A stretch of 64,000 nt of DNA from Sphingomonas jinjuensis (GTDB lineage: Bacteria > Pseudomonadota > Alphaproteobacteria > Sphingomonadales > Sphingomonadaceae), in the NCBI RefSeq assembly GCF_014197105.1, contig NZ_JACIEV010000002.1, positions 310,001 through 374,000 on the forward strand. The letters are read 5' to 3'. The notes under the pieces are model-generated. The model made no database searches. It was given only the letters and a program-made list of their open reading frames with translations, and had not been told where the DNA came from. Below are positions 1-64,000 of this stretch, in pieces. Each line of letters begins with the position of its first letter. Positions within the stretch are counted from its first letter, which is position 1. The translations under genes and the position numbers were made by a program.

Positions 1-1895
1 TTGTACAGCGCGTAGTTATTGTCGTTGTAGCGGATGTTGTAACCCTGCGGCGACAGCTGGCCGCCCGGATAGACCGTCACGGGCTGAAGCTTGGGCAGGG
101 CGGTGTCCAGCGGCACCGTCTGCCAGTTGGTCGTCACGCCATCGACCAGGCCGCCGAAGAAGCCGTCGCTGCCCGGCGACTGTTCCAGGAACGACGAATT
201 GATGTTCTGCGTCTGGATGCCGAACGCCGAGATGCGATAGCCGCGCGAGATGAAGATGTTGCGCTCCAGACGCCCGCCAACCTGGATGCCGGAGATGACG
301 CTGTCGTGGAACGTCCGTTCGACATCGGCCTGATAGGCGTACAGCCGGTTGGCACCATAGGACTGGGTACCGGTGAACTGGATGCGGTTGCGCCGTGCCG
401 ATGCCGTCGCCGAATCGTAGAACGAGGTGGGATCGCCCACCCCGCCCCAGAACCAGCCGTTGGCGGCCGTGGTGGTCACCGCGGGATTGGGCGACACGCT
501 GAAGTTGATCGCCGACACGTCACCCGCGCCGGTGCGGATCGTGCCGGTGACGCCGTTGCCGGCCGCCGTCTGCACGGTGTTGAAATCGAACTGCTGCTCG
601 ATCGAGTTATTGTCGGCGCGCGAGACGGTGCCGAGGCCGGTCACCTTCCAGTCGTCGTTTTCCCACGCGCTGCGGGCATTGATGCCCCACGAACGCTGGA
701 GCGTGCCGAGACCGCGGGTCGACGAGACCATGTCGCCGTTGGCATAGTTGATGTCGGTGACCAGGTTGCGCCCGTCGGACAGCTGCACCGGCGCCGTCAG
801 CGGGGTCAGCACGCTCGCCTGGTTGTTCGACATGATGAGCAGATACTGCTTCGTGTTGGGCAGGCTGCGATCGGTGTAGAACCCGGTCAGGCTGATGCTG
901 GTCTGGTCGTCGGGCTTCCACTCCGCCCCGGCTGCGCCGGTCCACAGATTGCCCTCGTTGACGCGCGCATATTGGCGGAAGGCGGAGTTGTAGAGCACGC
1001 CCGCGGTCGACTTCGTGCCGGTACACGACGGGCAGGCCGTCGAGGTCGCGTAATAGGTGCCGAGCGTCGATGCGTTCGCCTGCGCCTGGGCGGCGGTGAA
1101 GTTGGTGTAGCTGTTGAACAGGATCGAATCGCGGCGGAAGCTTTCGCGCTTGTACGCCAGCACGCCGAACACCCCGAAGCTGTCGGAGAAGCGGTGATTA
1201 TAGGCCACCGTCGCGGCGGGCGCGAAGCGTTGGCCGAGCTGGTTATATTCGCCTGACAGCTTGACGAATCCGCCTTCCTTGCGCTTGAGCGCGGTCGCGA
1301 TTTCCAGATCGACGTTGCCCGACAGGCCGCCCGACTGGGCATTGGCGAGCGGCGACTTGTCGACGACGATCGCGCTGAAGATGTCGGCGTTGAATGCGCC
1401 CAATGGCGCGGCTTCGGACAGGATCGGTTCGGCGAAGGCAACGCCGTTCAGCGTCAGCCGCGCATATTCGCCGGGCAGGCCGCGCAGGTTGATCGTCGCG
1501 TTGCGCCCTTCCGCCTCGCGATTGATCTGGACGCCGGGAACGCGCTGCAGCGCCTCGCCGACGTTCAGGTCGGGAAAGCGGCCAAGGCCGTCGGACGAAA
1601 TGCCGTCGGTGATCGCGACTTCACGGCGCTTCGACGCGATCGCGTCGGTATAGCTCTGGCGGAAGCCAGTGACGACGATGTCGGACGAGTCGGAGGTCTC
1701 GACCTGTGCCTCCGCCGGGCGATCGGCGGCGGTGGTCTGGTCGGGGTTGTGCGGCGTCGCGACGGTCGGGGTGGCAGGATTGCCGGACTGGACCTCGGCA
1801 CCGACCGCCTGGGCCATCGCACCGCTTCCGGACAGCATCGTGGCAGCCAATAGCATCGCACCGATCGAACGGCGGCCTGGACGCGCAGCGTACAT
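1..1895 (-). CDS. TonB-dependent outer-membrane receptor (C-terminus beyond window)
   Basis: Reading the minus strand from the ATG at 1895 gives one open frame to the window edge. It opens with a signal peptide (basic start, hydrophobic stretch, AMAQA cleavage region at about residue 28) and a low-complexity linker. A TonB-box-like segment (DSSDIVVTGFR) follows, then a plug domain with the usual motifs (GEALQRVPGVQINRE, NLRGLPGEYARLTLNG). The rest is beta-barrel sequence. Receptors of this type import large ligands such as oligosaccharides across the outer membrane using TonB energy. It is divergent from a GntR regulator and near a GlcNAc-releasing glycosidase, so a role in taking up an amino-sugar glycan is inferred, not shown. 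About 631 codons are visible; the barrel end lies off the window. Confidence 0.93.
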   Translation of the reverse strand, partial: MYAARPGRRSIGAMLLAATMLSGSGAMAQAVGAEVQSGNPATPTVATPHNPDQTTAADRPAEAQVETSDSSDIVVTGFRQSYTDAIASKRREVAITDGISSDGLGRFPDLNVGEALQRVPGVQINREAEGRNATINLRGLPGEYARLTLNGVAFAEPILSEAAPLGAFNADIFSAIVVDKSPLANAQSGGLSGNVDLEIATALKRKEGGFVKLSGEYNQLGQRFAPAATVAYNHRFSDSFGVFGVLAYKRESFRRDSILFNSYTNFTAAQAQANASTLGTYYATSTACPSCTGTKSTAGVLYNSAFRQYARVNEGNLWTGAAGAEWKPDDQTSISLTGFYTDRSLPNTKQYLLIMSNNQASVLTPLTAPVQLSDGRNLVTDINYANGDMVSSTRGLGTLQRSWGINARSAWENDDWKVTGLGTVSRADNNSIEQQFDFNTVQTAAGNGVTGTIRTGAGDVSAINFSVSPNPAVTTTAANGWFWGGVGDPTSFYDSATASARRNRIQFTGTQSYGANRLYAYQADVERTFHDSVISGIQVGGRLERNIFISRGYRISAFGIQTQNINSSFLEQSPGSDGFFGGLVDGVTTNWQTVPLDTALPKLQPVTVYPGGQLSPQGYNIRYNDNNYALY

Positions 1896-2002
1896 TTATA
1901 CCCCTCCCTAACGGGGGCCGAGCTGCGCCCCCCTTCTCATGAAACCATTACAGGCTGGACGCTTCTTATGCCGTCCCTCACCACACGAATTGGTCATTCG
2001 TT

Positions 2003-2015
2003 TTGGTCTGGCCAA
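2003..2015. promoter_or_regulatory. Candidate GntR operator TTGG-N5-CCAA upstream of the regulator
   Basis: The 13-mer TTGGTCTGGCCAA lies between the divergent receptor and GntR genes, about 55 bases before the GntR start. It fits the dyad TTGG-N5-CCAA used by FadR-subfamily regulators such as PdhR. A second 13-mer of the same form occurs at 6228-6240 before the glycosidase gene. Binding is inferred. Confidence 0.45.
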
Positions 2016-2068
2016 TCTAACATGGCTTAGTCTTGTGTCAATCCACTTGCCGTGGGATTGGTCGGTGC

Positions 2069-2821
2069 ATGAGGGCGCGCACGGAAAAGCTGTACCAGAA
2101 GGTCGTCAACGCGATCACGGCCGCCATCGAGCAGGGCCGTTACAAGACGGGTTCCCGGCTGCCAGGCGAGCGCGAGCTGGCCGAAGAATTCGCGGTCAGT
2201 CGACCGACAATTCGCGAGGCGATGATCGCGTTGGAGATCCGCGGCCTCGTTGAGGCGCGGCACGGGTCGGGGCTGTACGTCACCGTGCCGCCCAGGCGGA
2301 CCGCCGAGCCGGCCGAGCTCGATATCGGCGCTTTCGAGCTGCTCGAGGCGCGTATCCTGTTTGAGGGCGAGACCGCGGCGCTGGCGGCGACGGCGATCGA
2401 CGATGCCGGGCTTGCTGCGCTCGACCGAGTGCTCGCCGAAATGGCCGGATGCGATCCCGGCGGCGCCGAGGCGATGGCCGCCGATCGGCAATTCCACCTG
2501 CTGATCGCCGAGGCGACCGGGAACACCGCGATCGGTATGATCGTCGAGACGCTGTGGAACCTGCGCGACCATTCGCGGCTGAGCGCGCATATGTTCGCCG
2601 AGGCGCGGCGCGAGGGTGTCAATCCCCGCGTCGAGGAGCATCGCCTGATCGTCGACGCGCTGCGCAGCCGCGATTCGGCAACGGCACGCGCCGCGATGCG
2701 CAGCCACCTGAAGCGCGTCGTCGACGACCTGTTGGAAGCGACCGAAGTCGAAGCGATGCGCCGCACCCGGTCCGAGCTGGAGGAGCGCCGCGGCGTCCTG
2801 AACCGACGACTCGACGCTTGA
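2069..2821 (+). CDS. FadR-subfamily GntR transcriptional regulator
   Basis: This 250-residue protein has an N-terminal winged helix (residues about 8-75; LPGERELAEEFAVSRPTIREAM is the GntR helix-turn-helix) and a C-terminal all-helical FCD ligand domain (about 90-230). FadR-type regulators usually repress catabolic genes until a metabolite binds the FCD domain. The ATG at 2069 is chosen because the family begins a few residues before the helix; an upstream in-frame start at 2033 would add an uncharacteristic Cys-rich leader. The gene is divergent from the TonB receptor and convergent with the NagX-like gene, so control of this sugar locus is likely. The effector is unknown. Confidence 0.9.
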   Translation: MRARTEKLYQKVVNAITAAIEQGRYKTGSRLPGERELAEEFAVSRPTIREAMIALEIRGLVEARHGSGLYVTVPPRRTAEPAELDIGAFELLEARILFEGETAALAATAIDDAGLAALDRVLAEMAGCDPGGAEAMAADRQFHLLIAEATGNTAIGMIVETLWNLRDHSRLSAHMFAEARREGVNPRVEEHRLIVDALRSRDSATARAAMRSHLKRVVDDLLEATEVEAMRRTRSELEERRGVLNRRLDA

Positions 2822-2834
2822 GCCGATTGCCGGC

Positions 2835-3899
2835 TCAAATGCGGAGCATGATGCCCCGCCGCGCCAGCAGCCAGCCGAATAGCCAGCATATTCCGGTATA
2901 GGCGATCGCGCACAGCAGCGAGCCGGGCGCCCCCGGCGCGAGCTGCTGGAACACATTGACGCCGACCCACTGATAGGGGTCGGGCGCGGGCAGCAGGCGC
3001 AGCGCGATGACGAGCAGTTCCGAAAAGAGATAGATGGCGAGCGGGTTGCGGCCAAAGACGAGGAAGAAGCGGACCATCGCGTTGTCGGGCCGCGGCTCGA
3101 CGAGCTTCACCAGCAGCGCAAGCGCGCAAAGGTCGATGCCGACCGTCAGCAGCACGAACGATCCGCTCCACAGTTTCTTGGCGATCGGCAGCATCCCGGC
3201 CCAGCACAGCGCCGCCACGATCAGCGCGAGGCCCATCCACACTAGCGTCCGCATGCCGATGCCGCGGCGAATGCCACGCGCCGCCAGATAGCCGGCGATG
3301 ACGTTGACCGTTGCCGGCACCGTGCCCAGCAACCCTTCGGGATCGAAGCCGCCGTCCTTGCGATACAGATGCGCCTTGCCGATCAGCCACAGGTCGAAGC
3401 GGGTGCCGGCATTGCCCATCTTGTCGAACGCCATACCGGGCGGGCTGGCCAGCAGCAGGATCAGCCAATGGCCGATCAGCAGCACAGCGGACAGTGCCAG
3501 CAGCCCGCGCCAGCCGAGGACACGGCACGCTATTGCGGCCAGCGCATAGCAGAGCGCGATGCGCTGCAGGACGCCCGGGATGCGCGTCTCGGCGAAGGGA
3601 CTGGTGAAGGGGAACCAGTACATTAGCACGCCGAGCGCGAACATGATCGCGCTGCGCCGCGCCACCGCGATAAGAAACGGCGGCCACGGCCGGTCAGCCA
3701 GGCGGACGAAGGCGAGGGCGCTGCCGACCGCGAACAGGAAGCTGGGGAAGACCAGATCGGCGAGGGCGAAGCCGATCCATCGCGCATGCACCAGCGTCGC
3801 ATAGGCAGGGGCGCCCGGGCCAGCGGTGTTGACGACGATCATCAACGCCACGGTCAGGCCGCGAAAGACGTCAAGCGAGGTGAAGCGCCGCGCGGTCAT
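2835..3899 (-). CDS. nagX: NagX-like / heparan-alpha-glucosaminide acetyltransferase-like membrane protein (DUF5009)
   Basis: This 354-residue protein has about ten hydrophobic segments and begins with RRFTSLDVFRGLTVALMI, the signature start of the NagX/HGSNAT acyltransferase family. Other family segments include ADLVFPSFLFAVG and RIPGVLQRIALCY. Human HGSNAT acetylates terminal glucosamine of heparan sulfate; bacterial NagX occurs in GlcNAc utilisation clusters, with an unproven reaction. The start at 3899 overlaps the stop of the upstream glycosidase by four bases (ATGA), so the two are probably translationally coupled. The pairing mirrors the human lysosomal pathway, where acetylation by HGSNAT precedes cleavage by NAGLU. 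Confidence 0.85.
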   Translation of the reverse strand: MTARRFTSLDVFRGLTVALMIVVNTAGPGAPAYATLVHARWIGFALADLVFPSFLFAVGSALAFVRLADRPWPPFLIAVARRSAIMFALGVLMYWFPFTSPFAETRIPGVLQRIALCYALAAIACRVLGWRGLLALSAVLLIGHWLILLLASPPGMAFDKMGNAGTRFDLWLIGKAHLYRKDGGFDPEGLLGTVPATVNVIAGYLAARGIRRGIGMRTLVWMGLALIVAALCWAGMLPIAKKLWSGSFVLLTVGIDLCALALLVKLVEPRPDNAMVRFFLVFGRNPLAIYLFSELLVIALRLLPAPDPYQWVGVNVFQQLAPGAPGSLLCAIAYTGICWLFGWLLARRGIMLRI

Positions 3900-6181
3900 G
3901 GCAGCGCGGTCATGATCGCGCGCGCCTCGCCGACCGGATCGGCGGGCCGGGCACGCCGGTAACGTGCCCCGTTCTGCGCCCATGCGGCTTCCCACGCGGC
4001 GATCCGCGCGCGCGACGCTGTGTCGTCGAACGGCCGCCCCGCCACCGCCGCCGCGCGGATGTCGGCCAGAAATTGCGACCAGCGCGGCAGATAGTAATCG
4101 GCATACATGCCCTGCCAGGCCTTGGACGCATAATCGGCAAGGTGCCCTTCCCCGCCCCACACCCCGATCTGCGCCTTGGCGGCGGCAAGGTGATAGGTAG
4201 CCTCGGCTGGGGTCGTTCCCGCCGCACGCGCCGCGTCGGTCCAATCGGCGAGCGTTTCCTGCTGGTTGCCGAGCAGATGGTCGACCGCCAGCGTCATTCG
4301 CCGCACCTGCGCGGTCGCCCGATCGCCTTCGGCAAGGTCACGCCGGGTATAGGCCGCGACCGCGCGCTGGATCTGGCGGTCGATCGCCATCGTCGCATAA
4401 TGGCGGGTGAGGTCGACCAGGTCTTGGACCAGCAACGGCGCCCGCAGCGACGCCGGGGGCAGCGCCAGCAGCCCGTCGATCCCGCGGCGCAGCGCAGCCA
4501 TGTCTCCCGGCCGGTCGTCGAAGCCGACGACCGTCGCGGTCGGCCGCTTGAACAACAGATAGGCGCCCGCGCGCTCGTTCCACCAGCGCGGGCTCCAGTA
4601 GCGCGTCCGGTAGACGCCCTGCTCGATCGCCCGCCATGCAGTCAGCAGCGCCGGGCTTGCCTCGCCGTAGCGTGCGCGAAAATGCCGAACCAGCCAGTCG
4701 CCGTCCTGCCGATCAGGCCAGGCAGCGTCATAGGCGCGGTCGTAGACGATCGAGTTGCTGTGCAGGCCTTCCGGGAACATCCCAAAGCCGGCCAGCCGGC
4801 CTCGACCCGGATCGGCCTGCACCGCGGCGACGTCGCGCGCGTAGAAATCTAGGTCGCCATAGACGGGATTGCTGCCGCCATAATTGTGGACGTAGCCATA
4901 GACCCAGCTCTTGCCGTCGAACGCCGACGAATTGCGCCAGACCCCGGGATAGCGGTCGTTGCCGATATCCAGGATCAGCATCCGATCGTCGGGCACCGCC
5001 GACAAAAACGCCTTGATCGCGTCCGGCGTCCAGAAATTCTTGTCGGCACCGAACAGCCAGCCCTGCATGACCCACACCGCATCGGGCTGGGTCGCGACGA
5101 TCGATCGATAGAGGCGCCGGCCGTAATCGGCGAGGCGACGATCGCGCTGGGCCGCAGGAACGGCGCTGGCGGCGGCGCGGCTGTTGGCGGTGCTGTCGCC
5201 ATAGCTTTGGCCCTGGGCATCGCCGCCATCGTCGGCAACCGGCGGGATCATCTCGTTGAAGGCATCGGCAAGGTAATAGCGCCCGGCGCCATAGGTCTCG
5301 CGATACAGCCGCTGATAACGGGCGGCGAGCGTCGCGAACAACGGATCGGCGGGATCAAGCCAATAGGTCGGAGGGAATCCCTCCCACGCGCGCATTCGGT
5401 AGATGCGCGCGTTCGGATGACGATCGGCAAACGCCTTGGGTACATAGCCGGCGAAGGCGGGCAGCACCGGTTGCATCCCCAGCGCGCGCATCCGCGCCAG
5501 GATCCGCCGCTGCAGGTCGCGTTTTGCGCCGATCCATCGCTGCGGCAGCGGTGCGCGATAGCCGGCGATGTTGCCCATCCGCTGCCAGGGCAGGAACGGC
5601 GGCGCCGACAGATGATCCCCGACCTCGGCCGCGCTCAACCCCTGTTCCTGCCACAGCGCCTGCCAGACCGCCTCCTGCCCCTCCATCGCGAGCGGCATGT
5701 CGATGCCGTGGAGCGCCATCCAGTCGATCTCGCGCTGCCACCGCGGCCAGTCCCAATAGGGCGTGGTATAGCCGAAGGTGCAGGTGTTGAGATACAGCCG
5801 GTGCGCAAACGCAGTTGCTACGCGGCGTGCTGCACGATCGGGCAGCCGCGCCGGCAAGGCGATGCGATCGCCTTCCCAACTCACCGACGCGGCACCGATC
5901 CCCTCGAGATAGGCATAGGCGCCGCGCACCAGAGCCACCGGCGACGACGCGATCACGGTGACGCGGCCGCGGCTGGCGGTGACGCTGTAGCTGTCGCGGT
6001 CTCCTGATCGGGCAGGGACCAGGCGAAAGTCGAACTCGCTCGCCCGCGTGCCGATCAGCCGTTCGAGCACCGCATGCGCCGCCACCGTCCTGGCATCGCG
6101 AGGAGCTGCGTGAACGGGCACGGCGAACGACGCGGCGACTCCGATGGCAACCGTCACCGCACCGATCCGCATGCACCCCAC
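3896..6181 (-). CDS. GH89 alpha-N-acetylglucosaminidase (NAGLU-like), exported
   Basis: This protein of about 761 residues has a signal peptide, a small N-terminal domain (about 30-115), a TIM barrel (about 125-470) and a helical C-terminal domain. That is the NAGLU architecture of glycoside hydrolase family 89, which removes terminal alpha-linked GlcNAc. The barrel has the family signatures YLNTCTFGYTTPYWDW, MPLAMEGQEAVWQ and FNEMIPP; Glu310 in FNE matches the catalytic acid. At the expected nucleophile the protein reads LDIGNDRYPGVW, placing Asp409 where human NAGLU has Glu446. A GTG at 6181 has GGAGG about six bases upstream; an ATG at 6172 is the alternative. It is the first gene of a two-gene operon with nagX. 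Confidence 0.9.
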   Translation of the reverse strand: MGCMRIGAVTVAIGVAASFAVPVHAAPRDARTVAAHAVLERLIGTRASEFDFRLVPARSGDRDSYSVTASRGRVTVIASSPVALVRGAYAYLEGIGAASVSWEGDRIALPARLPDRAARRVATAFAHRLYLNTCTFGYTTPYWDWPRWQREIDWMALHGIDMPLAMEGQEAVWQALWQEQGLSAAEVGDHLSAPPFLPWQRMGNIAGYRAPLPQRWIGAKRDLQRRILARMRALGMQPVLPAFAGYVPKAFADRHPNARIYRMRAWEGFPPTYWLDPADPLFATLAARYQRLYRETYGAGRYYLADAFNEMIPPVADDGGDAQGQSYGDSTANSRAAASAVPAAQRDRRLADYGRRLYRSIVATQPDAVWVMQGWLFGADKNFWTPDAIKAFLSAVPDDRMLILDIGNDRYPGVWRNSSAFDGKSWVYGYVHNYGGSNPVYGDLDFYARDVAAVQADPGRGRLAGFGMFPEGLHSNSIVYDRAYDAAWPDRQDGDWLVRHFRARYGEASPALLTAWRAIEQGVYRTRYWSPRWWNERAGAYLLFKRPTATVVGFDDRPGDMAALRRGIDGLLALPPASLRAPLLVQDLVDLTRHYATMAIDRQIQRAVAAYTRRDLAEGDRATAQVRRMTLAVDHLLGNQQETLADWTDAARAAGTTPAEATYHLAAAKAQIGVWGGEGHLADYASKAWQGMYADYYLPRWSQFLADIRAAAVAGRPFDDTASRARIAAWEAAWAQNGARYRRARPADPVGEARAIMTALP

Positions 6182-6227
6182 CCCACACCTCCACCGCAGC
6201 TTTCCGCCGTCGTGCCGGTCATACCAG

Positions 6228-6240
6228 TTGGTTAGTCCAA
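6228..6240. promoter_or_regulatory. Candidate GntR operator TTGG-N5-CCAA upstream of the glycosidase operon
   Basis: The 13-mer TTGGTTAGTCCAA lies 47 bases before the glycosidase start. It shares the TTGG-N5-CCAA frame of the copy at 2003-2015, so both ends of the locus could answer to the same GntR protein. Inference from the pattern only. Confidence 0.45.
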
Positions 6241-6467
6241 AACAACGAAGGGTTTTGGTGCCCGCCTATCACGATGGCGATTGCCCGACACACCGGCACA
6301 TGGCCGGGTGGACGCCCGCCGCGGGCAATCGGCGACGAAACGCCTCTCGCATCTTCGATGCAGACGGCATGAATATTTGGCTAGCTTTGGTAGCCAACCC
6401 GCAGGAGCTGGGGATGGGCCGATTATCGCGAGCCCCCCGAAGGGACACGAAAACGCGGTAGAAAAAT

Positions 6468-6544
6468 TGGCGCGCCCGGAACGATTCGAACGTCCGACCC
6501 TCAGATTCGTAGTCTGATGCTCTATCCAGCTGAGCTACGGGCGC
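6468..6544 (-). tRNA. tRNA-Arg (anticodon ACG)
   Basis: The minus strand folds as a full cloverleaf. The acceptor GCGCCCG (from 6544) pairs with CGGGCGC, the D-arm contains AGCTCAGCTGGATAGAGC, and the anticodon stem TCAGA/TCTGA holds the loop CTACGAA with anticodon ACG. The T-arm contains GTTCGAATC. The discriminator is G and CCA is encoded at 6470-6468. An A34 in this tRNA is normally edited to inosine by TadA. Confidence 0.97.
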
Positions 6545-6627
6545 GCATTGGAGGCGCGCTGATAGCAGCTGTTCCGGATCGCGCAAGTGCGTTGCGTGCG
6601 ATTCTTTCGTTCCGTATGGCAAATCGC

Positions 6628-7125
6628 ATGAAAGCCATCGTCGCGCCGCTTGCTCTGATCCTCCTGACGGCGGGCTGCGCGCGCGACGACGGCAGTTATC
6701 CGTCGCTCGGCCATCGCGCGGTAGAGGACCGCGGCTTCGCCGAGCCCAAGGTGCCGGTCGCGGTGGCGACGCCCGATCCGGCGCTCGATGCCAAAATCGC
6801 CGACATCACCGCTCGCCTCGCTGCCGCCGCCAAGGATTTCGACGCCGACGCCAAGGTCGCCGAGCCGCGCGCCCGCGCCGCCAAGGGCGCTGCGGCGGGT
6901 AGCGAGGCGTGGCTGAGCGCTCAGGAATCGCTGGCGACGCTCGACGATCGCCGCGCGCGCACCTCGGGGCTGGTCGGCGAGATCGATGATCTCGCCGCCG
7001 CCCGTGCCGCCGCCTTGCAGCCGGCCTATCCCGCGCTCGACGCGCTGCGGGCGAAGGCGCAGGCCGAGGTGGAACGCCAGAACAGCGCCGCGGACCGGCT
7101 GCAATCCTCGGTCGCGCCCGCCTGA
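6628..7125 (+). CDS. Small predicted lipoprotein with helical body
   Basis: About 165 residues. The N-terminus MKAIVAPLALILLTAGC is a lipoprotein signal with lipobox LTAGC. The mature part is rich in Ala, Asp, Glu and Arg with a heptad-like character (DAKIADITARLAAAAKDFDADAKVAE), suggesting a helical or coiled-coil periplasmic domain. I do not recognise a named family. An ATG at 6616 adds four residues; the ATG at 6628 gives the cleaner signal peptide. It converges on the MFS-synthase gene with one base between stops. Confidence 0.75.
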   Translation: MKAIVAPLALILLTAGCARDDGSYPSLGHRAVEDRGFAEPKVPVAVATPDPALDAKIADITARLAAAAKDFDADAKVAEPRARAAKGAAAGSEAWLSAQESLATLDDRRARTSGLVGEIDDLAAARAAALQPAYPALDALRAKAQAEVERQNSAADRLQSSVAPA

Positions 7126-7126
7126 C

Positions 7127-9312
7127 CTACCAGCGCAGCAGCGGCAGGATCGACGCATAGTCGTCGGTCCACGGCGCCATCCGCTTGACCGGGACGAGCG
7201 GGCGCCAACGGCGGTCTTGTCGGCGTAGCGCGGCGATCGCTGCGGGATCGCGCGACAGCGCCACCCACTGGCTGCCGTTGGCGCCCGCCTCGAGCAGCGA
7301 CGGCCGATCGTACAGCTCAACCGCCTGCCAGCCCCCTGCCCGCGCCGCCGCGTCGACCACCGGCTCCAGATCGAGGAAGCGGTTGGAGATGTGGACGAGG
7401 AGCAGCCCGTTCGGCGTCAGCACCCGCGCATAGGCCGCGAACGCTTCCCGGGTCATCAGGTGCATCGGGATCGAATCGGACGAGAAGGCATCGAGCGCCA
7501 GCAGGTCGAGGCTGGCGGGCGGATCACGCGTCAGCGAGAGTCGCGCGTCGCCCATTTCGATGTCGGCATCGGGGCGGCAGCGGCGCAGGAAGGTGAAGCG
7601 CCCAGAATCGCGCGCGATCCGCACGACCTCGGGATCGATCTCGTAGAAGCGCCATTGCTGCCTCGGCCGGGCATAGCAGGCGAGCGTCCCCGTCCCCAGC
7701 CCGACCACGCCGATCCGCGCGCCCGTACCGTACAGCGACGATGCCAGCGTCATCGCCTGCCCGACCCCGGAGCTCGGCGCATAATAGGTCGTCGGCGACG
7801 TCTCGCGCGCGGCGCTGCCGGTCAGCTGGAGGCCATGGATCGTCGTGCCATGGTCGAGCTCGCGCCACTCGGCCGTGTCCCGGATCGTGTAGACGCCGAA
7901 GTAGCTGCGGCTGCGCGCGTCGCTGCCGAGCGACAGGTGAAGCGCATCGCCGCCGCCGAACATCAGCAGCGCCGCCGCCAGCACCAGCGTATAGGCCGCG
8001 CGTACGCCGATGGTCGCCAGGCCGACCGCGGCGATCACGACAAAGGTGAGGCCCTGATGCCCCTCGCCGAACAATTGCGGCGGTCCGCGAAACGTCAGGC
8101 CGGTCAGCACGACGAGGACGAAGACCAGGAACAGCCAGGCGATCCGCCGTGCCGTCGCGTCGTGCCATACCCGCCGGATCGATCCGGTCAGGAACAGCTG
8201 CGGCACCAGCGCCCCCGCGGCCAGGATCAGCAGCGGAAACTCATAGGTCCAGTCGAACAGGATCGGCGCCAGCAGGCCAGCGAAGACGCCCCCCAGCGCG
8301 CCCCCTACCGCCATCGCCAGATAAAAGCCGGTCAGCCGATCCGCGGCCGGCCTCGCGCGATAGAGCGCGGTGTGCAGCCCGACCGACACCATGAACAGCA
8401 GCACCAGCGCCACTGCGACATTCGCCAGCGGCTGCTTGTTGAACCCGCCCATGATGACGCCGCCGAACAGCAGGATCGTGATTGGCGCGACACGAGTCAG
8501 GAAATCGGCGGTATCGCGCTTGTCGGAAAAGGCGATGGTGAAGCTCAGCAGGTACAGCCCCAGCGGCAGCACCCACAGCAGCGGCATCGCGACGATGTCG
8601 GTGGTGATATAGGTCGATGTCGCCAGCATCAGCCCCGACGGTACAAAGGCGAGCGCGATCCACCACGCCACCCGACGCGGCACCGCGCGTGGGCTGACCG
8701 GCACGATCCGGGCCGCGCTTTCGGCCGGCAGCGTCCGTGCGCAGGCAACGACCAGCAGGATCACCAGCGCATAGCCCGCGGTCCACGCCAGGCTCTGCAC
8801 CCTCAGCGGCAACAGCGGCTCGACGACCAGCGGATAGGCGATCAGCCCGGCGAAGCTGCCCAGGTTCGATGCCGCATAGAGCGCCCATGGCTCGCGCCCG
8901 CCACTCGCCAGCGCAAACCAGCGCTGCACCAGCGGCGCCTGCGCCGACACCGCGAGGAACAGTGGGCCGATCGACGCGACCAGCAGCCACGGCACCCACC
9001 AGGCGGGGGAGCTGTCGGCAGGCATTTCACCGCCGATCAGCCCGATCGGCAGCCACAGCGCGGCGACGATCAGGAGCGCCAGGTGTACCCCCGCCTGCAC
9101 CCGCGGCCGCCATCGGCCCAGCCAGTGCGCATAGGCGTAACCGCCCAAGAGCAGCGTCTGGTACACCAGCATCGCCGAATTCCACACGGCCGGCGCCCCG
9201 CCCAGCCGCGGCAATGCCATCCGTGCGACCATCGGCTGGACGAGGAACAGCAGGAACGATCCGGTCAGGATCGTCAGCACATAGAGCCAGCGCCCTGACC
9301 GGACAGCGGCGC

Positions 9313-9316
<4 letters not shown>
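7127..9316 (-). CDS. Fused MFS-type membrane domain / spermidine-synthase-like protein
   Basis: The 729-residue protein has an N-terminal half with about a dozen hydrophobic segments (from VLTILTGSFLLFLVQPMVA to about residue 480). A soluble C-terminal half has a Rossmann methyltransferase-like fold of the spermidine synthase type (GVVGLGTGTLACYA, FYEIDPEVVRIAR, DLLALDAFSSDSIPMHL). Such fusions are common in proteobacteria; polyamine synthesis has rarely been shown for them, so the substrate is open. The GTG start at 9316 overlaps the stop of the acetyltransferase gene (GTGA). The frame extends upstream, but that part is antisense-like sequence. Confidence 0.88.
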
Positions 9317-10904
<1,588 letters not shown>

Positions 10905-10914
10905 TTAGGGGGCC

Positions 10915-11829
10915 ATGACCGAGATCCGTTCCGCCGCGCTCGTCGTCAACGCCAAGTCGCGTAAGGGGCAAAAGCTTTTCGAGCGAGCCTGCCGACGGCT
11001 CCACGGACTACCTTTTCCAGTCGATGCGCATGCGGTCGAGGATCCCAGGGATCTGGAGCGGACCGTGAATGACGCGCTGGCGAAAAAGCCCGACCTGATG
11101 ATCCTGGGCGGTGGCGACGGCACCGTCAGCGGGCTCGTCGATCTGCTCGTCGGCCACGACGTCATTCTCGGCGTGCTGCCGCTCGGCACCGCCAACAGCT
11201 TCGCGCGCACGCTCTGCATCCCACTCGACATCGACGGCGCGATCGACGTGCTGCGCACTGGCGAGCCGCGGCGGATCGACCTCGGCATGATCGACAACGA
11301 CTATTTCGCCAACTGCGCGGCGATGGGGCTCAGCCCGCAGATCGCGGAGACGGTGCCGCACAATCTGAAGAAGGTGCTCGGCCGGCTCGGCTATCTCGGC
11401 TGGGCGGCGCTTCAGTACCTGAAGTTCCGCCCGTTTCAGCTGATCGTCGACAACGGCAAGGAGGTGCAGCGCCTTCGCGTGGTCGAGGTGCGCATCTCGA
11501 ACGGCCCCTATCACGGCGGCACCTGGCTGGTGGACGAGGCGTCGCCCAATTCGGGCGAGATCGTCGTCCAGGCGGTTCGCGGCCATTACCGCCGAACGCT
11601 CATCAAGAACTGGGCCGCGAGCTTCCTGGGGCTCGAGGCGCGCCATCAGGACACCGTCAGCTTCCGCGGCCGTGCGCTTCAGATCACGACCGAGCCCAAG
11701 CTGCCGATCTCGATCGACGGCGAAGTTCTGGCGCGGACGCCCGTCACCGCGCGCATCGCCGCCGGAGTGATCCGGGTGATGGCGCCGGTGCAATGCGACC
11801 CCACCCCCGGCTCGCCTCCAGCCGAGTAG
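10915..11829 (+). CDS. Diacylglycerol/sphingosine kinase-family lipid kinase
   Basis: 304 residues of the YegS/BmrU type. The catalytic loop GGGDGTVSG is at residues 65-73 and the nucleotide loop PLGTANSFAR follows; the C-terminal beta-rich domain contains ISIDGE. These enzymes phosphorylate diacylglycerol-like or sphingoid lipids at the inner membrane. Sphingomonads make sphingolipids, so a sphingoid substrate is possible but not shown. The start leaves 76 bases to the divergent hemB. Confidence 0.9.
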   Translation: MTEIRSAALVVNAKSRKGQKLFERACRRLHGLPFPVDAHAVEDPRDLERTVNDALAKKPDLMILGGGDGTVSGLVDLLVGHDVILGVLPLGTANSFARTLCIPLDIDGAIDVLRTGEPRRIDLGMIDNDYFANCAAMGLSPQIAETVPHNLKKVLGRLGYLGWAALQYLKFRPFQLIVDNGKEVQRLRVVEVRISNGPYHGGTWLVDEASPNSGEIVVQAVRGHYRRTLIKNWAASFLGLEARHQDTVSFRGRALQITTEPKLPISIDGEVLARTPVTARIAAGVIRVMAPVQCDPTPGSPPAE

Positions 11830-11848
11830 GGGGACATCGCTCCATCGC

Positions 11849-13291
11849 TCACGCCGCCGGCTTCAGTGCCCCAGCAGGCTCGTTGTCAGCGTGGGCATGC
11901 GGAGGGTTCTCGTCGACCGGCATCATCGCCCCGGAGCGCCAGTCGGCCTTGGCATAATAGATCGACGCCAGCACCAGTGCCGTTCCCGAGCCCAGCGGAA
12001 AGCTCCACCACAGCGCATCGACGCCCCAGCGCGGCTCCATCATCGTCGCGAAGCCCAGCCGTACCGGGAACATCGCGACGAACAGGATCGCCAGCGGCCC
12101 CCACACCGCGCCGTTCGCCCGCACCGTACCGAACAGCACCATCGTCGCGCCGAACAACAGAAAGCTCCAGATCGCGATCACGTTGATGTGCTCGCCCAGC
12201 GCCAGCGCCGGACTGCCCGCCGGCAGGAAGATCGACAACAGCGGCCGCGCGAACAGGATGACCAGCGCCACCACCGCGCCCGTGATCGCGACGTTGATCG
12301 CCAGCCCCGCATAGGTGATCCGCGACACCCGGTCCCAGGCCTGCGCACCGATGTTCTGCGCCGCCATCGCGCTGACGCCGGCGCCGATCGCCATCGCCGG
12401 CATCTGGACATAGCCCCACAGCTGCTGCGTCACGCCATAGGCGGCGACGGTGGACAGTCCGTGCCGATTGACCAGTCCGACCATCGCCAGGCCGGCGGTC
12501 GACATCGTCAGCATCTGCGCGCCGATCGGCACGCCCTTGCCGACGATCGTCTTCACCAGTGTCCACTGCGGTTTCAGATAGGCAAGCTCTCCCCCTCGCA
12601 GCCGCAGCGGTAACCCTCGCCAGTCGACCCACGCCACCAGCGCCGCCAGCGCCACGACGTTGGCGATCAGTGTTGCCGTCGCCGATCCCGCAATCCCCAT
12701 GCGTGGAAACGGGCCCATGCCGCGGATCAGCAGCGGGTTGAGCACAACGTCGAGCCCGACGTTGAGCACCATGAAATAGAGCGGCGTCAGTGAATCGCCG
12801 GTGCCGCGCAGCGCCATGAACATCAGCACCAGCGTCATCATCGCCGGCAACCCCAGGAAGATGATGCGCAGATACGCCAATGCATCGATCTTCGCCCCCG
12901 CCGGCGTCGCCAGCACGTCGAGGATTCCGGGCGCGAACAGATAGCCCAGGGTCGCGATCACCACCGACCCGCCGACGATCAGCCCCACCGCCGACCCGAA
13001 CGCGCGCCGTGCGCTCTCGACGTCGTGCCGGCCCCAGGCCTGGCCGACCAGCACCGTCGCCGCCATGCCGAAGCCGAAGACGGCGCCGAACATCAGGAAC
13101 ATGATGATGTTGGCATTGGCGGTCGCCGCGACCGCATCCTCGCCCAGCGATTGTCCCAGCCAGATCGTGTTGATCGATCCGTTGAGCGACTGGAGGATGT
13201 TCGACCCCAGCGTCGGCAGCGCGAACAGCAGCAGCGTCGACGCGATCGGCCCCTGGGTCAGATCGCGCTGGGGAGATGTGCCGTTCGCCAT
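11849..13291 (-). CDS. MATE-family efflux transporter
   Basis: 480 residues with twelve hydrophobic segments and the two-fold symmetry of MATE exporters (first half from IASTLLLFALPTLGSNILQS, second half from WTLVKTIVGKGVPIGAQML). Such proteins export cationic drugs or metabolites with H+ or Na+. The ATG at 13291 has AAGGA about 12 bases before it. An in-frame ATG at 13315 lies inside the palindromic repeat at 13311-13385 and is less likely. Confidence 0.92.
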   Translation of the reverse strand: MANGTSPQRDLTQGPIASTLLLFALPTLGSNILQSLNGSINTIWLGQSLGEDAVAATANANIIMFLMFGAVFGFGMAATVLVGQAWGRHDVESARRAFGSAVGLIVGGSVVIATLGYLFAPGILDVLATPAGAKIDALAYLRIIFLGLPAMMTLVLMFMALRGTGDSLTPLYFMVLNVGLDVVLNPLLIRGMGPFPRMGIAGSATATLIANVVALAALVAWVDWRGLPLRLRGGELAYLKPQWTLVKTIVGKGVPIGAQMLTMSTAGLAMVGLVNRHGLSTVAAYGVTQQLWGYVQMPAMAIGAGVSAMAAQNIGAQAWDRVSRITYAGLAINVAITGAVVALVILFARPLLSIFLPAGSPALALGEHINVIAIWSFLLFGATMVLFGTVRANGAVWGPLAILFVAMFPVRLGFATMMEPRWGVDALWWSFPLGSGTALVLASIYYAKADWRSGAMMPVDENPPHAHADNEPAGALKPAA

Positions 13292-13310
13292 TCTAGTTTC
13301 TTTTCCTTCC

Positions 13311-13385
13311 GTCATCCCGGCTTTGAGTCGGGATCGCGCTTCTCATGCTCGGCAAAGCGGGACCCCGGCTCAAGGCCGGGGTGAC
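13311..13385. repeat. Palindromic repeat, family A (GTCATCCCGG...GGGGTGAC)
   Basis: About 75 bases bounded by inverted ends (GTCATCCCGG at the left, GGGTGAC at the right), with internal short arms CGGCTTTGAGTCGGG and CCCCGGCTCAAGGCCGGGG. It separates valS from the MATE gene. Related copies lie at 25090-25183, 29871-29963 and 33184-33288, so this is a dispersed family and not a local terminator. Confidence 0.85.
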
Positions 13386-13400
13386 GCGAAGGTTCCTGGG

Positions 13401-16133
13401 CTACCCCAATCGCGCCAGGGCCGCCGACAGCCGCTCGGCCTCGCTCGTCTTCTCGGCGTGGTCGGCCTTGGCCTTCTCGACCGCCTCGGGCTTCGCCCGC
13501 TCGACGAAACTCGGATTGCCGAGCCGGCCGGCAAGCGAGTCCCGCTCCTTCTCCGCCGCCGCGATCGCCTTGGTCAGGCGGGCGCGTTCGGCGTCGAGGT
13601 CGATGACGCCTTCCAGCGGCAGGACGAAGGTCGCCTCGTCCACCACCACCTGTGCCGCACCGCCGCTGGCGTCGCCAGCGGCCTGATCGACCCGCGCCAT
13701 CCGCGCCAGCACCGGCGCCTGCCGCGCCAGCCGCGCCGTCGTCTCGGCGCCCGCATCGCGGACATGCAGCGGCAGCCGCGCGCCCGGCGGCACGTTCAGC
13801 TCGGTTCGCGCCGCCCGAATTTCCCCAACCAGCCGGATTAGCCAGTCGACCTCGGCCTCCGCCGCCGAATCGAGGCTGCGCGCATCCGCCATCGGCCAGC
13901 GCGCGACGATCAGGTCGTGGTTGCGCGGCGCCATCGCGTGCCACAGCTCCTCGGTGATGAAGGGCATGAACGGGTGGAGCAGGACGAGGATCTGGTCGAG
14001 CACCCAGCCGGCGACCGCGGTCGTCTCGGCGTCGATCTGACCTTTGATCAGCTCCAGATACCAGTCGCAGAACCGACTCCACACGAACTGATAGATCGCA
14101 TTCGCCGCCGCATCGAAGCGATAGTCCGCCAGCGCCAGGTCGATCCCCTGAATTGTCCGTACCGTCTCGGCGACGATCCACTTGTTGACCGCTGACGCCG
14201 CGGCAGGCGGCTCCAGCGTCGTCGATCCGCCGATCCCGTTCGCCTGGCAGAAGCGCGCCGCATTCCACAACTTGGTCGCGAAGTTGCGATACCCCTCAAC
14301 CCGCTTCTCATCCATCTTGATGTCGCGGCCCTGGCTTTCCATCGCCGCCATGAAGAAGCGCAGCGCATCGGCGCCATAGCGCTCGATCAGCCCCAGTGGA
14401 TCGACCGTATTGCCCTTCGACTTCGACATTTTCTGCCCGTCGGCGGCGCGCACCAGCCCGTGCAGATAGAGCGTGCGGAACGGCACATCCTTCAGGAAGT
14501 GCATTCCCTGCATCATCATCCGCGCATCCCAGAAAAACAGGATGTCGAAGCCCGAGATCAGCACATCGTTGGGATAGCGGCGCTGCCATTCCGCTACGCT
14601 ACGCCCCTCCCCTTCAGGGGAGGGGTTGGGGTGGGGGAGTGCCGCGGACACTCCCCTCTGCGAGGCATCCCCCACCCCTTGCCCCTCCCCTGAAGGGGAG
14701 GGGTTTGCATTCTCCGGCCACCCCATCGTCGCGAACGGCCACAGCGCCGACGAGAACCACGTATCCAGCACATCGGGATCGCGCGTCAGCGTCACCCCCT
14801 CACCCGCCTCGGCCTGCGCCTCGGCTTCGGTCTCCGCGACGAAGATGCGCCCGTCGTCGGCGAACCATGCCGGGATCTGATGCCCCCACCACAGCTGGCG
14901 CGACACGCACCACGGCTGGATGTTCTCCATCCAGTTGAAGAACGTCTTTTCCCAGCTCTTGGGCACCATGCGGATGCGGCCGTCGCGCACCGCCTCGATC
15001 GCGGGCTTCGCCAGCGTCGCGGCATCGACATACCACTGATCGGTCAGCCACGGCTCGATGACGACGCCCGAACGGTCGCCGTATGGGGTCTGGATCACGC
15101 GATCCTCCACCTGCTCCAGCACGCCCGCCTCTTCCAGCAGCTCGACCACCCGCTTGCGCGCCTCTGCACGATCGAGCCCGATCAGCTGGTCGGGGATCAG
15201 CCCGTCGGCGGTCTGGATCACCTGCGCCTTGGCATCGAGCATGTTGAGCATGTCGCGCGCCGCGATCCCGGCGCGCTTGCCGACCTCGAAGTCGTTGAAG
15301 TCATGCCCCGGCGTGATCTTCACCGCGCCCGATCCCAACTCGGGGTCGGCATGCTCGTCGGCGACGATCGGGATCAGCCGGCCGGTGATCGGCAGGCGGA
15401 CCTCCTTGCCGACCAGCGCGGTGTAGCGCTCGTCGGACGGATTCACTGCGATCGCCATATCGGCCAGCATCGTCTCCGGCCGCGTCGTCGCGACCGAGAT
15501 CGTGCCGCTGCCGTCGGCGAGCGGGTATGACAGGTGCCAGAACTTGCCCTGCACCTCCTTGGTCTCGACCTCGAGATCGCTGATCGCGGTGCCGAGGCCC
15601 GGGTCCCAATTCACCAGCCGCTTGTCGCGATACAGCAACCCCTGGCGATGCAGCTCGACGAACACCTTCAGGACGGCCTTGGAAAAGCCTTCGTCCATCG
15701 TGAACCGCTCGTTCGACCAGTCCATCGAACAGCCCAGCCGACGCAGCTGGCGCGTGATCTGCCCGCCGCTCTCCGCCTTCCACTCCCACACCTTGGCGAC
15801 GAATTCGTCGCGGGTGTAGTCGGTGCGCTTCTCGCCATTGGCGCCCATCTGGCGCTCGACCACCATCTGCGTCGCGATGCCGGCATGGTCGACGCCGACC
15901 ACCCACATCGCATCCTTGCCCTGCAGCCGCGCGTGACGCGCGAGAATGTCCTGCAAGGTGTTGTCGAGCGCGTGGCCGATATGCAGGCTGCCCGTCACGT
16001 TGGGCGGCGGATTGACGATCGTCCACGGCTCTGCCCCCGGCCGCTCGGGCCGAAAGAGGCCGTTCGCCTCCCAATGCTCGTACCAGCGGGTCTCGATCGC
16101 GGCGGGGTCGAAGGTCTTGGGCAGTTCGGTCAT
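13401..16133 (-). CDS. valS: Valyl-tRNA synthetase, with an in-frame repeat-encoded insert
   Basis: The 910-residue class I synthetase charges tRNA-Val and edits threonine. HIGH is at about residues 51-54 ([14 protein letters not shown]) and KMSKS at about 568-572 ([14 protein letters not shown]). The editing domain, anticodon domain and C-terminal coiled coil ([15 protein letters not shown]) are in order. The start at 16133 gives the usual [18 protein letters not shown] lies eight bases upstream. Residues about 477-510 are not valS-like. They read [16 protein letters not shown]... to [15 protein letters not shown] and are encoded by a 100-base palindromic repeat inserted between GWPENA and the conserved [16 protein letters not shown]. 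The frame stays open, so the enzyme is probably functional with an extra surface loop. Confidence 0.97.
14604..14703. repeat. Palindromic repeat, family B, inside valS
   Basis: A 100-base element with outer arms CCCCTCCCCTTCAGGGGAGG and its near mirror at the right, and inner arms GGGGTGGGGGA and TCCCCCACCCC. Each outer arm is itself a hairpin around TTCAGG or TGAAGG. The loop contains CCTCTGCGAGGC (14655-14666), also found in the copy at 50826-50924. It lies wholly within the valS reading frame. Confidence 0.93.
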
Positions 16134-16195
16134 GCGCGTGGCCTTAGCCAAACTCACCCGCCCCCGTCACCCCCGGGCTAACCTTCGCCACTACC

Positions 16196-16222
16196 GTCAT
16201 GCTGAACCAAGTTCAGCATGAC
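16196..16222. repeat. Perfect short inverted repeat (GTCATGCTGAAC arms)
   Basis: Two 12-base perfect arms around a three-base loop, between valS and the upstream S9 peptidase gene. No T-run follows on either strand, so it is more likely a dispersed palindrome than a Rho-independent terminator, though the hairpin could stabilise mRNA ends. Confidence 0.8.
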
Positions 16223-16230
16223 GAACCTGG

Positions 16231-18270
16231 TCAGGGCCGGCTATTCCCCGTCCACTTATCCATCCACCCCAGCACCTCGCGATACCATTGCCGCGAGTTG
16301 CGCGGCTTCAGCACCCAGTGGTTCTCGTTCGGAAACACCACCAGCCGCGACGGAATGTCGCGCCGTTGCAGCGCGGTGAACGCCGCCAGCCCCTGCGTGT
16401 ACGGAATGCGGAAGTCCTTCTCGCCGGTGATCACCAGCATCGGAGTTTTCCACTTGGCGACGTAGTTGACGGGGTTCCATTTCTCGAACGCCTGCGGGTC
16501 CTCGTAATAGGTCTTGCCGCCGTGCTCCCATTCGTCGAACCAAAGCTCCTCGGTCTCGTACGCCATCGCGCGTGCGTCGAAGACGCCATCGTGCTGGACG
16601 ATGCACTCGAACCGGTCGGGCCACTGCCCCTCGATCCAGTTCATCATATAGCCGCCGTACGACGCACCCAGCGCGCAGGCCCGATCGCCGTCGAGCCACT
16701 GGTACTTGTCGGTCGCCGCCTTCAGCCCGTCCTTCAGATCCTCGAGCGGCCAGCCGCCCCAGTTGTTGCTGATCGAATCGGTGAAGCGCTGGCCGTATCC
16801 CGTCGACCCGTGGAAATCGACCGCGACCAGGCCATAGCCGGCGCCCGCGAACACCGCCGGGTTCCAGCGATACGACCAGCTGTTGTTGCTCGACCCCTGC
16901 GGCCCGCCATGGACCATGAACGCGATCGGCACCTTGCCCGTCGCGCCATAGGGCTTCACCGCATAGCCCCACACGGTGTCGCCGTTCGCGCCCTTAAAGC
17001 TGAACCGATCGACGCTCGGCATGTCGATCCCCGCCAGCTTCGCGGCATTGACGCTGGTCAGCCGCTGCGGCGCGCCGCTGCCCGTCACGCGATAGAAGTC
17101 GTCGGGCGCGGTCAGGCTGTTCATCGCGATCACCGCGCCGCCGGGCGTCACCGCCACGGCCGAGACGTTACCCTGCTGCGTCAGCCGCGTGACCTGTCCG
17201 GTCGCCGCATCGACCCGCCACAACGGGTTTTCCTGCGTATCTTCCGCCGTCACCAGCAGCGAGCGCGAATCGGGCGCCCACGCGATCGAGCCGATGCTGC
17301 GATCCCAGCGCTCGGTCAGCGACACCGTCTTGCCGCTGGTAAGGTCGCGCACTGTCAGCACCTGGCGATCCGCCTCGAACGCCGGCCGCCGCATCGCGAA
17401 CCAGGCGAGCTTGCGGCCGTCGGGCGACACCACCGGCTGATTGTCCATCGCCTTGTTGTCGGCGGTCAGATTGACCGGTGCCGACGATCCGTCCGCCGGC
17501 ACCTGGAAGATGTCGAGATTGGTCGAGATCGCCTCGATCCGCCCCGCCTCGCGCATCGCGAAGTAGATCGTTCGGCCATCGGGACTCCAGCTGACCTCTT
17601 CGCCGCCGCCGAACGGCTTCGACGGCGTATCGCCGACCAGCGCACCGACGATCGCCTTGCCATTGCCCGGCGCCCCCGCTGCGGAAAGCGGCAGGACGAA
17701 CAGCTGTTGGCGCGTGCCGTCGGCCCATGTATCCCAATGGCGAACGAACAGCTGGTCATAGGTCCGGCCGTCGCCCGCATCCGCGGCCTTCTTTACCATC
17801 GCCGGCTCCAGGCTCGGCGCGCCCGGCTTGCGATCGGCCCAGACGACCAGCTTGTCGGCAGTCGGCGCGACCTTGAACCCGTTCATGCCGCCGGAAAAGC
17901 TCGTCAGCTTGCGGGGCGCACCGCCTGCGACCGGAACCGACCAGACGGCGCTATCCCCGCCCTTGTCGGACGCGAAATACACGGTCGCGCCGACGATCTG
18001 CGGATCGGTTTCGTTGACGTCGGGCTCGGCGACCAACTTCGTCGGCGCCGCGCCCGGCTTGCTCAGGTCGAGCCGCCACAGGTCGAACCGGCCGCGATTG
18101 TTGGCGATGTCGGTCTCGCGCTGCGCCCATACCAGCCAGCGGCCATCCTTCGACACCGTCGGCGATCCGACCCGGCTCAGCATCGTGACGTCGTCGATCG
18201 TCAACTGGCGTGCGGCGAGGGGAGCGGCGACGGCGGTGGCGGCCAGCGCCGCAAACATCAGTTTCTTCAT
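16231..18270 (-). CDS. S9-family serine peptidase (acylaminoacyl/dipeptidyl peptidase type), exported
   Basis: 679 residues. Signal peptide MKKLMFAALAATAVAAPLAA, then a beta-propeller of WD/PD40-like repeats (VSPDGRKLAWFAM, WSPDGRTIYFA) to about residue 410, then an alpha/beta-hydrolase domain. The nucleophile is Ser537 in GASYGGYMMN; Asp in ITGEKDFRIPYTQG and His in NENHWVLKPRNS complete the triad. It probably trims peptides in the periplasm. The start at 18270 is set by the signal peptide; the frame extends further upstream without family sequence. Confidence 0.93.
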   Translation of the reverse strand: MKKLMFAALAATAVAAPLAARQLTIDDVTMLSRVGSPTVSKDGRWLVWAQRETDIANNRGRFDLWRLDLSKPGAAPTKLVAEPDVNETDPQIVGATVYFASDKGGDSAVWSVPVAGGAPRKLTSFSGGMNGFKVAPTADKLVVWADRKPGAPSLEPAMVKKAADAGDGRTYDQLFVRHWDTWADGTRQQLFVLPLSAAGAPGNGKAIVGALVGDTPSKPFGGGEEVSWSPDGRTIYFAMREAGRIEAISTNLDIFQVPADGSSAPVNLTADNKAMDNQPVVSPDGRKLAWFAMRRPAFEADRQVLTVRDLTSGKTVSLTERWDRSIGSIAWAPDSRSLLVTAEDTQENPLWRVDAATGQVTRLTQQGNVSAVAVTPGGAVIAMNSLTAPDDFYRVTGSGAPQRLTSVNAAKLAGIDMPSVDRFSFKGANGDTVWGYAVKPYGATGKVPIAFMVHGGPQGSSNNSWSYRWNPAVFAGAGYGLVAVDFHGSTGYGQRFTDSISNNWGGWPLEDLKDGLKAATDKYQWLDGDRACALGASYGGYMMNWIEGQWPDRFECIVQHDGVFDARAMAYETEELWFDEWEHGGKTYYEDPQAFEKWNPVNYVAKWKTPMLVITGEKDFRIPYTQGLAAFTALQRRDIPSRLVVFPNENHWVLKPRNSRQWYREVLGWMDKWTGNSRP

Positions 18271-18328
18271 GGGACTGGACGCTAGGCCGGAAGCCGTTCG
18301 CCGGACAAGCCCCAGCCCGCCCAAGGCG

Positions 18329-19948
18329 CTACGTGCGCGCCCCCGGCCGGTCGAGCACCGCGCGAATCCGCTCGTTCAGCTCGGTCCGGCGATACGGCTT
18401 GCGGATCAGCTCGAACGACTTCGATCCCTCGTCGATCGCCTCGTCGGCATAGCCCGTCGTCAACAGCACCTGAATGCGCGGGTAATCACGCCGCACCGCC
18501 TGGGCGAGACCCACGCCGTTCATCCCGCCGGGCATCAGGATGTCGGTGAACAGCAGCCGGTAATCCGAATCGATCGCCAACTGGTCCAGTGCTTCGCGCG
18601 CGCTGTGGGTCAGCGTGACGGTGTAGCCCAGATCCTCGAGCATCTCCTTGCCCAGCTCACCCACCTCATGCTGGTCTTCGACCATCAGAACGCGCTCGCG
18701 CTTGCCGTCGTCAGGCCGCGGGTGCGCGGCGGTCGGCTTCTGCTCGGCCCTGCCCGCACCCGAAGCGCGCGGGAATAGCAGCGCGAACGTCGCCCCGCCG
18801 CCGGGCCGGTCGAGCAGCAGCGCCGCGCCGCCCGACTGGCGCATGAAGCCATAGACCATTGACAGCCCCAGCCCCGTGCCCCGGCCAAGCTCCTTGGTCG
18901 TGAAGAAGGGATCGAAGATCTTGTCGGCGATCGCGGGATCGACGCCGGGCCCGTCGTCCGACACCGTTACCATCGCATATTCACCGGGGTCCAGCTTCAG
19001 CTGGCCGAACGCCGCGTCGGGCAGCACCACGTTGCGGGTCTCGATCGTGATCGTGCCCTTGCCGCCCAGCGCGTCGCGGGCGTTCGCGATCAGGTTGAGC
19101 AGCGCCATCTCGGCCTGCACCGGATCGAGCCGCGAATTCCACAGGTCGTCGGACAGCTTGCGCCGCACCTCGATACCCTCGCCCGCGGTACGGTCGATCA
19201 CCGGGCGGAAATCGCCGATCAGCGAGTTGAAGTTGAGCAGGCGGTTGCGCAGCTCCTGCTTGCGCGCGAACGACAGCAGCTGCTGCGTCAGCGTCGCGCC
19301 GCGATTGGCGGCCGACGCGATCGCCTCGACCGCGCGCTTGGCACTGCGGTCGGCATCGGCGACTTTGTTTTCCAATATGTCGACATAGCCCAGGATCACC
19401 TGGAGCAGATTGTTGAAATCATGGGCGATGCCGCCGGTCAGCTTGCCGACGGCCTCCATCTTCTGCGCCTCGTGCAGCGCCTCTTCCGCCTCGCGCCGCC
19501 GCGAGATGTCGAGCTGCGAGCCGAAGAAATAGACGACGTTGCCCGCGTCGTCGAAGACCGGCGACACGAATAGCGCATTCCAGAAGGTCGAGCCGTTCTT
19601 GCGATAGTTGAGCAGTTCGAGCGCGATCTCCTCGCGCTTGGCGATCGCCGCGCGCAACTGATCGACGGCGTGGCGGTCGGTCTCCGGCCCTTGCAGGAAC
19701 CGGCAATTGCTGCCGACAATCTCTGCCTCGGTATAGCCGGTCATGAAGGTGAAGGCGTCGTTGCAGAAGACGATCGGATTGTCGGGTTGGTTGGGATCGG
19801 TGACGATCATCGGCATGCGCGTCGTGCGCACCGCCGCGAAGAAGATGTCGTTACCCGATTCGTGAGGACGCGTGACGTCGCTGATGTGCGGCGCGGGCGC
19901 CATCGAGTCCTGCGCCCCGACGCGAAGACCTTGGTCGTGCGGGTTCAT
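18329..19948 (-). CDS. LOV-domain hybrid histidine kinase with C-terminal receiver (blue-light sensor)
   Basis: 539 residues. Residues about 35-150 form a LOV domain: [13 protein letters not shown] contains the photoactive Cys82, and [19 protein letters not shown] and [11 protein letters not shown] are the flavin-pocket motifs. A histidine kinase follows ([12 protein letters not shown] with His176; N-box [19 protein letters not shown] at 331-335; GLGLSMVYG). The C-terminus is a receiver domain with Asp469 in [13 protein letters not shown] and Lys517 in IRKPYR. Blue light should form a Cys-flavin adduct and change kinase activity. No separate response regulator is adjacent, so output is probably through a remote regulator or through the own receiver. 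Confidence 0.95.
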
Positions 19949-19988
19949 ACCGGATTGAACCCACCGTCATCGCCCGCGTTCCCCGCCA

Positions 19989-20489
19989 TCAACCCTGCTG
20001 GCCGGTGATTCGTGCGATCTCGCGGGCGACCATCGATTCGACCAGTTCGGGCAGGTTGGCGTCGAGCCACTCGCGCAGCATCGGCCGCAGCATCGCGCGT
20101 ACCATGCCCTCGAGCGTGCCGTCGCCGTCGCTCTCTGGGCGCACGACGAGCTTGCTCAGCGCCTCGAGCGAACCGCGGCTGGCGGCGGCGGTCTGCGACG
20201 ACAAGATCGGCTCGGGCGCCGCCTGCGGCGCGGGCTGATGCTGGGCAGGCGCCGGGGTCGGGGGCGTTTCCACGGGCGCTGCGGCAACCGGCGCGGGCGG
20301 CGGTGCCGGCACCAGTTCGCTCAGCTCCAGCACTTCTTCCGGCTCGGGCGGTGGCGGCGGAGCGGCGGGGGCAACCGTGCTCGCGGCCGGGCGCTGCGGC
20401 CGACGCTGGCGAACCTGCCCCTCGCCTTCCTCGGCGATGATACGCTTGATGGACGAGAGGATCTCCTCCATCGACGGTTCCACGCTCAT
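19989..20489 (-). CDS. popZ: PopZ-like pole-organising protein (DUF2497)
   Basis: 166 residues. The N-terminal helix MSVEPSMEEILSSIKRIIAEE and the C-terminal helices LREWLDANLPELVESMVAREI match PopZ; between them is a long Pro/Ala/Glu-rich disordered linker. PopZ self-assembles at the cell pole and anchors ParB-bound origins and signalling proteins. Position between the photoreceptor and a tolC-type gene, in the same block as valS, matches the Caulobacter neighbourhood of popZ. The start at 20489 gives the family N-terminus; 20498 adds three residues. Confidence 0.9.
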   Translation of the reverse strand: MSVEPSMEEILSSIKRIIAEEGEGQVRQRRPQRPAASTVAPAAPPPPPEPEEVLELSELVPAPPPAPVAAAPVETPPTPAPAQHQPAPQAAPEPILSSQTAAASRGSLEALSKLVVRPESDGDGTLEGMVRAMLRPMLREWLDANLPELVESMVAREIARITGQQG

Positions 20490-20530
20490 GTCCCCCATGC
20501 CAGGCGTTCCGTACTCCGCCCGATCGGCCG

Positions 20531-22048
20531 TTATTGGCGGTTCGGGGCCTGCGCACCTGTGGTCAACGCCCGGCTCCTGTCAACCGGCGCGTCCAGTACG
20601 GGATCGAGCGAGCGAGTCACCGTCGCGTCCTGCGCCGGCGTCGTCGCGGTCGACGGGGCCACCGGCGTTGGCTCGCCGTCGCTGCCGAAGTCGCTGATCT
20701 TGCCGCGCACGCGGCGATAATTGACCGTCGGATCGTACAGCGTGCCGCCATCGAGACCCAGGTCGCGCGCCTCGGCATTGCCCATCGCCGCCAGCAACGC
20801 GAAGCCGGCGACATAGGCGTCGCGCCGCGCGCTCACCAGCGTCACCTGGCTGTTGAGCAGCTCCTGCTCGGCATTGAGGATGTCGAGGATCGTGCGCGTA
20901 CCGACGCTGTTTTCGGCGCGGACGCCCTCCAGGCTCAGCTTGTTGGCGTTCACCGCGGTCTCAGCCGATGCGATCACCTGCTGCGACGATTGCCACGCCG
21001 CATAGGCGCTGCGCGTCTGCGATATGACGGCGCGCTCGGTCGCGGTCTGGTTCTCGAGCGCCTGACCGCGCAGCGCTTCCGCCTGGCGTATCTGCGCCGC
21101 CGGGCGACCGCCCTGGAACAGCGGCAGCGTCAGCTGAGCACCGACCGTCGCCGCGGTCGCGGAATTGGGGATACGCTGGCCGTTCGCGACCGTCGGCACC
21201 GAGCCGAGATAGTTGAAATACGTGCCCGTCGTCACCGCCGCGATTCGTGGCATGCGATTGGCCTTCGCCACGCCGATGTCATAGCGCGTCGCATCCGCTG
21301 CGCGCTTCGCGGCGAGCAGGTTGGGGTTCTTGGTCAGCGCCTCGGACACGGCGGTGCCCGGCGAGTTGGGCAGGTTGGGCAGCGCCGGCGGCTGTTCCAG
21401 CGTGCCGGGCGGATCGCCGATGACCGCGATATAGTTTTCGCGGCTGCCGATCAGCGTCGCTTCCGCCGACTGCAGCTGCGCCCGCGCCGTGGCCAGCCGC
21501 GCTTCCGACTGAGCGACGTCGGTGCGCGTCAGGTCGCCGACCTGGAACCGGTCGCGGCTGGCGTTGAGGTTCACTTCCAGCACGCGGACGTTCTGGCGAT
21601 TGAGCCCGACGATCGCCTCGTCGCGGATCACGTTCATATATGCCGCGACGACATTGGTGAACGTATTCGCCTCGGTCCCGCGCAGCTGTGCCCGGCCGGC
21701 CTCGACCCGCGTCTCGGCCGCGCGCACCGCATTCTTCACCGCGCCGCCCTGGTACAGGGGGATCGAGAAGTTGATCTGGCCGTTACCCAGCCGTTCGGGG
21801 TTCAGGAAGTTGTTGTTCGCCTGCACGACGTTGTCGGTCGCGGTGCCGTTGAGGTTCAGCGACGGCAGTCCCGAGGCGCGCGCGATCGGTACGCCCTCGT
21901 CGGTCGCGCGCAGCTGCGCCCGCGCACCGGTCAGCGTCGGGTTCGACGCATAGGCCTTGGCCAGCGCCTCGCGCAGCGTCTCCGCCCCCGCGGGCACGCC
22001 GATCAGCGGGCCGGCCGCAGCCAGCAGCAGGATAACGGTACGGCGCAT
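20531..22048 (-). CDS. tolC: TolC-family outer-membrane efflux channel protein
   Basis: 505 residues with signal peptide MRRTVILLLAAAGPLIGVPAGAET, then two outer-membrane-factor repeats (ALAKAYASNPTLTGARAQLRATDEG; EALTKNPNLLAAKRAADAT) made of long helices and barrel strands. It should trimerise into a tunnel through outer membrane and periplasm for a type I secretion or RND pump. The ATG at 22048 gives the signal peptide directly. The Pro/Thr-rich C-terminus after TVNYRRVRGKI is variable in the family. No pump genes are adjacent. It lies eight bases after the methyltransferase gene. Confidence 0.94.
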   Translation of the reverse strand: MRRTVILLLAAAGPLIGVPAGAETLREALAKAYASNPTLTGARAQLRATDEGVPIARASGLPSLNLNGTATDNVVQANNNFLNPERLGNGQINFSIPLYQGGAVKNAVRAAETRVEAGRAQLRGTEANTFTNVVAAYMNVIRDEAIVGLNRQNVRVLEVNLNASRDRFQVGDLTRTDVAQSEARLATARAQLQSAEATLIGSRENYIAVIGDPPGTLEQPPALPNLPNSPGTAVSEALTKNPNLLAAKRAADATRYDIGVAKANRMPRIAAVTTGTYFNYLGSVPTVANGQRIPNSATAATVGAQLTLPLFQGGRPAAQIRQAEALRGQALENQTATERAVISQTRSAYAAWQSSQQVIASAETAVNANKLSLEGVRAENSVGTRTILDILNAEQELLNSQVTLVSARRDAYVAGFALLAAMGNAEARDLGLDGGTLYDPTVNYRRVRGKISDFGSDGEPTPVAPSTATTPAQDATVTRSLDPVLDAPVDRSRALTTGAQAPNRQ

Positions 22049-22056
22049 CTGACCCC

Positions 22057-22722
22057 TCAGAATTGAAATGCAGGCGGGCGACTGAAGCCCGGAAGAACCA
22101 CGCAATCGCTGTCGACGAACGGCAACAGGCCGAAACCGCCATCGGTGCGCCGGCCGCTGGTCAGCCGGGTCACGCCGCGATCGACGATACCCGCGGCCAC
22201 GCGCCCGCCGGGCGCCACCTGCGCCACCAGCGCATCGGGCACCGTCTCGATCGCGCCATCGACGATCAGCACGTCATAGGGCGCGCCCACGGCATGGCCC
22301 TCGGCCAGCGGCGCTTCGACCACCGTCACATTGGCGATCCCGGCAAGCGCCTCGCGCGCCATCGCCGCCAGCGTCGCATTCTCCTCGACCGCCACCACCT
22401 CGGCGACGATCTCGGCCAGGATCGCAGCGGTATAGCCGCCGGCCGCACCGATCAGCAGCACCCGGTCCTCGCGGTTCAGGTCCGCCTCGGTCAGCAGCCG
22501 CCCCGTCGCGAGCGGCGGATTCTGCATCCGCCCCTCGCCCAGCGGCAGCGCGGTGTCGCGATAGGCGATCTCACGCACGTCGGCGGGCACGAAGCGCTCG
22601 CGCGGCACCCGCGCCATCGCTGAGACGACCCGCTGGTCGCTGACCGCGTTGGTGCGCAACTGGCTGGAGACCATCGCGCTGCGCATCGCCTCGGTCCGGT
22701 TGGTATCGACGCTGACGTTCAT
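22057..22722 (-). CDS. pcm: Protein-L-isoaspartate O-methyltransferase family protein
   Basis: 221 residues. The fold is class I methyltransferase: SAM loop LLIGAAGGYTAAILAE after VPRERFVP and GEGRMQNPPLATGRLL, and a later segment PYDVLIVDGAIETVPDAL. The classical enzyme repairs isoaspartyl residues in aged proteins; this alphaproteobacterial subgroup beside tolC is annotated the same way, but its SAM loop lacks the typical TGSGY. Probably co-transcribed with the downstream tolC gene. Confidence 0.87.
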   Translation of the reverse strand: MNVSVDTNRTEAMRSAMVSSQLRTNAVSDQRVVSAMARVPRERFVPADVREIAYRDTALPLGEGRMQNPPLATGRLLTEADLNREDRVLLIGAAGGYTAAILAEIVAEVVAVEENATLAAMAREALAGIANVTVVEAPLAEGHAVGAPYDVLIVDGAIETVPDALVAQVAPGGRVAAGIVDRGVTRLTSGRRTDGGFGLLPFVDSDCVVLPGFSRPPAFQF

Positions 22723-22872
22723 GAGCTTCCCTGTCGCACAACTGTTTTACGGATGCAATACACTGGAGGTATGACTGCCGCGTCTTAGAACGCCACCGCC
22801 GTCGCGCCAAGCGCCGACACGAGGCGGTTGACCCCGCCGCCAAAACACCATAGCCGCCCTCCACCGCATCGA

Positions 22873-22946
22873 GGCCCGATGGCGGAGTGGTGACGCAGAG
22901 GACTGCAAATCCTTGCACCCGGGTTCGATTCCCGGTCGGGCCTCCA
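22873..22946 (+). tRNA. tRNA-Cys (anticodon GCA)
   Basis: Acceptor GGCCCGA pairs with TCGGGCC; anticodon arm GGACTGCAAATCC has loop CTGCAAA with anticodon GCA. The T-arm contains GGTTCGATTC, the discriminator is U73 as expected for tRNA-Cys, and CCA is encoded at 22944-22946. Confidence 0.97.
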
Positions 22947-22960
22947 TTTTTCGCAAGCCG

Positions 22961-23368
22961 TCACGCCAACCACGCCGCCAGCGCCGCTGCCAGCGGCACG
23001 TCGGGCGCCGGCATGGGCAGCGTCGCCAGCATTCCCCGATCCGCCCAGCACAGCGCCACCGCATCGAGCGCGCGCGGTTCGCCGCGCCACTCGGCACAGC
23101 GGTACAACAACAGCACCAGCGGCCGCCCGCCCGCCTGAGTCGGTGCGAACGACACCGGCGTCAGCGCCGCCTCGTCGACCACGACCCCCAGTTCCTCGGC
23201 CAGTTCGCGTACCAGCGCCGCCTCGGCGCCCTCACCCGGCTCAACCTTGCCGCCCGGAAACTCCCACAATCCCGCCAGCGATTTGCCCGGCGGGCGCTGC
23301 TGCACGAGCACGCGGCCCTCGACATCGATCAGCGCCGCCGCGACCACGATCAGCATCATGTCAGTCAT
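22961..23368 (-). CDS. mutT: 8-oxo-dGTP diphosphatase (MutT, Nudix)
   Basis: 135 residues. A complete Nudix box spans about residues 39-61 (GGKVEPGEGAEAALVRELAEEL), matching GX5EX7REUXEEXGU. The N-terminus VVAAALIDVEGRVLVQQRP and FAPTQAGGRPLVLLLYRC are MutT-like. The enzyme removes oxidised guanine nucleotides from the pool. Confidence 0.9.
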   Translation of the reverse strand: MTDMMLIVVAAALIDVEGRVLVQQRPPGKSLAGLWEFPGGKVEPGEGAEAALVRELAEELGVVVDEAALTPVSFAPTQAGGRPLVLLLYRCAEWRGEPRALDAVALCWADRGMLATLPMPAPDVPLAAALAAWLA

Positions 23369-23399
23369 TCGTTAAGCGTCTCCGGCTAAAGCGGGAATC

Positions 23400-23591
23400 G
23401 TGAAGAAGCGCGCGTTCCTCCCAGCCATGTTGCGGCGCCTTGCCCGCGACGATCGCGCCGCGACCGCCGTCGAATACGGCCTGATCCTCGCGCTGATCGT
23501 CCTGTCGATGTTCGCGGCCCTGCACGAGATGGCAGGAACCACCGTCGGCATGTGGAACAACGTGTCCACCAAGGTCCAGAACGCACGGTAA
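23400..23591 (+). CDS. Flp/Fap-type pilin subunit with Ala at the processing site
   Basis: 63 residues (GTG start; an ATG at 23427 is possible). A short basic leader is followed by RAATAVEYGLILALIVLSMFA, the Flp prepilin signature (E-Y pair in the hydrophobic helix). The residue before the mature ATAVEYG is Ala, where the neighbouring pilin and most Flp subunits have Gly. Processing by a TadV-type peptidase is therefore less certain. It precedes a second Flp gene; no assembly genes are in the window. Confidence 0.8.
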   Translation: MKKRAFLPAMLRRLARDDRAATAVEYGLILALIVLSMFAALHEMAGTTVGMWNNVSTKVQNAR

Positions 23592-23718
23592 GTATATGAA
23601 GTGCAAGGGACTGACCTTAAACCTTTTCTCAACCCTCCATCGCTAGTCACGGGGTTGCTGCTCCGGCCCGTACCGGTTCAGCCGGGTGACTGAAGTGACT
23701 AGATCCATGGAGACCGGA

Positions 23719-23886
23719 ATGCAGACCATTCGCAAGTTCATCAAGAACAACAAGGGCGCGACCGCCATCGAGTACGGCCTGATCGCTGCCCTGATTGCCG
23801 TCGCCGCGATCGCCGCGATGCAGGGCCTTGGCAACCAGCTGAAGACCACCTTCGGCAACGTCACGTCGAACATGAAGGCCTCGTAA
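23719..23886 (+). CDS. Flp/Fap-type pilin subunit
   Basis: 55 residues: leader MQTIRKFIKNNKG, then the mature ATAIEYGLIAALIAVAAIAAM, the canonical Flp type IVb pilin with Gly before the cleavage point. GGAG lies six bases before the ATG at 23719, which decides the start over the in-frame codon at 23686. A strong terminator follows. Flp pilins form adhesive pili assembled by Tad machinery, which must lie elsewhere. Confidence 0.9.
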   Translation: MQTIRKFIKNNKGATAIEYGLIAALIAVAAIAAMQGLGNQLKTTFGNVTSNMKAS

Positions 23887-23913
23887 GAGCGTCTCGTTCG
23901 ACTGATACGCGAA

Positions 23914-23945
23914 GGGCGGCGGAACCCGGGTTCCGCCGCCCTTTT
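23914..23945 (+). terminator. Rho-independent terminator after the Flp pilin
   Basis: A perfect 28-base palindrome (arms GGGCGGCGGAACCC and its exact complement, 23914-23941) is followed directly by TTTT. It lies 28 bases past the pilin stop. Confidence 0.92.
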
Positions 23946-23976
23946 CGCGTGTCCGCATCACAGCAACGCCCCGCCC

Positions 23977-24031
23977 CCTCCGTTCGTGCTGAGCTTGTCG
24001 GAGGACGGGTTCCGCGCACGCCCTTCGCCAA
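23977..24031. repeat. Fragment of family C repeat (CCGTTCGTGCTGAGC)
   Basis: The string CCGTTCGTGCTGAGC also begins the complete element at 61807-61892. Here only the left part is recognisable, followed by unrelated sequence to the accA stop. The rest of 23946-24068 holds no gene I can support. Confidence 0.5.
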
Positions 24032-24068
24032 GCTTAGGGCGAACCGAAGGATTTGACGGCTTACGCCC

Positions 24069-25016
24069 TTACAACCGCCCCATTGCCAGAAACTTCTCGC
24101 GTCGCCCGCGCCGCAGCTGATCGGGTGTCTGCCCGTCGAGCGACGCCAGCGCGCCCTCGATCGCGGTTCCCAGCGACTCGATCGCGGCTGCCGGGTCACG
24201 ATGGGCGCCGCCCAACGGCTCGCCGACGATCGTATCGATCACCCCGAACGACTTCAGGTCCTGCGCCGTAATCCGCATCGCGTCCGCCGCATCCGCCGCC
24301 TTGTCCGACGTCCGCCACAGGATCGAGGCCGCGCCTTCGGGGCTGATGACCGAATAGACCGCGTGCTCGAACATCATCACCCGGTTGCCCGCCGCCAGCG
24401 CCACCGCGCCACCCGAGCCGCCTTCGCCGACGATCGACGCGACGACGGGAACACCCGCCGCCAGGCACGCCTCGGTCGAGCGCGCGATCGCCTCGGCCTG
24501 GCCGCGCTCCTCGGCCTGGACGCCGGGAAAGGCGCCCGACGTATCGACCAGCGTCACCACCGGCAGCCCGAACCGGTCGGCCAGCTCGACCAGCCGGATC
24601 GCCTTGCGATAGCCCTCGGGCTTGCCCATGCCGAAATTGTGGCGGAGGCGGCTTGCCGTGTCCTGCCCCTTCTCATGGCCGATCGCCATCACCCGACGGC
24701 CGCGGAACGTCGCGAATCCGCCCAGGATCGCCTGGTCGTCGGCAAAGGCGCGGTCACCCGCCAGCGGGATGAACTCGCTGAACAGCCCCGCGACGAAGTC
24801 CTTGAAATGCGGCCGTTCCGGATGCCGGGCGACCTGGGTCTTCTGCCACGGCGTCAGCTTGGCGAAGGTATCGCGCAGCAGCTTGTCGGACTTCGCCTGA
24901 AGGCGTCCGACCTCCGCATCGATATCGACCGTCCCGCCCTCCGCGGTGTCGCGCAGTTCGTCGATCTTCGCCTGAAGGTCGGCGATCGGTTTCTCGAAAT
25001 CGAGGAAGCTAGGCAT
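24069..25016 (-). CDS. accA: Acetyl-CoA carboxylase carboxyltransferase subunit alpha
   Basis: 315 residues, full length for AccA. Landmarks are the N-terminal helix MPSFLDFEKPIADLQAKIDELR, KTQVARHPERPHFKDFV, GHEKGQDTASRLRHNFGMGKPEGYRKA, VTLVDTSGAFPGV and IVGEGGSGGAVALA. It forms the carboxyltransferase with AccD (encoded at 53590 in this window) to make malonyl-CoA for fatty acids. It follows xerD with a palindromic repeat between them. Confidence 0.98.
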   Translation of the reverse strand: MPSFLDFEKPIADLQAKIDELRDTAEGGTVDIDAEVGRLQAKSDKLLRDTFAKLTPWQKTQVARHPERPHFKDFVAGLFSEFIPLAGDRAFADDQAILGGFATFRGRRVMAIGHEKGQDTASRLRHNFGMGKPEGYRKAIRLVELADRFGLPVVTLVDTSGAFPGVQAEERGQAEAIARSTEACLAAGVPVVASIVGEGGSGGAVALAAGNRVMMFEHAVYSVISPEGAASILWRTSDKAADAADAMRITAQDLKSFGVIDTIVGEPLGGAHRDPAAAIESLGTAIEGALASLDGQTPDQLRRGRREKFLAMGRL

Positions 25017-25089
25017 CGGCGGCGGTTAGGGCGCATCGGCGAAGGGATCAAGGATCGTTACGTTTCCCTCCCTTACCCCACCCCACCTC

Positions 25090-25183
25090 GTCATCCCCGC
25101 GCAGGCGGGGATCCATATCCGCCGAACGTCGTGAGACCCACCGCGACCAGCGACTATGGATCCCCGCCTTCGCGGGAATGACG
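25090..25183. repeat. Palindromic repeat, family A, overlapping the end of xerD
   Basis: Ends GTCATCCCCGC and GCGGGAATGAC are inverted; inner arms read GGCGGGGATCCAT and ATGGATCCCCGCC. The right half supplies the last eight codons and stop of xerD (HSREGGDP). Confidence 0.9.
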
Positions 25184-26086
25184 TTTACGCTTCCCACCAC
25201 CACCAAGCGCCTCCGCCAGTGGGTGCCGCTCGTTCACCAGCGTTACCAACCGGCTCGCATCGACATGGGTATAGATCTCGGTCGTCGCGATATCGGCATG
25301 GCCCAGCATCGCCTGTAACGCGCGCAGATCGGCGCCGCCCTCCAGCAGGTGAGTCGCGAACGCATGGCGCAGCACGTGCGGGCTAACGCGATCGGGCGGG
25401 ATCCCGGCCTCCGCCGCCAACGCCTTGATGAGCTGGTACAGCCTGATCCGCGACAGATGCTTCTTCCCCGACGGGAACAGCCACGCCGACTCGGCGGGCA
25501 CATGGGCCCGCCACGCCGCCACCGCCGCCCGCGCCCGATCAGATAGAGGCACCAGCCGCTCGCGCCCGCCCTTGCCCTTCAGGATGATGTACGGCCGGTC
25601 GCCCTGGATCGCCGCTCGCGGCAGCGACACCAGCTCGCTCGCGCGCAGCCCCGATCCGTAGAGCAGCTCGACCAGCGCCGCCATCCGCAGGTCGAGCGCC
25701 GCGGGCGGCACCCTGGCCAGCCGTTCGCCCAGCACCGCGAACAGCCGGTCGACATCGGCATGGCTCAGCACCTTGGGCAGGGGCCGCGCCTGTCCGGGCC
25801 GCGGCAGCGCCGCTCCCGGATCGTCACTGCGAAACCCCTCGTCGACCAGAAAGGCGTAGAAGCGCCTGAGCGCCGCCGCCTTGCGCGCCACGGTCGCCCT
25901 GGCCAGCGCACGCCACTGCTCGCTCACTCGCTCGATCGCGGCCGCATCGGCCTGCGCCAGCGCGCCGCCCGCGGCCTGCGATGCGAGCGTCAGGTCGCTG
26001 CGATAGGCGGCGATCGTATTGCGCGCCGCCCCGGCCTCGGCCGCCAGCATTTCCAGAAAGTGCTCGATCAGCGCCGCATCGGTCAC
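25154..26086 (-). CDS. xerD: Site-specific tyrosine recombinase XerD
   Basis: 310 residues. N-terminal SAM-like domain (1-95), catalytic domain with Arg148 (GSGLRASELV), Lys172 (KGKGGRERLVPL), His237-Arg240 (SPHVLRHAFATH), His263 (LGHADIATTEIYTHV) and Tyr272. With XerC it resolves chromosome dimers at dif. The GTG start at 26086 overlaps the upstream stop (GTGA). The native end is about KRKR; the last residues HSREGGDP are encoded by a dispersed repeat, so the original stop was replaced by repeat sequence. Confidence 0.94.
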   Translation of the reverse strand: MTDAALIEHFLEMLAAEAGAARNTIAAYRSDLTLASQAAGGALAQADAAAIERVSEQWRALARATVARKAAALRRFYAFLVDEGFRSDDPGAALPRPGQARPLPKVLSHADVDRLFAVLGERLARVPPAALDLRMAALVELLYGSGLRASELVSLPRAAIQGDRPYIILKGKGGRERLVPLSDRARAAVAAWRAHVPAESAWLFPSGKKHLSRIRLYQLIKALAAEAGIPPDRVSPHVLRHAFATHLLEGGADLRALQAMLGHADIATTEIYTHVDASRLVTLVNERHPLAEALGGGGKRKRHSREGGDP

Positions 26087-27900
26087 GCCCGTGCGATCGC
26101 CTCGGCCGCGATCATGCGCGCATAGCCGTCGAGCCCCACCGCGGTCAGCGCCGCGGTGATCCGGTACAGCGTCGCCGGCGGCACCCCGCGCCACGCCGGC
26201 GTCTGCAAGCCGACCGCGCACAGCAGCACCACCGTTCCCGGCTCCCGTGCCATCACCGCCCGGTCGAGCGCCTGCGTCCAGGCATTGCTCGCCCCCACCG
26301 GCACCTCCAGCGCCTCGGCCGCGCGCTGCGCATCCTCGGGCGTCAGCCGACCCAGCCCGGCGAGCCCGGCGAAGAACAGCCGCTGCTTCAGCGCCGCATC
26401 GCCTGTCCCGCCATATCCCGCAACCGCATTATACGTCAGCCGCCCGCCACGATCGGGATCGGCCAGCGCGATCATCGCCCACGCGTCGCCGCCCTGCGTC
26501 ACCCGCCCGCGCCACCGCGCCGCCGACCGATCGAGCCCGGCGCTCAACATCGACGCGACCAGCCGGTCGGCATCCTCGAGTCCCTCGCCCACCGGCAGCC
26601 GCGCCGCCGCCCGCGCGGTCAGCACCAGCCGGGCATAGGGCGTCGCCGCCGCCTCGCCCCACAGCTGGCGGATCGCGCCGATCCGCGCGTCGGTGTCGCC
26701 ACCGACATAGGCGACGCGAAGGTCGCTCGCCGCCGCGCTCGCCGCCGCGGGCACGTCGTCACCCTCGTCGATCGCACCGAACAGGTCGACCAGCGCCGCA
26801 TTCGACAACACGCCCTGCCCCGCCGCCGCCTCGGCATAGGGCAGGCGATCGGCATCGCCGACGCTCGGGCTCAACGCCTGCCAATATCGCACCTGCGATC
26901 CCGTGGTCGCGAACATCTCCGCCGGGATCGCGACGCCGGTCGCGCTCGCGAGGCCGAAGCGCCACACCGTCAGCGTGTCGGCGGGGCTCCATTCGATCGT
27001 CACCGCCTGGCCGCCGCCCGGCCCTGCCCCCGACACCTTCTGCGCCAGCCTGAGGTCGACGCCCTCGGCCACCCGGCGCCGCCGCGCCTGCGCCATCAGC
27101 GACTTCGCCGCCGTCGCATTGCCCGACAGGCCGGCGCACATTGCCTGCGCCATCACCCAGCCGCGCTCGCCCGTCGCCTGGCGTCCACGATCGGCGAGCG
27201 GACACAGCCCGCCCGGATCGCCCGTCGCCAGCGACGTGTTCATCGCGACTTCCAGCAGCTTGCGGCTGGCATTGCCGGTATCGACGCTCTGCGCCACCGC
27301 CCGCGCCGCCACCGACTCGCCCATTCGCAGCAACAACCACGCACGCTCGGCCGCGAAGTCGGCGCCGTTGACGTTGCGCGGCGTCCGCAGTTGCGATGCC
27401 AGCGTCCGCCGCAGCAGGATCGACATCCACCGCGACGGCAGCGGCGCGTCGAGCGACCGCATCAATCCTTCCAGGTAGCGCCCATCGGCCCGGCCGAACG
27501 CATCGGCCGGCAACCCGCCATCGACGCCACCCGGCCCCACCAGCGCCAGCGAACGGCGCGCGAACGGCGGCAGCTCGTAGTCGGCCAGCGCCTTGGCATC
27601 CATCGGCGTCGGCGTCGGCGTCGCGCTGGGCGTGGGCGACGGCGTATCGGTGGGCAGCGGCTGGACGATCGCGCCCGGCTGCCCCGGCGACGCGGCGACC
27701 GACGGCGGCAACAGGCTGGCCGGGCCATTGCCCGTCGCGCGCGGCGTCGGCGTCGGCTGGTTGTCGCCGAACCCCGGCGGCAGCAGCGATTCGGGACGAT
27801 CCTGCCCGATCGCCGGCAAGGCGGCGGCGGCGATCGCCAGCGCCGCGATGCCCGCGCGCGTCTTAGCTGAGATTGGCAAGCGTGACGGCCTTCTCGACAT
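26083..27900 (-). CDS. Large exported hypothetical protein with Pro/Thr linker
   Basis: About 605 residues. A basic N-terminus and hydrophobic segment (AGIAALAIAAAALPAIGQ) form a signal peptide; a Pro/Thr-rich tract (TPSPTPSATPTPTP at about 90-105) precedes a body of Ala-rich helices resembling tetratricopeptide-like hairpins (WLLLRMGESVAARAVAQSV, MAQAMCAGLSGNATAAKSLM). I recognise no named family. It lies between a 44-residue membrane protein and xerD, a spacing typical of an operon. The ATG at 27900 overlaps the small gene by 38 bases; a TTG at 27879 is also possible. Confidence 0.75.
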   Translation of the reverse strand: MSRRPSRLPISAKTRAGIAALAIAAAALPAIGQDRPESLLPPGFGDNQPTPTPRATGNGPASLLPPSVAASPGQPGAIVQPLPTDTPSPTPSATPTPTPMDAKALADYELPPFARRSLALVGPGGVDGGLPADAFGRADGRYLEGLMRSLDAPLPSRWMSILLRRTLASQLRTPRNVNGADFAAERAWLLLRMGESVAARAVAQSVDTGNASRKLLEVAMNTSLATGDPGGLCPLADRGRQATGERGWVMAQAMCAGLSGNATAAKSLMAQARRRRVAEGVDLRLAQKVSGAGPGGGQAVTIEWSPADTLTVWRFGLASATGVAIPAEMFATTGSQVRYWQALSPSVGDADRLPYAEAAAGQGVLSNAALVDLFGAIDEGDDVPAAASAAASDLRVAYVGGDTDARIGAIRQLWGEAAATPYARLVLTARAAARLPVGEGLEDADRLVASMLSAGLDRSAARWRGRVTQGGDAWAMIALADPDRGGRLTYNAVAGYGGTGDAALKQRLFFAGLAGLGRLTPEDAQRAAEALEVPVGASNAWTQALDRAVMAREPGTVVLLCAVGLQTPAWRGVPPATLYRITAALTAVGLDGYARMIAAEAIARA

Positions 27901-27997
27901 GCGTCTGCGGGCGCTCGCTGGCACGGCCCGCGAGCAGGAACAGGCCCCCGACCACCACGACGGCGATGACCAGGATCGAGACGAGGAGGCGAGTCAT
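27863..27997 (-). CDS. 44-residue single-span membrane protein
   Basis: MTRLLVSILVIAVVVVGGLFLLAGRAS is one transmembrane helix with a short basic N-terminus, followed by a polar tail ending VEKAVTLANLS. It is divergent from aroK (82-base gap) and overlaps the large hypothetical gene downstream. GAGG-like sequence lies just upstream of the ATG. No function is recognised; similar short proteins in this position are usual in sphingomonads by my recollection. Confidence 0.65.
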   Translation of the reverse strand: MTRLLVSILVIAVVVVGGLFLLAGRASERPQTHVEKAVTLANLS

Positions 27998-28078
27998 GAC
28001 GGGGCCGATCCGATGCTGTGGACACACGTACCCACGGCTTTGCCGCGGGCAGGTCTGCGCTGTATAGCGCGCGGCTCC

Positions 28079-28618
28079 ATGTTGCAAAGCGCCAAGCCAG
28101 ACTTCCCGCCGATCGATCGGGCCATCGTCCTCGTCGGCCTGATGGGGGTCGGCAAATCGACCGTCGGCCGCCGCCTCGCCACCCGCCTCCGCCTGCCCTT
28201 CGTCGATGCCGACGAAGAGATCGAGCGCGCCGCCGGCATGCCGATCACCGAGATCTTCGAGCGCTTCGGCGAGGCTTATTTCCGCGACGGCGAGCGCCGG
28301 GTCATCGCCCGGCTGATCGATGGCACGCCCAAGATCGTCGCGACCGGCGGCGGCGCTTTCGTTAACGAAGAGACGCGGGACCTGATCCTGCGCGATGCGA
28401 CCGCGATCTGGCTCCACGCCCATCCCGACGTGCTCGCCGAGCGGGTGAAGCGCCGCGACACCCGCCCGCTGCTGCGCGGCCGCGACCCGGCACAGGTCCT
28501 GCGCGATCTCGCCGCGGTACGCGATCCGCTCTATGCGCTCGCGCCGATCCATGTTTCCAGCCACAAGGCGCCGCACGAAAACACCGTCGCCGCCATCCTG
28601 AAAGCCATTGGCCGATGA
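28079..28618 (+). CDS. aroK: Shikimate kinase
   Basis: 179 residues. Walker A GLMGVGKSTVGRRLA (residues 20-34), shikimate-binding FVDADEEIERAAGMPITEIFERFGEAYFRDGE, and GGGAF with the lid RDTRPLLRG. It phosphorylates shikimate in aromatic amino-acid synthesis. The stop overlaps the aroB start by four bases (ATGA). Confidence 0.97.
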   Translation: MLQSAKPDFPPIDRAIVLVGLMGVGKSTVGRRLATRLRLPFVDADEEIERAAGMPITEIFERFGEAYFRDGERRVIARLIDGTPKIVATGGGAFVNEETRDLILRDATAIWLHAHPDVLAERVKRRDTRPLLRGRDPAQVLRDLAAVRDPLYALAPIHVSSHKAPHENTVAAILKAIGR

Positions 28619-29715
28619 CGACGATCCAGGTGTCCTTGGGCGAGCGCAGCTATCCCGTCGTCATCGAGAGCGGCCTGTTGTCGCGCGCCGCCGACCACCT
28701 CGCGCCACTCGCGCGTGGTCGGCGGATGGCGATCGTCACCGACGCCAATGTCGCTCCCCACCTTGATACCCTGGCCCGCTCGCTCGATACCGCCGGCGTC
28801 GCGTATGAGGCGATCGTGCTGCCGCCGGGTGAGGCGACGAAGAGCTGGGCGCAGCTCGAGGCGCTGACCGATCGCCTGCTCGAACTCGGCGTCGAACGCG
28901 GCGACCATGTCGTGGCCCTGGGCGGCGGCGTCATCGGCGACCTCGTCGGCTTCGCCACCGCCATCCTCAAGCGCGGCTGCGGCTTCGTCCAGATTCCCAC
29001 CACGCTGCTTGCCCAGGTCGACAGCTCGGTGGGCGGCAAGACCGGGATCAACGCGCGCGCCGGCAAGAATCTGATCGGCGCCTTCCACCAGCCGGCGATG
29101 GTGCTGATCGATCCCGACGTCCTCGATACCCTGCCGCGTCGCGATCTCGCCGCCGGCTATGCCGAGGTGGTGAAGTACGGCCTGATCGACGACCCCGACT
29201 TCTTCGCCTGGTGCGAGGCGAACGGGGCAGCGCTGCTCGCCGGCGACGCCTCGGCGCGCGTCTACGCCATCGCCCATTCGGTCGCCGCCAAGGCCCGGAT
29301 CGTCGGCGAAGACGAATTCGAAACGACCGGCCGCCGCGCGCTGCTCAACCTCGGCCACACCTTCGGCCATGCGCTGGAGGCAGAGGCCGGATTCTCCACT
29401 CGCCTGCTCCATGGCGAGGGCGTCGCCGCCGGATGCGCGCTGGCCTTCGCCTATTCCGCTGACCTGGGTCTCTGCCCGCGCGAGGATGCCGACCGAGTCG
29501 CCGCACACTGGCGAAGCGTCGGCCTTCCCGACGGCCTCGCCGCGGCGGGGATCGATGCGAGCGGCGCGACGTTGGTCGAGCATATGCGACACGACAAGAA
29601 GATGAGCGCCGGCACCCTCCCCTTCCTGCTCGCGCGCGGGATCGGGCGGACCTATCTCGACAAGACCGTCGACCTCGCCCGCGTCGAGGCCTTCCTCGAC
29701 GCTCAAGCCCGCTGA
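28615..29715 (+). CDS. aroB: 3-dehydroquinate synthase
   Basis: 366 residues. NAD site [14 protein letters not shown] (103-116), [18 protein letters not shown], zinc ligands in [21 protein letters not shown] and [10 protein letters not shown]. It converts DAHP to 3-dehydroquinate. It follows aroK with a four-base overlap and shares one base with the next small gene. Confidence 0.98.
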
Positions 29716-29855
29716 TGCCCAACGGCATCGCCAAGCGCGACCTGCCGACCAAGACCTGCCCCGCGTGCCAGCGCCCCTTCATCTGGCGCAAGAAATGGGC
29801 CCGCGACTGGGACAGCGTCGTCTATTGTTCGGATGCGTGCCGGAAGAAGCGATAG
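29715..29855 (+). CDS. DUF2256-type small zinc-binding protein
   Basis: 46 residues: [20 protein letters not shown], then [19 protein letters not shown] with DACRKKR at the end. The four Cys (CPAC and CSDAC) form a likely zinc ribbon typical of DUF2256. The ATG shares a base with the aroB stop (TGATG), so translation is probably coupled. Function unknown. Confidence 0.85.
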
Positions 29856-29870
29856 AGCCCGGCCACCCCC

Positions 29871-29963
29871 GTCATCCCCGCGAAGGCGGGGATCCATTTT
29901 CCTCGGAACGGGGTGATACCCACGAAGCTTAGCCAGTATGGATCCCCGCCTTCGCGGGATGAC
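29871..29963. repeat. Palindromic repeat, family A
   Basis: Ends GTCATCCCCGCGAAGGCGGG and CCCGCCTTCGCGGGATGAC are near-perfect inverted arms, with GGATCCAT and ATGGATCC inside. It lies between the convergent DUF2256 and DUF423 genes. Confidence 0.92.
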
Positions 29964-29979
29964 GGAGTCCCAGTCGAAC

Positions 29980-30306
29980 CTACCCCCGCAACCCCCAGGC
30001 CAGCCACAACCAGCCAGCGATCAACGCAGCCCCGCCGATCGGCGTCACCGCCCCCAACCACCGCGGTGCGCCCAGCGCCATCGCGTACAATGTGCCGGCG
30101 AACACCGCGCCACCGACGACGAACAGCCACGCCGGCCCTCGCGCCTCGAACCGCAGCGCCACCAAAGCCACCACCGCATGGATCAGCTGGTAATGGCTTC
30201 CCGTCTTGAGCCACTCGACCGCCGGCCCGCTCGCGCCATGCGCCCCGAACGCCCCCGCTGCGACGGCGAGAGCGCCCGACAGCGCCGCCAACACCGCCAG
30301 CATCAT
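29980..30306 (-). CDS. DUF423-family membrane protein
   Basis: 108 residues with four hydrophobic segments; LSGALAVAAGAFGAHG and ALRFEARG-like spacing match the YgdD/DUF423 family. Function unknown. Two adjacent ATGs (30306, 30303) are available; the first overlaps the antiporter stop (ATGA), so it is the last gene of the cvpA-antiporter run. Confidence 0.85.
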   Translation of the reverse strand: MMLAVLAALSGALAVAAGAFGAHGASGPAVEWLKTGSHYQLIHAVVALVALRFEARGPAWLFVVGGAVFAGTLYAMALGAPRWLGAVTPIGGAALIAGWLWLAWGLRG

Positions 30307-32066
30307 CGGTCGTTCCCCCACGGCTGCTGCTCCGCCACCAGTGCCCGCGCCGCGCGCAGGTCACCCGTCTCGATCTGGATGCGCAAGCGCTCCTTGTCGC
30401 GCGACCGGTACATCTGCTCGGCGCGATCGATATCACCCTCGCCCACGCCAAGCCCGTCGAGCGCCAGCCGTGCCATCTTGACCGCCGACTCCAGCACCTC
30501 GCGCACCACATAGCGGGCGGGCGAGTTCTTCAACTTCACCAGCGCGCGCCGGTCGAAGGCGCGAACATAGATCGCGGCATTAGGAAATGCCTCATGCACC
30601 GCTTCGACCGTGTCGGGCTGGATCTGGTCGCCATCGATGCAGAAACAGATCAGCTCGGCCTCGGCGGCGCCTGCCTGCCGCAGTAGGTCGAGCCGCGTGC
30701 CGTCGCCATAATAGACCTTGGCGCCGAACTCGCCGGCGATGTCGATCATCTCGATGTCGGTATCGATCAGCGTCACCGGCACGTCGCTCGCCGCCAGGAT
30801 CTGGCCGACCGTCTGCCCGAACCGGCCATAGCCGACGATGATCGCATTGGCGCCGTCCGCGGTCGGCCCATCACGCTCCTGGTCCTTGGCGATCGGCTCG
30901 GCGCGAAAGCGGCGGGTGGCGCTCATCAGGAACGGCGTCGTCGCCATCGACAGCGTGATGATGGCGCCGAACAGGCTCGCCGCCTCGGGCGCGATCAGCT
31001 GCCCCGATTGCGCCGCCGCGAACAGCACGAAGCCGAACTCGCCGCCCTGGCTCAGCAGCAGGCCCAGCGCCAGCGCCCCCCGCCACGGCATGCGGAACGC
31101 GAGCCCGATCAGGAAGATCACCAGCGCCTTGGTCGCGATCAGCGCCAGCGCCATGCCCGCCACGAACAGCGGCCGCTCCGCGATGGCATGCAGGTTCAGC
31201 ATCATGCCGACCGCCAGGAAGAACAGGCCGAGCAGGATCGAGCGGAACGGCTCGACATCCGCCTCCAGCTCATGCCGATACGGGCTATCGGCCAGCATCA
31301 CGCCCGCGATGAACGCACCGAGCGCGGTCGACAGCCCCAGTAACTCCATCACGGCCGCGCTGGCGATGACGGTGAACAGCCCCGCGAACACGAACATCTC
31401 ACGCTCGCCCAGATTGCCGATCAGCCGGAACAGCGGCCGCAGCAGGAAACGCCCGGCTACGATCAGCCCGCCGATCGCGGCGACCGTCTCGATCGCCAAT
31501 ATCCACCCCGGCGGGCCCTGCGCATCGGCCGGGTTGCGGCTCATCGCCGCGACGATCGTGATGAGCGGGACGATCGACAGGTCCTGAAACAACAGGATCG
31601 AAAAGGCGCGCTCGCCGAACGGCGTACGCAGCCGCCCCGACGATTGCAGCATCGGCAGCACCTGCGCCGTCGACGACAGCGCCAGCGGCAGACCAAGCGC
31701 GAACGCCGCCGGCACCGAGAAGCGCGCGCCCAGCCACACCACGCCCGTGATCGCCAGCCCGCAGGCGACGACCTGCACCAGCCCGACCGCGAATATTTCC
31801 TTCTTCAGCTTCCACAGCCGCGTCGGGTTCAGCTCCAGCCCAACGATGAACAGCAGCAGCGTGATGCCGAGCTCGGCGATGCCGATCTTCGATTCGGCGT
31901 CGCCCACCAGCCCCAGCAGCTGCGGCCCGACCACCGCGCCGGCGACGAGATAGCCCAGCGTCGCACCGAGCCCCAGCCGCCGGAACAGCAGCACGAAGAA
32001 CAACCCCGCGCCGAGCAGGATGCTGCCATCGCGCAGCAGCGACGTGGCCTCGGCGGCATCATGCAT
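30303..32066 (-). CDS. Kef-type monovalent cation:proton antiporter (CPA2) with RCK domain
   Basis: 587 residues. Residues 1-385 are a CPA2 exchanger with about twelve spans (GATLGYLVAGAVVGPQLLGL, GLSTALGAFIAGVMLADSPYRHELEADVEPF). Residues about 405-530 are a TrkA-N/RCK nucleotide domain (AIIVGYGRFGQTVGQILAAS, LIDTDIEMI, YGDGTRLDLLRQAGA). Close to KefB/KefC K+/H+ antiporters; gating by glutathione adducts is known for those but not visible here. It starts inside the end of the NifU-like gene (8-base overlap). Confidence 0.92.
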   Translation of the reverse strand: MHDAAEATSLLRDGSILLGAGLFFVLLFRRLGLGATLGYLVAGAVVGPQLLGLVGDAESKIGIAELGITLLLFIVGLELNPTRLWKLKKEIFAVGLVQVVACGLAITGVVWLGARFSVPAAFALGLPLALSSTAQVLPMLQSSGRLRTPFGERAFSILLFQDLSIVPLITIVAAMSRNPADAQGPPGWILAIETVAAIGGLIVAGRFLLRPLFRLIGNLGEREMFVFAGLFTVIASAAVMELLGLSTALGAFIAGVMLADSPYRHELEADVEPFRSILLGLFFLAVGMMLNLHAIAERPLFVAGMALALIATKALVIFLIGLAFRMPWRGALALGLLLSQGGEFGFVLFAAAQSGQLIAPEAASLFGAIITLSMATTPFLMSATRRFRAEPIAKDQERDGPTADGANAIIVGYGRFGQTVGQILAASDVPVTLIDTDIEMIDIAGEFGAKVYYGDGTRLDLLRQAGAAEAELICFCIDGDQIQPDTVEAVHEAFPNAAIYVRAFDRRALVKLKNSPARYVVREVLESAVKMARLALDGLGVGEGDIDRAEQMYRSRDKERLRIQIETGDLRAARALVAEQQPWGNDR

Positions 32067-32493
32067 GGTTCAGTGCCTTGGCCTCGGCCGCCGCGTCCGC
32101 CGCCGCCTCAAACGCGAGCCGGATCGAGGCATGCCGCGCGCTGTGTGCCAGCGCCGGGGTGAACACCTCGAGCCCCGGCCAGTCCGGCACCTCGCCCTCG
32201 CCCGCCAGCCACGCGGTCAGCGCATCGCGCGCCGCCGCCAATTCCTCGGGCGAGCGCCCGACGACGTTCGCGGCTAGCAGCGACGACGATGCCTGGCCCA
32301 GCGCACAGGCGCGCACCAGCATCCCGACCTCGCCGACCCGGCCATCGTCGCCCAGCGACACGTCGACCGTCACCCGGCTGCCGCAGATCGGCGAGCGCTT
32401 CTCGCTGGTCGCCATCGGCGCCGCCAGCCGCTCCTGATGCGGGATCGACGTGGCAAGCCGCAGGATCTCGGCATTGTACAGCGACGCGCTCAT
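32059..32493 (-). CDS. NifU/IscU-like iron-sulfur scaffold family protein lacking the third Cys
   Basis: 144 residues of the IscU/SufU N-domain fold. Cys37 (SPICGSRVTVDV) and Cys63 (VRACALGQASSSLLA) match the first two scaffold ligands. At the usual third position the protein reads SARHASIRLAFEA with no Cys, so it may not be a true scaffold. The start overlaps the cvpA stop (ATGA). Its role beside an antiporter is unclear. Confidence 0.82.
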   Translation of the reverse strand: MSASLYNAEILRLATSIPHQERLAAPMATSEKRSPICGSRVTVDVSLGDDGRVGEVGMLVRACALGQASSSLLAANVVGRSPEELAAARDALTAWLAGEGEVPDWPGLEVFTPALAHSARHASIRLAFEAAADAAAEAKALNHA

Positions 32494-33041
32494 GGTGCGG
32501 TGCTCGCGTTATCGGCCGGGTTCATGCCGAACACCGGCAGGCCGCGGCGGCGGCGATCGACGAAATCGGCAATCCCCGCACTGGTCGCGTTGAGCAGCGG
32601 ATAGGTGCGCGACCGGGTCATCCAGTCGGGCCGCCGCGACGGGCCACCGCGCGCGGTATCGACCAGCAGCGCGGCGAGCAGGAAGCCCAGACTCGCCAGG
32701 ATCAGCCCCTTCAGCGCGCCGAAGCCGAACCCCAGCGCGCGGTCGATCGGCCCCAGCACCGATGTCCGTGTCCGCTTGCCGATCGCATTGGCGACCAGCC
32801 GACCGCCGATATAGACGCCGCCCGCGATCACGACGAACGCGAGCACCGCCGCGCCCGACGGCGTCCCCACATAGCGGCTGAAGACGGCGGCGAGCGGGAT
32901 GTGGAACAGCTTCAACGCCGCGACGATGCCGACCCAGGCGAACAGCGACAGCACTTCCGTCACGAAGCCCCGCTTCAATCCGAGCAGCGCCGATCCGGCG
33001 ACCAGCAGGAGGACAATGGTGTCGAGGGCGGTCAAACTCAT
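32490..33041 (-). CDS. cvpA: CvpA-family membrane protein
   Basis: 183 residues with four hydrophobic segments; MSLTALDTIVLLLVAGSALLGLKRGFVTEVLSL-type start, FSRYVG and FGALKGLILASLGFLLAAL are CvpA hallmarks. Family members affect colicin V export and envelope homeostasis. radA lies upstream, a common alphaproteobacterial pairing, but here the two are split by a 388-base repeat-rich gap. Confidence 0.9.
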   Translation of the reverse strand: MSLTALDTIVLLLVAGSALLGLKRGFVTEVLSLFAWVGIVAALKLFHIPLAAVFSRYVGTPSGAAVLAFVVIAGGVYIGGRLVANAIGKRTRTSVLGPIDRALGFGFGALKGLILASLGFLLAALLVDTARGGPSRRPDWMTRSRTYPLLNATSAGIADFVDRRRRGLPVFGMNPADNASTAP

Positions 33042-33097
33042 GCCTTCGGGAATAGGGGGCCGAGGGACGAGGCGCTAGGGGGCGACGCAAAGTCCCT

Positions 33098-33145
33098 GCC
33101 TGCACGGGGAGGGGATCGCCGGCAACGCCGGTGGTGGAGAGGACA
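33098..33145. repeat. Partial family B element in the radA-cvpA gap
   Basis: CCTGCACGGGGAGGGGATCGC followed by GCCGGCAACGCCGGTGGTGGAG resembles the left half of the element at 36044-36171. The right half is absent or too diverged to recognise. Confidence 0.5.
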
Positions 33146-33183
33146 GCCACGAGCACGCGTCCTGCCGTTGCATCCCCACCCCC

Positions 33184-33288
33184 GTCATCCCGGCCTTGAG
33201 CCGGGATCCATGTTTCCGCAGCCTGCTCGTTTGCTGACTATCCGAGCCGCTCGCCGCACGTTGGATCCCAGCTCGAGGCCGGGATGAC
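33184..33288. repeat. Palindromic repeat, family A, in the radA-cvpA gap
   Basis: Ends GTCATCCCGGCCTTGAGCC and GAGGCCGGGATGAC are inverted, with GGATCCA near the left arm and TTGGATCC near the right. The remainder of the 33042-33429 gap holds no gene I can support; 33300-33429 shows only the short hairpin TCCCGGCACCCACCGGGC. Confidence 0.88.
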
Positions 33289-33429
33289 GAGGGAAATTGG
33301 AGGCCGAGTTGTCCCGCCCCATAGGTCATGTCAGGCTCGTCCCGGCACCCACCGGGCGGCAAATACATCAGCCGAGGACACGCGGAACCTTGGATGCTGA
33401 GACAATCTCTGCATGACGAAGCTAGACGA

Positions 33430-34800
33430 TCACCGCCCCAGCATATACTCCACGAACTGCCCAAGCGTCCGAAACCCGGTCGTCCGCAGGCCGCCGCCAT
33501 CGCCCGCCATCGCCTGCGGCACCAGCGCGCGCTCGAACCCCAGCTTGCCGGCTTCCTTCAGCCGCAGCGCGGCATGCGCCACCGGCCGCACCTCGCCCGA
33601 CAGCGCGATCTCGCCGAACGCCACCGCGTCGATCGGCACCGGCCGCTCCGACAAGGCCGACACCAGCGCCGCGGCCACCGCCATGTCCGCGGCGGGATCC
33701 TGCACGCGATAGCCGCCCGCGATGTTCAGATAGACTTCCGCCGACAAGAAGCTCAGCCCGCACCGCGCCTCCAGCACCGCCAGCACCATCGCCAGCCGCC
33801 CCGAATCCCAGCCGACCACCGACCGCCGCGGCGTCGCCCCGCTCGCCAGCCGCACCACCAGCGCCTGGATCTCGACCAGCACCGGCCGCGTCCCCTCCAG
33901 CGCGGGGAAGACCGTTGTCCCCGTCACGCCTTCGTCGCGGTGCGTGAGGAACAGCGCCGACGGATTGCCGACCTCGCTCAGCCCTGCCGTCTCCATCGCG
34001 AACACGCCGATCTCGTCGGTCCCGCCGAAGCGGTTCTTGATCGCCCGCAGGATGCGATACTGGTGGCTGCGCTCGCCTTCGAAGCTCAGCACCGTGTCGA
34101 CCATATGCTCCAGCACGCGCGGCCCCGCGATCGAGCCGTCCTTGGTGACATGGCCGACCAGCACCAGCGCCGTGCCGCGCTCCTTGGCGAAGCGGATCAG
34201 CTCCTGCGCCGACGCGCGCACCTGGCTGACGGTGCCAGGCGCCCCTTCGATCAGGTCCGAATGCATCGTCTGGATCGAATCAATGATGAGCAGCGCCGGC
34301 GGGCGCGCGCCCGACAGCGTCGTCAAAATGTCGCGCACCGACGTCGCCGCCGCCAGCTTGACCGGCGCATTGCCCACGCCCAGCCGCTGTGCACGCAATC
34401 GCACCTGGTCCGCCGCCTCCTCGCCCGAGACATAGGCGACGTCGCGTCCCGCCAGCGCCATCTTCGCCGCCGCCTGCAGCAGCAGCGTCGACTTGCCGAT
34501 CCCCGGATCGCCACCGATCAGCGTCGCCGACGCCTCGACGAAGCCGCCGCCCAGCGCGCGATCGAACTCGGCCACCCCGCTCGGCATCCGCTCGGGCAGT
34601 GCGACCTCGCTGTCGAGCGCACTCAACGCGATCATCCGCCCGCCACCCTGCAGATTGTGCTTGGCGTGGAACGGTGTGACGTTCGCTCCCGCCTCTTCGA
34701 CCAGCGTGTTCCATTCCGAACAATCGGCGCATTGCCCCTGCCACCGGTGCGACACCGATCCACAGGACTGGCAGACATAACGCTTCTGGGGTTTGGCCAT
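33430..34800 (-). CDS. radA: DNA repair protein RadA
   Basis: 456 residues. N-terminal zinc finger with Cys10, Cys13, Cys24, Cys27 (YVCQSCG...GQCADCSEW), RecA-like core with Walker A GGDPGIGKST at 96-105, the RadA KNRFG motif (AIKNRFGGTDEIGVF) and a C-terminal Lon-protease-like domain (PAADMAVAAALVSAL). RadA is a helicase-like branch-migration factor in recombination and in processing of recombination intermediates. Confidence 0.97.
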   Translation of the reverse strand: MAKPQKRYVCQSCGSVSHRWQGQCADCSEWNTLVEEAGANVTPFHAKHNLQGGGRMIALSALDSEVALPERMPSGVAEFDRALGGGFVEASATLIGGDPGIGKSTLLLQAAAKMALAGRDVAYVSGEEAADQVRLRAQRLGVGNAPVKLAAATSVRDILTTLSGARPPALLIIDSIQTMHSDLIEGAPGTVSQVRASAQELIRFAKERGTALVLVGHVTKDGSIAGPRVLEHMVDTVLSFEGERSHQYRILRAIKNRFGGTDEIGVFAMETAGLSEVGNPSALFLTHRDEGVTGTTVFPALEGTRPVLVEIQALVVRLASGATPRRSVVGWDSGRLAMVLAVLEARCGLSFLSAEVYLNIAGGYRVQDPAADMAVAAALVSALSERPVPIDAVAFGEIALSGEVRPVAHAALRLKEAGKLGFERALVPQAMAGDGGGLRTTGFRTLGQFVEYMLGR

Positions 34801-34894
34801 GGCGCCTGCGTATCAGGAGAACGGGAGGGGAACAAGGACCCCATTCGGCGTCGGCTCTCGCCAACACCCGCGCGCCTCGCTATCCGCCGCTGCC

Positions 34895-36079
34895 ATGCAG
34901 CCGCCCGTCACGTCCAGCGACCTTCGCGTTGCGCTCTTCAGCGGCAACTACAACTACACGCGTGACGGCGCGAACCAGGCGCTGAACCTGCTCGTCGGGC
35001 ACCTGTTGAAGCGCGGGGTCCACGTCCGCGTCTATTCGCCGACGCTCGAGACGCCCGCCTTCCCGCCGACCGGCGATCTCGTCAGCGTCCCCGCCATCCC
35101 GATGCCCGGCGGCCGCGCCGAATATCGCCTCGGCCGTTATCTTCCCGCCGAAACCCGCCGCGACCTGGAGGCATTCGCCCCCAACATCGTCCACGCCTCG
35201 GCGCCCGAATTCCTCAATCACGGCGCGGTCACCTGGGCGAAGAAGCACGGCATCGCGACGGTAGCCTCGGTCCACACCCGCTTCGAAACCTATTTCCGCT
35301 ATTACCACATCGGCTTTGTCGAGCCGCTGATCCAATGGATCCTCACCCGCTTCTACAATCGCGTCGACCAGGTCATGGTGCCGTCGCCCAGCATGGGCAC
35401 GCTGCTGAAATCCTGGGGCGTCGAGACGCCGATCGGCATCTGGAGCCGCGGCATCGACCATGACCGCTTCCACCCCAGCCGCCGCAGCCTCGAGTGGCGG
35501 CGCAGCCTCGGCATCGCCGACGACGAGATCGCGATCGGCTTCCTCGGCCGACTAGTGAAGGAAAAGGGCCTCGACGTGTTCGCTGACGTCCTCGCCGAGC
35601 TTACCCGCCGCGGCGTGCCGCACAAGGCGCTGGTCGTCGGCAAGGGCCCGGCGCAGGAATGGTTCGCCGCCCAGGCACCCGGCGCCGTGTTCGCCGGCTT
35701 CCAGTCTGGGGACGACCTGGGCCGCGCGGTCGCGTCGATGGACGTATTCTTCAACCCCTCGATCACCGAAACGTTCGGCAACGTCACCACCGAAGCGATG
35801 GCCGCCAGCGTCCCCGTCGTCGCCGCCCGTGCGACGGGGGCAGTCGACTTGGTCGACGACGGCGTCACCGGCTTCCTGGTCGAGCCGACCGACATCAAGG
35901 GCTATGCCGACGCGATCCAGCGCATCGTCGAGGAACCCGCCCTGCGCGCCAGCATGGGCGAGGCGGGACACGCCAAGGCGGCGAACTATCGCTGGGACAT
36001 TGCGAACCAGGCGATGCTGGATGCGTATCTGGCGCTACTCAAGTCCTCCCCGGCACGGGGAGGGGGACCGCGCCCGTAA
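34895..36079 (+). CDS. GT4-family glycosyltransferase with repeat-derived C-terminal tail
   Basis: 394 residues with the two Rossmann domains of GT-B enzymes: N-terminal LRVALFSGNYNYTRDGANQA, C-terminal IGFLGRLVKEKGLDVFADVL, and the nucleotide-sugar motif FNPSITETFGNVTTEAMA. Closest in pattern to GDP-mannose or UDP-sugar lipid glycosyltransferases (PimB/SqdX-like); the acceptor is unknown. The start at 34895 follows from the domain start; radA is divergent. The last eleven residues (SSPARGGGPRP) are encoded by the palindromic repeat beginning at 36044, which supplies the stop. Confidence 0.9.
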   Translation: MQPPVTSSDLRVALFSGNYNYTRDGANQALNLLVGHLLKRGVHVRVYSPTLETPAFPPTGDLVSVPAIPMPGGRAEYRLGRYLPAETRRDLEAFAPNIVHASAPEFLNHGAVTWAKKHGIATVASVHTRFETYFRYYHIGFVEPLIQWILTRFYNRVDQVMVPSPSMGTLLKSWGVETPIGIWSRGIDHDRFHPSRRSLEWRRSLGIADDEIAIGFLGRLVKEKGLDVFADVLAELTRRGVPHKALVVGKGPAQEWFAAQAPGAVFAGFQSGDDLGRAVASMDVFFNPSITETFGNVTTEAMAASVPVVAARATGAVDLVDDGVTGFLVEPTDIKGYADAIQRIVEEPALRASMGEAGHAKAANYRWDIANQAMLDAYLALLKSSPARGGGPRP

Positions 36080-36171
36080 GGGCGTGGTGGAGGGGCAGCC
36101 ACAAGCGTCCCCGCCCGGCTTCCGCCCCTCCACCATCGCTGCGCGATGGTCCCCCACCCCGTTCCGGGGAG
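36044..36171. repeat. Palindromic repeat, family B, at the end of the glycosyltransferase gene
   Basis: Left arm TCCTCCCCGGCACGGGGAGG and right arm CCCCACCCCGTTCCGGGGAG flank inner arms GGTGGAGGGG and CCCCTCCACC, with a small hairpin ATCGCTGCGCGAT. It overlaps the last eleven codons of the gene. Confidence 0.85.
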
Positions 36172-36175
36172 CGGT

Positions 36176-36466
36176 TCAGGGTTGCCGCCACTCGAACGTC
36201 AGCGCCCCCTCGCGGAACGCAAAGCGATTGAGGTGCTCCTCCACTACCGTGCGCATCCGCGCGGCGTCGCCATCCTCGGGCACCGTCAGCACCAGATCGA
36301 GCGTCTCGCTATCCGCCCGCATCTCCAGCCGCGACGCGTTGGGAAATTCGATCGTCCCCTCTTCCGCGGAATAGGTGACGGCCATCTTGTGGCTCCAATG
36401 CTTCGCCAGCTGTTGCAGATAGCGGCTCGCCGACAGCGTCGGCACGCGGGCGACCGAGGCGCTCAC
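36176..36466 (-). CDS. DUF2218-family protein
   Basis: 96 residues. VPTLSASRYLQQLAKHWSHK and an acidic C-terminal half (AVTYSAEEGTIEFPN, LEMRADSETLDLVLTV) match DUF2218, often found next to siderophore or PadR genes. Function unknown. Its start overlaps the PadR stop (ATGA), so the regulator and this gene are co-translated. Confidence 0.88.
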   Translation of the reverse strand: MSASVARVPTLSASRYLQQLAKHWSHKMAVTYSAEEGTIEFPNASRLEMRADSETLDLVLTVPEDGDAARMRTVVEEHLNRFAFREGALTFEWRQP

Positions 36467-37089
36467 TTCAGCCGCTCGATCTTGCGCGCGACCTCGTCGA
36501 GCAGGTCCGCCACATCGTGCGCCGCCTCGTCGGACAGCGCGCCCGCTTCCAGCTTGTTCTGCAAGACGGCACGCAAATTGTGCATCGCCCGCCGGATCGG
36601 CGCGCGGTCGGAACGCGCCCGATGCTCGCCCAGCGCCTGGAGCCGCGCGATCAGCGCCGCGACCGCCTCCGCATTCTCCGCCAGGTGCTGGCGACCCACC
36701 TCGGTGATCGCATAGCGCTTCCTGGCGCCCTCGCTCTCCTGCTGCTCGATCTGCCCCAGCTCGTCGAGCAGCGTCAGGGTCGGATAGACGACGCCCGGGC
36801 TCGGCGCATAGGCGCCGTTGGTGAACGCCTCGATCGCCTTGATCAGCTCATAACCGGCGAGCGGCTGGTCGCCGATTAGCTTGAGCAGCACCAGCCGCAG
36901 CTCGCCGCCGTCGAACATCCGCCGACTACGCCCGCCACCGCCGCCGCCGCGCCCCTCGCCGAACATCTCGGCGAAACGATGCTCCAGCCGCTCGTTCCAC
37001 TGTTCCCATCCGCCGCGCGGCGCGAAGCCGCGAGCGCGCGCGTCTCGGTATCGCCCTTCGTTGCAATGCCTATGTCCGAACATCATCAT
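36463..37089 (-). CDS. PadR-family transcriptional regulator
   Basis: About 208 residues. A variable Gly/Arg-rich N-terminus is followed by the PadR winged helix (about 65-140: LRLVLLKLIGDQPLAGYELIKAIEA, SPGVVYPTLTLLDELGQIEQ) and a helical C-terminus. AGGA precedes a run of three ATGs (37089, 37086, 37083), any of which may be used. A pair of 12-base palindromes lies 25-62 bases upstream and is a likely autoregulatory operator. Confidence 0.9.
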   Translation of the reverse strand: MMMFGHRHCNEGRYRDARARGFAPRGGWEQWNERLEHRFAEMFGEGRGGGGGGRSRRMFDGGELRLVLLKLIGDQPLAGYELIKAIEAFTNGAYAPSPGVVYPTLTLLDELGQIEQQESEGARKRYAITEVGRQHLAENAEAVAALIARLQALGEHRARSDRAPIRRAMHNLRAVLQNKLEAGALSDEAAHDVADLLDEVARKIERLK

Positions 37090-37113
37090 ATTCCTGTCTA
37101 TCGTGATCATCGT

Positions 37114-37151
37114 AAGATATATCTCAGTGAATGGTAGTCAAGATATATCTT
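37114..37151. promoter_or_regulatory. Paired AAGATATATCTT operator upstream of padR
   Basis: AAGATATATCTC (37114-37125) and the perfect palindrome AAGATATATCTT (37140-37151) are 26 bases apart start to start, two and a half helical turns. ATAT-centred dyads of this type are usual PadR-family sites. The element sits between padR and the divergent rarA, so it could affect both. Confidence 0.7.
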
Positions 37152-37208
37152 GTACTTTCTCTACTGGCAGGCAAAGAGGCCCTCCCCGCAAAGGCCGAGA
37201 CCCACTAG

Positions 37209-38531
37209 ATGAAGCCGATGCCCGACCTGCTCACCGGCCTCGAACCCGAACCGGTCCCCACCGCTCCGGCCGCCGACGCCCCCCTCGCCGACCGGCTCCG
37301 ACCGCAGCGGTTGGAGGATGTCGTCGGCCAGGAACATCTCACCGGCCCCGATGGCGCGATCGGCAGGATGGTCGCCGCCGGCCGCCTGTCGTCGATGATC
37401 CTCTGGGGCCCGCCCGGCACCGGCAAGACCACCATTGCCCGCCTGCTTGCCGATGCGGTCGGTCTCCGCTTCGTCGCGATCAGCGCCGTCTTCAGCGGCG
37501 TCGCCGACCTCAAGAAGGCCTTCGCCAACGCTCGCGAGCATGCCCGCCTCGGCAAGCGCACGCTGCTGTTCGTGGACGAGATCCATCGCTTCAACCGCGC
37601 GCAGCAGGACGGTTTCCTTCCGTACGTCGAGGATGGCACCGTCACCCTCGTCGGCGCGACCACCGAGAATCCGTCGTTCGAGCTCAACGCCGCCGTGCTC
37701 AGCCGCGCGCAGGTGCTGATCCTCCACCGTCTCGGCCCGCCGGCGCTGACCAAGCTGCTCGACCGCGCCGAAGCGCTCGAGGGCCGCCCCCTGCCCCTGA
37801 CGCCCGAGGCACGCGACGCGATGGTTGCGCAGGCCGATGGCGACGGCCGCTTCCTCCTCAACCAGGCGGAGACGCTGTTTTCGGTCGACCTGCCCGAACC
37901 GCTCGATCCCGCCGGCCTGTCGGGCTTCCTCCAGCGCCGCGTCGCCGTCTACGACAAGGACCGCGAAGGCCATTACAACCTCATCAGCGCACTGCATAAA
38001 TCGATCCGCGGCTCCGACCCGCAGGCCGCGCTCTACTATCTCGCGCGAATGCTGACCGCGGGGGAGGAGCCGCTCTACGTCCTGCGCCGTCTGACCCGCG
38101 CCGCGGTCGAGGACATCGGCCTCGCTGACCCCCAGGCGCTGGTGCAATGCATCGCCGCCAAGGACACCTACGACTTCCTCGGCTCGCCCGAGGGCGAACT
38201 CGCGATCGCGCAGGCCTGCCTCTATCTCGCCACCGCCCCCAAATCGAATGCCGCCTACAAGGCGCAAAAGGCCGCCTGGCGATCGGCGAAGGAAACCGGC
38301 AGCCTGATGCCCCCCGCCAACATCCTCAATGCGCCGACCAAGCTGATGAAGCAGATCGGCTATGGTGCGAACTATCAGTACGACCACGACGCCGACGGCG
38401 GCTTCTCCGGCGCCAATTACTGGCCCGACGAGATGACGCCGCAGCGCTTCTACGACCCCACCGACCGCGGCTTCGAAAAGCGCCTCGCCGAACGCCTCGC
38501 CTGGTGGGACGAGCGGCGCCAGCAACGCTGA
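37209..38531 (+). CDS. rarA: Replication-associated recombination protein A (RarA/MgsA)
   Basis: 440 residues. PLADRLRPQRLEDVVGQEHL start, Walker A WGPPGTGKTT (66-75), Walker B LLFVDEIHRF (119-128), sensor GATTENPSFELNAA, and the tetramerisation domain with KSIRGSDPQAALYYLARML and YDHDADGGFSGANYWPD. It acts at stalled replication forks. The start is set by the conserved N-terminus; padR is divergent. Confidence 0.96.
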   Translation: MKPMPDLLTGLEPEPVPTAPAADAPLADRLRPQRLEDVVGQEHLTGPDGAIGRMVAAGRLSSMILWGPPGTGKTTIARLLADAVGLRFVAISAVFSGVADLKKAFANAREHARLGKRTLLFVDEIHRFNRAQQDGFLPYVEDGTVTLVGATTENPSFELNAAVLSRAQVLILHRLGPPALTKLLDRAEALEGRPLPLTPEARDAMVAQADGDGRFLLNQAETLFSVDLPEPLDPAGLSGFLQRRVAVYDKDREGHYNLISALHKSIRGSDPQAALYYLARMLTAGEEPLYVLRRLTRAAVEDIGLADPQALVQCIAAKDTYDFLGSPEGELAIAQACLYLATAPKSNAAYKAQKAAWRSAKETGSLMPPANILNAPTKLMKQIGYGANYQYDHDADGGFSGANYWPDEMTPQRFYDPTDRGFEKRLAERLAWWDERRQQR

Positions 38532-38585
38532 TTTGCGCTCGACCTTGCCCTTCCCATGCCGACGAAGCTCTGCTCTGTTCGCCCA

Positions 38586-39974
38586 ATGGCTTATCGGCAC
38601 CGTCTCGCAGCACTCGCCACCCTTCTGCCCCTCGCCGGCGCAGCGCCCGCCCAGCAGGTCCCCGCCACGCCGCCGGCGCCCTACGCCCGCGCCATCGCCG
38701 CCGGGTACAAGGCGCTCACGCTGTGCGAGGGCATCTTCGCCGCCGGCCGCAGCCAAGCGCAGATCGACGCCACCGAGCTGAAGGGGATCTACCCGGAATA
38801 TGACGCGATCGTGCCGACGCTCACCGCCACGGTCGAGCCGTCGACGCTGGACGTCACCGTGCCGTTCACCGCCGACCTGCCGCCGCGCCGCGCGTCTTAC
38901 TACCGCGAGTTCGGCTGCGTCCTGTCGCCGATCGGCGCCACCTTCCAACCGTTGCGTCGCGACGCCTTTCCGCTCGACCAGGCTCCCGCTCCGGCAAACC
39001 CCGCCCCCTGGCCGCAGGGCGATGCCGGCATCGCGCCACGGCCCTCGGCCGCCCTCGCCTCGACCGTCGCTAGCGCCTTCGACGCCGCGACCTATGGCAG
39101 CGGCACGACAACCGGTGTCGTCGTCCTGCGCGACGGCAAGGTCGTCGCCGAACGCTACGCCGCCGGATGGGGCCCTCTGATCCCGAACCGCACCTGGTCG
39201 GTCGCCAAGAGCATGGCCGGCACGTTGATCGGCCTCGTCAGGCAGCAGCTCGATATCGACGTGAATGCCCCGACGCGGTTGCCCGAATGGAACAAGGACG
39301 ATCCGCGCGCCGCCATCACGCTCGACCAGCTCATGCGCATGGCATCGGGCCTTCACGGCGACACCGCCGGCAGCCGAACCGACGCGCTGTACTTCGGCGG
39401 CAGCACCGTCTCCGAAACCGCCGCCGCCTCGCCGCTCGAGGCAAGGCCGGGCACGCGGTTTCGCTATGCCAACAACGACATCGTCCTCGCCGTCCGCGCA
39501 ATCAGGGGGCGCATGGCTGATGACGATCGCTACCTTGCCTGGCCCGCCACCCGTCTGTTCGCACCGCTCGGGATGAACCACACCACCGCCGGCATCGACT
39601 GGCAACGCAACTTCATCCTCTCCAGCCAGGTCTGGTCCACCGCCCGCGACTTCGCCCGACTCGGCCAGTTCTGGCTCCAGGACGGCGTGTGGCAAGGCAA
39701 GCGTCTGCTGCCCGATGGCTGGATGCGCTACATGACGACGCCCTCGGGGCCGCAGCCGCAGGGCGACGGCCCGGGCTATGGCGCGACGATGTGGCTGTTC
39801 GGCCCGAAGCAGGGCCTGCCCGCCGGCAGCTACGCCGCGCAGGGCAATCGCGGCCAGTACATCATGGTCGTTCCCTCGGCCCGGCTCGTCGTCGTCCGAC
39901 GCGGCGAGGATGCCGGCGCAGCGCGCTTCGACATCGCCCGCTTCACCGCCGACGTCTTCGCGGCCCGGCCATGA
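38586..39974 (+). CDS. Exported serine hydrolase (class C beta-lactamase fold)
   Basis: 462 residues. Signal peptide MAYRHRLAALATLLPLAGAAPA, a non-family N-terminal region (about 25-150), then the penicillin-binding fold with catalytic SVAK (Ser205, Lys208), YAN (Tyr294) and a late GNRGQYIMV region. It could be a D-aminopeptidase, esterase or peptidoglycan hydrolase; the substrate cannot be told. An in-frame ATG at 38556 is possible; no clear Shine-Dalgarno favours either. The stop overlaps the next start (ATGA). Confidence 0.88.
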   Translation: MAYRHRLAALATLLPLAGAAPAQQVPATPPAPYARAIAAGYKALTLCEGIFAAGRSQAQIDATELKGIYPEYDAIVPTLTATVEPSTLDVTVPFTADLPPRRASYYREFGCVLSPIGATFQPLRRDAFPLDQAPAPANPAPWPQGDAGIAPRPSAALASTVASAFDAATYGSGTTTGVVVLRDGKVVAERYAAGWGPLIPNRTWSVAKSMAGTLIGLVRQQLDIDVNAPTRLPEWNKDDPRAAITLDQLMRMASGLHGDTAGSRTDALYFGGSTVSETAAASPLEARPGTRFRYANNDIVLAVRAIRGRMADDDRYLAWPATRLFAPLGMNHTTAGIDWQRNFILSSQVWSTARDFARLGQFWLQDGVWQGKRLLPDGWMRYMTTPSGPQPQGDGPGYGATMWLFGPKQGLPAGSYAAQGNRGQYIMVVPSARLVVVRRGEDAGAARFDIARFTADVFAARP

Positions 39975-40315
39975 AGGACTGGGACGCGATCGTCACCGCC
40001 GCGCTTGCCCTCCCCGGCGTCGAGCAGGGCACCAGCTACGGCAAGCCCGCGGTCAAGATGCGCGGCAAGATGCTGGCCGCGACCACCGCGCCGGCCGACG
40101 ACAGCTTCGTCCTCGCCGTTACGCTCGACGACAAGGACGTGCTGATCGAGCACGACCCAGCCACTTTCTGGCAGACCCCGCACTATGATGGCTGGCCCGC
40201 CGTGCTCGTGCGCTACGGCACCCCGGCTACCGATCGGATCGCCACGCTGCTCGCCCGTGCCTGGTGGGATCGCGCCACCGTCGCCCAGCGGAAGGCTTAT
40301 GGCCCCCGCCCCTGA
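39971..40315 (+). CDS. MmcQ/YjbR-family protein
   Basis: 114 residues. MKDWDAIVTAALALPGVEQGTSYGKPAVKMRGKMLA and EHDPATFWQTPHYDGWPAVLV are the YjbR (CyaY-like fold) signatures. Members are called DNA-binding from the fold; function is unproven. Co-translated with the serine hydrolase upstream. Confidence 0.88.
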   Translation: MKDWDAIVTAALALPGVEQGTSYGKPAVKMRGKMLAATTAPADDSFVLAVTLDDKDVLIEHDPATFWQTPHYDGWPAVLVRYGTPATDRIATLLARAWWDRATVAQRKAYGPRP

Positions 40316-41159
40316 TCGCTTCGCCCGCTTCGCCGCTGTCGACTGGTCGGGTGCAAGGGGCAGCCGTCACAAGGGCATCGCGCTGGCGCTGTGCGAGGCC
40401 GGCGACGACGCCCCGCGCCTCGTCGAACCGCCCGCCGGCGCGTGGTCGCGAAGCGCCGTTCTCGGGTGGCTGCTGGCCCATGCCGACGAGCCGCTGCTGA
40501 TCGGCTTCGACTTCAGCTTCTCGGCGCCCTTCGTCGACCGCGGCGCCCATCTGCCCGGCGAGCCGGCCACCGCCGATGCCCGCGCGCTATGGGCGCAGGT
40601 CGACGCCGCCAGCGCCGACGACGACCTCGGCGCCGCCAGCTTCCTCGAGGCGCGTCGCGGCACCCATTTCTACTTCGGCGCGGCGGACGGGGAGAAGGCT
40701 CGCTTCCTCCATTGGCGCGTCTGCGAAACCACGTCCGACGGCACGCGAAAGCCCTCCACCGTCTACGATGCGATCGGCGCGTCGCAGGTAGCCAAGGCAA
40801 GCTTCGCCGGCATGCGCTTCCTCCACCACCTCGATGGCCGGGTGGCGGTATGGCCGTTCGATCCGCTGCCAGGCGCCGGCGCGCTGGTGGTCGAGATCTA
40901 CACCACCATCGCCGCCCGCGCTGCCGGCATTCCGAAGGGCCGCAGCAAGATGCGCGACGCCGCCGCGCTCGACGCCGCCCTCGCCGCGCTGGGCAGTCAT
41001 CCCCACGCGCCCCTCGCCCGCTACGACGACCATGCCACCGACGCGATCCTCACCGCCGCCTGGCTTCGCCACGCCGTCACCGACGCCGCGCTGTGGCACC
41101 CGCCCCGCCTGACCGATGAGGTCGCGCAAACGGAAGGCTGGACGTTCGGCGTCCGCTGA
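40299..41159 (+). CDS. Hypothetical protein, possible RNase H-like fold
   Basis: 286 residues. FAAVDWSGARGSRHKGIALAL resembles the first strand-hairpin of RNase H-like nucleases, and YDDHATDAILTAAWL near the end could supply late acidic residues; LIGFDFSFSAPF adds another. No named family is recognised with confidence. It overlaps the YjbR gene by 17 bases and is the last gene before tRNA-Thr. Confidence 0.78.
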   Translation: MAPAPDRFARFAAVDWSGARGSRHKGIALALCEAGDDAPRLVEPPAGAWSRSAVLGWLLAHADEPLLIGFDFSFSAPFVDRGAHLPGEPATADARALWAQVDAASADDDLGAASFLEARRGTHFYFGAADGEKARFLHWRVCETTSDGTRKPSTVYDAIGASQVAKASFAGMRFLHHLDGRVAVWPFDPLPGAGALVVEIYTTIAARAAGIPKGRSKMRDAAALDAALAALGSHPHAPLARYDDHATDAILTAAWLRHAVTDAALWHPPRLTDEVAQTEGWTFGVR

Positions 41160-41178
41160 CGCTAGGGATCGCGCCAGT

Positions 41179-41254
41179 GCCGGTTTAGCTCAGCTGGTAG
41201 AGCAGCGGTTTTGTAAACCGAAGGTCGCGGGTTCGATTCCTGCAACCGGCACCA
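41179..41254 (+). tRNA. tRNA-Thr (anticodon TGT)
   Basis: Acceptor GCCGGTT pairs with AACCGGC; D-arm AGCTCAGCTGGTAGAGC; anticodon arm CGGTTTTGTAAACCG has loop with TGT; T-arm GGTTCGATTCC; discriminator A; CCA encoded at 41252-41254. Accessory DNA with integrase and phage-type repressor remnants begins just past its 3' end. Confidence 0.97.
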
Positions 41255-41702
41255 GCTTTCCCGCGGGTTTCAGCCAGTTCTGGCCCGCGGAGAAAGCGCG
41301 AAACGCGCAAATCGCTGCGGTTCGCGACGACACAGTCGACGGCACAATCTGTTCGCCCCCCATTCCCGCCCGGGGCCTGAAACGGTGTCGCATACCGTGC
41401 CGGCACGCCTTGCACCTCAGGGCGCGAAGACGCGGCAAGTGCTCTTCCGGGAACGGCTCGGGCGTGTGGGGCGCATCACCGTTCACGCCCCAGCCCAGGC
41501 GATCCATGATGTCGGTAAGCAGCTCGCGGCTCTTCGTGACGTCGCGGATGACGATGCCGCGCTGCACGCCGCGGCTGCGCTCGATGATGCCGGCCTCCTC
41601 GAGCTGGGCCAGCAGCACCTTCACGCGGGTGACGCTGACCTTCAGCTCGTGAGAGATCTCGAGCAGGCTCGGACTGCGCCGATCGCGGACCAGCTTTTCC
41701 AT
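41190..41702 (-). pseudogene. Winged-helix regulator fragment running into tRNA-Thr
   Basis: The frame encodes a helix-turn-helix of the LexA/MarR-like type (LVRDRRSPSLLEISHELKVS, VTRVKVLLAQLEEAGIIERS). Codons just upstream of the first ATG continue the family pattern (RRDQALAFI), yet no start codon is visible for them, so the 5' end looks lost. At the other end the frame passes through non-coding-looking sequence and finally reads the antisense of tRNA-Thr, stopping at 41190. The genuine protein end is probably nearer 41350. Likely a remnant; function lost or altered. Confidence 0.5.
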
Positions 41703-41821
41703 GATGAACGCCAGCGCCTGGTCCCTGCGCCGCGGCGCCGGACGACGACCCGATGCTCCACGCTGCCAATATCCCCCGGAACCGCGAACATAGGGTGAAT
41801 GGCCTGCACGTCCAGCCCTTG

Positions 41822-42778
41822 CTATCTCGCGTGGCGTAGCGGGATGTCTGACGCAGTAATCAGATCATACGCGTTGCCAACGCCGGCGTCCGACAGCTCC
41901 TGTACCAGCGCCTCGATGCATTGCGTCGGATATTGGCAAGGACCAACAACTAAGCCATGGAAAACGTCAGCAAAGTTAAATAGTGGCCCAAGCTTTGGAT
42001 TGGTCCGCTCCAAGGGAAGCGGCAAAATCACCTGTGGGAGCCCCTGAACGCATTTTCTAATCGTTCCAAAATCGGCTCCGTCTACGAAGAGAGAATAGAT
42101 CAACCGCCACTCTTGTTCTTCCTCAAAACCTTTATGCTTCGCGGTAAGCACTGCCTCTTGGAGCAACCGGTAAAGAAGACTCACCGTTCTAGAGGGCTCA
42201 GCGCTGAGTGGTCCAGCAAATCCTGCCAGCGTATCCAGCAAGTCGATAAAAAATTGCTCGAACGCATGATCACCATATCGCACTGGATGAAGCATAGCTG
42301 CATATGGATCCTCCCGCGCCAGTAGATCGGCAAGGTTGAAGATGATCGCCACACCCCCGTCAAGGCCTCCGTAAGCACGCCACATTGAAAGTCGGCCAAG
42401 CTTCTCGTCGGCCTTGATAACAGAAAGGGAGCTTATGTAGGTCTGGGATTTAAGGACATCCTCTAACCCACGAAGCCATGATAGTGTCAAACGCTCCACG
42501 TCCGGGTGGATCATAGCAGTTACGGTTGAAAACCGTTCCGCGTACTTATTGAGACAAGCATTTAACAGCTTTGTCCCATATTCGATCTCCGAGAAGTCAT
42601 TCATCAGCGCGGCATTGCGTAACCATAGTGACTTCCCGCTGATGATGTCCATAGCGGTGCCAGCAGCGGTATAATGAGCAAGCTTCTCTCCCTGCACCTC
42701 CAACATGGCGAGCGCCCGGTTTCGGTGTCCTCTCAATAGCCTGGCACAATTGTCGAAGGAGATCGGGTTACCGGTCAT
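41822..42778 (-). CDS. DUF2971-family protein (horizontally acquired)
   Basis: 318 residues. KLAHYTAAGTAMDIISGKSLWLRNAALMNDFSE, RLSMWRAYGGLDGGVAIIFN and GFEEEQEWRLIYSLF are the conserved DUF2971 blocks. Function is unknown; such genes are frequent on genomic islands, where a defence role has been proposed but not established. By eye the coding sequence is near 50% G+C (28-30 of 60 in two sampled lines) against about two-thirds in flanking genes, so recent transfer is likely. The hairpin GGCGGAGG/CCTCCGCC at 42803-42821 lies just upstream of the start. Confidence 0.85.
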   Translation of the reverse strand: MTGNPISFDNCARLLRGHRNRALAMLEVQGEKLAHYTAAGTAMDIISGKSLWLRNAALMNDFSEIEYGTKLLNACLNKYAERFSTVTAMIHPDVERLTLSWLRGLEDVLKSQTYISSLSVIKADEKLGRLSMWRAYGGLDGGVAIIFNLADLLAREDPYAAMLHPVRYGDHAFEQFFIDLLDTLAGFAGPLSAEPSRTVSLLYRLLQEAVLTAKHKGFEEEQEWRLIYSLFVDGADFGTIRKCVQGLPQVILPLPLERTNPKLGPLFNFADVFHGLVVGPCQYPTQCIEALVQELSDAGVGNAYDLITASDIPLRHAR

Positions 42779-42907
42779 GCCAATCCCCTAAAGTGTGCCT
42801 GCGGCGGAGGTACCCTCCGCCATGGCGCCGCGGAAGGCGCGGATTAGCGCGATTTTGCGCAGCGTGGAGCCTTACGATACCCGCCCGGTACCCGCATGGC
42901 TCTCGGG

Positions 42908-43339
42908 TCAGATCATCGAGAAGACCGCTAGTCCGACGACGATCAGGACGATGATCCCTACCGCGGTCATCGTCACGCGATCGCGACCGGCGCCGATTGA
43001 CATCGGATCGATCGGCACAGCTGCCTCCAATTCGGGGCCGTTGCCGAGGTCGGAAGGTCCAATCGGCGCACGCAGCGGCGTGGCAGCCATCGCTTGGGGG
43101 CGCATCGATTCGACGATCGCCCCGGCGCCCACGAACACCGCACCTGCCACGAAGATTGCGAGGCCGGCCATGAACGCCAGCTGCTGATATTGAAGCAGCC
43201 CCAGATTCAGGGTCGACGCCACCGGCAAGCTGGTGATCGCGGCGAGGACCGGATCGTTCGGTACTGATGTTCGCATCAGCAGCGACAGCAAGGCGGCCGC
43301 GGCGCCACCAACCATCATCCAAATACCCAGTAATTTCAC
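42908..43339 (-). CDS. Small membrane protein of unknown function
   Basis: 143 residues (GTG start). Three hydrophobic segments: GIWMMVGGAAAALLSLLM, LAFMAGLAIFVAGAVFVGAG and a C-terminal VTMTAVGIIVLIVVGLAVFS. The central part is polar and Pro-rich. No family recognised. It belongs to the accessory region and reads in the same direction as its neighbours. Confidence 0.65.
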   Translation of the reverse strand: MKLLGIWMMVGGAAAALLSLLMRTSVPNDPVLAAITSLPVASTLNLGLLQYQQLAFMAGLAIFVAGAVFVGAGAIVESMRPQAMAATPLRAPIGPSDLGNGPELEAAVPIDPMSIGAGRDRVTMTAVGIIVLIVVGLAVFSMI

Positions 43340-43393
43340 CCCTCATGCCCCCTGCAAGATCGCCCCCTTACTCGGCAGGGGTGTTCCTTGAGC

Positions 43394-43873
43394 CTAATTC
43401 AGATCAGTCGATCGGAATGTGCCTCGTGAGCGTAGCCCCGCGTGCTTCCATGCGGGATCAACGACCCCTGTCTGAAGCCGTCGCTGATGGCGCCATGCGC
43501 CAACGGCAGTTGCGAGTAGCATCGGGTACGCCCAAAACTGCGCCTGGATGGCATAGCCCGCTGGATACATGCCCGGATCCAGGCCCTTACCCAGATGGAC
43601 AAGGATCGTCGTCAACTGCCACGCTGCCACGTACAGCGGCCAGAACCGCGTCGATCGCCAAGCAAGGACGAAGAGCGCCAGGAACAACGCTCCATCGATC
43701 AATGCGCCCGCAAACTCGATCGATCGATAGTCGGCTTTCGCCAAGTGGAGCGGCATGCCGGCAGCGAACGCGGCGAGCTGAAGTGCCGCCGACCAGCGTT
43801 CCGGTGCGCCGCCTCGCAGCAGCGCATAGCCGCAGCAGCTCGCCAACAGCACCAGGAACAAGGGAAAGCTCAC
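43394..43873 (-). CDS. Small polytopic membrane protein of unknown function
   Basis: About 159 residues with four to five hydrophobic segments (FPLFLVLLASCCGYALL, ALIDGALFLALFVLAW, FWPLYVAAWQLTTILVHLG, FWAYPMLLATAVGAW). The GTG at 43873 begins directly at the first span and has AGG just upstream; a TTG at 43894 is possible. No named family recognised. Confidence 0.65.
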   Translation of the reverse strand: MSFPLFLVLLASCCGYALLRGGAPERWSAALQLAAFAAGMPLHLAKADYRSIEFAGALIDGALFLALFVLAWRSTRFWPLYVAAWQLTTILVHLGKGLDPGMYPAGYAIQAQFWAYPMLLATAVGAWRHQRRLQTGVVDPAWKHAGLRSRGTFRSTDLN

Positions 43874-43920
43874 GTCGCCTGTCGTCCTCCGCAACCAACT
43901 GTGCCGTCAAGCCAAGATCG

Positions 43921-44271
43921 TCAGGCGACGATCTTGAGCGGTGCGGCCACGCCATTCGGTCCACCGCTGTCGGGCGTGTCGCCATAATCGCCATAGGCGT
44001 GGATCGGCATCCGCATCCCGTCGCGAACCGCGCGGAAGTCGTAGTGGGCGCGGTTTACATGGCTGCGCGCCGTGGCGAGCAGCGGCGCCATGCCGGCGAC
44101 GCGCTCGAACCCGTCCAGGCCGGCGTCGAGCGGCAGGTTGGCCTTGCGGCGCGCCTCGATCAGCGTCGACTGCAGCCCGGCCTGGGCGATCATCGCCGCG
44201 TCGATCAGCGCCTCGAGCTTGACCAACTGCTCGGTAACGTCACGCACCGCCGTCATCTTGGTATTCAGCAT
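43921..44271 (-). CDS. Hypothetical protein
   Basis: 116 residues, soluble and largely helical: VTEQLVKLEALIDAAMIAQAGLQSTLIEAR is a likely long helix, and the C-terminus is Gly/Pro-rich. GGAGG lies four bases before the ATG at 44271, which supports real expression. No family recognised. Confidence 0.65.
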   Translation of the reverse strand: MLNTKMTAVRDVTEQLVKLEALIDAAMIAQAGLQSTLIEARRKANLPLDAGLDGFERVAGMAPLLATARSHVNRAHYDFRAVRDGMRMPIHAYGDYGDTPDSGGPNGVAAPLKIVA

Positions 44272-44300
44272 GAGCCCTCCTCGCGGGAGAGCCCCGCGGT

Positions 44301-44747
44301 TTACATCAGGTGCCGGACGACGCGAATGGCCGGCAGGGCGACCGAAGGAAGCCCGCTGCCCATCGCCACGATCATCGCCAGCGCCACGATCAGCCCGGCC
44401 GCGATCACCGCGACCCAGATTGCCGTCTGCTTCAGCGAGAACGTGTTGAGCGGCTGGTACCGCGACCGCCAGGGCCGCGCCGCCGGCTGCTCATCCGTCG
44501 ACGTCGGCATCGATGCGTCGGCGATCGGCCCGGCGAATAGCGGCGTTAAATCACCCCCTGATTCGGTACGGGGGGGTCCGAAGAGCATCACGGCCGCCTC
44601 GCGCCGATCGCGCGCGCCCAGCTCCTCGACGGCGGCGCCGATATATCCGTCGACCGTCGACTTGCTGATCCCTAGCTCGGCCGCGATCTCGCGCGACTTC
44701 TTGCGCTCCCACACCAGGCGCATGCACTCGTGGGCGCGGGGTGTCAT
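44301..44747 (-). CDS. LuxR-type helix-turn-helix protein with membrane anchor
   Basis: 148 residues. The N-terminus is a LuxR/sigma-region-4 helix-turn-helix (MTPRAHECMRLVWERKKSREIAAELGISKSTVDGYIGAAVEEL). The C-terminus has one strong span (TAIWVAVIAAGLIVALAMIVAMG). The order DNA-binding then membrane anchor suggests a membrane-tethered regulator; there is no sensory domain. It lies upstream of the small membrane genes it may control. Confidence 0.8.
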   Translation of the reverse strand: MTPRAHECMRLVWERKKSREIAAELGISKSTVDGYIGAAVEELGARDRREAAVMLFGPPRTESGGDLTPLFAGPIADASMPTSTDEQPAARPWRSRYQPLNTFSLKQTAIWVAVIAAGLIVALAMIVAMGSGLPSVALPAIRVVRHLM

Positions 44748-44829
44748 CGCGCTTGCCGCCCGATGAGGATGCTGATGGCGGCGCCGGCGTGCGCGATCGG
44801 CTGCACGGCGTGCGAAACGCGGTGCGCCG

Positions 44830-45357
44830 TCACCGTGCGGATCCGCGATGCGGCGTGGCGGGCGGTCCAGGATCTGCGGTCGACGCCCGGGCCGTCGCCG
44901 GCCGCGGCGGCCGCGCGTCTCGAAGAACTGACAGCCCGGTGGGAAGCGACTGCGCGAGCAGCCGAGCTTGCTCGGCCAGCGGCTTCGCCTGATCGATCCC
45001 CGTCAGCAGCGCCTCGAACATCTCGGTCAGGGCATCTTCATTAGGGAGGTGGACTTGTAGCCAAATCGCCGGCGCAGGTGCAACTGGTGCCCCCTCGTCG
45101 GGATCGTCGAGTTCTCCGTAAAGATATTCGGGCGTCGTCAGCAGCGCGCGCGCGATCTTGAAGATCGATCGAGACGAGCGTGATTCGCCATTGATCAACG
45201 AGTTGATCGTCGACTGTCGCACACCGACCCGCCGAGCAAGCTCAGCCTGGGAAATGCCGACGACCTTTCGCCGCTCCTCGATGCGCTCGCCCAAAGTCAC
45301 AGACGGCTTATCTAATGATGACCCGTTAGCCGCGAGTTCGTTTTTCCTGTTGATCAC
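44830..45357 (-). CDS. XRE-family (CI-like) repressor
   Basis: Up to 175 residues. The helix-turn-helix is LGERIEERRKVVGISQAELARRVGVRQSTINSLING, followed by KIARALLTTPEYLYGELDD, typical of phage-type repressors. The C-terminal part is not a protease-type CI domain. Starts are GTG 45357 or GTG 45300; the second puts both copies of a repeated 11-mer in the intergenic region and may be the true one. It is divergent from a Cro-like gene. Confidence 0.85.
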   Translation of the reverse strand: MINRKNELAANGSSLDKPSVTLGERIEERRKVVGISQAELARRVGVRQSTINSLINGESRSSRSIFKIARALLTTPEYLYGELDDPDEGAPVAPAPAIWLQVHLPNEDALTEMFEALLTGIDQAKPLAEQARLLAQSLPTGLSVLRDARPPRPATARASTADPGPPATPHRGSAR

Positions 45358-45377
45358 CTACCGTTTACTCGTTAGCC
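45321..45377. promoter_or_regulatory. Repeated ACYCGTTAGCC motif between CI-like and Cro-like genes
   Basis: ACCCGTTAGCC (45321-45331) and ACTCGTTAGCC (45367-45377) differ at one base and lie 46 bases apart in the switch region between divergent regulators. They are candidate operator half-sites; binding is inferred from position. Confidence 0.45.
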
Positions 45378-45411
45378 AAATCGTATAGCGCTCGAACACA
45401 AGTCAGTTTCG

Positions 45412-45720
45412 GTGATCGCATTGGCGGTCCGCAAGGCGGGCTCTCAGTCGAAGTTCGGCCGCCTGGTCGGCACGCCGCAGTCGACTGTTCGCGAATGGCT
45501 CCCCAAGGGACGCGTGGGCGACCGCTCCGTCCTGAAGGTCGAGGCGGCGACAGGCGTCTCCCGCCATGACCTCCGCCCCGATCTTTACCCGCACGAATCG
45601 GCTGCCCGCACCGGTGCCTCGGACAGGCTCAAGATCATGTCGGCTATGGCATTGCCGGTCCGGTCGCCTGGCCTGACGCCGCGTGTCGTGGAACGAGGCG
45701 GTCTCCGGCAGCCTGGGTAA
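45412..45720 (+). CDS. Cro/YdaS-like helix-turn-helix protein
   Basis: About 102 residues (GTG start). MIALAVRKAGSQSKFGRLVG-type start, then TPQSTVREWLPKGRVGDRSV and VEAATGVSRHDLRPDLYPHE, the pattern of YdaS/Cro proteins that end with RHELRPDLY-like motifs. The last ~40 residues after YPHE are not family-like and the frame overlaps the integrase remnant by 38 bases, so the 3' end may be altered. Confidence 0.75.
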   Translation: MIALAVRKAGSQSKFGRLVGTPQSTVREWLPKGRVGDRSVLKVEAATGVSRHDLRPDLYPHESAARTGASDRLKIMSAMALPVRSPGLTPRVVERGGLRQPG

Positions 45721-46356
45721 AGCAACGTTCGCCCGGTACGTGTGCAGCCTACGCCAGCTAAGCAATTTTTTGGATCCGCTGATCGTCCAAGAAATGACGG
45801 CCGACACGCTGAAGGATATCGTGAAGGCGCGTCGCCGTGCCGGCGTAAAGGACGCGACGATCCAACGGGACCTGACGGCGATCGGCAGCGTGCTCAACCA
45901 TGCGGCCGACGAGGGCTGGATCGAAGAGAACCCCGCCGGCGCGCTCTACCTGCGTCGGATCGCGCCCGAGCGCGTGACCTGCATCGTGCTGCCCCAGGAG
46001 GCATCGATCGCGATGGTGTTTCCGCGCCTCGACGATCGCGTGCGCGACATGTGCGACGCGTGCGCGACATGTGCGAGTTCACGCGGGAGACGGGGCTCCG
46101 CCTCGCCGAATACGTCGAGCTGCGGCACGTCGCCCTGGACCGTGTTGAGCGGACGATCACCGTCGAGAAGGGCAAGGGCAACAAGCTGCGCGTCGTCCCG
46201 CTCACGGCTCAGGCTGACGGCTGGCGGCCGGGCGTCGCTCCCCGGGACGAACCGACCGTCGTCATCCTCCACCGGACCGCCTCACCCACGCTGCACCGCA
46301 GGAACCGGCGCCGAACCCGCCCGTTGCCGCTTCGCACCGAACAGGGAGTTTGCGCG
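45683..46356 (+). pseudogene. Tyrosine recombinase/phage integrase, frameshifted and truncated
   Basis: From 45683 the frame reads a core-binding domain (FARYVCSLRQLSNFLDPLI, TIQRDLTAIGSVLNHAADEG, EENPAGALYLRRIAPERVT). It then runs into nonsense after DDRVRDMCDA. The proper continuation lies in another frame from about 46062: EFTRETGLRLAEYVELRHVALDRVERTITV then EKGKGNKLRVVPLT, with the first catalytic Arg in TGLRLAE and Lys in KGKGNK. The shift is explained by a 20-base tandem duplication at 46038-46077. The HxxR and Tyr boxes are absent downstream, so the gene is dead. Confidence 0.85.
46038..46077 (+). repeat. 20-bp tandem duplication that breaks the integrase frame
   Basis: GCGTGCGCGACATGTGCGAC (46038-46057) is followed at once by a copy differing only in the last base (46058-46077). 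Removing one unit restores the integrase frame from RVRDMC directly into EFTRETGLRLAE. Confidence 0.95.
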
Positions 46357-46626
46357 ATGATCCGTATGATGACGGCCGGTACCGCGGCGCTGGCCATGCT
46401 CGCTACGCCCGTGGCGGCATCCGCGGGCGGCAAGGCGCGCGGGTCGGCGCCGTCCGCTTCCGCCCTGTCGCTCTCCCCCACCGCCCGCGCCGGCACTGCG
46501 GGGAAGCGTTCGACCAAGCTGGGCCAGCAGGGCTACGTCATCGCTGGCGTCCTGGCGCTGGGCGTCGTCGCCGGGGGGATCATCCTCGTCGCGCGCGACG
46601 ATAACAACGGCCCAAGCAGCAACTGA
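46357..46626 (+). CDS. Small exported/membrane protein of unknown function
   Basis: 89 residues. Signal-like MIRMMTAGTAALAMLATPVAASAGG, a Ser/Ala-rich middle and one span GYVIAGVLALGVVAGGIILVA ending in a polar DDNNGPSSN tail. GGGAG lies eight bases before the ATG. No named family; short proteins ending in a Gly/Val-rich span and Asp-rich tail are common in sphingomonads by recollection. It may be the first host gene past the accessory region. Confidence 0.72.
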   Translation: MIRMMTAGTAALAMLATPVAASAGGKARGSAPSASALSLSPTARAGTAGKRSTKLGQQGYVIAGVLALGVVAGGIILVARDDNNGPSSN

Positions 46627-46684
46627 TCGCCGGGCGTCGCGCCCGGTGCAACCAGCAGCGACCTGACGGCGTTACGCTTGCGCA

Positions 46685-47395
46685 ATGTTCGCCAGCCCCA
46701 CGCTCAAGGTCGCCAGCTACAATATGCGCAAGGGGATCGGCACCGACCGGCGCCGAAGCCCCGAGCGCATCCTCGACGTCCTGCGAGAGGTCGATGCCGA
46801 CGTCATCGCGCTCCAGGAGGCCGACCGCCGCTTCGGCGAGCGGCAAAGCGTCCTGACCCAACATCTGCTCGACGAGCATAGCGACTGGCGCGCCGTCAAT
46901 GTCGGCATGCGCGCCGCCAGCATGGGGTGGCACGGCAACGCCATCCTCGTGCGCAAGAGCGCCGACGTCGCCTGTGTCGAACCGCTCCACATCCCCTCGC
47001 TCGAGCCACGCGGTGCGGTGATGGCGGAGGTCGGGACGGGCATCGGCCAGCTTCGCATCATCGGCATGCACCTCGACCTGTCGGGCCTCTGGCGCCGGCG
47101 TCAGGCGACCGCGATCATGGCCCGCGCCGAAGCTGGCGAGGCTCCACCGCCGCGCGTGCTGATGGGCGATCTGAACGAATGGACCGCCGCGGCCGGTTGC
47201 CTGCGCGACTTCGCGCGCGGCTATCGCATCGCCGACACCGGCCCCAGCTTCCACGCCCGCCGCCCCGTCGGTCGGCTCGACCGCATCATGGTGTCGCGCG
47301 ACCTCGCGGTCCTCGACTGCGGCGTCCATGCCAGCGCGACGTCGCGCAAGGCATCGGATCACCTGCCGATCTGGGCGGTGATCGGCGCTGCCTGA
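46685..47395 (+). CDS. Endonuclease/exonuclease/phosphatase-family protein
   Basis: 236 residues with the EEP fold motifs in order: LKVASYNMRKGIG, DVIALQEADRRF, GMHLDLSG, LMGDLNEW and ASDHLPIWAV (catalytic Asp/His). Substrate could be DNA, RNA or a phosphoester lipid. Its stop shares a base with the following patatin gene (TGATG), suggesting a lipid-related job such as phospholipid or sphingolipid cleavage, which is inference. Confidence 0.88.
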   Translation: MFASPTLKVASYNMRKGIGTDRRRSPERILDVLREVDADVIALQEADRRFGERQSVLTQHLLDEHSDWRAVNVGMRAASMGWHGNAILVRKSADVACVEPLHIPSLEPRGAVMAEVGTGIGQLRIIGMHLDLSGLWRRRQATAIMARAEAGEAPPPRVLMGDLNEWTAAAGCLRDFARGYRIADTGPSFHARRPVGRLDRIMVSRDLAVLDCGVHASATSRKASDHLPIWAVIGAA

Positions 47396-49683
47396 TGCGC
47401 GAGAAGGAGCTTCGCCTCGCGCTCGTCTGTTACGGCGGCATCAGCCTCGCCGTCTACATGCACGGCATCACCAAGGAGGTCTGGCACCTCGTCCGCGCCA
47501 GCCGGGCGCATCATCAGGGCGAACCGATCGCGGGCGGCAGCGCCGCCGTCTACGCCGCGCTGATCGACGAGATCGAGGCGGAGGGTGGCCTTCGCCTGCG
47601 CATCCTCGCCGACATCGTCGCCGGCGCGTCGGCGGGCGGGATCAACGGCATCTTCCTGGGCCAGGCGATCGCGACCGGCCAGTCGCTCGATCCGCTCACC
47701 GAGCTGTGGCTGACCAGCGCAGATGTCGAGGCGCTGATCGATCCCGAGGCGGCGCCGGCATCGCGCCTGTCGAAGCTGTGGGCGCTGCCGCTTGCCTGGA
47801 TGGCTGCCGGACGAAGCGCCGACACCGTCGAACGGCTCGACGACGAGCGAACCCGCGACGAGGTGCGTGCCAAGCTGTCGCACTTCGTCCGGTCGCGCTG
47901 GTTCGAACCGCCGTTCGGCGGCAAGACCTTCACCAACCTGCTGCTCGACGCCTTCGACGCGATGGCGGCGGCGCCGCGCGGGCCGCGCCTGCTGCCGCCA
48001 GGCCAGCCGCTCGACCTGTTCGTCACCGTCACCGACTTCACCGGCCATCCCGAGCGATTGCCGCTCAATTCGCCGCCCGAGGTCGTCGAAACCGAGCATC
48101 GCCTCGTCCTCGATTTCTCCGATCATGGCGAGGCGACCGCCTCGATCGCCCCTATTCCCGAACTCGCCTTCGCCGCCCGCGCCACGTCGAGCTTCCCCGG
48201 CGCCTTCCCGCCGTTCCAGGTTACCGAACTCGACGCCGTCCTCGCCGATCGCGAGCGCTCGTGGCCCGAGCGACGCGCCTTCCTGCGCCGCATCCTGCCG
48301 CGTCAGTCCGCCGCCAACCAGGCGGACAAGGCGGTGTTGATCGACGGTTCGGTGCTCGCCAACGCTCCCTTCCGCCCCGCGATCGACGCCCTGAAGGAAC
48401 GCCCCGCCCGACGCGAGATCGACCGACGCTTCGTCTACATCGATCCCGCGCCGGGCCAGAAGATTCGCCTGACCGGCAACGGCGGCCAGCCCGGCTTCTT
48501 CCAGACCATTCTCGGCTCGCTCAGCGACCTGCCGCGCCAGCAGCCGATCCGCGACAATCTCGATGCGCTCGCCCAGCGCTCGGCGCGGATCGACCGGATG
48601 CGTGGCATCGTCACCGCGCTCCGCCCCGAGGTTGAGGACGAGATCGAGCGTGTCTTCGGCCACACCTTCTTCCTCGATCACCCCACCGCCGCCCGCCTGG
48701 TCGCATGGCGCCGCCGCGCGCAGCAGGCGGCGGCGGAGCGCGCGGGCTTCGCCTATGCCGCCTACGGCCATCTGAAGCTCGCCGGGGTGGTCGAAACCAT
48801 CACCCAGCTGCTCTATCGCGCCGGCGGCGAGCCCGGTCGTGCCCGCTGGCGGCGAATCCGCAGCGCGATCGAAACCGCCATCGCCACCAAGGGGTTCGGC
48901 GATGCCGGGCCCAGCTTCGCGGGCAAGGAAAGTGCCGCGACGATCGACTTTCTGCGTCGCTACGACCTCGGCTTCCGCATCCGCCGGCTCCGCCTGATGG
49001 CGCGCCGCGTCGCCGAGATGGAGGCAGAGCGTGACGACCTCGGCCCGATCCGCGACGCAATCTACGCCGCGCTGTCCGCCTATCTCGACCGCCAGCGGGT
49101 CGACGACCATCGCGAGCTTCGCCCCCTCGTCCGCCAGCTTCGCGCCGACGACGCCGATGGCCTGCTGACGGCGCTGTCGGACGCGCTCGACCTGACCGGC
49201 CTCGACGCCGCAACCGACGAGCGGCTGGCCGAGGGGCTGGTCGCGCTGAACCGCGAACCGCGCCGCGCGCTGCTGCTGACCTATCTCGGCTTCCCCTATT
49301 TCGACACCGCGACCCTCCCGCTTCTCCAGGGCGAGGGGCTCGACGAATTCGATCCCGTGAAGGTCGACCGCATCGCCCCCGACGATGCCACCGCGATCCG
49401 CTCGGGTGGCGCGGAAGCGACGCTGAAGGGTATTCAATTCAACAACTTCGGCGCCTTCTTCAGCCGTGCCTACCGTGAGAACGACTATCTGTGGGGACGC
49501 CTCCACGGCGCCGAGCGGATGATCGACATCACCGTCTCCACCCTCCCCCGCAGCGTCCGCCTCCGCCCCGGCCGCGTCGCCGCGATCAAGCGCGCGACCT
49601 TCCTCGCGATCCTGACCGAGGAGGAACCCCGGCTGACCGCGATCCAGCCGCTGTTCGCGAAGCTGCGGCAGGAGATCGGCTAG
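47395..49683 (+). CDS. Patatin-like phospholipase-related protein
   Basis: 762 residues. The N-terminus has the patatin oxyanion region LALVCYGGISLAVYMHG, nucleophile Ser79 in GASAGG and the dyad Asp317 in LIDGSVLANAPF. The remaining 400 residues are helical and poorly typed, as in the patatin-related family with C-terminal DUF3376. Expected to hydrolyse membrane lipids. The ATG shares a base with the stop of the EEP gene. Confidence 0.9.
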   Translation: MREKELRLALVCYGGISLAVYMHGITKEVWHLVRASRAHHQGEPIAGGSAAVYAALIDEIEAEGGLRLRILADIVAGASAGGINGIFLGQAIATGQSLDPLTELWLTSADVEALIDPEAAPASRLSKLWALPLAWMAAGRSADTVERLDDERTRDEVRAKLSHFVRSRWFEPPFGGKTFTNLLLDAFDAMAAAPRGPRLLPPGQPLDLFVTVTDFTGHPERLPLNSPPEVVETEHRLVLDFSDHGEATASIAPIPELAFAARATSSFPGAFPPFQVTELDAVLADRERSWPERRAFLRRILPRQSAANQADKAVLIDGSVLANAPFRPAIDALKERPARREIDRRFVYIDPAPGQKIRLTGNGGQPGFFQTILGSLSDLPRQQPIRDNLDALAQRSARIDRMRGIVTALRPEVEDEIERVFGHTFFLDHPTAARLVAWRRRAQQAAAERAGFAYAAYGHLKLAGVVETITQLLYRAGGEPGRARWRRIRSAIETAIATKGFGDAGPSFAGKESAATIDFLRRYDLGFRIRRLRLMARRVAEMEAERDDLGPIRDAIYAALSAYLDRQRVDDHRELRPLVRQLRADDADGLLTALSDALDLTGLDAATDERLAEGLVALNREPRRALLLTYLGFPYFDTATLPLLQGEGLDEFDPVKVDRIAPDDATAIRSGGAEATLKGIQFNNFGAFFSRAYRENDYLWGRLHGAERMIDITVSTLPRSVRLRPGRVAAIKRATFLAILTEEEPRLTAIQPLFAKLRQEIG

Positions 49684-49763
49684 TCCGCTCGCGGGACCGA
49701 CGCCCAAGACTGGCCAACCCCTCCACCCCCCGCTACCCTGTAGTTCCACGACGGGAGACACCG

Positions 49764-50123
49764 ATGCAGTTCCTGAAGATCCTGTTCTGGTGCCTGCTCG
49801 CCTTCGTCGCCGCGCTGTTCACTTACGGCAACTGGACGTCCGTGCCGATCCAGCTGTGGAACGGGATGGAGGCGCTGGTCCGTTTGCCCTTCCTGCTGCT
49901 GGTCGCGGTGCTGGCGGGCTTCCTGCCGACCTATGCCTATCAGCGCGCGCTGCGCTGGCGCCTCAAGCAGCGGCTGGTGAACGCGGAGCGGCTGGTCGCC
50001 GACCTGCGCACCCCCGCTCCCCTCGCCGGCACCTCCTACCCGGCCGATGCCGCGCCGATCCCGACCATCGCCATGTCCCCCGCGGCCGAGGCCGCGCCGC
50101 CATCCGAAGGCCGTTTGCTGTGA
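49764..50123 (+). CDS. LapA-type (DUF1049) small membrane protein
   Basis: 119 residues, two hydrophobic segments (FLKILFWCLLAFVAALFTYGNW and LPFLLLVAVLAGFLPTYAYQRALRWRLKQRL), the LapA/DUF1049 pattern. GGGAG lies seven bases before the ATG. Its stop overlaps the pyrF GTG (GTGA). E. coli LapA works in lipopolysaccharide control; that role is not shown here. Confidence 0.85.
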   Translation: MQFLKILFWCLLAFVAALFTYGNWTSVPIQLWNGMEALVRLPFLLLVAVLAGFLPTYAYQRALRWRLKQRLVNAERLVADLRTPAPLAGTSYPADAAPIPTIAMSPAAEAAPPSEGRLL

Positions 50124-50794
50124 CCAGCCGTATCTACGTCGCGCTCGACACCACCGATCTCGCCCAAGCCAAGTCGATCGCGACCCGCGTCCGCCATCAT
50201 GTCGGCGGCATCAAGCTCGGCCTCGAATTCTTCTGCGCGCACGGGCAGCATGGCGTCCACGAGATGGCGCAACTCGGCCTGCCGATCTTCCTCGACCTGA
50301 AGCTCCACGACATCCCCAACACCGTCGCCAAGGCGGTGCGCGCGCTGGCGCCGCTCGAACCGGCGATCCTGACCGTCCACGCCAGCGGCGGCCGCGCGAT
50401 GCTCGAGGATGCGAAGGCCGCGGCTCCCTTGAACACAAAGGTCGTCGCGGTCACGATGCTGACCAGCCTCGACGCATCCGACCTGACCGCGACCGGTGTT
50501 CAGGGCACGCCCCACGACCAGGTCGTCCGCCTCGCCGCACTGGCGCGCGAATCGGGCGTCGACGGCATCGTCTGCTCGGGCGCCGAAGTGGCCGCGGCCA
50601 AGGCGGCCTGGCCCAAGGGCTTCTTCGTCGTCCCCGGCGTTCGCCCCGCCGACGGCCACCATGGCGACCAGAAGCGAGTCGTCACCCCCCGCGCCGCGGT
50701 CGACGCCGGCGCCTCGATCCTGGTCATCGGCCGCCCGATCACCCAGGCCGAAGACCCGGACGCCGCAGCGAGGGCAATCAGCGGGACGCTCTGA
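50120..50794 (+). CDS. pyrF: Orotidine 5'-phosphate decarboxylase
   Basis: 224 residues. TIM barrel with the catalytic D-K-D set in FLDLKLHDIPNTVAKA, VHASGG, VPGVRP and a final VIGRPIT phosphate loop. Last step of UMP synthesis. The GTG start at 50120 is fixed by VTSRIYVALDTTD and the four-base overlap with lapA. Confidence 0.96.
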   Translation: MTSRIYVALDTTDLAQAKSIATRVRHHVGGIKLGLEFFCAHGQHGVHEMAQLGLPIFLDLKLHDIPNTVAKAVRALAPLEPAILTVHASGGRAMLEDAKAAAPLNTKVVAVTMLTSLDASDLTATGVQGTPHDQVVRLAALARESGVDGIVCSGAEVAAAKAAWPKGFFVVPGVRPADGHHGDQKRVVTPRAAVDAGASILVIGRPITQAEDPDAAARAISGTL

Positions 50795-50825
50795 CGGACA
50801 GGCCCGACGCTAGTCCACAGTGCTT

Positions 50826-50924
50826 CCCCTCCCTGGAAGAGAGGGGCTAGGGGTGGGTGCCAACCGCGCAGGAAACCCTCTGCGAGGCTCCACCCACCCC
50901 CGACCCCTCCCTTGCCGGGAGTGG
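50826..50924. repeat. Palindromic repeat, family B, between pyrF and trpF
   Basis: Left arm CCCCTCCCTGGAAGAGAGGGG, right arm CCCCTCCCTTGCCGGGAGTG, inner arms GGGTGGGTG and CACCCACCC. It contains CCTCTGCGAGGC (50877-50888), the same core as the copy inside valS. Confidence 0.88.
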
Positions 50925-50937
50925 AGCAGGACAGACC

Positions 50938-51566
50938 ATGACCACCGCCAAGATCTGCGGCCTCTCGACCCCCGACACGCTCGCCGCCGCCGTCCGCGGC
51001 GGCGCGAGCCATGTCGGCTTCGTCTTCTTCCCGCCCAGCCCCCGCCATCTCGGCTTCGATCAGGCCGCCGCGCTCGCCGGCCAGATGTCGCAAGCGGCGG
51101 CCCGCGTCGGCGTCTTCGTCGATCCCGACGACACGCTGCTCGACCAGGCGATCGCCGCCGGGCGGCTGGACGCGCTCCAGCTTCACAAGACCGGCCCGGA
51201 ACGCACCGCCGCGATCCGCGCGCGCACCGGCCTGGAGACATGGGCCGCGGTCGCGATCAAGACCCGCGCCGACCTCGATGCCGTCCGCGCCTTCGCCGGC
51301 GCCGCCGACCGTATCCTCTATGACGCGAAGACCCCGCCGGGCGCCGCGCTCCCCGGCGGCATGGGCGTGCGCTTCGACTGGGGCCTGCTCGACGGCTACC
51401 GCCACCCGCTGCCGTGGGCCTTGTCGGGCGGACTCGACCCGACCAACGTCGCCGAGGCGATCCGCCGCACCCACGCCCCGATCGTCGATGTCTCGTCGGG
51501 CGTCGAGAGCGCGCCGGGCGTCAAGGATGTGGACAAGATCGCCGCCTTCCTTCAGGCGACGCGGCC

Positions 51567-51570
<4 letters not shown>
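50938..51570 (+). CDS. trpF: Phosphoribosylanthranilate isomerase
   Basis: 210 residues. [44 protein letters not shown] and the phosphate loop [14 protein letters not shown] with [14 protein letters not shown] are all TrpF. Third tryptophan-pathway step. AGGA lies about seven bases before the ATG at 50938; the palindromic repeat ends just upstream. The stop overlaps trpB (ATGA). Confidence 0.97.
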
Positions 51571-52792
<1,222 letters not shown>

Positions 52793-52796
<4 letters not shown>

Positions 52797-53593
52797 GCCG
52801 CCTCGCCACCGCCTTCGCCAAGGACCATCCCGCGCTCGTCACCTTCGTCACGGCGGGCGATCCTCATGTCGCCGCGACGCCCGCGATCCTCGACGCGCTC
52901 GTCGCGGGCGGGGCGGACGTGATCGAGCTCGGCATGCCGTTCACCGACCCGATGGCCGACGGCCCCGCGATCCAGGCGGCCAACATCCGCAGCCTTGCAG
53001 GCGGCACGACCACCGCCGACATCCTCGCCATCGCGCGCGGCTTTCGCGACCGGCATCCGCACGTGCCGCTCGTCCTGATGGGCTATGCCAACCCGATGCT
53101 GCGCCGCGGCCCCGGCTGGTTCGCCAAGGCCTTGCAGGACGCGGGCGTCGATGGCGTCATCTGCGTCGACGTACCGCCCGAGGAGGACGACGCCCTCGGC
53201 CCGGCATTGCGCGACGCCGGCATCGCTCCGATCCGCCTCGCCACCCCGACCACCGACGCAGCGCGCCTTCCGCAGGTGCTCGATGGCGCCAGCGGCTTCC
53301 TCTACTATGTCTCGGTCGCTGGGATCACCGGCAAGCAGCAGGCGGAGCAGGCCTCGATCGACGAGGCCGTGGCGCGGCTGAAGGCGGCGACCGATCTTCC
53401 CGTCGCGGTCGGCTTCGGCGTCCGCACGCCCGAGCAGGCGGCGTCGATCGCGCGGATCGCCGATGGCGTCGTCGTCGGCTCGGCGATCGTCGAGATCATC
53501 GCGGCCCATGGCGCCGATGCGCCCGCCGCCGTCACGACCTATATCCGATCTCTCGCCGATGCCGTCGCGTCGGCCCGCAAGGTGACCGCATGA
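52793..53593 (+). CDS. trpA: Tryptophan synthase alpha subunit
   Basis: 266 residues. VTFVTAGDP, catalytic Glu in [18 protein letters not shown], catalytic Asp in [18 protein letters not shown] and [11 protein letters not shown] are present. Releases indole for TrpB. Overlaps trpB and accD by four bases. Confidence 0.98.
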
Positions 53594-54447
53594 CCTGGCT
53601 CAACAGCGTCCGCAACGCGCTCTCGTTCGTCGTTCCCAAGAAGGAAACGCCCGACCACTTGTGGCACAAGTGCAAGGGCTGCGGTCAGATGGTCTTCACC
53701 AAGGAATTGGAGGAGAACTACTACGTCTGTCCGCAATGCGACCATCACGAGCGCGTCGGCCCCAAGATCCGCTTCCAGCAGATTTTGGACGAGGGCAGCT
53801 GCCAGGCGCTGCCCCCGGTCAAGGTGCCCGAGGACCCGCTGAAGTTCCGCGACTCGAAGCGCTATGCCGACCGCATCAAGGCCGCCCGTACCGCCACGGC
53901 GGAAAACGACGCGCTGCTCAACGCGCGCGGCACGATCGACAACCACCGCGTCGTCGTCGGCGTTCAGGACTTCGCCTTCATGGGCGGTTCGATGGGCCTC
54001 GCCGTCGGCGAAGCCTTCATCCAGGGCGTCGAGGCCGCGATCGCCGACCGCTGCCCCTATGTCATCTTCACCGCAGCCGGTGGTGCGCGGATGCAGGAAG
54101 GCATCCTCAGCCTGATGCAGATGCCGCGCGCGACCGTCGCGATCCAGATGCTTCACGACGCCGGCCTGCCCTATATCGTCGTCCTCACCGATCCGACGAC
54201 CGGCGGCGTCACCGCGAGCTATGCGATGCTCGGCGACGTCCAGATCGCCGAGCCCAACGCGCTCATCGGCTTCGCCGGCGCGCGCGTGATCGAGAGCACG
54301 ATCCGCGAGAAGCTGCCCGAAGGCTTCCAGCGCGCCGAATATCTGCTGGAGCATGGCATGCTCGACATGGTCGTCCACCGCCGCGACCTGCGCGAGCGGC
54401 TGGCGCAGACGATCGGCTATCTGTGCGGTCAGCGTAAGGCGGCATAG
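53590..54447 (+). CDS. accD: Acetyl-CoA carboxylase carboxyltransferase subunit beta
   Basis: 285 residues. N-terminal zinc ribbon ([30 protein letters not shown]), then the crotonase-like core with [51 protein letters not shown] and the C-terminal [18 protein letters not shown]. Partner of AccA. Start at 53590 overlaps the trpA stop. Confidence 0.98.
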
Positions 54448-54459
54448 CGTTCGGCGTTG

Positions 54460-54558
54460 CCCTCTCCCCTTCAGGGGAGAGGGTTGGGAGAGGGGCAGTG
54501 CGGGACGCCAAACGATGCGTCCCCCTCTCCCCGGCCCTCTCCCCTGAAGGGGAGAGGG
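54460..54558. repeat. Palindromic repeat, family B, between accD and folC
   Basis: Outer arms CCCTCTCCCCTTCAGGGGAG and CTCCCCTGAAGGGGAGAGGG are exact mirrors; inner arms GGGAGAGGGG and CCCCCTCTCC. Its right end abuts the folC ribosome site: the GGGAG at 54556-54560, six bases before the start, is the element's edge. Confidence 0.93.
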
Positions 54559-54565
54559 AGACATC

Positions 54566-55873
54566 ATGCCCGACCATGCCACCCACACCAACTCTGCGGT
54601 GCAGGCGCAGCTCGACCGGCTGACCGCGCTGTCCCCCGGTGCCGACATCCTCGGGCTGGAGCGGATCACGACGCTGCTCGCCCGGCTCGGCGATCCGCAT
54701 CGCTCGCTGCCGCCGGTGTTCCACGTTGCCGGCACCAACGGCAAGGGTTCGACCTGCGCCTTCCTGCGCGCCGCGATCGAGGCATCGGGGCACAGCGTCC
54801 ACGTCTATTCCTCGCCGCACCTCGTCCGCTTCAACGAGCGGATCCGAGTCGCCGACCGCCTGATCGACGACGACGATCTCGCCGCGTTGCTCGACGAGGT
54901 GTTGCGCCATGCCGAGGGGATCGGGGCCAGCTTCTTCGAAGTCACCACCGCCGTCGCCTTCCTCGCTTTCGCCCGCACCCCCGCCGCGGCGACCATCGTC
55001 GAGGTCGGGCTCGGCGGGCGGCTCGACGCGACCAACGTCATCGCCGAGCCCGCGGTGACCGGGATCGCCGCACTCGGCCTCGATCATCAGGCGTTTCTCG
55101 GCGATCGCCTCGTCGATATCGCCGCAGAGAAGGCCGGTATCGCCAAGCCCAGCGTTCCGCTCGTCACGATGGACTATGCCCGCCCGCTCAAGGCTCGCAT
55201 CGCCGAGGCGGCGGCGTCGGTAGGTGCGCGCGTGATCGCCCGCGGCGACGCCTGGACCAGCGAGACGGCACGTTCGACGATGCGCTATGCCGACGAGGGG
55301 TTCGAGGTCGTCACCCGCCGTCCGCGGCTCGTCGGGCCGCACCAGAGCCGCAACCTCGCGCTCGCGATCGCCATGCTCCGCCACCAGGGCGCTGTAAGCG
55401 TCCCCGAGGCGGCGATGCGGGCCGCCGCCGATTGGGCGACATGGCCAGCGCGGATGCAGCGCCTGGGCGACGGCCCGCTGGCCGCTCGCCTGGCCGACGG
55501 GACCGAGCTGTGGCTCGACGGCGCGCACAACCCCTCCGCAGCCATCCCGGTCGCACGGGCGCTGCGCACCATTGCGAAGGGGCGCCCGGTCACGCTCGTC
55601 GCCGGCTTCCTGGCCAACAAGGATGCGGCGGGCGTCATCGCTGCGCTGTCGTCGGTGGTCGCCCAAGTCGTCGCGGTGCCCGTGCCCGGCCACGCCTTCC
55701 ATCCGCCCGAAGCGATCGAGGCGATCGCTCGCGAGCATGGCATGACCGCAGCGAGCGCCGTCGATCTTCCCGCCGCTATGGCACTTGCCGGCACGTCGCC
55801 CGTCGTGCTGATCGCAGGCTCGCTCTATCTCGCGGGCGAAGCGCTCGCGCTCAACGACGAACCGCCCGCCTGA
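54566..55873 (+). CDS. folC: Bifunctional folylpolyglutamate/dihydrofolate synthase
   Basis: 435 residues. Mur-ligase fold: P-loop VAGTNGKGSTCAFLRAAIE, SSPHLVRFNERIRV, GLGGRLDATNV, and the C-terminal LDGAHNPSAAIPVARAL. Adds glutamate to folates. It ends the lapA-to-folC gene run; the repeat immediately upstream provides the Shine-Dalgarno sequence. Confidence 0.96.
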   Translation: MPDHATHTNSAVQAQLDRLTALSPGADILGLERITTLLARLGDPHRSLPPVFHVAGTNGKGSTCAFLRAAIEASGHSVHVYSSPHLVRFNERIRVADRLIDDDDLAALLDEVLRHAEGIGASFFEVTTAVAFLAFARTPAAATIVEVGLGGRLDATNVIAEPAVTGIAALGLDHQAFLGDRLVDIAAEKAGIAKPSVPLVTMDYARPLKARIAEAAASVGARVIARGDAWTSETARSTMRYADEGFEVVTRRPRLVGPHQSRNLALAIAMLRHQGAVSVPEAAMRAAADWATWPARMQRLGDGPLAARLADGTELWLDGAHNPSAAIPVARALRTIAKGRPVTLVAGFLANKDAAGVIAALSSVVAQVVAVPVPGHAFHPPEAIEAIAREHGMTAASAVDLPAAMALAGTSPVVLIAGSLYLAGEALALNDEPPA

Positions 55874-55945
55874 CGCCTTCTATTGATATTGACTATCATT
55901 AACGGACACGCGAGGCTGAGTGGACAGCCACGGAGTCGCGTGTTC

Positions 55946-56374
55946 ATGACCGCCGCCACCACGATCGTTAGTCCCCTGCCCCATGCCCTGCCCGACTGCG
56001 CCAATGCCCGCATCGCGTTGTTCGCGATCCGCCGGATGGGTGCGCATGGACTCGCCGATGCCCGCGCCGCCCATGCGCTGCTCACCGCGTTCGGCCAGGA
56101 ATTCCGCCGTCCTCTCATATTGATGCGCAATCTGATGGCCGATCTGGCCGGGGTCGCGGCGGGACAGATCGCGATCGCGCCATGCTGCTGCAACCGCATG
56201 ACCGCGGCGGAGGCGGCGTTGATCGCCGTGCTCGGCCGAGTCGAAACCATGCCGGAAGCGGCGCGCCTCCTTCTCAGCGACCTGCTGGGTACGCGCCACG
56301 TCGACGGCGTCTTGGCCAGCGCCGCCGCCGTGACGGCAGCCTTCGCCGACGACGGCAGGCCGATCGGGCGCTAG
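55946..56374 (+). CDS. DUF6628-like small protein
   Basis: 142 residues from the ATG at 55946. HALPDCANARIALFAIRRMGAHGLADARAAHALLTAFG, RRPLILMRNLMADLAG and IAIAPCCCNRMTAAEAAL are the blocks I associate with DUF6628, a sphingomonad family of unknown function. A run of three Cys (CCC) is notable. It converges on moaE with two bases between stops. Confidence 0.72.
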   Translation: MTAATTIVSPLPHALPDCANARIALFAIRRMGAHGLADARAAHALLTAFGQEFRRPLILMRNLMADLAGVAAGQIAIAPCCCNRMTAAEAALIAVLGRVETMPEAARLLLSDLLGTRHVDGVLASAAAVTAAFADDGRPIGR

Positions 56375-56375
56375 A

Positions 56376-56813
56376 TCAGTCCCATTTGGCCGCAGCGGCA
56401 TCGTCGCTGTCTTTCGCGTCCACCCATTGGGCCTCGCCGCCCCGCGTCTCGCGCTTCCAGAAGGGCGCATCGGTCTTCAACCGGTCGATCAGATAAGCGC
56501 ACGCCGCCAGCGCATCGCCGCGATGCGGCGCTGCGGCGGCGACGAAGACGATCCGCTCGCCCGGCGTCATCGGCCCCACGCGGTGGACGATCGTCGCGCC
56601 CAGCAGCGACCAGCGCGCTGCCGCCGCTTCCGCCACCCGCGTCAGCGCCGCCTCGGTGCCGCCGGGATAATGCTCCAGCTCGAGCATGCCGACGCCGTCG
56701 TCGGCGCGGACCAGCCCGGTGAATGTCGCCACCGCCCCCGCGCCCTCGCCTTCCGCGGCGGCGATCTCGGCCGCGAGGTCGATCGGCTCGCGCTGTACCG
56801 CGACGCGGATCAC
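56376..56813 (-). CDS. moaE: Molybdopterin synthase catalytic subunit
   Basis: 145 residues. GAVATFTGLVRADD, MLELEHYPGG, VGPMTPGERIVFVAAAAPHRGDALAAC and the active Lys region LKTDAPFWKRE are MoaE. Inserts sulfur, with MoaD, into precursor Z. Start overlaps the moaD stop (ATGA). No other moa genes are in the window. Confidence 0.96.
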   Translation of the reverse strand: MIRVAVQREPIDLAAEIAAAEGEGAGAVATFTGLVRADDGVGMLELEHYPGGTEAALTRVAEAAAARWSLLGATIVHRVGPMTPGERIVFVAAAAPHRGDALAACAYLIDRLKTDAPFWKRETRGGEAQWVDAKDSDDAAAAKWD

Positions 56814-57067
56814 CCGCCGGTCACCGGCGGGAAGATCGCGACCTCGCGCGCGCCGACGATCGAGGCGTCGAGCGATACGAAGCCCTGGTCGACCGCCGCT
56901 CTCAGCTTCGCGCGATCGGCGAACGCCTGCGCGTGGGCATCGCTACGATTCGCCAGCCACCCGATCAGCGCGGCGACCGTCGTCACCTCGGCCGGCGGCG
57001 TCACCACTTCCTCGCCGGTGCCGATCGCCTCGCGCACCCAGGCGAAATACAGGACGGTCAGCGCCAT
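56810..57067 (-). CDS. moaD: Molybdopterin synthase sulfur-carrier subunit
   Basis: 85 residues, ubiquitin-like, beginning MALTVLYFAWVREAIGTGEE and ending with the required Gly-Gly (IFPPVTGG) that carries the thiocarboxylate. The ATG shares a base with the pgsA stop (TGATG). Confidence 0.94.
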   Translation of the reverse strand: MALTVLYFAWVREAIGTGEEVVTPPAEVTTVAALIGWLANRSDAHAQAFADRAKLRAAVDQGFVSLDASIVGAREVAIFPPVTGG

Positions 57068-57633
57068 CAGTCCATGTGCCTCAGGCCGACGCGCAGATAG
57101 TCCCAACCCGTGATCGCCGTCAGCGCCGCGGCGCCCCACAGGCAGACGAGCCCGACCAGCTTGATCCACGCCAGCGTCGGCAGCGCGCCGGCCAGGATCA
57201 ACGCGCCGAGCGACACGAACTGCAACGTCGTCTTCCACTTGGCCAGTTGCGATACCGGCAGCGACACCTGCAGCCCCGCCAGAAATTCTCGCAACCCCGA
57301 TACCGCGATCTCCCGCAGCAGGATGGTGAGGGCAGCGATCAGGTGGACGCCCGTGATCAGCGCGGTATCGTCGTGCCGCGTCCCGACCAGCATCAGAATG
57401 ACCGCCGCGACCATGATCTTGTCCGCGATCGGATCGAGGAAGATGCCCAGTTTCGACACCGTCCCCTGCGCCCGCGCCAGATAGCCATCGAAGTAATCGG
57501 TCACGCCGACGAGGCAGTAGAGCGCGAAGGCGACGCCGAAGCCGAACTCCCAGCGGGGCCACCACAGCAGCCCGACCAGCAGCGGCACCGCGACGATCCG
57601 CGACAGCGTCAACAGATTGGGCAGGGTCAACAT
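57067..57633 (-). CDS. pgsA: CDP-diacylglycerol-glycerol-3-phosphate 3-phosphatidyltransferase
   Basis: 188 residues with four to five spans. The CDP-alcohol phosphotransferase motif is intact (DYFDGYLARAQGTVSKLGIF then LDPIADK: D-G-x2-A-R-x8-G-x3-D-x3-D). First committed step to phosphatidylglycerol. The ATG at 57633 (MLTLPNLLTLSRI) has AGGAGG a few bases upstream, which decides it against the in-frame codon at 57696. Confidence 0.94.
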   Translation of the reverse strand: MLTLPNLLTLSRIVAVPLLVGLLWWPRWEFGFGVAFALYCLVGVTDYFDGYLARAQGTVSKLGIFLDPIADKIMVAAVILMLVGTRHDDTALITGVHLIAALTILLREIAVSGLREFLAGLQVSLPVSQLAKWKTTLQFVSLGALILAGALPTLAWIKLVGLVCLWGAAALTAITGWDYLRVGLRHMD

Positions 57634-57745
57634 TCCCCCTCCTATCGCGGCGCGCGGCGTTGCGGAACCGGGTTTAGCGTTGGCGTGGTCGCTCACGCTC
57701 GGCTATGTGCCGTATTCCTGCCATGTTCGAGGCCCGCTCCCGGTC

Positions 57746-59044
57746 ATGATCAATGCCTTGGGGTTGCTGAAGCAGCGCCGTTTCCTGCCGCTGTTCACGA
57801 CCCAGTTCCTCGGCGCGTTCAACGACAATCTGTTCAAGACGTCGATGGTGCTGTTCGCCACCTACGCCATCTTCAACGATGCGCGGATGGAGGCGAATTT
57901 CAATGCGCTCGCCACGGGTATCGGCATTCTGCCGTTCTTCCTGCTGTCGGCGCTCGCCGGGCAGCTCGCCGACAGCCAAGACAAGGCGAAGATCATCCGC
58001 CTAGTGAAAACGGCGGAGATCGGGATCATGCTGGTCGGCGCCGCCGGCCTCGTCACCGCACGGATGGGCTTCACCACGCTCGGCATCGTGCTGATGCTGT
58101 CGGCGGTGCTGATGCTGGGCGTCCACTCGACCTTCTTCGGCCCGATCAAATACGCGATCCTGCCGCAGCATCTGAAGGAGTGCGACGTCCTCGGCGGCAC
58201 CGGACTGGTCGAGGCGGGCACCTATATCGCGATCCTGATGGGCACGATCACCGCCGGCGTGCTTGCGCGCTATTCCTATTGGTGGTCGGTCGCCGCCTTC
58301 ATGATCGTCGCGTTCGCGGGTTTCTTCGCCGGGCGCCAGGTGCCACCCGCTCCCCGCGAAGGGCCACCGCTGGCGCTCAACTACAACATCCTCACCTCGT
58401 CCTGGCGCCTCATTGCCGCGACGCTGCACATTCCGCGGCTGTTCCTGGCGATCTGCTCGATCAGCTTCTTCTGGACGATCGGGGCGGTGCTCATCATCGT
58501 CTTCCCGCCGCTGGTGAAGAACGTCCTCACCGCCGACGAGCTCGTCTCCAGCCTCGCCATCGCGGTCTTCTCGGTCGGCGTCGCGATCGGTTCGATCGTC
58601 ATCAACACGCTGCTCAAGGGGCGGATCTCGGCGCGCTACTCGCCCGCGTCGGTCATCGCGATGGGGGCGTTCGTCGTGCTGTTCTCGTTCGAATGCCGCA
58701 GCTTCGTCGGCGCGGGATCGGGCCAGCTCTATGGCTGGCGCGAATTCCTGGCGCAGCCGGGCGCGATCGCGATCATGGCGACGCTGCTTGCCATCGCGGT
58801 CACCGGCGGGATGTTCGTGGTGCCGCTCTACGCCTTCCTCACCACCACGGTGGAAAAGGACCAGACCGCGCGCACGGTCGCGGCGAACAACGTCGTCAAT
58901 TCGGGGGCGATGACGATCGGCTCCGCCGCCGTCCTCGGCATCACCGCGCTCGGCGTGACGCCCGAGGACATGCTGTTCCTCGTGGCCGCCATGTGCCTGT
59001 TCTCGGCCTGGCTCGCACAGCAGCTGCATCGCGCCTGCGACTGA
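57746..59044 (+). CDS. MFS transporter, LplT-like
   Basis: 432 residues, twelve spans. The start RRFLPLFTTQFLGAFNDNLFKTSMV and HSTFFGPIKYAILPQHLKE are signatures of the lysophospholipid-transporter (LplT) branch of MFS, often fused to acyltransferases in other bacteria. A role in moving lysophospholipids is likely but untested. It is divergent from pgsA, a phospholipid gene. Confidence 0.88.
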   Translation: MINALGLLKQRRFLPLFTTQFLGAFNDNLFKTSMVLFATYAIFNDARMEANFNALATGIGILPFFLLSALAGQLADSQDKAKIIRLVKTAEIGIMLVGAAGLVTARMGFTTLGIVLMLSAVLMLGVHSTFFGPIKYAILPQHLKECDVLGGTGLVEAGTYIAILMGTITAGVLARYSYWWSVAAFMIVAFAGFFAGRQVPPAPREGPPLALNYNILTSSWRLIAATLHIPRLFLAICSISFFWTIGAVLIIVFPPLVKNVLTADELVSSLAIAVFSVGVAIGSIVINTLLKGRISARYSPASVIAMGAFVVLFSFECRSFVGAGSGQLYGWREFLAQPGAIAIMATLLAIAVTGGMFVVPLYAFLTTTVEKDQTARTVAANNVVNSGAMTIGSAAVLGITALGVTPEDMLFLVAAMCLFSAWLAQQLHRACD

Positions 59045-59083
59045 CGGCTGGTCCTTCCCGCGGCCGTCGGGCCGGCGGGAAGG

Positions 59084-59251
59084 TTACAAAAACAGCGTGT
59101 AGAAGCAGGTGAAGAAGGCGGCGAAGCTCAGCAGGAACAGCTTCCAATCGCTGTCGTCGTTGCGTGACGCCGCTGCCTTGGGCGGGGGCGGCAGGGCGCG
59201 ACGGAAAGGATGGCGGGCTGCTTCGTTGGAAAGGACGAGACGGCGTGTCAT
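59084..59251 (-). CDS. 55-residue C-tail membrane protein
   Basis: Begins MTRRLVLSNEAARHPFRRAL, has a short polar middle and ends with one span DWKLFLLSFAAFFTCFYTLFL directly before the stop. Divergent from the GreA-like gene. The hairpin CCTTCCCGC/GCGGGAAGG (59053-59083) lies between its stop and the MFS stop. No family name known to me; the N-terminal LSNEA..HPFRR block suggests a conserved protein. Confidence 0.65.
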   Translation of the reverse strand: MTRRLVLSNEAARHPFRRALPPPPKAAASRNDDSDWKLFLLSFAAFFTCFYTLFL

Positions 59252-59345
59252 GGCGAAGTGTTAACGCGCTATTTACGATTTGGACCACTGGAAAGATGGT
59301 TAACGGCCCCTTGTCCATGTTCGGCACACAATTAGGAGAATTACG

Positions 59346-59798
59346 GTGAGCGTGGCCTTCCGCCGCGAGAACGACGACGAGCATCTGGAACCCAAGTTCG
59401 AGCTGCCGATTCCGCCCGGCCCCAACCTCGTCACTGCTGCCGGCCGTGCCCTGATCGAGGAGCGGATCGCGGCGCTCGAGGCGCAGCTCGCCGCCGCCGA
59501 CGACACTGCTGCCGTCCCGATCAAGCGTGACCTGCGCTATTGGAAGACCCGCCGCGCCACCGCGATCGAGACCGCGCCGCCGACCGACGATACCGCGGGA
59601 TTCGGGTCGGTCGTGACCATCCGCCTCGCCGGTAAGCAGCGGCGCATCGCCATCGTCGGCGACGACGAGGCCGATCCCGCTGCCGACCGTATCGCCTTCT
59701 CCGCCCCCCTCGCCCGCGCGATCATCGGTGCCGAGGCGGGCGAGACGCTGCCCTTCAACGGCCGCGAAGACGCGATCGAGGTGCTGGCGATCGACTGA
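59346..59798 (+). CDS. GreA/GreB-family elongation factor-like protein
   Basis: 150 residues (GTG start). An N-terminal coiled-coil half (ALIEERIAALEAQLAAA, IKRDLRYWKTRRATAIE) and an FKBP-like C-terminal half (FGSVVTIRLAGKQRRIAIVGDDEADP, ISFSAPLARAIIGAEAGE-type) match the Gre fold. The tip acidic pair of true GreA is not obvious, so it may be a Rnk-like or inhibitory paralogue. GGAG lies about ten bases upstream. Confidence 0.85.
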   Translation: MSVAFRRENDDEHLEPKFELPIPPGPNLVTAAGRALIEERIAALEAQLAAADDTAAVPIKRDLRYWKTRRATAIETAPPTDDTAGFGSVVTIRLAGKQRRIAIVGDDEADPAADRIAFSAPLARAIIGAEAGETLPFNGREDAIEVLAID

Positions 59799-59835
59799 TC
59801 CGCTTGCCGTGGGCGGCAGCGTTGCGCACACTGAG

Positions 59836-61551
59836 GTGGTGACTCGCCTCCTCGCCCTCGCCGCCCTCCTCCCCCTCACCGCCGCCGCGCCCGACAAGGG
59901 TCAGCCCGCGCTGACCGAGCAGACGATGCGATCGGGCGGCGTCCGTCCCGCCGAACAGACCGCGGTCCGCTTCGACAGTGCCGACCTGTCGTTCGAGGTA
60001 CTGCCCGATCAGCAGCGGCTGAACGGTGTCGCCACCCTCGCCTTCACCGCCGTCAAGCCGGTCGATCGGCTCGTCATCGACCTCGACCGCAACCTGCCCG
60101 TCAGCGCGATCGAGATCGACGGCCGTCGGCTCGCCGCCGGGCGATGGTCCAACCCCGACGGTCAGCTCGTCGTCAGCCTGCCGCGCCCGCTCGCCGCCGG
60201 AGACAGCGTCAGCGCCCGCATCACCTATGGCGGCACGCCGCATGTCGCGGTCAACGCGCCATGGGACGACGGCATGGTCTGGTCGAAGACGCCCGACGGC
60301 CGCCCCTGGGTCGCGACGACCGCCGAGGGCTATGGCTGCGACCTCTTCTGGCCGTGCCTCGACTTCCCGCAGGGCGAGCCTGCGGTCGTGACGCTCCACA
60401 TCACCGTTCCTGCGGGATTGAAGGCGCCGTCCAACGGCGTCCTCCTCGGCGTCGACCAGCTCCCCGACGGCCGCAGCCGCTGGAACTGGCGGACGAAGCA
60501 TCCCAATACCTACGCCATCGCGCTCAACATCGGCCCGTACGAGGAGATCACCGGCACCTACAAGAGCCGCTACGGTAACAGCATTCCGATGATGTACTGG
60601 TATCTGCCGGGCGAGAAGGAGCAGGCCCAAAGGCTCTTCGCCGAATTCGCGCCCACGATCGACTTCTTCGAGGCGAACATCGGCCCCTACCCCTTCGGCG
60701 ACGAGAAGGTCGGCGTCGTCGAGACGCCCTACAAGGGGATGGAGCACCAGACGATCGTCGCCTACGGCAATGGCTATGCCAAGGCGATCGAGGGCTTCGA
60801 CTGGCTGTTCCAGCACGAGTTCGCGCACGAATGGTTCGCCAACCAGCTGACTGCCGCCAACTGGGACGATTACTGGCTGCACGAAGGCTATGGCAGCTAC
60901 ATGCAGCCGGCATACGGCGAATGGCGCGAAGGTCGCGCCCGCTACGCTACGATGATGCAGGCGCAACGGGCGACGATCGCCAACAAGGTGCCGATCGTCC
61001 GCGGCCGCGTCATCACCGAGGAAGAGGTCTACGAGCCCACGAAGGGTGGCCCCGGGCAGGACATCTACGTCAAGGGATCGTGGATGCTCCACACGCTGCG
61101 CTGGCTGGTTGGCGACCAGGCGTTCTGGGACGTCACCCGCCGCGCCGTCTATGGCCGGCCCGATCCGAAGCCGGGCAACTTCGTCCCCCGTTTCGGCTCG
61201 AGCGAGGAATATCAACGCATCGTCCGCGACGTGACGGGCCGCGACTACGACTGGTTCTTCGACGTCTATCTACGCCAGGCCGCCCTTCCCGACCTCGTCG
61301 AAACCCGCAATGGCGACACGCTGTCGCTCGCGTGGAAGGCGCCCGGCGGCGGCCCCTTCCCGATGCCGGTCGAGGTGTCGATCGACGGCAAAACCCAGCG
61401 CCTGCCGATGACGGGTGGCAGCGCCACCCTCTCGGTTCCGCCGAACGCGCATGTCGTCATCGATCCCGACGCCCGCATCCTCCGCCGCAGCGAGGCGATC
61501 GAGGCGATGCAGGCCTGGCGTGCCGAACAGACCAAGGCGCGTCGCAAATGA
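59836..61551 (+). CDS. M1-family metallopeptidase, exported
   Basis: About 571 residues. Signal peptide VVTRLLALAALLPLTAAAP (two GTG starts, 59836 and 59839). The zinc site is complete: HEFAHEW (His327, Glu328, His331) and Glu350 in WLHEGYG, spaced HExxH-x18-E. The exopeptidase motif appears as KGMEHQT. Aminopeptidase in the periplasm is expected. The stop overlaps the start of the next small gene (ATGA). Confidence 0.92.
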   Translation: MVTRLLALAALLPLTAAAPDKGQPALTEQTMRSGGVRPAEQTAVRFDSADLSFEVLPDQQRLNGVATLAFTAVKPVDRLVIDLDRNLPVSAIEIDGRRLAAGRWSNPDGQLVVSLPRPLAAGDSVSARITYGGTPHVAVNAPWDDGMVWSKTPDGRPWVATTAEGYGCDLFWPCLDFPQGEPAVVTLHITVPAGLKAPSNGVLLGVDQLPDGRSRWNWRTKHPNTYAIALNIGPYEEITGTYKSRYGNSIPMMYWYLPGEKEQAQRLFAEFAPTIDFFEANIGPYPFGDEKVGVVETPYKGMEHQTIVAYGNGYAKAIEGFDWLFQHEFAHEWFANQLTAANWDDYWLHEGYGSYMQPAYGEWREGRARYATMMQAQRATIANKVPIVRGRVITEEEVYEPTKGGPGQDIYVKGSWMLHTLRWLVGDQAFWDVTRRAVYGRPDPKPGNFVPRFGSSEEYQRIVRDVTGRDYDWFFDVYLRQAALPDLVETRNGDTLSLAWKAPGGGPFPMPVEVSIDGKTQRLPMTGGSATLSVPPNAHVVIDPDARILRRSEAIEAMQAWRAEQTKARRK

Positions 61552-61775
61552 GCCGCCTTCCGGCCCGCATCGCCGAGATGGCGGCGATCTTCATGGTTGG
61601 CGACGGTCTCGTCGCGCTGGTGCAGCCCAGGCGCCACGTCGACCTGTGGAAGGACGATGCGCTGGGCGCCGAGAAGACGGTGGCGCCCTTCGTCGACCGC
61701 CCCGGTCGCCGCCGCGCCTATGCCCTGCTCCAGATCGCCGCCGGACTGGCGCTGGCGGCACGGCAACGGCCCTGA
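61548..61775 (+). CDS. 75-residue hypothetical protein
   Basis: MSRLPARIAEMAAIFMVGDG and a C-terminal AYALLQIAAGLALAARQRP are two weak hydrophobic segments, with a basic middle (QPRRHVDLWKDD). Overlap with the peptidase stop suggests co-translation. No family recognised. Confidence 0.65.
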   Translation: MSRLPARIAEMAAIFMVGDGLVALVQPRRHVDLWKDDALGAEKTVAPFVDRPGRRRAYALLQIAAGLALAARQRP

Positions 61776-61806
61776 TTTCCGTTCGTACCTACGGACCATC
61801 CCGCCC

Positions 61807-61892
61807 CCCGTTCGTGCTGAGCGAAGTCGAAGCACATACCTCAAGCGACGGGCTCGCGGCCTGTCCTTCGACTTCGCTCAGGACGGACGGGG
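61807..61892. repeat. Palindromic repeat, family C
   Basis: CCGTTCGTGCTGAGCGAAG at the left and CTTCGCTCAGGACGGACGG at the right are inverted arms, with GTCGAAG and CTTCGAC inside. It lies between the 75-residue gene and the convergent antiporter gene. Confidence 0.88.
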
Positions 61893-61903
61893 GATAATGA
61901 ACC

Positions 61904-63010
61904 CTACGGCACCACCGTCGTGAACAGATACGCCGCGAAGATCACCAGATGCACGACCCCCTGCAGGATGGTCGTCCGCCCTGTCCCCAGCGAGATCGTC
62001 GCCACGAACAGCGACAGCGCCAGCAGCGTGATCCCCTTCGCCCCGATCCCCAGCGCCAGCGGCAGGCCGAGGACGAGGCTGACGATCGCAACCGACGGGA
62101 TCGTCAGTCCAATCGTCGCCAATGCCGATCCTAGCGCCAGGTTCAGGCTGGTCTGCAACCGGTCGCGCCGCGCCGCGCGATAGGCAGCCAGGCTCTCCGG
62201 CGCGAGCACCAGCGCCGCGATCACCACGCCGACGATCGCAAGCGGCAGTCCCGCCTCGATCAGCGCCTGCTCCACCGTCGCCGCCAGCCCCTTGGCCAGC
62301 AGTACGACCGCGACCAGCGCCGCAAGCAGGATGCCGAACGACGTCCACGCCACGGCGTTGCTCGGTGGCGCAGGCTCGTCAACCGTCTTATCGGATTCGT
62401 CCGGCAGGAAATAGCCGCGATGCCGCACCGTCTGCACCAGCACGAAGGTCCCGTAGAGGACGAGCGACATGATCGCGACGAAGACCAGCTGCGAAGTGGA
62501 ATAGGTTGGCCCCGCCCCGCTCGACGTGTAGTTGGGCAGCACCAGCGTCAGCACCGCCATCGCCGCCAGCGTACACAGCGCCGCACTCGCCCCGCGCAGC
62601 GAGAAGCGCTGCTCGTGATGGGTCAGCGCGCCTGCCAACAGGCACAGCCCGACGATGCCGTTGAGGATGATCATGATCGCCGCGAACACGGTGTCGCGCG
62701 CCAGCGATGCCGCATCGCCCGAATCGGACAGCATCAGCGAGACGATCAGCGACACCTCGATCACCGTCACCGCCACCGCCAGCACCAGCGTGCCGAACGG
62801 CTCGCCGACGCGATGCGCGACGACCTCGGCGTGATGGACCGCCGCGATCACCGTGCCGATCAGGACCAGTGCCGCCGCGACGGTACCGATCAGGCCCATC
62901 TTGGCCAGCCCGATCGCGATCGCGATCAGGCCCAGCGCCGGGAACAGCACGGCCCACACGGGTTGCCCGAATCTGCCCAAGAGGCCGTTGCTCGCCACCG
63001 CCGCCATCAT
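61904..63010 (-). CDS. ChaA-type calcium/cation:proton antiporter
   Basis: 368 residues, eleven or so spans. HHAEVVAHRVGEPFGTLVLA with VTVIEVSLIVSLML, and the second repeat LVLAPESLAAYRAARRDRLQ with LNLALGSALATIGLTIP, are the two acidic exchanger motifs of the ChaA/CaCA family. Exports Ca2+ or Na+/K+ in exchange for H+. Confidence 0.9.
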   Translation of the reverse strand: MMAAVASNGLLGRFGQPVWAVLFPALGLIAIAIGLAKMGLIGTVAAALVLIGTVIAAVHHAEVVAHRVGEPFGTLVLAVAVTVIEVSLIVSLMLSDSGDAASLARDTVFAAIMIILNGIVGLCLLAGALTHHEQRFSLRGASAALCTLAAMAVLTLVLPNYTSSGAGPTYSTSQLVFVAIMSLVLYGTFVLVQTVRHRGYFLPDESDKTVDEPAPPSNAVAWTSFGILLAALVAVVLLAKGLAATVEQALIEAGLPLAIVGVVIAALVLAPESLAAYRAARRDRLQTSLNLALGSALATIGLTIPSVAIVSLVLGLPLALGIGAKGITLLALSLFVATISLGTGRTTILQGVVHLVIFAAYLFTTVVP

Positions 63011-63087
63011 CGTCCCCTTCGATCGATACGCTGGGGAAATGAATTGGGGAGCATTTGGCTCCCCGTCATGGCACGTTTAACGTCCGC

Positions 63088-64000
63088 TCAGCCGAGCCGG
63101 ACGATGCCCAGCTTGGCCAACCTGGCGATGCCGTCGACCGTCATCGCCGGCTCCTGCCGCGTCGCCAGCGCCAGGTCCGCCACCGTCCGCGGGCCGCCCC
63201 GCAACGCGCCGATCCAGGCGCCGGTAACGTCGGCTGGCGGGTTCCAGCGGTTGAGCGAGACATGCGCCGTCAGCGCCTCGAACAGCTCGACCGAAGCGCC
63301 GTCCACCAGGGTGACGCGGGTTGCCGGCTTGACGTGATGGGTGGGATAGCTGGCGAAGCTTGCTGTCGGATCGCGAAACGGGGCCGTTTCGCGTGGCGCT
63401 TGCGACAATCGGTCCGCCGTCGCCGCATCACGCGACAGCCGATCGCGCACCGCCGCCTGTTCGGCCCACAGCGCGCGATACTGGGCATAGACTACGGCCC
63501 AATCATAATCGGCCCGCGCACGCTCACGTCCCGAGGTGCCGAGTCGCCGGCGCAGGTCGGGATCGCGGATCAGCGCGGCCAGCCGATCGACCAGGACCGC
63601 CATGTCGACCGACACCGCCGTGCTCGTCTGCGATGCCTGCTGGTCGAACGTCGACGCTTCGGCCTCGTAGCGGGCGGCGACATCGAAGCCGCTGCCCGGT
63701 TGCGGTGCCCAGGTGGGCACCCGGAACCCGTCGACGCCGTCGCGCACCGTGTCGCGATAACCGTCCCAATCGCTCACGACGACCGGCAATCCCGCGGCCA
63801 TCGCCTCGATCGGCGTGATGCCGAAGGTTTCCTGGATGTTGTCGGAGAGCGACACGAAGGCATCCGCCGCCGCCCAGCCGTCGCCATAGGCCGTGTCGTC
63901 GGCACCATCGACGATGATCGGGCGGACGTGCGGCGCGAACTGCGCCAGCGCCGACCGGTAAGCATCGGCAATGGCGTCGTTGAAGAACTGCCCCGCCAAT
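63088..64000 (-). CDS. Glycosyltransferase (GT4-like), N-terminus beyond window
   Basis: About 304 visible residues from the window edge to the stop at 63088. The first visible part is the GT-B donor domain (ADAFVSLSDNIQETFGITPIEAMAAGLPVVVSDWDGY). It is followed by a domain with a helix-turn-helix-like end (TGAWIGALRGGPRTVADLALATRQ, GIARLAKLGIVRLG) not usual in plain glycosyltransferases. Acceptor unknown. Confidence 0.85.
   Translation of the reverse strand, partial: LAGQFFNDAIADAYRSALAQFAPHVRPIIVDGADDTAYGDGWAAADAFVSLSDNIQETFGITPIEAMAAGLPVVVSDWDGYRDTVRDGVDGFRVPTWAPQPGSGFDVAARYEAEASTFDQQASQTSTAVSVDMAVLVDRLAALIRDPDLRRRLGTSGRERARADYDWAVVYAQYRALWAEQAAVRDRLSRDAATADRLSQAPRETAPFRDPTASFASYPTHHVKPATRVTLVDGASVELFEALTAHVSLNRWNPPADVTGAWIGALRGGPRTVADLALATRQEPAMTVDGIARLAKLGIVRLG

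Follow-up and report, generated by a model that had tools for sequence, protein, structure and literature searches.

The window, i.e. the whole 64-kb stretch of Sphingomonas jinjuensis DNA that was analyzed, contains on its minus strand the gene valS for valyl-tRNA synthetase (ValRS; 13401–16133). The ORF ends at 13401 and can be read from an ATG at 16133 or from a GTG at 16157, giving a protein of 910 or 918 residues, respectively. The product was recognized by the NCBIfam valine--tRNA ligase equivalogs NF004349 (1208 bits) and TIGR00422 (1005 bits) and by the Pfam domains tRNA-synt_1, Anticodon_1 and Val_tRNA-synt_C, and both Pfam and NCBIfam identify ValRS on either side of an insert at 14604–14703. 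The insert, on the minus strand like the gene, is a complete dyad of 100 bases from the palindrome family here denoted F1 (CCCCTCCCCT), and the valS frame is open across its entire length, just as the initial annotation of this DNA had described. About 34 residues would be added, corresponding to residues 485–518 when counted from the GTG and to about 477–510, as originally proposed, when counted from the ATG.

The dyad consists of two 22-base palindromes (14604–14625 and 14682–14703), each followed inward by a short subterminal repeat (TTGGGGTGGGGG / CCCCCACCCCTTG; TTGGGGTGGGGG at 14626–14637, the second repeat at 14669–14681), and of a variable middle (14638–14668). With at most 3 mismatches allowed, and with palindromes counted on both strands, the F1 22-mer matched 6 times in the window but never in 100 dinucleotide shuffles, which makes a chance origin of the F1 palindrome unlikely. 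Throughout the genome 52 palindromes of the form CCCCTCCC-N6-GGGAGGGG were found, as compared to 0 for a reversed-pattern control. Two other dyads in the window were checked. An F2 dyad (CCCTCTCCCC) at 54460–54558 lies in the gap from an ORF that stops at 54447 to the next ATG, at 54566, and a diverged F1-related dyad (CCCCTCCCT...) at 50826–50924 is located ahead of an ATG at 50938.

An AlphaFold2 model of ValRS (alignment of 30) had a mean pLDDT of 77.6 and matched Thermus ValRS (1gax) with a Z score of 33.9 over 774 residues. Residues 480–527 make up the longest stretch with pLDDT below 50 in the model, with a few short ones elsewhere, and the insert is predicted as a low-confidence loop. 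Placement on a ValRS structure had been suggested as a check, and the insertion site falls in the loop between GWPEE and LKAFYP of 1gax. Judged from the reading frame, the dyad appears to be translated together with the rest of ValRS.

The valS segment was present in all 151 genus genomes searched, and valS was fetched from each of them; 147 genes could be read across the site, the exceptions being L051, L104, L133 and L151. The loop is short in 107 of the 147 genes, 37 carry a long insert, two have slightly longer loops (L122 and L137) that may represent remnants, and one (L034) is spoilt by Ns. The distance from DVLDTW to GFDI is 40–43 residues in the 107 genes as compared to 78 in this genome, and relatives free of the palindrome thus have the short loop, so the alignment check proposed with the initial annotation speaks for an insertion and against native sequence. 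The long inserts measure 135–255 nt from FAT to YPN. When L034 had been dropped, 36 of the 37 were found to contain motifs of four unrelated palindrome families, F1 in 7 genes, F2 in 16, F3 (AGCGAAGTCGA) in 10 and F4 (CCCTCCCGC) in 3, and a single insert (L124) had no motif.

On a tree of 142 valS proteins, built without the sparse insert columns and after removal of L034, L113, L108, L121 and L150, the presence and absence of the insert requires at least 21 changes, 13 of which are forced by starred branches, and the family labels require 29. Genes with an empty site occur inside groups of filled ones (L027 with L004, and L082 and L083 within a clade holding F2, F3 and F4). The filled alleles have flanks, QLxGR or GWDGS, that are common to different families, and some of the state changes may therefore be due to allele exchange; such exchange, or the swap of elements at an already filled site, is likely to have occurred besides new insertion. 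On these comparisons the valS loop is a multi-family insertion hotspot, the state of which appears to have changed repeatedly. Just before the hotspot, at reference residues about 423–450, ValRS has large native length variation in many genus genomes, and since no palindromes were found in this region in the genus genomes, the position of the hotspot cannot be predicted just from where the protein tolerates changes in length. In one valS gene (L127, from genome G149) two F3 elements were observed in tandem, in frame and at the same site.

Beyond the genus, the valS segment was matched in 196 of 199 genomes of the family. Thirty family genomes, representing 26 other genera, were chosen for a weak best match that hinted at an insert (about a dozen similar ones were left out), and in all 30 an in-frame insert was found after GWP at the same site, a proportion that due to this choice is no frequency. 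The inserts comprise families F1–F4, a PPPRAGED type, VRAEPVEA/LRQAQGER types and one that is CGTC-like (L234). From a set of 80 named loci 78 were read (all but L287 and L334), and 11 of them had long valS inserts; L334 also carries an element. The named carriers include Sphingomonas endophytica, S. albertensis, S. echinoides ATCC 14820, S. populi and a Hephaestia. A second and rarer element site in valS is located near LIKP..DETR (L267, L282, L285, L323 and L099).

A simple test for inverted repeats at the ends was passed by 23 of 37 genus inserts and 17 of 30 family inserts, and a folding test was added because the inserts of F3 type, and others as well, end in long tails or contain small indels. 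The fold z was below -3 for 60 of the 67 valS inserts (35/37 in the genus and 25/30 in the family) as compared to 0 of 35 control valS stretches. The two genus exceptions were L013, with one arm only (z -0.8), and L124, which has no family motif (z -2.9). When L034, L051 and L133 were counted together with the 37 read genes, 37 of the 40 genus elements kept the frame and 36 had no stop. Since the patterns used for reading valS and glyS inserts demand one frame on both sides, the 3n length of the read inserts is no independent evidence. One element (L002, valS of G113) contains an in-frame TAA in an otherwise intact and essential gene of a genome rated 100% complete; the frame is lost by one extra G in a G run in L133 and by a collapsed arm in L051. 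The latter two defects suggest sequencing or assembly faults, and all three exceptional copies could be faults of this kind in hairpins.

In eight related F2 carriers the proportion of comparisons that differ at fourfold sites was 0.049 for the outer arms and 0 for the inner ones, as compared to 0.26 for the middle and 0.22 for the remainder of valS, the pairs being non-independent and the codons few. By this measure the F2 middle drifts like silent coding sequence, and despite the drift it exhibits no frame change, the single indel being one of 6 nt. The arms are conserved, be it through selection that acts on the hairpin or through conversion from copies elsewhere. The idea that the elements are adapted to open many frames was not supported (3.69 open frames as compared to 3.59 for shuffles).

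In-frame elements were also found in other genes of the same genome. In thiD (phosphomethylpyrimidine kinase, L351) TIGR00097 positions 1–92 precede the insert and Pfam PF08543 positions 85–245 follow it, in mutL (L185) the element is situated in the MutL linker, and in glyS (L336:1609-3963) it lies inside the PF02092 domain, with a second likely element closer to the C-terminus, so that this gene apparently contains two. The joined flanks of the glyS element were matched in 142 of 151 genus genomes, contiguously in 38 and in split or partial form in 104. Twenty stretches selected from these about 104 split or partial matches were fetched (L385–L404); every one contained an in-frame insert, 18 of them with end inverted repeats beyond 100 shuffles, and several families were represented. 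By sequence, glyS (GlyRS beta) is thus a second hotspot.

The census of other own-genome genes is partial and covers F1-like places only. Left uncounted were palindrome-crossing ORFs without a Pfam match (L167, L168, L178, L179, L189, L335, the plus strand of L336, L339, L340, L341, L342 and the plus strand of L345) as well as genes in which the palindrome precedes the domain or is close to a potential start codon (gspE in L169/L352, a CoA-transferase gene in L166 and murD in L344). A joined-flank test was run on 1.76 Mb, comprising the window and the 80 named loci. Only valS, at its main site and at the second one near LIKP..DETR, was found to have in-frame elements together with many orthologues that lack an interruption, and no gene but valS gave more than 12 hits; the test confirms only genes with orthologues among the valS neighborhoods, and some families were not covered by the motifs used (L264).

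Palindromes about 400 bases apart, together with a Pfam hit in L345, led to a gene for a DUF559 protein (PF04480). In this F1 unit of 418 bp (G000:C4:130885-131302; L345:2486-2903) the DUF559 gene is placed between two palindromes, and a second DUF559 gene of the same genome likewise lies between matching palindromes (G000:C2:180015-180443; L409). The DUF559 ORF frequently extends into the 3' palindrome. One end of the valS dyad, i.e. the first palindrome with its subterminal repeat, is identical to one end of the F1 unit in 34 of 34 nt, and the other end agrees with the unit at 29 of 34 positions. For 16 own-genome F1 dyads (the unit itself excluded) the identity to the unit ends was 94.2% over 34 nt, and in the subterminal 12 nt beyond the palindrome 10.3 of 12 positions matched as compared to 3.9 for random 12-mers. 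Dyads and gene-bearing unit of this genome have terminal inverted ends in common, as is the case for MITEs, and the dyads therefore look like internally deleted copies of the DUF559 unit. No target-site duplication was found at 17 own-genome F1 elements (flank identity of 0–2 nt, none beyond 2 nt), so they are not classical DDE-type MITEs.

DUF559 was found in 57 of 61 genus genomes, and neither the window nor any of the 80 named valS loci yielded a DUF559 match with our own profile. In a first set of 30 DUF559 loci (one per genome) all had a perfect hairpin within 160 nt, 21 of them on both sides; among single control windows 14 of 180 had one. The second set comprised 20 loci with weaker matches (three from this genome and 17 hand-picked), of which 15 had hairpins on both sides, three on one side and two on neither, and over both sets 48 of 50 loci have hairpins beside the gene. 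A few hairpins of the second set (L438, L447 and others) fall outside these families, and one locus has an unrelated hairpin only.

The palindrome type was the same on both sides in 19 of the 21 two-sided loci of the first set. After the two mixed-type loci had been dropped, the palindrome type required 3 changes on the DUF559 tree of 28 loci, as compared to a mean of 13.7 and a minimum of 9 in 500 shuffles, and nuclease and palindrome type thus covary. F2 palindromes go with several DUF559 clades, F2 being the only type found in more than one. No palindromes of F3, CGTC or VRAEPVEA type were present among the hairpins listed beside DUF559, and not every hotspot element therefore belongs to DUF559. 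Genomes with F1 in valS had a median of 27 F1 palindromes as compared to 2 in the others (kinship ignored), and F2 carriers, when one per clade was used, had 19 F2 palindromes as compared to 6 (p 0.03). The number of F1 and F2 palindromes rises with that of DUF559 (rho 0.65 over 61 genomes, kinship ignored); the four genomes without DUF559 had 0 or 1 palindromes, and the same was true for some genomes with DUF559, 6 of the 57 having none.

The DUF559 profile matched 3hrl (E 1.7e-37) and 3r3p, a 'mobile intron protein' (E 0.0015), and the pattern D, E, D, H was complete in 29 of 30 proteins, the E being replaced in one. With these matches and this pattern, DUF559 is classified as a Vsr-like PD-(D/E)XK nuclease; 3r3p is placed with the Vsr-like homing endonucleases to which the class name EDxHD is applied. 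The simplest reading would be that DUF559 moves the dyads, as another gene as large as that for DUF559 would not fit into 418 bp.

Taken as an explanation of the valS insert, a non-autonomous copy of a mobile family with DUF559 parent units, tolerated in frame in a ValRS loop, is in our judgment the probable one. That the stretch is native ValRS sequence that only looks palindromic has virtually no chance of being correct: it would account for the open frame and for nothing more, sister genes with an empty site, e.g. L027 next to L004, refute it, and the short loop of 107 among 147 genus genes and the match of the insert ends to 15 other dyads of the same genome are both against it. An element that stays untranslated, by ribosome skipping or by removal from the mRNA, would tolerate stops and frame shifts, and the in-frame TAA of L002, the frame shifts in L133 and L051 and the strong hairpins would then be expected. 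We nevertheless regard it as improbable, because the valS frame runs through 36 of 40 genus elements without a stop, the middle of the F2 clade has drifted (0.26 at fourfold sites) without frame change and with one indel of 6 nt, and the skipping would rest on a few damaged-looking copies that resemble hairpin sequencing or assembly faults.

A hairpin kept for the benefit of the host, e.g. by translation pausing or by tuning of valS and glyS mRNA, would agree with the conservation of the arms at silent sites in the F2 clade and with the recurrence of structured inserts of unrelated sequence in two synthetase genes. This possibility is unlikely, though not negligible, considering that 107 of 147 genus valS genes have no insert, that sister species differ and that conversion between copies also predicts conserved arms. 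Standard REP/REPIN elements mobilized by RAYT, a Y1 tyrosine transposase, with DUF559 as a bystander, would explain a dyad layout that is like that of REPINs. However, a profile search for PF01797 (RAYT) found none in this genome, for which RAYT was rejected as mobilizer, and the domain was present in 16 and lacking in 135 of 151 genus genomes. None of the 34 ends of 17 own-genome F1 elements has a GTAG or CGTC tag directly at it, albeit a CGTC-like insert does occur in valS of L234, and the gene between the palindromes encodes DUF559, all of which makes the RAYT explanation very improbable.

In the favored reading, the insert would be a non-autonomous copy of about 100 bp with two palindrome-bearing inverted ends, belonging to a small mobile family of Sphingomonadaceae, the parent units of which would carry one gene, for the Vsr-like DUF559 nuclease, between the same ends. 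Copies would have spread over the genome, many of them between genes, and those in coding sequences would survive where the frame is kept and a loop tolerates a disordered peptide rich in Pro, Gly and Ser. The ValRS loop after GWP[DE] may in this way have gained and lost inserts again and again, with most of them coming from families that are numerous in the genome. DUF559 would drive the movement, perhaps via cutting followed by template-directed repair or conversion. The hotspot would be explained by tolerance of the protein rather than by a DNA target; selection at the protein level would fit a pattern that is exact as to site and blind as to family, although it does not account for the lack of palindromes in the more length-variable region at about 423–450, and a DNA target common to unrelated families appears less likely. 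A wider proposal, to which we give only slightly better than even chances, is that of a new class of minimal transposons with DUF559 between palindrome-bearing inverted ends. These would have high-copy derivatives of about 100 bp and nuclease clades that tend to have a palindrome type of their own; the derivatives would be protein-coding insertions that repeatedly colonize set loops of ValRS and GlyRS beta across a bacterial family, and nuclease-driven conversion would keep the arms alike and swap families at a filled site.

Rickettsia palindromic elements (RPE), described by Ogata and Claverie, are in-frame palindromic insertions in protein genes that add tens of residues. The likeness to RPE drawn in the initial annotation is supported as an analogy: here too a repeated genomic palindrome, open in the host frame, is found in an otherwise conserved gene and would add tens of residues. 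In contrast to RPE, the elements have other sequences and occur in another host order, a single site in a single gene is used by many unrelated families, and the palindromes of several families enclose a nuclease gene. With the Vsr-like/EDxHD homing endonucleases the DUF559 units have in common the profile match to 3r3p, a small nuclease and a mobile context, but DUF559 is here flanked by palindromic inverted ends and accompanied by many short derivatives, and no intron or intein was seen. Caulobacter VsrA (PMC12907096) is likewise a DUF559 protein of the PD-(D/E)XK type but was, in the accessible portions of that report, studied as a putative mismatch-repair protein, and the word 'palindromic' is absent from its main text.

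The claim that no equivalent has been described in sphingomonads did not hold. According to the accessible portions of Di Nocera et al. 2013 (PMC3733652), REPs occur inside genes, among them those for tRNA synthetases in Erythrobacter litoralis and Sphingopyxis alaskensis as well as other genes, more than half of these intragenic REPs are dimers or groups that encode 20–30 residues, and different REPs are found at about one recB site in two Xanthomonas. Protein-coding REPs, also within tRNA synthetases of sphingomonads, were thus already on record in 2013. The GTAG- and CGTC-tagged REPs treated there resemble our elements in being frequently paired and mostly intergenic, with some inside ORFs, tRNA synthetase genes included; unlike them, the own-genome F1 dyads have no tag and are tied to DUF559 instead of RAYT. 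As far as the same source goes, REPINs and RAYT REPtrons are similar in having paired palindromes of cognate types with one mobilizer-like gene between them, although that gene is here a DUF559 nuclease and not a Y1 transposase. In the open-access literature we found no prior description of the multi-family hotspot in valS and glyS or of the DUF559 link, and as far as searched the hotspot and its candidate mobilizer are new.

The repeated filling of one loop of an essential enzyme by unrelated mobile palindromes amounts to a natural replicated experiment, which points out where essential enzymes tolerate new peptide and suggests a source of new protein sequence. DUF559, a nuclease without a known mobile role, would be the likely engine of common sphingomonad repeats. 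The results also carry the warning that essential genes may seem to be disrupted in frame when the break is an artifact of hairpin repeats. The 64-kb window alone reveals neither the multi-family hotspot nor the second one in glyS nor the nuclease-linked unit; within the window, further palindrome pairs of different families (CGTCATCCC.., CTTCGACTTCGCTCAG..) were observed at 13315–13385, 25089–25183, 29870–29958, 33179–33293 and 61805–61893.
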